This document shows, piece after piece, positions 1 to 32,277 of a stretch of 32,277 nucleotides of DNA. How positions within the stretch are numbered: the stretch's first letter is position 1; every line of letters begins with the position of its first letter. A program made the position numbers and the translations under genes. The stretch is from Alphaproteobacteria bacterium (GTDB lineage Bacteria > Pseudomonadota > Alphaproteobacteria > UBA9219 > RGZA01). The notes under the pieces were generated by a model, which worked only from the letters and a program-made list of their open reading frames with translations, ran no database searches and was not told the DNA's origin. The stretch lies in NCBI GenBank assembly GCA_021732145.1, contig JAKFVN010000050.1:1-32277 (forward strand). Direction: 5' to 3'.

Positions 1-2
1 CT

Positions 3-1151
3 GTTGGCCAGAATATGTTTGCTGATTTCGGCCCCCCAAGCGGTTCCAGCGTTTCAGACCGCGTATTCCAATTGCGCGATGAAGCGATTGGCCTTCGCCA
101 AGCGGTTGACCGCGATGTTGATGAATTCACCCAGCTTCGCGGCCGCGGCGCTGCGGGCGCTATCCAATTCCATTCCACCGTTGCGGCGATTACCGCACGC
201 TTGGAAGCAGGCACCACGCGCGGCAATCCGATTTTGCAACGCCAATGGTCAGAAGCTGAGCAAAGCCTGACAGAAGTCAACTATTCCATCTCGAAGCTAA
301 ACTTGCTCTCCACCACCCTTTCCGCTTCATCATCACAAGCGGCATACATGCTGCAAGCGATTAAGGCTGCATTTGAACTTTCCGGCGCATTGGATGAAGA
401 TCATGACCAGCTCGCGATGATCCGCGATGAAGTGGCGAAAAGCACCGTAAACATCGACCGCGTACGCGGCGAAATCAATGATGATATCCGCCGTCAAAAC
501 ACCTACCTCGCGACCGAACGCCAAAACCTGCAAGTGCTCGCACTGTCCATCAGCCGCGGCGAACTCATCCGTAACTCGCTCGCTGGCCAGACCGTTATTG
601 TTGGCAACGAACCGATTTATGGAACCCTGCCCAACACCCATGTGGATGTAAGCGGCTTCCCAAGCATTCGCGAACCAACCAGCCTGTCACCCGATAATGG
701 CGGCGTTTACAACCCGCCAGCCGTGCCGGTTGACCCTGTTCAATCCGCCCCGCTGGGCCGCAACCGCTCCGCCCTTCCGATGAAAACCGGCAGTGCGGCC
801 ACACGCGGCGCAACCCCTGTTAGCGCGATGATGGGCGATGAAGGTACCCTTGGCCAACTCCTCGTTCTCGTGCGCTTTAACGAGCCACAGGTGGATTACG
901 AAGACCAGATGTACCAAGCAGTAAGCACCGCATTAGACCGCAAGCCAGATGCAGCCTTCACCGTTGTAGCCGTTAGCCCCAAGAGCAACGACCCCGCAGC
1001 AGTTGGCGGCGATGTAGAGCGCGCGGAACGCAATGCTGAAAATGTCAAAAGCTCGCTCATTCAGCTTGGCTTGCAACCCAACCGCATCTCCATGAGCAAC
1101 ATCAGCAGCGAAGCCGCACAATCACCGGAAGTGCACCTCTACATTCGCTAA
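3..1151 (+). CDS. Exported coiled-coil protein of unknown function, 5' end missing
   Basis: The frame is open to the left edge, so the true start lies upstream and at least 382 residues are visible. No catalytic motif is seen. The first half is rich in charged and Gln/Ala residues and reads as helical, probably coiled coil. A Pro/Gly/Ser-rich linker follows (about residues 205-270 counted from the Met at 15). The last 100 residues look alternating alpha/beta, with a stretch RAERNAENVKSSLIQLGL and a C-terminal VHLYIR that recall the arrangement of OmpA-like periplasmic domains. This resemblance is by eye only. A periplasmic or envelope protein is an inference, because any signal peptide is outside the window. 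The gene ends at a clear terminator, so it is the last gene of its transcript. Confidence 0.75.
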   Translation, partial: VGQNMFADFGPPSGSSVSDRVFQLRDEAIGLRQAVDRDVDEFTQLRGRGAAGAIQFHSTVAAITARLEAGTTRGNPILQRQWSEAEQSLTEVNYSISKLNLLSTTLSASSSQAAYMLQAIKAAFELSGALDEDHDQLAMIRDEVAKSTVNIDRVRGEINDDIRRQNTYLATERQNLQVLALSISRGELIRNSLAGQTVIVGNEPIYGTLPNTHVDVSGFPSIREPTSLSPDNGGVYNPPAVPVDPVQSAPLGRNRSALPMKTGSAATRGATPVSAMMGDEGTLGQLLVLVRFNEPQVDYEDQMYQAVSTALDRKPDAAFTVVAVSPKSNDPAAVGGDVERAERNAENVKSSLIQLGLQPNRISMSNISSEAAQSPEVHLYIR

Positions 1152-1174
1152 TCACTGATTATGTAAAACCCAGA

Positions 1175-1210
1175 ACACCGCCCGCTTTGATGTGTGGCGG
1201 TGTTTTTATT
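1175..1210 (+). terminator. Rho-independent terminator
   Basis: ACACCGCC (1175-1182) pairs perfectly with GGCGGTGT (1196-1203) and is followed by a T-rich tail. It begins 23 bases after the stop codon of the first gene. The T-run is only on the plus-strand side, so it should act in that direction. Confidence 0.9.
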
Positions 1211-1270
1211 ATACGCAGGCGCGCTTGCGCCCACATTTTTAAATTGGGCGCAGAGCGTTCGCGTTTTAAA

Positions 1271-1822
1271 TCAGCCGTATTTGTTCGATGGCAGCAATTC
1301 ACCGCCGCGCCAGCTGCCGCGCCATTTCTGGCGCCATAATGGCTTTGCGTTATCGCGCGTAACAGATTCAATCTTTTGCTGCGGGTTACGGATGCTGGCA
1401 ACGCTGCCTTGGGTAAAGAGGCCCGATTGCTCGGCCGCAAGGCTGATGCTTTGCACGACAAAAGCGACCATGTCGGCTGCTTCCGTGGTTTGGGCAACAG
1501 GCAATACAAGGCCAGCTTCACGCCAAATCAGCGGGTTATCCTGCTGGGTTCCATCCAAATCGGGCTTCAGCACAAAGGAGCCGCCCAGCGCCGCAATTTC
1601 TGCGCGGAAACGCTCAATGCGGTATTTGCCAGCGTATTCTTGGAAAATTACGGGGTAATCGCTTTCAGGGCCCATAATCCAGCCAGGGCCGATTTCGCCG
1701 TATACATCAACGGTTGAAGCAGTCCAGCGCGGATCAAAATCAAGTACAACAAGGCGAATAGCATGTGCTTCCGCGTCATGCGGGTCAGACTTCGTTGGTT
1801 GGGCTGAAGAATGAAGGGCCAT
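1271..1822 (-). CDS. Hypothetical protein, 183 aa
   Basis: I do not recognise this protein. It starts at an ATG (1822) with an AAGG-type ribosome binding site nine bases upstream, 12 bases after the stop of a 65-residue gene, so the two are probably one transcript. There is no signal peptide or membrane segment. The N-terminal part (about 23-60) has a beta-rich look with LVVLDFDPRW and a Gly/Pro-rich turn (GEIGPGWIMGPESDYPVIF). The middle has RIERFRAEIAALGG, a likely helix. The C-terminus is rich in Trp, Arg and Lys. It reads as a small soluble domain. No function is proposed. Confidence 0.65.
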   Translation of the reverse strand: MALHSSAQPTKSDPHDAEAHAIRLVVLDFDPRWTASTVDVYGEIGPGWIMGPESDYPVIFQEYAGKYRIERFRAEIAALGGSFVLKPDLDGTQQDNPLIWREAGLVLPVAQTTEAADMVAFVVQSISLAAEQSGLFTQGSVASIRNPQQKIESVTRDNAKPLWRQKWRGSWRGGELLPSNKYG

Positions 1823-1834
1823 CGATGCGCGACC

Positions 1835-2032
1835 TTATGGCACAAGAAACATGGCTTCGACAACCGATCTTGGGGCCCGATTCTCACGTAAAGGCACGCT
1901 GTGTTGTTTTGGCACTGGCCGTTTGATTTCAGCGTAACGATTGGGCGGAATGCGTTCCGAAAGGCCGATAACCCGAACCAGATTACTTAATGAAAACGTG
2001 GTTAGATGCGCTAATTCATCATGCTGTGGCAT
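1835..2032 (-). CDS. Hypothetical small protein, 65 aa
   Basis: I chose the ATG at 2032 (MPQHDELAHL) because a CAGGAG ribosome binding site lies six bases upstream. A longer frame reaches an ATG at 2089 but lacks such a site. The protein is basic in its second half (EIKRPVPKQHSVPLRENRAPR), with no membrane segment and no motif I recognise. It is the first gene of a two-gene unit with the 183-residue gene. Upstream lies a strong promoter and a long leader with several hairpins, which suggests post-transcriptional control. Confidence 0.55.
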   Translation of the reverse strand: MPQHDELAHLTTFSLSNLVRVIGLSERIPPNRYAEIKRPVPKQHSVPLRENRAPRSVVEAMFLVP

Positions 2033-2090
2033 GGATTGCTCCTGCTGTTTGTCCAAAATGCAGATCGGTTGGCTGATGAAACCTAGCAAT

Positions 2091-2157
2091 CTGTAGGGAC
2101 TACAGCAGCGGTAATGAGATTACCGTTTAGGGGTGCACTTGCCCCTTCGCTATAGCG
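2091..2157 (-). promoter_or_regulatory. Chain of four inverted repeats in a 5' leader
   Basis: Four perfect inverted repeats lie within 67 bases. CTGTAG/CTACAG is at 2091-2105 with a 3-base loop. CGGTAAT/ATTACCG is at 2109-2125 with a 3-base loop. AGGGG/CCCCT is at 2129-2146 with an 8-base loop. The palindrome CGCTATAGCG is at 2148-2157. They fall in the predicted transcript between the promoter at 2251-2279 and the start codon at 2032. They could be a structured RNA leader, or DNA operator sites; the tight loops fit RNA hairpins. No known riboswitch consensus was recognised. Confidence 0.5.
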
Positions 2158-2250
2158 CTTTAGCACTTGGTAACGCGGTTGCAAGCAAGCCCTTCAAATC
2201 CCGCGATACACCGACAAATTGTTTTTGGCGATATGTCAATGAGTGAAAGG

Positions 2251-2279
2251 AATATATGAAACAAGGCGCTTATTGTCAA
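2251..2279 (-). promoter_or_regulatory. Sigma70-type promoter for the 65-aa/183-aa gene pair
   Basis: On the minus strand a perfect -35 box TTGACA (2274-2279) is separated by 17 bases from TATATT (2251-2256). Transcription should begin near 2244, giving a leader of about 210 bases before the start codon at 2032. Confidence 0.6.
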
Positions 2280-2341
2280 GTGTGTTTGTAGGAATTATAT
2301 TATTTATAAACATGCCATGTTTTATTGGCTTTTTTGAAACA

Positions 2342-4129
2342 TCATGAAACCAATACGGCGTTTAATAACCCGCGCACGGAATTGCCCAGATAAACCTGCT
2401 TGGCGGTTTCCAAATCATCGGGGAACAGGGTTTTCTCAATCACGCGGTTTTCTGCCATGAATTCGGCGCGGAAGGTGCCCGGTAATAATCCTGCTGAAAC
2501 AGGCGGCGTTACATAGCTGCCATCCTCCTGTTCCAAGAAGAGATTCATGTAACTGCCTTGGGTCAACTCCCCCGCTTCGTTCACAAACACGACTTCATCG
2601 CAATCATGTTGCTGCTTGGCGCGCTTTAACGGTTCATCCAGAAAGGCACGCTGGGTTGTCTTATGATAAAGATGCACGTTGTTACGGTTGATGGGCGACG
2701 GCGCGATGATAAAGCGCATGGTTTTATTCAGCGTTTCAGCCGCCAAGGCTTCAATTTCCACGCGCACATCGCCATCCGGCAAAATCACCAGCCGCACGCG
2801 GCTATGCGCATCCTGTTGGCGTTTTTCCAAATCCTGCAAACCCCACATAATCGGGTCTTTATTGAACGGGATGCCGAAATACCGCGCGGATGCTTCAAGC
2901 CGTTCCAAATGCCTATCCAGCAGCACATACCCTTTGCCCTTATCAAGGCGCAGGGTTTCAATAAGGCCAAAAGGTTCTTGGGCCGCCGCGAAGAATTTGG
3001 CTTTCAGCAAGCATTCTTCATATTCGCTGGCAGCAACGGAATCATAGACAACGCCGCTGCCCACGCCCATCTCGCCCTGCCCGTTTGGATGCAAGATAAT
3101 GCTGCGAATGGCGACGTTAAATACCTTCTCATCCTTGCCCATCATGCCAATCGCGCCGCAATAAACCCCGCGCGGTGATGTTTCAAGCTCACGAATAATC
3201 TTCATCGCCTGAATTTTGGGTGCACCCACAATGGAACCCGGCGCAAATAACGCCTTCAGTAATTCGGTTAGGCCTGTTTCTGGTTTCAGTTTGGCCTGCA
3301 CGGTTGAAATCATCTGATGCAGGGTTTTGTAGGTTTCGGTTTCAAACAGCTTGGCAACCTTCACGCTTCCCGTTTCGGCAATGCGGCCAATATCATTGCG
3401 CATCAAATCAACAATCATCAGGTTTTCGGCCTGTGATTTCACATCTGCCGCCAGCGCCTGCGCTGCCTTCACATCATCTTGCGGCACATACGCTCGCGGC
3501 GCCGTGCCCTTCATGGGGCGGGTTTCGATTTGCGTACCAGTTTGACGAATGAATAATTCTGGCGACAACGACAGCACCTTGAATTCCGGCGCATCAATAT
3601 AGGCACCGAATGAAACATGCTGCTGCTGGCGCAGTTTTAAATAAAGCGCGGCACCATCACCCTTGCATTCAAACGATGTTTTGAAAGTAAGATTAAGCTG
3701 GTATACATCGCCCGCGATAATGGCGTTGCGGGTTCTTTCAAACCGTTGCTTGTACTCCTCCAAATTCCATTCTGGTTTTAACGCTGAAACCTGCGCATCG
3801 CTTTTGCTTTTTTTCTTCAGGTAAGTTGTTGCTTCATCCGCCGAAAGCTTCTGTCGTGTTTTAAACACGCCGAACCACAGCAAGGGCACGTTATTTTTTT
3901 CTGGGCGCTTTTCCGGCATGAGCGGCGTAAGGCACGGCTCCAGCGCATAGGCCAGTTCAAACGCACAAAACCCAGCGGTATAAAGGCCGTTTTGATTGGC
4001 GGCTTCCAGCTTTTCCAGTGCAGATGCAACCTGTTCGGGCGTATCGGCTTTGATTATTTCATCAGGGTTTTCAAAGAGCCACGCCCCTTCATTCTTGTCT
4101 TTCGTATTATCGAGAAGAATGAAGGTCAT
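2342..4129 (-). CDS. pabBC: Fused aminodeoxychorismate synthase component I and aminodeoxychorismate lyase
   Basis: This 595-residue fusion makes p-aminobenzoate for folate. Residues 1 to about 383 are PabB of the chorismate-binding family, which adds ammonia to chorismate. PMKGTAPR (about 205-212) carries the lysine typical of aminodeoxychorismate synthase (anthranilate synthases have Ala there). LMRNDIGR, GSIVGAPK and GSGVVYDS follow in family order. Residues from about 386 are the PLP-dependent class IV lyase PabC, with the likely PLP lysine in YHKT (about 490) and GELTQGSYMN near 520, where many relatives have Glu instead of Gln. The amidotransferase partner PabA is not in the window. The gene starts 12 bases after thiC, so it probably shares the thiC transcript and its TPP control. 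An anthranilate synthase role is unlikely because of the lysine and the lyase fusion. Confidence 0.92.
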   Translation of the reverse strand: MTFILLDNTKDKNEGAWLFENPDEIIKADTPEQVASALEKLEAANQNGLYTAGFCAFELAYALEPCLTPLMPEKRPEKNNVPLLWFGVFKTRQKLSADEATTYLKKKSKSDAQVSALKPEWNLEEYKQRFERTRNAIIAGDVYQLNLTFKTSFECKGDGAALYLKLRQQQHVSFGAYIDAPEFKVLSLSPELFIRQTGTQIETRPMKGTAPRAYVPQDDVKAAQALAADVKSQAENLMIVDLMRNDIGRIAETGSVKVAKLFETETYKTLHQMISTVQAKLKPETGLTELLKALFAPGSIVGAPKIQAMKIIRELETSPRGVYCGAIGMMGKDEKVFNVAIRSIILHPNGQGEMGVGSGVVYDSVAASEYEECLLKAKFFAAAQEPFGLIETLRLDKGKGYVLLDRHLERLEASARYFGIPFNKDPIMWGLQDLEKRQQDAHSRVRLVILPDGDVRVEIEALAAETLNKTMRFIIAPSPINRNNVHLYHKTTQRAFLDEPLKRAKQQHDCDEVVFVNEAGELTQGSYMNLFLEQEDGSYVTPPVSAGLLPGTFRAEFMAENRVIEKTLFPDDLETAKQVYLGNSVRGLLNAVLVS

Positions 4130-4141
4130 AGCGTTTTGATA

Positions 4142-6165
<2,024 letters not shown>

Positions 6166-6170
6166 AGCAG

Positions 6171-6198
6171 AGGATAGGCTGCTAGGCTTTTTTGTCAA
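6171..6198 (-). promoter_or_regulatory. Promoter of thiC-pabBC
   Basis: On the minus strand TTGACA (6193-6198) is separated by 16 bases from TATCCT (6171-6176). The predicted start point near 6164 falls at the first base pairs of riboswitch helix P1, as expected if the aptamer is the very 5' end of the mRNA. Confidence 0.65.
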
Positions 6199-6206
6199 AG
6201 CATTTA

Positions 6207-7127
6207 CTAAATAAGCCGTTTGGCGGCCTTTACCACGGCATCCACATTAATGGCCTGCATGAGGCCAAACGGGTTTGTTGTGTATTCAAGCCCGTAAAAC
6301 GGTGCACCGCGAACAAAGGCCGTGCGCGAACCATGCGGGGAGTATTCCACATCATTGCTTGGCCCGAAAAGCCCAAGGGTTGGAATGCCCATCGCCGCCG
6401 CGATATGCATGAGGCCGGAGTCATTGGCAATGCACAGATTACAGCGCGCCAAACATGCTGCTGCTTCCAGTGGATTTGTTTTTCCAACCAGGTCAATCAC
6501 ATCAAATCTTTCCTGAAGCGCGGTGATAATCGGCGCGGCCTGTTCGCGTTCATGTTCCGCGCCAAAAATCGCCACGCGCTGGAATGGCAGGCGCAGCGCT
6601 ACATCAATGAAGCGTTCGGCTGGCCATGTTTTGGGCTGCCAATTCGCGGTTGGACATAATGCCAAAACGGGGTCGCCGTCATGCAATATCGTCTGCGCTT
6701 GCTGCTTTGCAGCTTCGCTTAGCCAGATTTTGTTGTAAGGAACATTATCAAGCAGCCCCATCACCTTCGCCAGTTGGTGGGATTTGTGTTCAGTCTCCAC
6801 GCCCTTGGTAAAACGGAAGGTTTTTTTGCTGAAGATAAGATACGACACTGCTGAATTGCGTAAATCAATCACGACATCCCAGATGTGCGGGAAGACTTCC
6901 AGCCACAGCTTCAGCCAGTGCATCCCGCCTTCTTTTTTATCCAGAATAATGATGCGTTTTAAATTCGGAACAGCGGTAAATAACGGCGCGGGAATGGGGC
7001 CGCATGCAATGGTGACTTCCGTTGGCTTGAAGCGCGCAATCGCCTGCTCCAACAAGCCGGTTGAAATCACCGCATCGCCAAGACGGTTCGATGTTATGAA
7101 CAAACATTTTTTTGGGCTGCCTATCAT
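6207..7127 (-). CDS. Glycosyltransferase family 9 protein, heptosyltransferase-like
   Basis: The 306-residue protein has the layout of LPS heptosyltransferases (WaaC/WaaF, GT9), which move heptose from ADP-heptose to the inner core on the cytoplasmic face of the inner membrane. RLGDAVIST near the N-terminus (about 15-23) and NDSGLMHIAAAMGIPTLGLF (about 235-254) are the family's acceptor-side and nucleotide-side motifs. CPTANWQPKTWP (about 158-169) fits the donor-domain start. No signal peptide is present. The exact acceptor cannot be told. It is divergent from ygfZ with only 42 bases between them. Its ribosome binding site is part of an eight-G run directly before the start codon, which is unusual. 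Confidence 0.85.
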   Translation of the reverse strand: MIGSPKKCLFITSNRLGDAVISTGLLEQAIARFKPTEVTIACGPIPAPLFTAVPNLKRIIILDKKEGGMHWLKLWLEVFPHIWDVVIDLRNSAVSYLIFSKKTFRFTKGVETEHKSHQLAKVMGLLDNVPYNKIWLSEAAKQQAQTILHDGDPVLALCPTANWQPKTWPAERFIDVALRLPFQRVAIFGAEHEREQAAPIITALQERFDVIDLVGKTNPLEAAACLARCNLCIANDSGLMHIAAAMGIPTLGLFGPSNDVEYSPHGSRTAFVRGAPFYGLEYTTNPFGLMQAINVDAVVKAAKRLI

Positions 7128-7128
7128 A

Positions 7129-7136
7129 CCCCCCCC
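7129..7136. repeat. Eight-base C/G homopolymer before the heptosyltransferase start
   Basis: Eight consecutive C on the plus strand (G on the coding strand of the GT9 gene) end one base before its ATG and serve as its only purine-rich ribosome binding site. Slippage would alter Shine-Dalgarno strength and spacing, not the reading frame. Confidence 0.8.
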
Positions 7137-7169
7137 AATTCCCTATTTGATAGACGACGGAAGTGCGCT

Positions 7170-8048
7170 ATGTCAAAGTGCATGAACGGAGCAACAAAAA
7201 CCGCCCTTTTAGAGAGCCGCGCAGTCCTGCGCCTGGTGGGGCCTGACCGTTATACGTTCCTGCAAGGGCTGATTAGCCAGGATATTCAGCTGGCGATGGA
7301 TGGCAAACCGCTGTTTGCTGCGTTCCTGACCCCGCAGGGCAAATACCTGTTCGATTTTTTTGTGGTGCCGGATGGCGATGCGTTGCTGATTGATTGCAAT
7401 AATGACCAAATCAATGATTTGGTAAAGCGCCTGTCTTTTTATAAAATGCGTTCGCACGTCGCGCTGGAAGATACGCGCAAGCATTTTTCGGTGTTTGCAT
7501 TGTGGGGCGCAGCCAGCGGCCACCCCCGCGCCTTTGCCGATCCGCGCCTTGCCGAAATGGGCGAACGGTTGATTATCAAAAAAACGGATGCCGCCAGCAT
7601 TGCCACTAATAAGGAAGAAAGCGATTACCGCGAATGGCGTTATAAAAACGGCGTGGCGGAAGGGTTGGTGGAAATTGAAACCGGCCATTCCACATTGCTG
7701 GAAATCAATTTCGATGTATTGAATGCAATTAGCTGGACGAAGGGCTGCTATATGGGGCAGGAATTAACGGCGCGCACGCATTACCGAGGCCTTATTAAAA
7801 AGCGCTATCTGCCGTTTAAATTCGAAGGCCTGCCGCCCGAACGCCACCATAATATATTGCATGAAGGGTTTGATGTTGCCCGCGTCATGGCGATTGGCAA
7901 GGATTACGGGCTGGGATTATTCCATCTTGAAAAAATCAAACCATTCATCGCAGAAAAGCGTCCGCTTATTCACCACGGCACAACCTATGATGTGCGCGTG
8001 CCGGATTATTTGAAAACGAAAGTTTATTCAGAAAACGCCCAAGCGTAG
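7170..8048 (+). CDS. ygfZ: Folate-binding YgfZ-type protein (GcvT-like)
   Basis: YgfZ (IBA57 in mitochondria) is a folate-binding protein that supports assembly or repair of certain iron-sulfur enzymes, including tRNA-modifying ones. The 292-residue protein carries the family signature K-G-C-Y-x-G-Q-E at about 191-198 with the conserved cysteine, followed by TARTHYRG. The N-terminal part (FLQGLISQDI, about 30-39) matches the GcvT-like fold. A GGAAG ribosome binding site lies seven bases before the ATG at 7170; an ATG four codons later is possible. The 3' end overlaps the converging WD40 gene by 25 bases. It is shorter than glycine-cleavage GcvT, and no other gcv genes are near, so aminomethyltransferase is unlikely. 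Confidence 0.9.
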   Translation: MSKCMNGATKTALLESRAVLRLVGPDRYTFLQGLISQDIQLAMDGKPLFAAFLTPQGKYLFDFFVVPDGDALLIDCNNDQINDLVKRLSFYKMRSHVALEDTRKHFSVFALWGAASGHPRAFADPRLAEMGERLIIKKTDAASIATNKEESDYREWRYKNGVAEGLVEIETGHSTLLEINFDVLNAISWTKGCYMGQELTARTHYRGLIKKRYLPFKFEGLPPERHHNILHEGFDVARVMAIGKDYGLGLFHLEKIKPFIAEKRPLIHHGTTYDVRVPDYLKTKVYSENAQA

Positions 8049-9058
8049 GCGGAGCCGTCTTCCGCGCCGCCCAATAATGTTTGGCCATTATCACTCCAGC
8101 GTAGCGATGTAATCTCGCTTTTCGTATTTGTTTTCAAACGCACGATGCGGTCATCTTGAAACCGTGCCATGTACACAGCACCCGCCATTGTTCCCGCCGC
8201 GACCAAATCAAGCGATGGATGGCAGGCAACCCTGGTTGAAATATCTTCGCAATCTTGCGCCAGCACGGTTGCGGGCTTGCCCATCGGGCCTTTGCCGCCG
8301 CAATCCCAGCAGACAATACCAGGCGAGCCCGAACTGGCCAGCCAGCGGTTATCATGCGACCAGTTGAATGATTTGGGCTTAATCGCATAACCACTCATTT
8401 GGAAATCGGCAAAATCCGGGGTACGCCAGCCATGCAATGTATTTTCCTGCATGGCGGTCAGCAAATATTTTCCATTCATGCTCCATGCAAGCGAAAGGTG
8501 GGAGCCTTTCCAGTTCAAACGTTGCGGCACCTGCCCTGCTTCGCCATTCACCCACCACAAACTCACGCCGCCATAATGGCTGGCGGCAACGCGCTTGCCT
8601 TTGGGGTCAAAGCAAAGGCCCTGAACCGTGCTGGGGTGGCTTGCGAATTCACCGCGCGCTTTTCCGCTTTCATCGAACACATAAACGGTTTTCTTGGCGC
8701 TGACGGCAATCAGCCCGCTTTCATGCACGGCCAATTGTTCAATCCATGCTTTTTCAATGTGGGCCAGTTGCTGAACGGCGCCATCGGGCGCGATGCGCAC
8801 GATGCGGCCATCTTCGCCAATGGAAATGAATGCCTTGCCGCTGGGTGCAATCGCCAGCGCCGTTAAGCCCGTTTTATGCGCGGCAATCGCTGGCGCAAGT
8901 TCGGTTTCAGGCTTGCTGATTAAACGCAAGGATACAGTGCCATCGGCAAGGGCAATTGCCATGCAGCCAAACGCTTCCAGCGCGGCCATATCCACCACAA
9001 ATGCTTTTTCTTGCCACTCTACGCCAACGTAGGGCTTATCCTCTGCTGCTTGTGCCAT
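8024..9058 (-). CDS. WD40-repeat beta-propeller protein
   Basis: The 344-residue protein is built of repeated beta-strand blocks of roughly 40 residues that often end in W or F plus a charged residue (SIGEDGRIVRI, ASHYGGVSLWW, LTAMQENTLHGW, ASSGSPGIVCWD, LLGGAEDGSAYAW). This fits one seven-bladed propeller, a protein-interaction scaffold. There is no signal peptide, so it should be cytoplasmic. It begins two bases after sixA, so the two are cotranscribed. Its partner is unknown. Similar single-domain WD40 proteins are found in alphaproteobacteria, but I cannot assign a role. Confidence 0.85.
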   Translation of the reverse strand: MAQAAEDKPYVGVEWQEKAFVVDMAALEAFGCMAIALADGTVSLRLISKPETELAPAIAAHKTGLTALAIAPSGKAFISIGEDGRIVRIAPDGAVQQLAHIEKAWIEQLAVHESGLIAVSAKKTVYVFDESGKARGEFASHPSTVQGLCFDPKGKRVAASHYGGVSLWWVNGEAGQVPQRLNWKGSHLSLAWSMNGKYLLTAMQENTLHGWRTPDFADFQMSGYAIKPKSFNWSHDNRWLASSGSPGIVCWDCGGKGPMGKPATVLAQDCEDISTRVACHPSLDLVAAGTMAGAVYMARFQDDRIVRLKTNTKSEITSLRWSDNGQTLLGGAEDGSAYAWAFSE

Positions 9059-9060
9059 CG

Positions 9061-9588
9061 TTATGCGGCCTGATTATCAATCTCGGGGTGGAAATAACCG
9101 ACTAATCTACCGCTGCCCTTATGAATATGCACCCATAAATCACTTTCAAATGTCAGCACCACGCAGGATGTTGGCGGAAAGCTGCGCACCAGCTCCGGCG
9201 ATTTTTGCGCCTCGCCCGGGGCGCACAGCATGAGCGCGAGTTGATGAATGCACGGGTTGTGCCCGATCATCATCACGCTCTGATGGATTTCATCCTGCAT
9301 GGCAATCATCTCTAAGCATTCATGCGCATCGGCGCGGTAAATCGCGGGATCGAAAAAGGCCTGCGGATAAACATCGGGTGCCCATGCGTCCTGCATAAGC
9401 TGGCATGTTTCCTTGGTGCGCTGCGCGGAAGATGCCAGAATGAAATCAGGGCACAGGCCTTTTTTATTGAGTTCATTTCCAACCCACACTGCCATGCCGC
9501 GCCCCTTGGATGTTAAAGGCCGATCGGCATCCTTGCCGGACTGTAAATCGGCAGCTTCAGCATGGCGTAAAAGGATCAAGGTTTTCAT
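9061..9588 (-). CDS. sixA: Histidine phosphatase of the SixA type
   Basis: SixA proteins are small members of the phosphoglycerate-mutase-like histidine phosphatase family that remove phosphate from phosphohistidine, for example on HPt domains. The 175-residue protein has the catalytic RHAEA near its start (His9), the second conserved His in IGHNPC (His110), and the R/E positions expected between (SSAQRTKET). It lacks extra domains, as in SixA. It heads a pair with the WD40 gene and is divergent from ppk1, 97 bases away. Substrate is inferred from family only; other phosphate esters are possible. Confidence 0.85.
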   Translation of the reverse strand: MKTLILLRHAEAADLQSGKDADRPLTSKGRGMAVWVGNELNKKGLCPDFILASSAQRTKETCQLMQDAWAPDVYPQAFFDPAIYRADAHECLEMIAMQDEIHQSVMMIGHNPCIHQLALMLCAPGEAQKSPELVRSFPPTSCVVLTFESDLWVHIHKGSGRLVGYFHPEIDNQAA

Positions 9589-9685
9589 GTTATTCGCGAG
9601 GTTTTCCTAGGGGGTTTTCCGGCTGGAAACATCTTCTTAATATCTGATAGCTAAACCTAGTTTACCACCTTAATAAAGACCTTTC

Positions 9686-11839
9686 ATGTCAAACACAGCC
9701 ACAGATTCTGAAAAAAACAGCGCATCGCGTTTCAATAACCGCGAATTATCGTGGCTGGCGTTCAATAACCGCGTCCTGGACGAGGCATTTAACCCGGCAC
9801 ATCCGCTTCTGGAACGGTTGAATTTTCTGGTTATCTCCGCCGCTAACCTTGATGAATTTTACATGGTGCGCATCGGCGGCCTCCACGCCCAAATCTACAA
9901 TCAGGTGGATGCGCTGAGCGATGACGGCTTAACGCCCGAACAGCAGCTTGAAAAAATCCACACCAAAACCGCACGGATGCTGGAGCGCCAGCAAAAATGC
10001 TGGCAGGAAATCCGCAAGGAACTGGAAGAAAATAAAATCTATGTCTGCCGCACCAGCGAACTCACCAAAGGTGACACTGCATGGCTGCACGAGTTTTTCC
10101 AGATGATGGTCTTGCCGCTCCTCACCCCTATCGCGGTCGACCCTGCGCACCCCTTCCCGCTTATTCCGAATAAGGGCGTTGCGCTGGTACTGGAAATGGA
10201 AGAACAAGCGACCGGCGAAATCATGCGCCACCTTATCCCCATTCCAACCAGCGTGGAGCGGTTTGTCTATCTGCGCAACAAGGATGAAAGCAGTGAAAAG
10301 CAGCGTTTCATTCAACTGGAACGCATTATTCTGCTGTTTGTTGAGGAAATCATCCCAGGCTTCACGCTTAAGTCATCGGGCGTGTTCCGCGTGGTACGCA
10401 ATACCGAACTGGAATTCGATGACCGCGCGGAAGATTTGCTGCGCACATACGAGCACGCGGTCAAGAAACGCCGCATGGGCCAGGTGATACGCTTGGGCAT
10501 TCACACCGATACATCCGAACGCCTGCGCGCCTTTTTGCGCGAGCAAGTTCACGTGGAAGAAAAATACATTCACATCGTCAAAGGATTTAACGGGCTTTCC
10601 GATTTGCGCGAATTGGTGAATTGCGGGCGCGATGATTTGCGCTTCAAGCCTTATGTGCCGCGCCAAAGCGAACGCATCAGCGATTTTCAGGGTGACATGT
10701 TCGCGGCCATCAGCAAGAAAGACCTGATCATCCACCACCCTTACGAAAGTTTTGATGCAGTGGTGCATTTCCTGCGCCAGGCCGCCAAAGACCCCGATGT
10801 CATGGCGATTAAGCAGACCCTTTACCGCACCAGCGCCAACAGCCCGATTGTGCAGGCATTGATTGAAGCGGCGACGGCCGGCAAAGCCGTAACCGTGATG
10901 GTGGAATTGAAAGCGCGCTTTGATGAAGAAGCCAATATCAGCATCAGCCGCGCATTGGAAAGCGCGGGCGCGCAGGTTGTCTATGGCTTTACCGATTTGA
11001 AAACCCACGCCAAGCTTTCGATGGTCGTGCGCCGTGAAAAAACCGGGCTTAAATCCTATGTGCATATCGGCACGGGCAATTACCACCCGCAAACCGCAAA
11101 AATTTATACCGATCTTTCCTTCTTCACGACGGATGCGGCGATTGGCCGTGATACCGCCGCGCTGTTTAATTACATGACCGGCTATGCCGAACCCAAGGCG
11201 ATGGAAAAACTGGGTTTCGCGCCACTGACCATGCGCAAGAAAATTTATGAATTGATTGATGTGGAAATGGCGAACGCCAAGGCTGGCAGGAACGCCTGCA
11301 TTTGGGCAAAGCTGAATTCGCTCGTTGACCCTGATATGGTCGATAAGCTTTATGAAGCGTCAAGCGCGGGCGTTGAAATCACGCTTGTCATACGCGGCAT
11401 ATGCTGCCTGAAACCCAATATCCCCGGGCTTTCTGAACGCATTACCGTACGCAGCATCATAGGTCGCTTTCTGGAACATAGCCGCATTCTGTGCTTTGGC
11501 AATGGCGAGATGCTGCCCAACCCAGACGCAAAAGTATTCATCACCTCGGGCGATTGGATGCAGCGTAATCTTGACCGCCGCATTGAAGTAATGACTCCGG
11601 TTGAAAACCCGACCGTGCACGCGCAGATTTTGAACCAGATCATGGTCGCGTGCCTGAAGGATAATTTGCAAAGCTGGGAAATGGATTCGGATGGCGGCTA
11701 TCGCCGCCTGAAACCCGAAGGCAGTGACGAGCCGTTTTCAGCGCATCAATACTTCATGAAAAACCCCAGCCTTTCGGGCCGGGGCTCTGCCATTCTGGAA
11801 GGCAGTAAACCGCCTGACATCAAGCTGAAAGAATTTTAA
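9686..11839 (+). CDS. ppk1: Polyphosphate kinase 1
   Basis: Ppk1 reversibly makes polyphosphate from ATP at the inner membrane. At 717 residues it has the usual length. The N domain starts with FNNRELSWLAFNNRVLDEA. The middle has the head-domain stretch LLTPIAVDPAHPFP. The catalytic C domains contain the phosphorylated histidine in KTHAK (about 441) and the second conserved histidine in FLEHSR (about 598), with YVHIGTGNYHPQTAK between them. The start has only a weak ribosome binding site (AAAG). The stop codon overlaps by three bases the stop of a small gene on the other strand. An adjacent phosphatase gene (sixA) is divergent. A ppx exopolyphosphatase, often next to ppk, is not in the window. 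Confidence 0.97.
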   Translation: MSNTATDSEKNSASRFNNRELSWLAFNNRVLDEAFNPAHPLLERLNFLVISAANLDEFYMVRIGGLHAQIYNQVDALSDDGLTPEQQLEKIHTKTARMLERQQKCWQEIRKELEENKIYVCRTSELTKGDTAWLHEFFQMMVLPLLTPIAVDPAHPFPLIPNKGVALVLEMEEQATGEIMRHLIPIPTSVERFVYLRNKDESSEKQRFIQLERIILLFVEEIIPGFTLKSSGVFRVVRNTELEFDDRAEDLLRTYEHAVKKRRMGQVIRLGIHTDTSERLRAFLREQVHVEEKYIHIVKGFNGLSDLRELVNCGRDDLRFKPYVPRQSERISDFQGDMFAAISKKDLIIHHPYESFDAVVHFLRQAAKDPDVMAIKQTLYRTSANSPIVQALIEAATAGKAVTVMVELKARFDEEANISISRALESAGAQVVYGFTDLKTHAKLSMVVRREKTGLKSYVHIGTGNYHPQTAKIYTDLSFFTTDAAIGRDTAALFNYMTGYAEPKAMEKLGFAPLTMRKKIYELIDVEMANAKAGRNACIWAKLNSLVDPDMVDKLYEASSAGVEITLVIRGICCLKPNIPGLSERITVRSIIGRFLEHSRILCFGNGEMLPNPDAKVFITSGDWMQRNLDRRIEVMTPVENPTVHAQILNQIMVACLKDNLQSWEMDSDGGYRRLKPEGSDEPFSAHQYFMKNPSLSGRGSAILEGSKPPDIKLKEF

Positions 11840-12096
11840 GCCGACAAAATTTTCTTTGGTGCAAAGATTTCCGAACGCTTTGACCATTGTTTTGGCCATG
11901 CGTAACCTTGTTCCTGACGCATATTCATCAGCACAATCTTGTGGGTCATCACGCGGTGGGCGTTAAGGCAGTTGCTGGAGCGCACATAGTTGCGATCACC
12001 CATTTCGGCCATGTCGTGCTTCATAGGAGCTGCATACATCTTGGTCATTGCCTGCTTCATGATGCGTTTTGCGAAGAGGAAAATTGAATCAGCCAT
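11836..12096 (-). CDS. Hypothetical protein, 86 aa, Met-rich
   Basis: I do not recognise this protein. It has an excellent ribosome binding site (AAGGAG, seven bases from the ATG at 12096), so it is probably a real gene. It is basic and unusually rich in methionine (ten in 86 residues), with ARG/LYS-rich ends and a central NYVRSSNCLNAHRVMTHK. There is no signal peptide and no clear membrane segment. Its stop codon overlaps that of ppk1. The neighbouring 84-residue gene lies upstream on the same strand 110 bases away and may be cotranscribed. Confidence 0.6.
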   Translation of the reverse strand: MADSIFLFAKRIMKQAMTKMYAAPMKHDMAEMGDRNYVRSSNCLNAHRVMTHKIVLMNMRQEQGYAWPKQWSKRSEIFAPKKILSA

Positions 12097-12206
12097 AACC
12101 TTGCTCCTTCAAATGGTATTTTCACAGAAAATAAAACTGGGAGACGAACAATAGCAAAGCAAGGTTAATGCCCGCTGAATAATATCCTGCATTTTAGGGA
12201 ATGGTT

Positions 12207-12461
12207 TTAAGCGGCTGACGTTTCAGCCATTGTTTCAGAGTAATCAACGGTGCTGTCTTTACGCATGGGTGCGTGCGTGCCTTCCACATCGCCAAGAATG
12301 CGCTCGAAGTTGGTTGCGAATTCTTCGATATTGATTTTTGGAGTCTCAATCAACGCAAGCGGTGATGCCTGGGTTTGCAGTGATGCGAACAGCTTTGGAT
12401 TATAGCGTTTTGCGCTTTCCGTGAATTCCGATGATTTTTTAAAACGGTATCCAAATGCCAT
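12207..12461 (-). CDS. Hypothetical protein, 84 aa
   Basis: This is an unrecognised small soluble protein with a GGAAG ribosome binding site nine bases from its ATG (12461). The N-terminal third is basic and aromatic (FGYRFKKSSEF). The middle (INIEEFATNFERILGDVEG) reads as an acidic amphipathic helix, and the tail is Ala/Ser/Thr-rich. A promoter-like sequence (TTTGAT, then TAGAAT after 16 bases on the minus strand) lies upstream, between it and the rnd stop. It could regulate or be regulated together with the downstream 86-residue gene, but nothing in the sequence shows a function. Confidence 0.55.
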   Translation of the reverse strand: MAFGYRFKKSSEFTESAKRYNPKLFASLQTQASPLALIETPKINIEEFATNFERILGDVEGTHAPMRKDSTVDYSETMAETSAA

Positions 12462-12594
12462 GCGTGTGCTTCCAATTTAACTGCTGAGAAGTATGTTCCC
12501 ATTTGCCTAACAAATTCTAAATTGGCGTTTTTTAATCAAAGATTAACCGTGTTTTCGGCGAAAAGGTGGGAAAAAAGCCACAGCCCGGCATAAG

Positions 12595-13752
12595 CTACAC
12601 ATCAATGAACTGGATTTTATTTTTGTTTAACTTCAGGGCAAGCTTTCCCTGCTTTAGCGCCAAGGCTTTCTTGCCAAACAATTCATAGCGCCAGCCCTTC
12701 ATCGCCATGATATCGGCATTGTCATGCTCCGCCAGAATATCCAGATCGGATGAATTGGAAATCAGTTTTGCCGCCACATCGTTTTCTTCCGCAACCAGGC
12801 GCAGCAGGACTTTCAGCATATCCACCACCGCGCCAAGGCTGGACGGCAGATGGTTTTTGCGCAGTTCATCGGGCAAGGCATCGGGCGTGCGGGATTGCGC
12901 GTTTTTAATCACTTCCAGAATGCCTGTGCCCAAGCGGTTCTTGGCAAATTCGGATGACAGGCCGCGCACGCGCGCTAATTCACCCGCATCCTTTGGTACG
13001 TGATGCACAATTTCCATCAAGGCTTCGTCGCGCAGAACGCGGTTGCGCGGAATATCGATGCTTTGCGCCTCGCGTTCGCGCCACGCACACAAATCTTTGA
13101 CTAATGTGAAGAATTTGGGCTTATCCATCTTTATCTTCAGCCGCCTCCATGCCTGGTCGGGTTCCAGGCGATAGGTGGAAGGTTCGCGCAGGATTTGCAT
13201 TTCTTCGCTAATCCAATCCGCGCGGTTTAACTCCGCCAATTTGGCTTCCAGCTTTTCAAACACGGGACGCAGATAGCGCACATCATCCAGCGCATAGTTC
13301 AACTGCTTTTCGGAAAGCGGACGCAGCGCCCAATCGGTAAAGCGCGATGATTTATCAATCGTGCCCTTGGCCAATTTGGCGACGATGTTTTCATAACTCA
13401 CGCTTTCGCCAAAACCGCATACCATGCCCATGACTTGCGTATCGGCAATTGGCGCCGGAACTTTTCCGGTGACATGGAAAAAGATTTCCAAATCCTGCCG
13501 CGCGGCGTGAAATACCTTCAGGATTTTTTCGTCATAAAGCAGTTCCAGCAACGGGGCTAAATCAAGGCCCTCCGCCAAGGGGTCGATGGCCCCCACATCG
13601 TTTTCCCCAGCCACCTGAATGAGGCAAAGCCGCGGCCAATAGGTACGGTCGCGGATAAACTCGGTATCGATAGCCAGAAAGCGGCTGCTGCGGAGCTTGC
13701 CGCAAAGCGCCTTTAATTCATCATTGGTGCTGATAAGCATGTTGATTGCCAC
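12595..13752 (-). CDS. rnd: Ribonuclease D
   Basis: RNase D is a 3'-5' exoribonuclease that trims tRNA and other stable RNA precursors. The 385-residue protein has the DEDDy exonuclease motifs in order: DTEF (29-32), HAARQDLE (about 102-109) and [10 protein letters not shown] (about 171-180) with the Tyr of the DEDDy class. An HRDC-like helical part follows (about 215-300), with a C-terminal extension as in other RNase D proteins. The start is a GTG at 13752 with AAAGG eight bases upstream; the in-frame ATG at 13740 has no suitable site. It is divergent from aspS, whose ATG lies 59 bases away, so the two share a promoter region. Confidence 0.94.
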
Positions 13753-13811
13753 GTAGAAAGCCTTTAAAAACTCTATTCATAGACTATCCACCATTAAAGC
13801 AAAGTAGAATT

Positions 13812-15617
13812 ATGCATATTTATCGCTCACACACCTGCGGCGCGCTGCGCGGCGCTGATATTGGCAAAACCGCCCGCATTTCCGGCTGGGTTCACCGTAA
13901 ACGCGACCACGGCAGCCTGCTGTTCATTGATGTGCGCGACCATTACGGCATGACCCAATGCGTGATTGACCAATCGAACCCGATTTTCAAACAGGTTGAA
14001 GCGCTGAAAAACGAGTCGGTCGTCTGCTTCACCGGCGCGGTAGTTCGCCGCCCTGATGAAACGATTAACACTAAACTGCCCACCGGCGAAATCGAACTGG
14101 ATATTAAAGAGATATCCGTCCTCGGCGCAGCAGACCCGCTGCCTATCCAAGTAAACTCCGATGAAGATGCGGGTGAAGATGCGCGTCTGCGTTACCGCTT
14201 CCTCGATTTACGCCGCAAGAAGATGCAGGAAAATATCATCCTGCGCTCGGAAGTTATCAGCCATATCCGCGCGAAGATGATTGATCAGGGCTTCCATGAA
14301 TTCCAAACCCCGATTTTGACAAGCAGCAGCCCCGAAGGCGCACGCGACTTTTTGGTGCCATCCCGTTTGCATCCGGGTAAGTTCTATGCGTTGCCGCAAG
14401 CACCGCAGCAGTTCAAGCAATTGCTGATGGTCGCGGGTTATGACCGTTATTTCCAAATCGCGCCCTGCTTCCGCGATGAAGACAGCCGCGCCGACCGCAG
14501 CCCCGGCGAATTCTACCAACTCGATTTTGAAATGTCGTTTGTCACGCAGGAAGATGTATTTGGCGCGATTGAACCCGTGCTGCATTCCACATTTGAAAAG
14601 TTTGGCAATTTCCGCCGCGATGCGAAACCTGCGATTGATGGCTTCCCTTTCCGCCGCATCACTTATGCCGACAGCATGCTGAAATACGGCAATGACAAGC
14701 CCGATTTGCGCAACCCGCTGGAAATCTGCGATGTCACCGAAGTATTTAAACGCGATGATGTGACGTTCAAGGCATTCAAGGGCAATATTGATACGGGCGG
14801 CGTGGTTCGCGCCATTCGCGCGCCGAAGGTTTCAGACCGCCCACGCAGCTTCTTTGACAAACTGAATGACTGGGCCAAGGAAATCGGCGCACCGGGTTTG
14901 GGTTACGTGCTGTTTGAAGCAAATGAAGGCAAAGGCCCGATTGCGAAGTTTATTCCAGCCGAGGCGCAAGCTGCATTGCGTAAAGTTACAGGTGCAAGCG
15001 ATGGCGATGCCGTGTTCTTTGTTTGCGACAAGCCAGCCGTAGCCGCGAAGATGGCAGGCCAGGCGCGCACCAAGATTGGCCAGGAACTGGACATCATTGA
15101 AAAGAACGCATTCCGCTTCTGCTGGATTGTGGACTTCCCGATGTTCGAAGCCGATGAAGTGACAGGCAAGATCGATTTTTCCCATAACCCATTCTCCATG
15201 CCGCAAGGTGGTCTGGATGCATTGGAAAAGATGAACCCGTTGGACATCAAAGCCTTCCAGTACGATATTGTATGCAACGGTATTGAATTATCATCCGGCG
15301 CTATCCGTAACCACCAGCCGGAAGTCATGTACAAAGCGTTTGGTATTGCCGGTTACAGCAAGGAAGATTTGGAAACCCGTTTTGGCGGCATGCTATCCGC
15401 ATTGAAATTGGGCGCACCGCCGCACGGTGGTTCAGCCCCCGGTATCGACCGCATTGTGATGCTGCTGGCGGATGAACCGAATATCCGCGAAGTCATCGCC
15501 TTCCCGCTTAACCAGCGCGCGGAAGACTTGATGATGCAAGCGCCAAACTTCGTTCAGCCCATGCAGCTGAAGGAATTGCACATCAAGGTTGATGTTCCGG
15601 TAAAAAAGACGGCTTAG
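13812..15617 (+). CDS. aspS: Aspartyl-tRNA synthetase, probably non-discriminating
   Basis: This class II synthetase charges tRNA-Asp in the cytoplasm. I chose the ATG at 13812 ([10 protein letters not shown]), giving 601 residues, the bacterial norm. The frame extends upstream to 13746 but only into the rnd start region. Domains are the OB-fold anticodon domain (1 to about 105), the class II core with motif 2 ([10 protein letters not shown], about 220), the bacterial GAD insertion (about 290-420), and motif 3 ([14 protein letters not shown]) near the end. The anticodon domain has RDHG with His33, where discriminating enzymes such as E. coli's have Leu. That fits enzymes that also charge tRNA-Asn and need GatCAB; this is inference. 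The ribosome binding site is weak. Confidence 0.96.
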
Positions 15618-15624
15618 CTTGGCG

Positions 15625-15873
15625 TTAGCTTACAATCGCGTTATAAGCGCCAATCAGCGTGATGCAGAACCATGCAACGTTCTGCGCAACAATCGCGTTG
15701 AGCTTTTTGTTGAACGCGCCATAGCCAAAGAACAATGCCGCCAAGCAATTCATGACAATGAACACCGCGCCCGTTGCAGTAATCATGTGCAGGTTGAGCA
15801 AAAGATATGAGCCGATGCTGCATGTAAATCCAGCCCAGCAAATCATATCGGTCTGTTTTTCGGTAATGGTCAT
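15625..15873 (-). CDS. Small membrane protein, 82 aa, CBU_0592-like
   Basis: The protein has three probable membrane segments (about 11-30, 33-52 and 60-80) joined by short turns, with no enzyme motif. Length and layout resemble small uncharacterised membrane proteins of the CBU_0592 type, though this comparison is from memory. The ATG at 15873 has an AGGA ribosome binding site six bases upstream, and that site lies at the edge of a perfect 16-bp palindrome, which suggests control of transcription or translation. It converges on aspS with seven bases between the stops. The TsaE-like gene lies 80 bases upstream on the same strand. Confidence 0.7.
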   Translation of the reverse strand: MTITEKQTDMICWAGFTCSIGSYLLLNLHMITATGAVFIVMNCLAALFFGYGAFNKKLNAIVAQNVAWFCITLIGAYNAIVS

Positions 15874-15880
15874 TAAAAAT

Positions 15881-15896
15881 CCTGATACGTATCAGG
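15881..15896. promoter_or_regulatory. Perfect 16-bp palindrome over a ribosome binding site
   Basis: CCTGATACGTATCAGG is a perfect palindrome ending seven bases before the start codon of the small membrane protein gene. Its last bases (AGG) are that gene's Shine-Dalgarno. As DNA it looks like a dimeric repressor operator; as RNA a CCTGAT/ATCAGG hairpin with an ACGT loop would hide the ribosome binding site. Confidence 0.6.
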
Positions 15897-15953
15897 ACAG
15901 CCTATGCGCAGCCGATTAACCAAGGCTGAATAATAGTTCAAACTTTATCTATT

Positions 15954-16628
15954 TTACGCATCACTGCTTGGTTTGGCGGCTTTTACCGCGCGCGGCAATG
16001 GCGCTCCTGGCTGTGGTTTTATCAATTCCTGAAAGCGCGCGCGGATTTTTTTATCCAATTCATTATCGCCGCTGCGGAAATTAACAACCCGTATAAAATC
16101 GCCCTGTTTTTCATCGGCACTATTCACAGCGATGCGCATATCAACAGCAACTTTATCGGCTGGTATTGGTGCGCCGCTTTTATTGCGCAGCTTTGTCCAA
16201 CTCCACACATTCGATAGATAGAACAGTTTGATGTCGCTGTGCTTATCAAGGTCGCGCTGCCATTGATCGCCCTGATTGGATTTATCGCTGAAATCAATGT
16301 GGAATAAGCCGTCGCTGAAATAAATGCGTTCATCTTGCAAGCGGTAATGACCATCCTGCTTTGCGGTTGCCAGCAAATCGATTTTATCATCTTTCGTGAT
16401 ACCGGATGGGTATAAATGCGGGTTGAGGAAGTAATTGGCAGCAAGCGCCAGCAGCGATTTACCGCTATTCCCCTCACCTTCCAAACTGATTGTCCATTGT
16501 TTATCTGGACTATGCGCGCGCAAAACTTCGGCAACGGCCCTGCCGAATAAAAGAAACTCTTCCCTGCTTGCAGTGCTTAGGCGCAACAAATCCTCTATCT
16601 GTTCTAGAGATAGAATACCACATGCCAT
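15954..16628 (-). CDS. TsaE-like P-loop protein, divergent
   Basis: The 224-residue protein has a Walker A loop GEGNSGKS at 51-58, preceded by an amphipathic helix (SREEFLLFGRAVAEVL) as in the ATPase TsaE, which supports the t6A tRNA modification. Further TsaE-like landmarks appear in order: GLFHIDFSD (about 107-115) where TsaE has HxDLYR, and LFYLSNVWSW followed by PIPADKVAVDMRIAV, where TsaE has an IEW block and a LPADxLxVxI strand. The acidic residue before the Trp is missing, and the protein is longer than TsaE (about 150-160 residues), with a Pro/Ala/Lys-rich tail. I infer a paralogue rather than TsaE itself. The start at 16628 has no good ribosome binding site, so it is uncertain. Confidence 0.6.
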   Translation of the reverse strand: MACGILSLEQIEDLLRLSTASREEFLLFGRAVAEVLRAHSPDKQWTISLEGEGNSGKSLLALAANYFLNPHLYPSGITKDDKIDLLATAKQDGHYRLQDERIYFSDGLFHIDFSDKSNQGDQWQRDLDKHSDIKLFYLSNVWSWTKLRNKSGAPIPADKVAVDMRIAVNSADEKQGDFIRVVNFRSGDNELDKKIRARFQELIKPQPGAPLPRAVKAAKPSSDA

Positions 16629-16699
16629 AAAAGGCTATTATTTGCGTTTAAGGTTAATTGGGTTCAGTCGATGCTGTTTTTACTTATGATTTTTTCTTA

Positions 16700-17401
16700 T
16701 TATTTCTTTTTGCGCTTTTGCTTATCGGCATAAAGCTTAAGGTCAGCGGAAACCATTACCGCTTCGGCGATATCGCGGCCGGTATAGGTTGCAAGACCGC
16801 AACTTGCCTTAAATTGAAGCGTATGCTGACGCCATGTCATGATTTTGCTGTTGATGGTTTTGGCAATCGCGCTGGCTCTGGCAATGCCGGGCTTGGCGGC
16901 AGCACGGGTTAAAATCACCGCGAATTCATCGCCGCCAATGCGCGCCACGATATCGGATGGGCGCACTTCATTGCTTAAAACCGCTGCAAATGATGATAAA
17001 TACGCATCGCCCGCCGCATGGCCGTGGGTATCGTTCACCAGCTTAAAATCATCCAAATCGAACATCATGATAATGCCATGCGCCTGCAGGTCACGCTTGG
17101 CCGATGCCAGCTCGCGGTGCAAGGCATTCATATAACCGCGGCGGTTCATCAGGCCCGTGACTTCATCACTTAAAGAAAGCGTTTCAAGATAGGCAATGCG
17201 GCGACGTTGCGCCTGAATAAGGTGTTCGGCTTCCCCAATCGCTGCAAGTGCCGCGTCTAAATCACCAATACGTGCGCGGTTAAGCGTTTGATCGATGATG
17301 CTGTCTTTTAGCGGTACTGTATAATCCGTATCGCTGTTTTTCAAACTTGCGCCACTTAAATTTGTGTTTGGCATCTTCAGCGATTGGGGGTAACGAGCCA
17401 T
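16700..17401 (-). CDS. Soluble GGDEF diguanylate cyclase
   Basis: The enzyme should make the second messenger c-di-GMP from two GTP. The start chosen is the ATG at 17401 (MARYPQ), eight bases after GGAG, giving 233 residues; a longer frame to 17461 lacks such a site. Residues 1-40 are polar, 41-75 form a likely coiled coil for dimerisation, and the GGDEF domain follows. It has LSDEVTGLMNRRGY, the metal-binding FDLDDFKLVNDTHGHAAGD, and an intact GGDEF at 156-160. RPSD at 147-150 is the RxxD inhibitory I-site at the usual spacing. There is no sensor domain or membrane segment. The C-terminus is a short basic tail (KQKRKKK). Confidence 0.93.
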   Translation of the reverse strand: MARYPQSLKMPNTNLSGASLKNSDTDYTVPLKDSIIDQTLNRARIGDLDAALAAIGEAEHLIQAQRRRIAYLETLSLSDEVTGLMNRRGYMNALHRELASAKRDLQAHGIIMMFDLDDFKLVNDTHGHAAGDAYLSSFAAVLSNEVRPSDIVARIGGDEFAVILTRAAAKPGIARASAIAKTINSKIMTWRQHTLQFKASCGLATYTGRDIAEAVMVSADLKLYADKQKRKKK

Positions 17402-17494
17402 CTTGTTTTCTCCATCCTCACATTTTGTGCTTATGCACACGATTGGAGTGAAGCAGTGCAAGCACTGTGCCAGCCGGAATGACCGAACAACGCC

Positions 17495-17544
17495 CTGAAA
17501 AATCTGGTTTTTTCAGTAAAATGCGCGGGGACTCAATCCCGCGC
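17495..17544. repeat. Two inverted repeats between the diguanylate cyclase gene and eipB
   Basis: CTGAAAAA (17495-17502) pairs with TTTTTCAG (17509-17516), and GCGCGGG (17523-17529) pairs with CCCGCGC (17538-17544). They lie upstream of the two divergent genes. A second CCCTGAAAAAT copy occurs at about 17600, followed again by a T-run. A regulatory role is possible; neither inverted repeat has the T-tail of a simple terminator. Confidence 0.4.
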
Positions 17545-17699
17545 CATCTTAAAACCATTCTTTTGCGGTAAAAATTGCCTAACGAAAAGCGCGCTAAACC
17601 CTGAAAAATATAGGTTTTTTTGTTAATTTCGGGTTTTTGCGTAAAGCTTGCTTAACTATTTAATGACACAATAGGTTGGTATTAGGAGCAAATTATTTG

Positions 17700-18683
17700 A
17701 TGAGGATTTTAAATCAACCTTTAAGGCTTCTTCCCACCTTGGTTATAGGCGCGTTTTTCGCAGGCTTTTTCGGGTTGATGTTTTTTGGTGTTTTAAATGC
17801 CGCTGTTCTGACCGGATCAGACCCCAAAGCCCCCGCCGCTGTTTCCACGCTCACCAAAGCGCCACCACCACCCGCCGCAGCGCTGGCTATTCAGCCGCAC
17901 CGCGCGATGTATTCCATCAAGCTTTCCGGCACGCGCAATGGCAGCCGGGTCAGCGATATTTCCGGCCGCATGCTGTTTTCATGGGCCGATGATTGCCACG
18001 CATGGAACGTGGAGCAGAAGATGCAGTTGCGCTTCTTCTATAGCGAAGGCGAGGTAAGCGATACGGTCAGCGATTTGGTAAGCCGCGAAGCCAAGGATGG
18101 CTCCAGCTTTAACTTCCACACCCGCCGCACGGGCGATGAAAAAGACAACAATGAAACGTTTCACGGCTATGCCAACTTGAATGTCGGCGTGGATGGCCTT
18201 GGCACGGGTGAAGCGGTGTATTCGGGCGATAATGAAAAGCGTATCAATCTGGCAGGCGCATTATTCCCCGCGCATCACACCATGCAATTGCTGGAACATG
18301 CGCGCAAGGGCGATAAATTCTTTAGCGTGAATGTGTTTGACGGCGCAGATTTAAAAGGCTTCAGCGAAATCAGCTCCTTCATCAATCCGGCGGTTGACAT
18401 CAAGCCTACGATTGAAAAAGCAAGCTCGGGCCCCCATTCAGGCAAGGAAAAAGAAAACCAGATGCTGAATGTAAAGGCATGGCCAATCCGCATGGCGTTC
18501 TTTGCGCCCAACAGCGAAACAGGGTCGCCCGATTATGAAATGGATATGGTGCTGCTGGATAACGGAATCATTAAAACCATGACCATCGATTATGGTGATT
18601 ATTCCATGACAGCAGACCTTGTTGAGGTTAAGTCGCTGGGCGCAGCAAAATGCAGCTCGGATAACGCCGTTCCGCACTCGTAA
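17700..18683 (+). CDS. eipB: EipB-family envelope protein (DUF1849)
   Basis: EipB proteins are periplasmic beta-spiral proteins needed for envelope integrity in alphaproteobacteria such as Brucella. The start is the ATG at 17700, with AGGAG at 17684-17688; a TTG one codon earlier is also possible. The N-terminus (about 10-40) is a hydrophobic signal or anchor segment. A Pro/Ala-rich linker follows, then the family's opening PHRAMYSIKL (about 75) with SGRMLFSWADDCHAWNVEQK soon after. AGALFPAHHT and the late block MDMVLLDNGIIKTMTIDYGDY also fit. At 327 residues it is somewhat long because of the linker. divK begins 70 bases downstream. Confidence 0.85.
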   Translation: MRILNQPLRLLPTLVIGAFFAGFFGLMFFGVLNAAVLTGSDPKAPAAVSTLTKAPPPPAAALAIQPHRAMYSIKLSGTRNGSRVSDISGRMLFSWADDCHAWNVEQKMQLRFFYSEGEVSDTVSDLVSREAKDGSSFNFHTRRTGDEKDNNETFHGYANLNVGVDGLGTGEAVYSGDNEKRINLAGALFPAHHTMQLLEHARKGDKFFSVNVFDGADLKGFSEISSFINPAVDIKPTIEKASSGPHSGKEKENQMLNVKAWPIRMAFFAPNSETGSPDYEMDMVLLDNGIIKTMTIDYGDYSMTADLVEVKSLGAAKCSSDNAVPHS

Positions 18684-18717
18684 TACTGCAATCCCCAATG
18701 AAATAGGCACGTTTTTT

Positions 18718-18749
18718 ATGTCAGGGGTTTCTTAACTTTCACCTGACAT
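18718..18749. promoter_or_regulatory. Inverted repeat upstream of divK
   Basis: ATGTCAGG (18718-18725) and CCTGACAT (18742-18749) form an 8-bp inverted repeat with a 16-base spacer, just before the divK start region. The centre-to-centre distance (about 24 bases) is unusual for a simple operator. A hairpin at the end of the eipB transcript is the alternative; it lacks a T-run. Confidence 0.4.
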
Positions 18750-18753
18750 TCTT

Positions 18754-19176
18754 ATGGCTCAACATACTGATTCAACACCACCTTTTGTCCCAAGACGTAT
18801 GACCGAAAACGGAAAAACAATTCTGATTGTCGAAGACAATGAGCTGAACGCAAAACTGTTCCGCGATTTATTGTCGTCGAAAGGTCACCGCATTCTTGAA
18901 ACGCGCGAAGGCATGCAGGCCATTCGCCTTGCACAAACTGAAAAGCCTGATTTGATTTTGATGGATATTCAATTGCCGGAAATTTCCGGTTATGACCTTA
19001 TCCGCATGATTAAGGAAGATTCCAGCCTGCGCCCTATTCCCGTCATTGCCATCACCGCTTTTGCGATGAAGGGCGATGAAGAACGCATTCGTCAAAGCGG
19101 ATGCGATGATTATCTTTCCAAACCCATCTCCGTGGGCAAGTTTTTTCAAACCGTGCAAAAATATCTGGATAAATAA
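18754..19176 (+). CDS. divK: Single-domain response regulator DivK
   Basis: DivK is the phosphorylated cell-cycle regulator that works with the kinases DivJ and PleC in alphaproteobacteria and lowers CtrA activity. The protein is one receiver domain: acidic pocket VEDNEL, phospho-acceptor Asp in [11 protein letters not shown], Thr in [12 protein letters not shown], and Lys in LSKPIS. These stretches are close to Caulobacter DivK. The ATG at 18754 gives 140 residues; an ATG at 18799 (MTENGKT) would give 125, closer to the family length, and neither has a strong ribosome binding site. pleD follows after two bases, the classical divK-pleD operon. Confidence 0.93.
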
Positions 19177-19178
19177 TA

Positions 19179-20540
19179 ATGTCAGCCCGCCTTCTTGTTA
19201 CTGATGATAACCCCTTGAACGTCAAGCTGCTCAGCGCCAAGCTGGCGCGTGAATATTATACCGTTGTAACGGCCGAAAACGGCGTACAGGCGGTTGAAAA
19301 ATCGGTTACGGAAAAACCGGATCTAATTTTGCTGGACGTGATGATGCCGGAAATGGACGGCTTTGAAGCATGCCGCCAGATTAAAGCCAACCCGGCAACG
19401 CAAGGCATTCCTGTTGTAATGGTGACCGCGCTGTCCGATGTGCAAGACCGCGTGCGCGGATTGGATGCAGGCGCAGATGACTTCCTGACCAAACCGATTA
19501 ACGACGTTGCGCTGATGGCGCGCGTGCGTTCCTGCCTTCGCCTGAAAAGCCTGATGGATGAATGGCGCATGCGCGAAGGCAATGGCGCGATGATGGCCGA
19601 CATTGACGAAGAAAGCATGCGTTCAGGCCAGATTATTCTGCTGGATGATGCGCCGCATGAGCAGGACATCATCCGCAAGCACATTCACCATGCGGGCATG
19701 ATTTGCCACGGCATTTCATCCTCCGCTGAAATCGAGCCATTGCTGGAACGCGAACGCATCCACGCCATTATGCTCAATTTGAATTTGCAAAGCGAAGAAG
19801 GCCTTCGCGTTTGCGCGAATTTGAAAGCCAACGAAGCCACGCGCTATGTGCCGATTGTAGTTTATGCCGATGAATCCGAACTGGGTAAAATCGCCAAGGC
19901 GCTGGATATCGGCGCGAATGACTACATTTTCAAACCCGTTGACCCGCATGAATTGCAGGCGCGCCTGAAAACGCAGATTAAGCACAAGCGCACCTATGAC
20001 CGCTTGCGCCTGTCGTATGAAAAGAACATGACGATGGCGGTAACCGACCCATTAACGGGCGTGCACAACCGCCATTACATGGAAAAGAATTTGCCGCGCT
20101 TGTTCGACCGCAGCAAGGCGAACAGGAAACCGATTTCCGTGGTCATGCTGGATATCGACCATTTCAAGAAAATCAACGACACCTATGGCCACCATGTCGG
20201 CGATCAGGTGTTGCAGGAACTGGTGCGCCGTTTGAACGCCAGCATGCGCTTTTTCGACTTGGTCATCCGGTTGGGCGGTGAAGAATTCTCGGTCATCATG
20301 CCGGAAACGCCCTATGGCGCGGCGATGAGCGCGGGCGAACGTCTGCGTGCTGCGGTGGCTAATTCGCCCTTTGTCATCGCCGAACCCAAGCTTGAAATCA
20401 ACGTAACCATGAGCGTGGGCATTGCCGGCAGCGATGACGGGCAGGAAACATCGGAAATCCTGTTCCGCAAGGCCGATGCCGCCCTCTATAAGGCCAAGGA
20501 AACAGGCCGCAACAAGGTTGTGGGCGATAAGGAAGTTTAA
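19179..20540 (+). CDS. pleD: Response-regulator diguanylate cyclase PleD
   Basis: PleD makes c-di-GMP when its receiver is phosphorylated and controls the change from motile to stalked or sessile cells in relatives. The 453 residues give REC1 (1 to about 120, with Asp53 in LLDVMMPEMDG), REC2 (about 150-270) and GGDEF (about 285-450). REC2 has Asn200 where a phospho-acceptor Asp would be (IMLNLNL), as expected for an adaptor domain. The active site is GGEEF at 366-370, with the I-site RFFD at 357-360 and the metal site LDIDHFKKINDTYGH. It starts two bases after divK. Length and domain order match Caulobacter PleD closely. Confidence 0.96.
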   Translation: MSARLLVTDDNPLNVKLLSAKLAREYYTVVTAENGVQAVEKSVTEKPDLILLDVMMPEMDGFEACRQIKANPATQGIPVVMVTALSDVQDRVRGLDAGADDFLTKPINDVALMARVRSCLRLKSLMDEWRMREGNGAMMADIDEESMRSGQIILLDDAPHEQDIIRKHIHHAGMICHGISSSAEIEPLLERERIHAIMLNLNLQSEEGLRVCANLKANEATRYVPIVVYADESELGKIAKALDIGANDYIFKPVDPHELQARLKTQIKHKRTYDRLRLSYEKNMTMAVTDPLTGVHNRHYMEKNLPRLFDRSKANRKPISVVMLDIDHFKKINDTYGHHVGDQVLQELVRRLNASMRFFDLVIRLGGEEFSVIMPETPYGAAMSAGERLRAAVANSPFVIAEPKLEINVTMSVGIAGSDDGQETSEILFRKADAALYKAKETGRNKVVGDKEV

Positions 20541-20561
20541 TTCCTTGCTTCTTGCCCGATT

Positions 20562-20580
20562 GGGCTTTATTCCAAAGCCC
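20562..20580 (+). promoter_or_regulatory. Hairpin directly before the prfC start codon
   Basis: GGGCTTT (20562-20568) pairs perfectly with AAAGCCC (20574-20580), ending one base before the ATG of prfC. No Shine-Dalgarno is visible between them and there is no T-run. It could be a translational control element or the remnant of a terminator after pleD. Confidence 0.4.
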
Positions 20581-20581
20581 C

Positions 20582-22186
20582 ATGTCCAAAGACGAACAAA
20601 TCAAAGAAGTAATGCGTCGCCGCACCTTTGCGATTATCGCGCATCCTGACGCCGGAAAAACCACGCTCACCGAAAAGCTGTTGCTGTTCGGCGGTGCCAT
20701 TTTGCTTGCCGGTGCAGTGAAAGCGCGCGGCGATGCACGCCGTGCACGCTCCGACTGGATGAAGGTAGAACGCGAACGCGGTATTTCGGTGTCTGCTTCA
20801 GTGATGAGCTTTGAGTTTGATAGCAAGGCTTTCAATTTGCTCGATACGCCTGGCCACGAAGATTTTTCCGAAGATACCTATCGTACCCTCACTGCCGTAG
20901 ACAGCGCCGTAATGGTGATTGACGGCGCAAAAGGTATTGAAACGCAAACGCGCAAGTTGTTTGAAGTTTGCCGCATGCGCGATATTCCTATTATCACCTT
21001 CATCAACAAGATGGATCGCGAAGCGCGCGACCCTTTCGATTTGATGGATGAGATTGAAAAAACGCTTGCGCTCGATGTTACGCCTGCCAGCTGGCCGATT
21101 GGCTCCGGCCGTGATTTCCTTGGTTGCTATGACGTTATCCGTGACCGTCTGTTCCTGATGAACCGCAAGGGCTTTGCCGCCAAGGTGGATGAAGGCATTA
21201 AATGCAGCGGCCTTGATGACCCGCAATTGGCCGAACATTTGCCGGAAGAAGCCTTAGCCAAGCTGCGCGAAGATGTGCAGATGGTGCGCGCGCTGTGCAA
21301 ACCGTTTGATAAAGACGCCTACCGCGAAGGGCATATGACGCCTGTATTCTTTGGCAGCGCCGTAAACAATTTCGGCGTGCGTGAATTGCTTCAGGGCCTC
21401 GCCGACTTCGCGCCATCCCCGCGCCCGCAACCGGCGGCGGAACGCATTGTGAAACCAGAAGAAGAAAAAGTCACAGGCTTTGTATTCAAAGTGCAAGCGA
21501 ATATGGACCCCAACCACCGCGACCGCATTGCATTTGTGCGTTTATGCTCCGGCCATTTCAAACGCGGCATGAAGCTGAAACATATTCGCAGCGAAAAGAC
21601 GATGGCGGTGAACAATGCCGTGCTGTTCCTGGCGCGTGAACGCGAATTGGCCGAAGACGCTTATGCCGGTGATATCATGGGCATTCCCAACCACGGCACG
21701 CTGCGCATTGGCGACACATTAAGTGAAACCGAAATCCTGCGTTATGTGGGCGTGCCCAGCTTTGCGCCGGAAGTATTACAGCGCGTACACCTTGATGACC
21801 CGATGAAGATTAAGCATCTGCGCAAAGCGTTGGAACATTTCGCCGAAGAAGGCGCAAGCCAGGTATTCAAGCCGCTAAGCGGTTCCGACTGGATTGTGGG
21901 CGTGGTTGGCCCGTTGCAATTTGAAGTGCTTAGCGCACGGATTGAAGCCGAATATGGCCTGCCCGCGAAGTTTGAAGGCGCAGGCGTTGAATATGCCCGC
22001 TGGGTGGAAGGCGATGCGGTGAAGATGAAAGCCTTTACCGAAAAATACCGCATGTCATTGGCTGAAGATCATGATGGCGCATTGGTATTCCTTGCGCGCA
22101 ATGCGTGGCACCTTGACCGCACCAGGGAAGAAAATCCTGATTTGGTATTCAGCAAAACACGCGAGATGAACAAGGCAGCGGCCTAG
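20582..22186 (+). CDS. prfC: Peptide chain release factor 3
   Basis: RF3 is the ribosomal GTPase that recycles RF1 and RF2 after termination. The start at 20582 (MSKDEQIKEV) gives 534 residues, near the E. coli length; a TTG at 20552 is an alternative because the ATG lacks a ribosome binding site. GTPase motifs are present: AHPDAGKTT (G1), RGISVSASVM (switch I), DTPGHEDFSEDTYRTL (G3), NKMDREARDP (G4) and GSAVNNFGV (near G5). The stretch FGGAILLAGAVKAR after G1 separates RF3 from EF-G. The C-terminal part follows family order (GPLQFEVLSARIEAEYG). It lies 41 bases after pleD and converges on nhaA. Confidence 0.97.
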   Translation: MSKDEQIKEVMRRRTFAIIAHPDAGKTTLTEKLLLFGGAILLAGAVKARGDARRARSDWMKVERERGISVSASVMSFEFDSKAFNLLDTPGHEDFSEDTYRTLTAVDSAVMVIDGAKGIETQTRKLFEVCRMRDIPIITFINKMDREARDPFDLMDEIEKTLALDVTPASWPIGSGRDFLGCYDVIRDRLFLMNRKGFAAKVDEGIKCSGLDDPQLAEHLPEEALAKLREDVQMVRALCKPFDKDAYREGHMTPVFFGSAVNNFGVRELLQGLADFAPSPRPQPAAERIVKPEEEKVTGFVFKVQANMDPNHRDRIAFVRLCSGHFKRGMKLKHIRSEKTMAVNNAVLFLARERELAEDAYAGDIMGIPNHGTLRIGDTLSETEILRYVGVPSFAPEVLQRVHLDDPMKIKHLRKALEHFAEEGASQVFKPLSGSDWIVGVVGPLQFEVLSARIEAEYGLPAKFEGAGVEYARWVEGDAVKMKAFTEKYRMSLAEDHDGALVFLARNAWHLDRTREENPDLVFSKTREMNKAAA

Positions 22187-22199
22187 TTCCTAGTTTTAA

Positions 22200-23369
22200 T
22201 TATTGGGCAATTTTCTTCCGGCCATCCCAGCGCAGCAGCAGCACGCCGACAATAGCGGATATAAGCGAGCCACCCATCACGCCAAGACGCACCAGATTAT
22301 CCACTTCGCCCGATTTGAACGCGAGGGATCCGATGAACAAACTCATGGTAAAGCCAATGCCCGCAAGTACGGAAACTGCATAAAACTGGCGCTGCGATAC
22401 ATCATTCGGCAAATGCGCCCAATTCATGCGGATGGCCAGCTTTCCTGCCAACACGATGCCGATTTGCTTACCCAAAAACAGCCCCGCCATAATGCCCAGC
22501 GGCAGCCTGTTCCATAAATCACCCATGCTGATGCCGCTGAATGACAACCCCGCATTCACCAAGGCAAAGACAGGCATGATGAAAAAAGCCGATACGGGAT
22601 GCAGCGCATTTTCTAATTTATGGAGCGGGGATTTTTCTTTGTTTTCATCCACTGGTATCATGATGGCGAGCAACACACCTGCAATCGTCGGGTGCAGGCC
22701 GGATTGCAAAACGGAAATCCATAAAAAGAAACCCATGACCAAATACGGCCATAGCTGCTTAATGCGCAGCACGTTCAGCGCCAGCAGCGCAAACATAATT
22801 CCCGCAGCCACAAAGAATGCATCGATATTCAGCGGTTCGCCGTAAAACAGTGCAATAATCACAATGGCAATCAAATCATCGATAATCGCCAATGCAGTCA
22901 GGAACACCTTTAGCGATAGCGGCACGTTTTTACCGCCCAGCGCCAGCAGCCCCAGCGCAAACGCAATATCGGTCGCCGTGGGAATGGCCCAGCCCTGCCA
23001 GTTTTCATGATGGTCTTTATTGATGAACAGGAATATCAGCGCGGGCGCAATCACGCCGCCCAGCGCGCAGATAATCGGGAATGCAGCCTTGCTGAGCGTG
23101 CCGAGTTCCCCATGCATGAATTCGCGCTTTATTTCCAAACCCACCAGCAGGAAGAACAACACCATCAGCCCATCATTGACCCAATGCGCCACCGATAAAT
23201 CAAGCACAAGAAAATCGGTCTTAATGCCAAGATGGGTTTGGAGAATGGAGTGATAAGTTTCGGCAACCGATGAATTTGCCAAAACCATCGCAAGCGCAGT
23301 TGCAAATATCAGAACTATGCTGCTGGAATACTGGCCGTGCAGGAATTTATTGATAAACCTTAGCGGCAT
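22200..23369 (-). CDS. nhaA: Na+/H+ antiporter NhaA
   Basis: NhaA exchanges internal sodium for external protons across the inner membrane and guards pH and sodium balance. The 389-residue protein is hydrophobic throughout, with about twelve membrane segments. The paired transport aspartates are in ALAIIDDLIAIVII (Asp164 and Asp165, as in E. coli 163/164), and TATDIAFALG (Asp133) forms the crossing of the broken helix TM4. GLEIKREF follows TM2 as in the family. It starts 14 bases after thyX and is likely cotranscribed with it. The C-terminal end is a short basic tail. Confidence 0.97.
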   Translation of the reverse strand: MPLRFINKFLHGQYSSSIVLIFATALAMVLANSSVAETYHSILQTHLGIKTDFLVLDLSVAHWVNDGLMVLFFLLVGLEIKREFMHGELGTLSKAAFPIICALGGVIAPALIFLFINKDHHENWQGWAIPTATDIAFALGLLALGGKNVPLSLKVFLTALAIIDDLIAIVIIALFYGEPLNIDAFFVAAGIMFALLALNVLRIKQLWPYLVMGFFLWISVLQSGLHPTIAGVLLAIMIPVDENKEKSPLHKLENALHPVSAFFIMPVFALVNAGLSFSGISMGDLWNRLPLGIMAGLFLGKQIGIVLAGKLAIRMNWAHLPNDVSQRQFYAVSVLAGIGFTMSLFIGSLAFKSGEVDNLVRLGVMGGSLISAIVGVLLLRWDGRKKIAQ

Positions 23370-23383
23370 GACACGCCTTTAAG

Positions 23384-24331
23384 TTATGCCTTTAAGTTTT
23401 CAAGGCCCAAATCATCCATCAATTCATTCCACTCGCGCTTGCCAAGGCCGCTATCGGCTTGGGTTACCTTTTCGCCCTTCAGCATGCGCTGAACGATGGT
23501 AAGGCCTGTGGTGGAGATTTGCGCGCCGCCCATGCGGTATTCGTTGAATGCGGCAAAGGTATGCGGGCACCAGCGGGACAGCACATCAATCATCGCATCC
23601 GCATAAACGCGGATTTCGTATTGCGCGTGCGCATCCGCGCGAAGGCGCAGGAAGTTCATCAGATTATGCAAATCAACTTTCCAATACCACTGCGTGTAAT
23701 AGTTCAGCGTCAGGTTCATGCGGGCCAATTCACGCGCAAAGCCTTCGCGGTTCACGTCAATTACATTGCCCTTTTCGTCTTCGTTGAGCATTTCCTGATA
23801 ATGGTCGTAAACGCGTTCGCTGTCCTGTTTCAGCAATTGCATCACGCGGTCGGATTCCTTATCGCTCAACGTCTGGCCACGTCCCTGGCGGTTTTGCGTG
23901 GATTGCACGGCCATTTGGTCGCGCTGTGGCAAATAAAATTCCTTATCCATAATCGAATAGCGCGCGGAGTATTCGTTGACATTGGCGGTGCGATGGCGGA
24001 TCCATTGGCGCGCCACGAAAATTGGCAGCTTCACGTGGAATTTGATTTCGCACATTTCAAACGGGGTGGAATGCCAGTGGCGCATCAGATATTTGATGAG
24101 GCCCGCATCTTCGCTCACCTTCTTGGTGCCTTTGCCGTAGGAAACGCGCGCGGCCTGCACAACCGCATTGTCATCGCCCATATAATCAATCACGCGCACA
24201 AAGCCGTGATCGAGTACGGGCAGCGGTTCATAAAGAATTTCTTCAAGCGCGGGTACGGTCGCACGGCGCGTTGGGGTGGTTTCATTACGGGTTTGTTCAA
24301 TTTCGGAGCGTTGTTCGGCTGAAACGGGCAT
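23384..24331 (-). CDS. thyX: Flavin-dependent thymidylate synthase ThyX
   Basis: ThyX makes dTMP from dUMP using methylene-folate, FAD and NADPH. The signature RHRx7S is intact at 112-122 ([11 protein letters not shown]), followed by [23 protein letters not shown] supplies the other FAD/dUMP-binding arginines. The length of 315 residues includes an N-terminal polar extension of about 30 residues, within the alphaproteobacterial range. A GGA ribosome binding site lies eight bases from the ATG at 24331. It stands next to ssrA, divergently, and precedes nhaA. ThyX and not ThyA here implies that folate is not oxidised to dihydrofolate by this reaction. Confidence 0.97.
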
Positions 24332-24503
24332 GTCAAAAATCCAAAAATAAGGTCAGAATCAATCGATATAGTCTGTTTTGAATGGCGCCCCGCGTCAAAC
24401 ACTTATCCGGATTTTCTAACAATAAAAACGCCGCGCAAAGCATTGAAAGCATTGACTAAAATTCAAGCATTTTAAAATAAGCCATCCCTTTTTTACCTTT
24501 TTG

Positions 24504-24512
24504 TGCTATACA
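24504..24512 (+). promoter_or_regulatory. Extended -10 promoter of ssrA
   Basis: TGCTATACA (TG at 24504-24505, TATACA at 24507-24512) is an extended -10 element directly before the mature-like region of ssrA. No clear -35 lies 17 bases upstream. A TTGACT at 24452-24457 is too far for this -10 and pairs only with weak AAATAA. Confidence 0.5.
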
Positions 24513-24516
24513 GAAG

Positions 24517-24895
24517 GCGCCAGTTCGCTGGCTATGGTGATAAACGCTGTACAGAATAAGCAGGACGGACCCGGGGGCGGTACCCGGCGCCTCCACCATA
24601 TGAATTCTACAAACGTACTATTTTTCAGTCACGGTTGCGGGGAGCGCCTCTGGCGCGTACCGCAGAGTAGTCGAAAAGAATTCATATATTGGGGGCGAAC
24701 TAGGATCGACGTATGTAGTAAAAGTACAGTTTTTGCTCGGCATGGTTCCGCCGTTATCGGGCTAACAACTACGGATGCCAACGACAACGTTGCTCCTGAA
24801 GCTCACGTAGCTCTAGCTGCTTAACCCTTTGGGGTTCGGTAGTTAAGCGAAAAGCTTAGCGGTCCGGGGGCTACCGGGCAACAGAAAGCCCCCAC
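24517..24895 (+). ncRNA. ssrA: tmRNA, circularly permuted two-piece ssrA
   Basis: tmRNA rescues stalled ribosomes and tags the unfinished protein. The gene is in the permuted order known from alphaproteobacteria. The acceptor piece comes first and ends in CCGGCGCCTCCACCA at 24598. An intervening segment follows (24599-24690), then the coding piece from GGGGGCGAACTAGGATCGAC at 24691. The acceptor stem forms between CGCCTCC and GGGGGCG. The tag starts with GCC at 24777 and stops with TAA at 24822-24824: ANDNVAPEAHVALAA, a normal alphaproteobacterial tag ending in ALAA. TATGAATTCT (24599-24608) pairs with AGAATTCATA (24677-24686), extending the acceptor stem in the precursor, to be cut out on maturation. 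The 3' part ends near a GGGGGCT/AGCCCCC helix (24866-24893). Exact ends are estimates. Confidence 0.96.
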
Positions 24896-24896
24896 T

Positions 24897-25084
24897 TTAT
24901 TTTTACAGCGACTACTCCGCGCTACGCGCGACCGTGACTGCTGTTATTTTTACAGCGACTACTCCGCGCTACGCGCGACCGTGACTGCTGTTATTTTTAC
25001 AGCGACTACTCCGCGCTACGCGCGACCGTGACTGCTGTTATTTTTGCTGTGACTGCTCTGTGCTACGCACAACCGCGACTACAG
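24897..25084 (+). repeat. Four tandem 47-bp hairpin repeats after ssrA
   Basis: Units are 24897-24943, 24944-24990, 24991-25037 and 25038-25084. The first three are identical; the fourth differs at 11 positions. Each has TTATTTTT (positions 1-8) and then a 40-nt hairpin (9 to 48, the last base shared with the next unit). The stem joins 9-14 to 43-48, 17-19 to 38-40 and 22-25 to 31-34, with the loop CTACG and internal loops between. The changes in unit 4 fall in pairs 9/48, 11/46, 13/44, 18/39, 22/34 and 24/32, each keeping a Watson-Crick pair. Hairpin plus T-run resembles serial weak terminators of ssrA. The array abuts the stop codon of the converging gene. Confidence 0.9.
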
Positions 25085-25723
25085 CTATTCGTCACTTCCC
25101 GGCGCACGATCACGCTTTCTTGGTTTTGCCTTACGCTTTGCCTTTGCAGCTGGGCGCGCTGGCGCGGCGGCTGGTTGTGCAGGTTGCGGCAACTCATCAA
25201 ATCGCAAATACCGCACATTGAATTCATTATCGATTGCGCCGGGCAATCTGCATGTTATCGAACCAAATGATTGATGCTGTATTTCGGCAATGTGCGGGTT
25301 GGTATCCCATTCCTTCAGGAAATAAAAATATCCCTCGCCCGTCGCTTTGTAATTCAGCCAGTTGTTGGTGAGCGCAACGCCTTTGGTGCCATGACCAGCC
25401 GCATTGCTGTAAAAGGTGAAATGGCCCTTATCCAAAATATGGCGCACCAGCGCCTTGCAATCTTCTTCGACATATTTGCTGATTTGCTTTTCGCGCCATT
25501 TCGCAAAATCTTTTTCTTCAATCGGGTGCGGAAACGGGTTCGCGCCATAACACGTTAGCGGCTCCCATTTAGGATCATCAGGGTTATCATCATAATCAAG
25601 CTTGAACTTCTGATAGATTTCCCAGCTTGGCCAAATAATGATGCCGGCGGCTTCTTCCCAAATGCGTTCAGACTCAACCGCATAATTATCGGCAAACTTA
25701 TCGGTCTGTGGTCTTTTCGCCAT
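25085..25723 (-). CDS. Hypothetical protein, 212 aa, with a basic Ala/Pro/Lys tail
   Basis: I do not recognise this protein. The start at 25723 has AAGGA upstream (the AAGGACATAGT before the ATG). Residues 1 to about 175 look like a folded soluble domain rich in aromatic residues (IIIWPSWEIYQKF, CYGANPFPHPIEEKDFAKWREKQ, GEGYFYFLKEWDTNPHIAEIQH). Residues from about 178 are a low-complexity Pro/Ala segment and then a basic stretch (AKAKRKAKPRKRDR) ending acidic (GSDE). The basic tail suggests nucleic-acid or ribosome binding, an inference only. There is no signal peptide. It sits between ssrA and sspB, convergent with ssrA and divergent from sspB, and its stop codon touches the hairpin array. 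Confidence 0.7.
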   Translation of the reverse strand: MAKRPQTDKFADNYAVESERIWEEAAGIIIWPSWEIYQKFKLDYDDNPDDPKWEPLTCYGANPFPHPIEEKDFAKWREKQISKYVEEDCKALVRHILDKGHFTFYSNAAGHGTKGVALTNNWLNYKATGEGYFYFLKEWDTNPHIAEIQHQSFGSITCRLPGAIDNEFNVRYLRFDELPQPAQPAAAPARPAAKAKRKAKPRKRDRAPGSDE

Positions 25724-25893
25724 ACTATGTCCTTAAAAATATAATGTTTATTGCGCGACTATATATATGGCAAAGAAGCACTGGAAAGCCCCGCTTTGCT
25801 TTCATATTGAAAGCTTTCTTGACTTGGATGCCTTATCAGGCAAGAAGTTAATAGTGATTAATTGATATTTGAGTCTCTAGCCCCCGCTTTGAA

Positions 25894-26400
25894 ATGACTG
25901 AAGAAGATTTACGGTATGATTTAATGGTCGAAGGCGCCCTGCGCCGCGTGGTTTCCGACACCTTGAAAATGGTGGCCGAGCGCGGACTTCCCGGCAGCCA
26001 CCATTTCTATATTTCATTCCTGACTGAATATGCGGGCGTACAAATTCCTCCGCACTTGCATGAACAATACCCGAAGGAAATGACCATCGTATTGCAGTAC
26101 CAGTATTATGGCCTGGTGGTTACCGAAACGGGTTTCAGCGTCACGCTCAGCTTCAACAACATTAAAGAACGCCTGACCATTCCATTTGGCGCGATTACCA
26201 CCTTTGCCGATCCATCGGTAAACTTTGCATTGCAATTCCAGACGATGGAAGATGGCGATGAAGAAGATGCATTTGATGACGACAGCGCCAATGAAGAAGT
26301 GAAGAAGTCATCCACGCCCAAGGATGATGGTGAAAAAGGCGTGGTCATCAGCCTTGATCAATTCCGTAAGAAAAACGCGACAACGGAAACCAAGGAATAG
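25894..26400 (+). CDS. sspB: ClpXP adaptor SspB, alphaproteobacterial type
   Basis: SspB binds the ssrA tag and tethers tagged proteins to ClpX for degradation by ClpXP. Residues 1 to about 118 form the tag-binding domain, opening with DLRYDLMVEGALRRVV and containing GSHHFYISF and FNNIKERLTIPFGAITTFADPS, typical of the alpha group. A long acidic and polar linker follows (DGDEEDAFDDD, about 120-146). The C-terminal GVVISLDQFRKK (about 149-160) resembles the ClpX-docking module. The length of 168 is normal. The ribosome binding site before the ATG at 25894 is poor. Its substrate label, the ssrA tag, is encoded about 1.1 kb away, with one gene between. Confidence 0.92.
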   Translation: MTEEDLRYDLMVEGALRRVVSDTLKMVAERGLPGSHHFYISFLTEYAGVQIPPHLHEQYPKEMTIVLQYQYYGLVVTETGFSVTLSFNNIKERLTIPFGAITTFADPSVNFALQFQTMEDGDEEDAFDDDSANEEVKKSSTPKDDGEKGVVISLDQFRKKNATTETKE

Positions 26401-26412
26401 CTTCGCGTATAG

Positions 26413-27027
26413 TTACGCGGCTTTCTTTGCGAACTTTTCTTTAATGCCGCCCCGTATATCATTCATGAATTTGCCGAATTTCAGCACGTTTTCGATGCGC
26501 GCGGATAAGAACGTTTTGGTGCTTTCAAATCCATCGCTCATATCATCAAACCAGTGATTAAGCGTTGTGGCATATACGCCCGACAGCAAAATGCGTTTGG
26601 TATAAAAATTATAATCAACCGAACGGTCACCGGCCAATTTCCACATTGCATCAGCGGCATTTCCCAAATCACGCAGCCCCAATGGTTTGTTCCACGGCAA
26701 TAACTGATGGCCGGTCAAGCGGCGGATTGCTTCACGGTGCGGGGTGAGCGTTTCAATGCGCGCCATCACGCAGCGGTAAATCTTCTCGCGGATTTTGGCG
26801 GTTTCAAAATCAGGCTGCGCGGCAATCTTGCGCTGCATTTCGCCGTCCACCCATTGGTGCATGGCACGGATAAAATCCTGTATCCCGCCGGGGAAGTATG
26901 CGGCATAGGTTGCGGGCTGCAATCCCTCTGCCTCCTCCGCTTTTTCAAACGCGCGCTTCGTCCAGCCTTCAAACGGCACTTGGCGCAAGGCAGCGTTTAT
27001 GAGCATTTCTTTCGACAACTCTTCCAT
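26413..27027 (-). CDS. COQ9-family protein
   Basis: COQ9 proteins have a TetR-like helical fold, bind lipids and help the ubiquinone hydroxylase (COQ7) reach its substrate in mitochondria; the bacterial relatives are presumed to act in ubiquinone synthesis too. The 204-residue protein fits in length. It opens with a TetR-like helix pattern (INAALRQVPFEGWTKRAFEKA) and ends with the family block YTKRILLSGVYATTLNHWFDDMSDGFESTKTFLSARIENVLKFGKF. It converges on sspB with 12 bases between stops and is divergent from rpsU, an arrangement I recall from other alphaproteobacteria. Confidence 0.88.
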   Translation of the reverse strand: MEELSKEMLINAALRQVPFEGWTKRAFEKAEEAEGLQPATYAAYFPGGIQDFIRAMHQWVDGEMQRKIAAQPDFETAKIREKIYRCVMARIETLTPHREAIRRLTGHQLLPWNKPLGLRDLGNAADAMWKLAGDRSVDYNFYTKRILLSGVYATTLNHWFDDMSDGFESTKTFLSARIENVLKFGKFMNDIRGGIKEKFAKKAA

Positions 27028-27106
27028 GCCCTTTCCCTAGCATGGGCGGCAAAAGAAGCCAAACATGAACAAAAAGCGAACTATTACATAGCGTTATAAT
27101 GCCAGC

Positions 27107-27135
27107 TTGCATTTTGCAGGCAGTTTCACTATTTT
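27107..27135 (+). promoter_or_regulatory. Possible rpsU promoter
   Basis: TTGCAT (27107-27112) and TATTTT (27130-27135) are 17 bases apart, about 70 bases before the rpsU start. A better -10 (TATAAT at 27095-27100) lies just upstream but has no recognisable -35. Either could serve. Confidence 0.35.
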
Positions 27136-27207
27136 GCGGGGCTTCAAGAGGCTCGGCTCTTAAACCGACCAGGCTGTATGTGTTTAGAAAAACTTTAGGA
27201 GACTGCT

Positions 27208-27411
27208 TTGCAAGTTAGCGTACGCGATAATAATGTGGATCAAGCGCTTCGCGCGTTGAAGAAGAAATTACAACGCGAAGGTGTGTTTCGTGAAATGAAG
27301 CTGCGTCGCTACTACGAAAAGCCATCTGAAAAGAAGGCCCGTGAAGGTTCGGAAGCCGTGCGCCGTCTGCGCAAGGTTGAACGCAAGCGCCGCGAGCGCG
27401 AAGGCTTCTAG
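27208..27411 (+). CDS. rpsU: 30S ribosomal protein S21
   Basis: S21 is a small basic protein of the 30S platform near the anti-Shine-Dalgarno. The 67-residue sequence has the standard opening [20 protein letters not shown] and the ending rich in Arg, Lys and Glu. The start is a TTG at 27208, supported by AGGAG seven bases upstream; no ATG lies at the right place. The use of TTG in a ribosomal protein gene hints at controlled translation. The glycosyltransferase gene follows 54 bases downstream. Confidence 0.96.
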
Positions 27412-27465
27412 TCTTAAGCCCAACAATCTATTGCAAGGTGCCATATTGCAAAGTATGGGGCTGAA

Positions 27466-28470
27466 ATGCCAGAATTAACCATGCAAATTCCCAATCAACC
27501 GGTTTTGAGCGTTATCCTGCCCTGCCATAATGAGGCAGAAAATCTGGATTTGCTGTTCAGCCGCCTTGAAGCCGTTTTTGACAAAATGGCTATCCCTTAC
27601 GAACTCATCGCGGTTGATGACGGCAGCACCGATGATACCTATGCGCGCCTCGTCGCGCATCACCAGCGCAACCCGCGCATTATCACCATTCGCCTTGCGC
27701 GCAATTTCGGCAAGGAAAACACCGTGAGCTGCGGGCTTGCCCATGCGCGCGGCAAAGCCGCGATTATCATGGACAGCGATTTGCAGCATCCACCCGAAGT
27801 CATCCCTGAACTTTACAAGAAATGGCAGGAAGGCGCGCAGATGGTCTATGCCCTGCGCCGCAACCGCGATACCGATGGCATTTCGCGCCGCAAGCTCAGC
27901 CATTTGTATTACTGGCTGTTTGATAAAATCGGCGACATTAAATTGCCGGAAGGCGCCGGTGATTTCCGTTTGCTGGATCGCCGCGTGCTGGATGCCGTGA
28001 ACGCCCTGCCGGAACGCAGCCGTTTCATGAAAGGCCTGATGAGCTGGGTGGGCTTCACAACTGCCAGCGTTGAATTCGATGTCGCGCCACGCCACAAAGG
28101 GAAGTCCAGCTGGTCGCCCATTGGCCTTGTGCGTTTTGCATTTGATGGTTTGCTGTCGTTCAGCAGCATTCCGCTCCGCATGTGGACAGCGATTGGCGTT
28201 GCAGTTTCCGTATTCGCATTCCTTTACATGATTGTGCTGCTTATCCAGACATCCATCTTTGGCGTGGATGTGCCGGGCTTTGCCACCATCATGGTCAGCG
28301 TTCTGATGCTGGGCGGCATCCAGTTAATCGGGCTTGGCGTGGTGGCTGAATATATTGCACGCATCTTTGTTGAGGTGAAACAACGCCCGCTTTATTTCAT
28401 TGCTGACCAACACGGTGTTGATACTATAGCCCATGCTTCCGACACCATCCCATCCCGCCGCGCTAAATAA
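27466..28470 (+). CDS. Polyprenyl-phosphate glycosyltransferase, family 2
   Basis: The 334-residue protein resembles GtrB, ArnC and dolichol-phosphate mannose synthases, which move a sugar from a nucleotide donor to undecaprenyl phosphate on the cytoplasmic side. The catalytic GT-A domain (about 10-230) has LPCHNEAENL, VDDGSTDDT, MDSDLQHPPE (the metal-binding DxD) and PRHKGKSSW. Two membrane segments follow (about 240-262 and 272-297), then VVAEYIARIFVEVKQRPLY, typical of the GtrB group. The 3' end overlaps the next gene by 38 bases, so the two genes are probably translationally coupled and act in sequence. The sugar is not told by the sequence. Confidence 0.9.
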   Translation: MPELTMQIPNQPVLSVILPCHNEAENLDLLFSRLEAVFDKMAIPYELIAVDDGSTDDTYARLVAHHQRNPRIITIRLARNFGKENTVSCGLAHARGKAAIIMDSDLQHPPEVIPELYKKWQEGAQMVYALRRNRDTDGISRRKLSHLYYWLFDKIGDIKLPEGAGDFRLLDRRVLDAVNALPERSRFMKGLMSWVGFTTASVEFDVAPRHKGKSSWSPIGLVRFAFDGLLSFSSIPLRMWTAIGVAVSVFAFLYMIVLLIQTSIFGVDVPGFATIMVSVLMLGGIQLIGLGVVAEYIARIFVEVKQRPLYFIADQHGVDTIAHASDTIPSRRAK

Positions 28471-29941
28471 TACATTCGATAGATATGCGTCCACGATTTT
28501 CTGGGGCTTTGCAGCCCTGCACGTTATCTGCTGGACGCTCCTTCCTTCCATCATCCAGCTCAATGCGCCGCTTGACACGGTTGAAGGATTCGCATGGGGC
28601 AATGAAATGCAATGGGGCTATTACAAGCATCCGCCGTTGCAGGCATGGCTGCTGCAATTCGTAACGCATATCGTCGGCAATTCCGGTGTGGGCCATTTTA
28701 GCCTTTCGGCCATTACAACGGGCATCAGCTTTTGGGCCATTTATCGCACCGGGCGCTTATTCACAACGCGCATGAATGCGTTGATTGCAACGCTGCTCTG
28801 TGAAGGCATTGTTTATTTTAATTTCCTGTCGCCGGAATTTAATCCCAATGTATTGCAGTTGATGACATGGTCTTTATCGGCTTATGCGTTTTCAAATGCC
28901 ATATTGCGGGGCAAATTGAAATACTGGCTGTTGCTGGGCGTGTTTTTTGCGCTCGGCATTTACGCGAAATATTCCATCGGGCTGCTTGGCCTTGGCTTTT
29001 TCATTTTCATAATAACGCACCAGGCGACGCGCAATCTTTTTGCTTCTTGCAAGCCATATCTTGCCGGCGCCCTATTCGCAGCACTTAGCGCGCCACACGC
29101 CCTGTGGCTGATTGATCATGACTTTCTTCCTTTCACCTATGCCTTAAGCCGCAGCGAGGAAGCCAAGGATATGCTGGAGCACCTGTATTTCCCGTTCCGG
29201 TTCACGCTGACGCAGATACTGGATATGCTGCCGATGATTGCGCTGGTTTTCATGCTGCTGAATGTCCGGCTGCGCCCGCCAAAACAGACCCATTTACGCC
29301 GCGATTTATTGGCTTACCTGGCATTTGCGCCGCTGGTGCTAAGCGCCATTATATCGTTCTGCACGGGGCATAAGGTGCTCGATATGTGGGGCATGCCGTA
29401 TTTAAGCTTTATTCCATTATGGCTGATTGTGAATGCGCCGCTTGATTTATCCATCAAGAATTTAAAGCCGTTTGCAATTGCATGGGGGTTTGTCTTTATC
29501 ATACCGCTGGGCGTATTTTATTTCAGCATGGCGCTGGCACCGTCTTATGGCTTTAAGCCTTTGCGCGGGCATTTCCCTGGCACTGAACTGTCGCGCATCA
29601 TGCATGAAAAATGGCAGAGCGCGACCGGCAAGCCGCTTACTTATATCGTCGGCGACGCATGGCTGGGCGGAAACATCGCATTGTATGCACCCCGTACTTA
29701 TACACCCGATATTACAAAGCGCCCGCATGTGTTTATTGATGGCAATGCGCAAATCAGCCCGTGGATTGATGTGAATGACGTGACCCAAAAAGGCGCGCTG
29801 GTTGTCTGGCGCGACAATGCGCCTAAGCCGATTTTCCCGGGCAAGATTTTGCCCAACATTGAGGAAGTGAGCGTGCCGTGGCAAATTGCTACAAAAACAC
29901 CGCCACCGCATATCTATTGGACCATTATCCCACCAAAATGA
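28433..29941 (+). CDS. Glycosyltransferase family 39 membrane protein (ArnT/PMT-like)
   Basis: GT39 enzymes take a sugar from a polyprenyl-phosphate carrier and place it on a lipid or protein at the outer face of the inner membrane. The 502-residue protein has about ten membrane segments. The first periplasmic loop begins with LDTVEGFAWGNEMQWGYYKHPPL (about 45-67, written here as a family landmark), equivalent to the acidic catalytic loop of ArnT and PMT relatives. The C-terminal 100 residues are soluble. It overlaps the GT2 gene, which likely makes its lipid-linked donor. The acceptor could be lipid A, LPS or a protein. Its ATG at 28433 lies within the previous gene and has no clear ribosome binding site. 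Confidence 0.82.
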   Translation: MLPTPSHPAALNNTFDRYASTIFWGFAALHVICWTLLPSIIQLNAPLDTVEGFAWGNEMQWGYYKHPPLQAWLLQFVTHIVGNSGVGHFSLSAITTGISFWAIYRTGRLFTTRMNALIATLLCEGIVYFNFLSPEFNPNVLQLMTWSLSAYAFSNAILRGKLKYWLLLGVFFALGIYAKYSIGLLGLGFFIFIITHQATRNLFASCKPYLAGALFAALSAPHALWLIDHDFLPFTYALSRSEEAKDMLEHLYFPFRFTLTQILDMLPMIALVFMLLNVRLRPPKQTHLRRDLLAYLAFAPLVLSAIISFCTGHKVLDMWGMPYLSFIPLWLIVNAPLDLSIKNLKPFAIAWGFVFIIPLGVFYFSMALAPSYGFKPLRGHFPGTELSRIMHEKWQSATGKPLTYIVGDAWLGGNIALYAPRTYTPDITKRPHVFIDGNAQISPWIDVNDVTQKGALVVWRDNAPKPIFPGKILPNIEEVSVPWQIATKTPPPHIYWTIIPPK

Positions 29942-29976
29942 CATGACTAAAATGACATAACTAAAATGACATGGCC
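29935..29976 (+). repeat. Three tandem 14-bp repeats at the GT39 stop codon
   Basis: AAAATGACATGACT (29935-29948), AAAATGACATAACT (29949-29962) and AAAATGACATGGCC (29963-29976) are imperfect tandem copies. The first unit contains the TGA stop codon (29939-29941) of the GT39 gene. They look like a small slippage or duplication tract and have no obvious role. Confidence 0.75.
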
Positions 29977-30080
29977 AAATAGCATGATATAGTGCTATTC
30001 CGGTCATAGCCTTGCCATAATTCGAAGGCTAATTAAAATGTATCGAACAACCCCTAACCCAACTTTTGGAGATTGCTTAA

Positions 30081-30386
30081 ATGAAAACTCTCGCTCTCGC
30101 ATTCACTGCCATACTTCTTGCCGCACCTGCATTTGCAGAAAGCACTGCCGCACCTGTAACGCCACCAGCGCCACCTCCACCAGCGATGATGCCTGCCGGC
30201 GCACCAGCCGCAGCACCAGCCGGTGAAGTGAAGCACGACGCTCAACAGGCTCATGACAAGAAAGAAGAACACAAGGAAACAGCAAAAGCTGGCGACAAGG
30301 CAGCAACCAAGGAAACCGGCAAGCAAGGTGACTCGAAAAAAGAGCATACCCACGACAGCAAGAAGCCAAACGACGCTACGCACTAA
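30081..30386 (+). CDS. Small exported protein, Ala/Pro/Lys-rich
   Basis: The 101-residue protein has a clear Sec signal peptide (MKTLALAFTAILLAAPAFA, cut probably before Glu20). The mature part starts with a Pro/Ala-rich segment with MMPAG (about 25-48). A very hydrophilic Lys/Glu/His-rich tail follows (EVKHDAQQAHDKKEEHKE and onward), with no cysteine. It is probably periplasmic and unstructured. The His and Lys content could fit metal or polyanion binding, but this is speculation. A TTTGGAG ribosome binding site lies nine bases before the ATG and a strong terminator follows, so it is a single-gene unit, probably well expressed. Confidence 0.8.
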   Translation: MKTLALAFTAILLAAPAFAESTAAPVTPPAPPPPAMMPAGAPAAAPAGEVKHDAQQAHDKKEEHKETAKAGDKAATKETGKQGDSKKEHTHDSKKPNDATH

Positions 30387-30407
30387 GCCCTAATCGGTTT
30401 TGAGTTT

Positions 30408-30437
30408 AAAACGCCGGGTGAAAGCCCGGCGTTTTTT
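30408..30437 (+). terminator. Rho-independent terminator
   Basis: AAACGCCGGG (about 30409-30418) pairs with CCCGGCGTTT (30425-30434) around a six-base loop and is followed by a T-run. It ends the transcript of the small exported protein, 22 bases after its stop codon. Confidence 0.95.
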
Positions 30438-30543
30438 GTTGTGTTTTTTCAGATCTGCATATCATCGTATACTGCATATACAGCCGCTATTAACCACGCA
30501 TGCTTATGCTCAGGCGCGTTCACTTTTTAAGGCGCTAAAAGAC

Positions 30544-30999
30544 ATGGCGAACAACCAGATACTCATCATCGAAGATACGCAAAGCATGGCGGCGCTCTAC
30601 GCCAAATACCTGACGACCCGGGGATATGAAGTGGATATTGCCGACACCGGCCGCAAGGGTTTGAACATGATGGCCGAGCATATGTACTCTGCCATCGTGC
30701 TTGATTTGAATTTACCGGACATGAGCGGCATCGATATTCTGCAGTATACGCAAATGACCATTCCATCCGTTCCCGTCATTGTCGTGACGGCTTACGGGTC
30801 ATTGGGCGCAGCCGTTGATGCCATGAAGCACGGCGCGTTTGATTTTATTATGAAACCGTTTGCATCAGCGCGGCTGAACGCCACCGTGAAGCTGGCCATC
30901 GACCACAGCATTTTGAAGCGCGAATTGCAGGAATTAAAAGAAACCATGTTTGATAGCTTGAAAAAGCTGCCTCATGATAACGCCTGCGCCCATAACTGA
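30544..30999 (+). CDS. Orphan single-domain response regulator, NtrC-type receiver
   Basis: The start at 30544 (MANNQILIIEDTQ) gives 151 residues. The open frame extends upstream to 30400, but that part overlaps the terminator. It is one receiver domain: acidic pair IIEDTQ, phospho-acceptor Asp in IVLDLNLPDMSG, VTAYGS, and MKPF. GSLGAAVDAMKHGAFDFIMKPF is the pattern of NtrC-family receivers, which normally precede a sigma54 AAA+ domain. Here the protein ends about 30 residues later in a coiled helix (ILKRELQELKETM), with no AAA+ or DNA-binding part downstream. No histidine kinase is adjacent. It could act by protein contact, or be a shortened NtrC-like regulator. Confidence 0.85.
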   Translation: MANNQILIIEDTQSMAALYAKYLTTRGYEVDIADTGRKGLNMMAEHMYSAIVLDLNLPDMSGIDILQYTQMTIPSVPVIVVTAYGSLGAAVDAMKHGAFDFIMKPFASARLNATVKLAIDHSILKRELQELKETMFDSLKKLPHDNACAHN

Positions 31000-31093
31000 A
31001 TGTGATTCTGGCCATAATCGCACCTCACAAACCTCTCCCCTTTATCCCAAAAAGTGAATAGTCTGGTATGGCCTTCCACCTATCAGGAAATTC

Positions 31094-32277
31094 ATGCAGA
31101 TACTCCTTGTCCTATTCCTTGCCCTTCTCGCATTTCCAGCTCTAGCCGACATAAAAGGTGCGCCCATTCCAGGAGCGCAAAATGCACATGGTGTCGCGCT
31201 TCATGGCACGCCAAAATATGCGGCTGATTTCAAACATCTTGATTACGTAAATCCCGATGCGCCAAAGGGCGGCGAAATCCGCATGGCGGTGATTGGCGGC
31301 TTTGATACGCTGAACGCCTATATCCTGAAAGGCGAACAGGCGGCTGGCCTTGGCAGTATCTACGAAACATTGATGGAAAGCACCAATGATGAACCCAACA
31401 GCGCCTATGGATTGCTGGCGGAAAGCATCAGCTATCCGGATGACAAATCCTATGTATCGTTCAAGCTGCGCCCCGAAGCAAAGTTTAATGACGGCACGCC
31501 CGTGACCGCCAATGACGTGATTTGGAGCTTTAATACGCTAAAGGCCAAAGGTCATCCCTTCTACCGCGCCTATTATCATGAAGTCGCGAAGGTTGAAAAA
31601 ATGGGCGAACGCGAAGTGAAATTCACCTTCACCAAAGCAGGCAATACCGAATTACCGATGATTATGGGGCAATTGCCCATTTTGCCGGAGCATGACTGGA
31701 TAAAGCGCAAGTTTGAAGAAACCACGCTGGAAAAACCCATTGGCAGCGGCCCGTACCAGATTGAAAGTTTTGAACCCGGCCGCACCATCACCTATAGCCG
31801 CGTTAAAAATTACTGGGGCGCAAACCTACCGCTGAATGTTGGCCGTTATAATTTTGACCGCATCCGCTATGACTATTACCGCGACCAGACGGTTGCGCAC
31901 GAAGCATTCCTTGCCGGTAAATGGGATTTCAAGCTGGAGAACGTGGCAAAGAACTGGGCAACGGGTTACAACGCGCCGGTTGTGATTGGCAAATTGGTAA
32001 AGAAGGAAGAAATTCCCAACCAATTGCCGCAAGGCATGCAGGCCTTTGCCTATAACCTTCGCCGCCCATTGTTTCAGGATATAAAGGTGCGCGAAGCTTT
32101 GGCCTATGCGTTCGATTTTGAATGGTCGAATAAATCACTCGCCTTTGGCGCGTACCACCGCACCGCCAGCTATTATGAAAATTCGGAACTGGCTGGCCAC
32201 GGCATGCCAAGCCCTGAAGAATTAAAGATTCTGGAACCTTACCGTGGCCGCGTGGCTGAACGCGTATTCACCCAGGA
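31094..32277 (+). CDS. YejA-like peptide-binding protein of an ABC importer, 3' end missing
   Basis: The gene runs off the right edge after 394 codons. It is a family 5 extracellular solute-binding protein. The N-terminus (MQILLVLFLALLAFPALA, then DIKGA) is a signal peptide. Early landmarks are ALHGTPKYAADFKHLDYVNP and APKGGEIRMAV, then NDGTPVTANDVIWSFNTLK. IRYDYYRDQTVAHEAFLAGKWDF and ENVAKNWATGY fit the YejA group (oligopeptide or microcin C uptake) better than OppA or DppA. A CAGGAA ribosome binding site lies before the ATG at 31094. Permease and ATPase genes (yejB, yejE, yejF) would be expected beyond the window. Confidence 0.92.
   Translation, partial: MQILLVLFLALLAFPALADIKGAPIPGAQNAHGVALHGTPKYAADFKHLDYVNPDAPKGGEIRMAVIGGFDTLNAYILKGEQAAGLGSIYETLMESTNDEPNSAYGLLAESISYPDDKSYVSFKLRPEAKFNDGTPVTANDVIWSFNTLKAKGHPFYRAYYHEVAKVEKMGEREVKFTFTKAGNTELPMIMGQLPILPEHDWIKRKFEETTLEKPIGSGPYQIESFEPGRTITYSRVKNYWGANLPLNVGRYNFDRIRYDYYRDQTVAHEAFLAGKWDFKLENVAKNWATGYNAPVVIGKLVKKEEIPNQLPQGMQAFAYNLRRPLFQDIKVREALAYAFDFEWSNKSLAFGAYHRTASYYENSELAGHGMPSPEELKILEPYRGRVAERVFTQ

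Follow-up and report, generated by a model that had tools for sequence, protein, structure and literature searches.

The best-known palindromes that lie in protein-coding sequence are those of the intracellular lineage Rickettsia, and the way in which they move is still open. Rickettsia palindromic elements (RPE; Ogata et al. 2000, 2002) lie in frame in protein genes and are about 100-150 bp long, with a mobiliser given as unknown (PMC2229807, PMC10969869). RPE insertions have also been reported inside the genes for tmRNA and M1 RNA (PMC2229807; Ogata 2002 cited there). Smaller still are the REPs tagged with CGTC or GTAG, i.e., palindromes of 20-40 bp which are sometimes intragenic and include RPE-4, RPE-6 and the dRS3 of Neisseria (PMC3733652), with a CGTC-1 family reported in Micavibrio aeruginosavorus (PMC3733652). 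The ERIC, Correia/NEMIS and YPAL MITEs are about 100-200 bp in length, and target-site duplications are found in several of these families (PMC2229807).

Here we describe a family of hairpins that came to light as a tandem array directly after ssrA in an alphaproteobacterial contig. The window, i.e., the whole 32,277-nt stretch of DNA that was analysed, is contig C27 of a 2.09 Mb genome (G000), of which G001 and G002 are congeners. We read the array as one local group of copies of a mobile palindromic element that is dispersed and non-autonomous, and put the probability of this reading at roughly 0.86.

The ssrA locus and its hairpin array

The ssrA gene was identified with Rfam (alpha_tmRNA RF01849, 247.7 bits, E 4.9e-71; also RF04321, 149.2 bits) and its tag peptide, ANDNVAPEAHVALAA, was read off the sequence; ARAGORN detected no tmRNA in the window, the permuted form apparently having been missed. 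The gene is flanked by thyX on one side, and on the other by an unnamed ORF and then sspB. This ORF (25085-25723, minus strand, 212 aa) lies between ssrA and sspB and has no Pfam match, and in several relatives sspB directly follows ssrA. The features of the window that concern us are as follows.

24480..24896, plus strand: ssrA, permuted two-piece tmRNA (acceptor piece, intervening segment, coding piece, tag ANDNVAPEAHVALAA); Rfam
24866..24904, plus strand: putative ssrA terminator, stem GGGGGCT/AGCCCCC then ACTTTATTTTT; sequence, stem conserved in relatives lacking the array
24905..24944, plus strand: element copy 1, type A hairpin; R2 45.6 bits, R1 56.3 bits
24952..24991, plus strand: element copy 2, same sequence as copy 1; R1/R2 model matches, unit comparison
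24999..25038, plus strand: element copy 3, same sequence as copy 1; R1/R2 model matches, unit comparison
25046..25085, plus strand: element copy 4, another type-A member; R1/R2 model matches, unit comparison
24622..24677, minus strand: further type-A copy, in the intervening segment of the permuted tmRNA gene; core pattern, R2 model
1212..1265, minus strand: diverged element copy; R2 35.8 bits, E 2.6e-6

The array begins at the base directly after the end of ssrA (24896) and consists of four units at 24897-24943, 24944-24990, 24991-25037 and 25038-25084, which confirms the coordinates and the 47-bp period given in the initial annotation. Units 1-3 are identical to one another; compared with them, unit 4 has 11 changed positions, and base 25085 is a twelfth. 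As had been claimed from the first reading, every one of these changes is compensatory: the 12 differences resolve into the same six exchanged pairs (9/48, 11/46, 13/44, 18/39, 22/34 and 24/32), and the CTACG loop and the spacer TTATTTTT are indeed the same in all units. For 12 random changes on the 40 hairpin positions, the probability that all make complete pairs is ~8e-8. The last base of copy 4 (25085) also belongs to the TAG stop of the minus-strand ORF. The stem of the hairpin is interrupted by two conserved internal loops, GACT/GACT and TC/ACC, and its minimum free energies are -14.1 and -13.3 kcal/mol (z -1.8 and -2.1). Folding energy is by itself unconvincing here, and it is the covariation that convinces. 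When the array was compared with Rfam at a relaxed threshold, nothing was found beyond a 10.9-bit chance match.

The better reading is that unit 4 represents one member of a family and units 1-3 another, the latter present in triplicate; stepwise mutation of a single copy is then unnecessary. The identity of units 1-3 points to a tandem triplication at ssrA. In G002 there are three units 3' of ssrA, the middle one having the same 26-nt core as units 1-3 of the window and sharing with them a rare CTCCG/CGACC variant; because of this common core and variant, the cluster at ssrA appears to be older than the split between the two species. Given the G002 cluster, an assembly artefact seems unlikely, with the exact number of identical units being taken from one assembly.

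The end of ssrA carries a stem, GGGGGCT/AGCCCCC, and a T-tract whose role we take to be that of a terminator, judging by their sequence, and a GGGGGC/GCCCCC stem with a T-rich tail is common at the end of ssrA in relatives without the array. A terminator scan did not flag 24866..24904, the loop of which exceeds the length that the scan allows. The first hairpin of the array starts right after this T-tract, and other copies likewise follow terminator-like hairpins (e.g., at L205 17620 and L247 13286).

Elsewhere in the window, the diverged copy at 1212..1265 lies between a plus-strand ORF ending at 1151 and a minus-strand ORF ending at 1271, and a short tandem repeat (2.8 copies of AAAATGACATGACT) occupies 29935-29973. 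At the position matching the type-A copy at 24622-24677, G002 has a type-B copy. Other long inverted repeats occur 3' of ssrA or in the tmRNA intervening segment of G001 (L165), G003 (L162), G021 (L144), G028 (L138) and G032 (L161), e.g., CAGAAGACAGAGGACGGACGACAG in G021 and the CGTC-like GTCATGCCCGCGAAGGCGGGCATCC in G001; this spot therefore collects palindromes of various kinds.

Architecture, covariation and distribution of the family

The element is an imperfect hairpin of 40-60 nt, or up to about 100 nt where another copy is nested in its loop (measured sizes are 40-58 nt, and 88-103 nt when nested). From the outside inwards it comprises a variable outer stem, a subtype-specific internal loop (GACT/GACT in type A, CATTC/TCGG in type B, GAT/CCT in type C), one or two pairs that covary, a TC/ACC loop that is nearly fixed, and a variable inner stem-loop opening with TG...CA. 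Stem-checked copies have in common the core CTCTG-stem-loop-stem-CAACCG, whereas their outer parts are exchangeable between A (GACT R ... Y GACT), B (CATTC G ... C TCGG) and C (GAT GC ... GC CCT). Of 99 distinct copies, 79 keep the CTC/ACCG motif unchanged; the variants GTC/ACCC and TTC/ACCA reveal that its outer C-G covaries as a pair too, which is why the nearly fixed internal loop is given as TC/ACC. Readings as attC/integron sites or K-turns were considered and dropped, as the constant motifs do not fit.

Selection for the 40-nt hairpin, which the initial annotation had proposed on the strength of the array, is supported far beyond it. In an alignment of 44 type-A copies from many genomes, pre-filtered for pairing at the middle pair, 10 of 11 pairs vary on both sides, 96% of the cells are paired against 21-62% in slid controls, and the covariation score was reached by none of 500 shuffles. 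The same covariation was recovered separately in G000 and G002 (48 and 51 distinct copies) from model-based alignments, which have no pairing pre-filter but are fitted to the structure and so lean toward it, with slid controls staying low. Covariation is thus strong across the family as a whole. The middle pair was GC in 60 cases, CG in 26, AT in eight and TA in one.

Two further explanations of this pattern need to be weighed. The hairpin could be a structured RNA, i.e., a protein-binding or regulatory hairpin spread across transcripts, such as the mRNA stability hairpins formed by E. coli REPs, and two conserved internal loops within covarying stems do resemble a recognition site. However, selection on one RNA strand should favour G-U, and among about 594 inner pair cells G-T and A-C are equally rare (6 vs 7; an earlier count of 10 vs 3 from own copies alone came partly from the weakly aligned outermost pair). 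As G-T is no commoner than A-C, selection at the level of DNA is favoured over selection on a one-strand RNA. Intragenic copies are moreover found on either strand relative to the gene, and occupancy differs among congeners, so that we regard an RNA role as unlikely. Alternatively, the pattern could come from mutation only, with templated quasi-palindrome correction through hairpin intermediates yielding compensatory changes without selection. Arms that pair strictly by Watson-Crick rules, G-T and A-C intermediates being almost absent, would suit such a process, but it would also remove the GACT/GACT and TC/ACC loops, which are both conserved and imperfect, and we consider it quite improbable as the whole explanation.

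Copies are scattered through the genome. The array used as a query gave weaker matches elsewhere in G000, and a relaxed pattern gave 13 matches there, 10 and five in the two congeners and a few in other genera of the order. R2, a model over all subtypes, matched 52 places in 1.16 Mb of G002, and 54 in 799 kb of own-genome sequence at E<=0.01. The initial annotation had proposed searching this genome and its relatives with the unit and its covariance model, and a search of this kind with R2 at E<=1e-4 revealed a dispersed family with at least 62 places in G000, 41 in G002 and 12 in G001, these being lower bounds since part of the first-look candidates was scored. At this threshold 19 of 33 genomes of the same order had at least one copy, whereas the 26 genomes from other orders had none. 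Across a wider sample of the class (about 190 genomes, under a strict filter in which weak matches are lost) R2 matched G000 only. The strict core was found in 32 stretches among 84,980 named species genomes, all of them MAGs labelled as Alphaproteobacteria, Rhodospirillaceae/Rhodospirillales, Micavibrio aeruginosavorus or unclassified proteobacterium, and it gave no match in viral contigs. Judging by these labels, the order is probably the one to which genome-based taxonomy assigns Micavibrio, a genus that NCBI places elsewhere. Tandem arrays recur in the own genome, with seven units of 44 bp on C3, three of 54 bp on C9 and three of 48 bp on C8. The first of these (L137 7991-8295; G000:C3:47991-48295) is made of type-B units with a T-rich spacer and ends within the C-terminus of a 568-aa minus-strand ORF.

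The element lies 3' of a T-rich stretch some 8 nt long: when 45 own copies were aligned at the hairpin foot, positions -7 to -1 were 53-71% T and no T bias was seen downstream. This bears on the functions that had first been suggested for the array at ssrA, namely serial terminators, protection or processing of the 3' end of tmRNA, or a protein-binding RNA. The location directly after ssrA and the TTATTTTT that follows each of hairpins 1-3 are what such a function would lead one to expect. The T-tract of the family as a whole is, however, on the 5' side and not the 3' side of the hairpin, the terminator scan found no site, and the stems have no G-T excess. Furthermore, the same hairpins recur at dozens of unrelated sites, some within protein genes and some between other genes, while G002 is the only one of 28 other genomes with a detected ssrA to have the array after it; the remaining 27 lack it, and a terminator-like stem with a T-rich tail is common among them, as it is present in ssrA of the window itself. 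These roles in tmRNA are therefore not supported, and a terminator, barrier or 3'-end protector is in our judgement very improbable. With elements following T-rich tracts, both the position at ssrA and the TTATTTTT spacers are explicable without any tmRNA function.

Insertion sites and mobility

At least 13 of the 45 sampled non-tandem copies in the own genome are in frame, stop-free and inside the conserved domains of 11 genes: pheT and an alpha/beta hydrolase gene (two copies each), an epimerase gene, xseA, hisH, hisF, mnmA, rdgB/Ham1, purD and the genes for dihydroorotate dehydrogenase and ferrochelatase. The inserts in four of these genes (hisF, L135 3818-4666; pheT, L133 3379-5841; purD, L132 18-863; mnmA, L191 1803-3083) amount to about 10-20 residues, and relative to solved homologues the element adds 20 residues to HisF and 15 to PurD. 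Both orientations relative to the gene are found. Other copies are located near the ends or upstream of genes (hemF, rsmI, an S4/pseudouridine synthase gene and guaB) or are intergenic. Two copies of opposite orientation lie in or at an ORF for a phage-like protease (L095 3715-4877) and one of these is clearly in frame, thus prophage genes also carry the element.

At the start of guaB (L127 17879-17918), the gene in G000 seems to have gained its start codon and ribosome-binding site from an A-rich tail beside the inserted hairpin, and comparison of G000 with G002 suggests that the T-rich tract arrived together with the hairpin. As to a possible derivation of one outer arm from the target, only guaB, and in part PurD, gave a clear picture, and we draw no conclusion from it.

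Thirty-two copies of the own genome had flanks that could be placed in G002, where about 13 sites were empty, 18 were occupied and one held a CGTC-like repeat instead. The hisF loop holds a C-type in G000 and a B-type in G001 and G004, and is empty in G002, G006, G010 and G016. There are two sites in pheT. At the first, all three congeners carry a copy and genomes outside the genus do not; at the second (127-140) G000 has a copy, G002 and the outgroups have none, and the G001 contig lacks this part of the gene. In rdgB, a simple A-type in G000 corresponds to an A-type with a C-type in its loop in G002, and in G000 B-types are nested in the loops of A- or C-types. At one and the same spot, xseA has a type-B copy in G000 (L131 18800-18842) and a type-B copy of opposite orientation in G002. 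Empty sites in a congener, together with nesting, mean that the family has been mobile, a conclusion we infer from occupancy. Different subtypes at one locus could represent conversion instead of fresh insertion. With the nearest genome 15-20% diverged, no target-site duplication was evident in alignments of filled and empty sites, and exact insertion ends were clear in one or two cases only. Among the roles listed in the initial annotation, a mobile palindromic repeat thus turned out to be the right one, the copies being dispersed and nested and some sites empty.

As to the enzyme, mobilisation by a RAYT (a Y1 HUH transposase of the IS200/IS605 group) that has since been lost or has diverged would fit a mismatched single-strand hairpin inserted 3' of a short tract with no visible target duplication, and Y1_Tnp genes are present in eight other genomes of the order. 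This origin as a REP is nevertheless doubtful: PF01797 was not matched in either of the two genomes with most of the copies (the own one and G002), and the terminal GTAG or CGTC tag is missing. Only one Y1_Tnp locus (L103/L080) has an element nearby, and that element is inside the ispDF ORF and does not flank the transposase. Reverse transcriptase (PF00078) is likewise absent from the own genome and from G002.

Returning to the dispersed mobile palindrome as the preferred explanation, the array could have arisen as follows. An element would have entered the T-tract of the ssrA terminator, its probable landing site, before the own species and G002 separated; a second family member would then have landed beside it, and tandem duplication would have turned one unit of T-tract plus hairpin into three. 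Recognition by the mobilising machinery, which would most likely act on single-stranded or cruciform DNA, may be the reason why hairpin and loops have been preserved; in that case the compensatory pattern would reflect selection at the level of copies for a mobilisable structure and not a function in tmRNA. Copying of one arm from the other perhaps contributes to this pattern.

Relation to described elements and significance

On our analysis, RPE are the closest known kind of element. In both cases alphaproteobacterial palindromes are dispersed between genes and in frame inside conserved genes, and here too a copy lies in an RNA gene (the tmRNA intervening segment, 24622-24677). In contrast with the length of RPE (about 100-150 bp), the present hairpins measure 40-58 nt and reach 88-103 nt only if nested, and they differ further in their pair of conserved internal loops, in outer modules that can be exchanged, and in the occurrence of nested and tandem copies. 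The family was seen only in one order other than that of Rickettsia, and it is compared with RPE here on the basis of published descriptions. With REPs (PMC3733652) it shares small size and an occasional intragenic position; however, a terminal GTAG or CGTC tetranucleotide was not seen in the aligned copies or their flanks, and, unlike GTAG REPs, the copy-richest genomes (G000 and G002) have no RAYT and the relatives no REPtron-like arrangement. The CGTC-like repeats (GTCATGCCCGCGAAGGCGGGCATCC) found in G001 and G002 are separate from the hairpin family. ERIC, Correia/NEMIS and YPAL are comparable as small non-autonomous palindromes, some of them translated within host proteins, yet the elements here are shorter and no target-site duplication was seen. 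A literature search, with subscription papers mostly outside it, found no description of this hairpin family, which within that literature is previously undescribed. The first reading had known of no such element next to ssrA; this was not quite right, as an RPE inside tmRNA has been reported (PMC2229807).

Perfect covariation next to a famous RNA gene need not imply a role for that gene, and the locus serves as a warning in this respect. Its wider interest is that it adds, from an alphaproteobacterial order other than that of Rickettsia, what looks like an independent family, with many copies in several genomes, filled and empty sites, nesting, and a recognised structure that strong covariation defines; these properties make the question of mobilisation testable. 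The conserved loops could serve as bait for the mobilising enzyme, and essential enzymes that carry a copy, such as HisF and PurD, allow direct tests of tolerance. We tentatively suggest, while holding it to be somewhat less than an even prospect, that these are modular, ultra-short mobile hairpins which spread without a transposase or reverse transcriptase of any recognisable kind. An enzyme of the host, or some other enzyme, would read their two conserved internal loops in single-stranded or cruciform DNA, and the A, B and C modules would be specificity classes that replace each other at one site. If this is true, many essential enzymes in one bacterial order would have been lengthened by 10-20 residues by loop-recognised hairpins.
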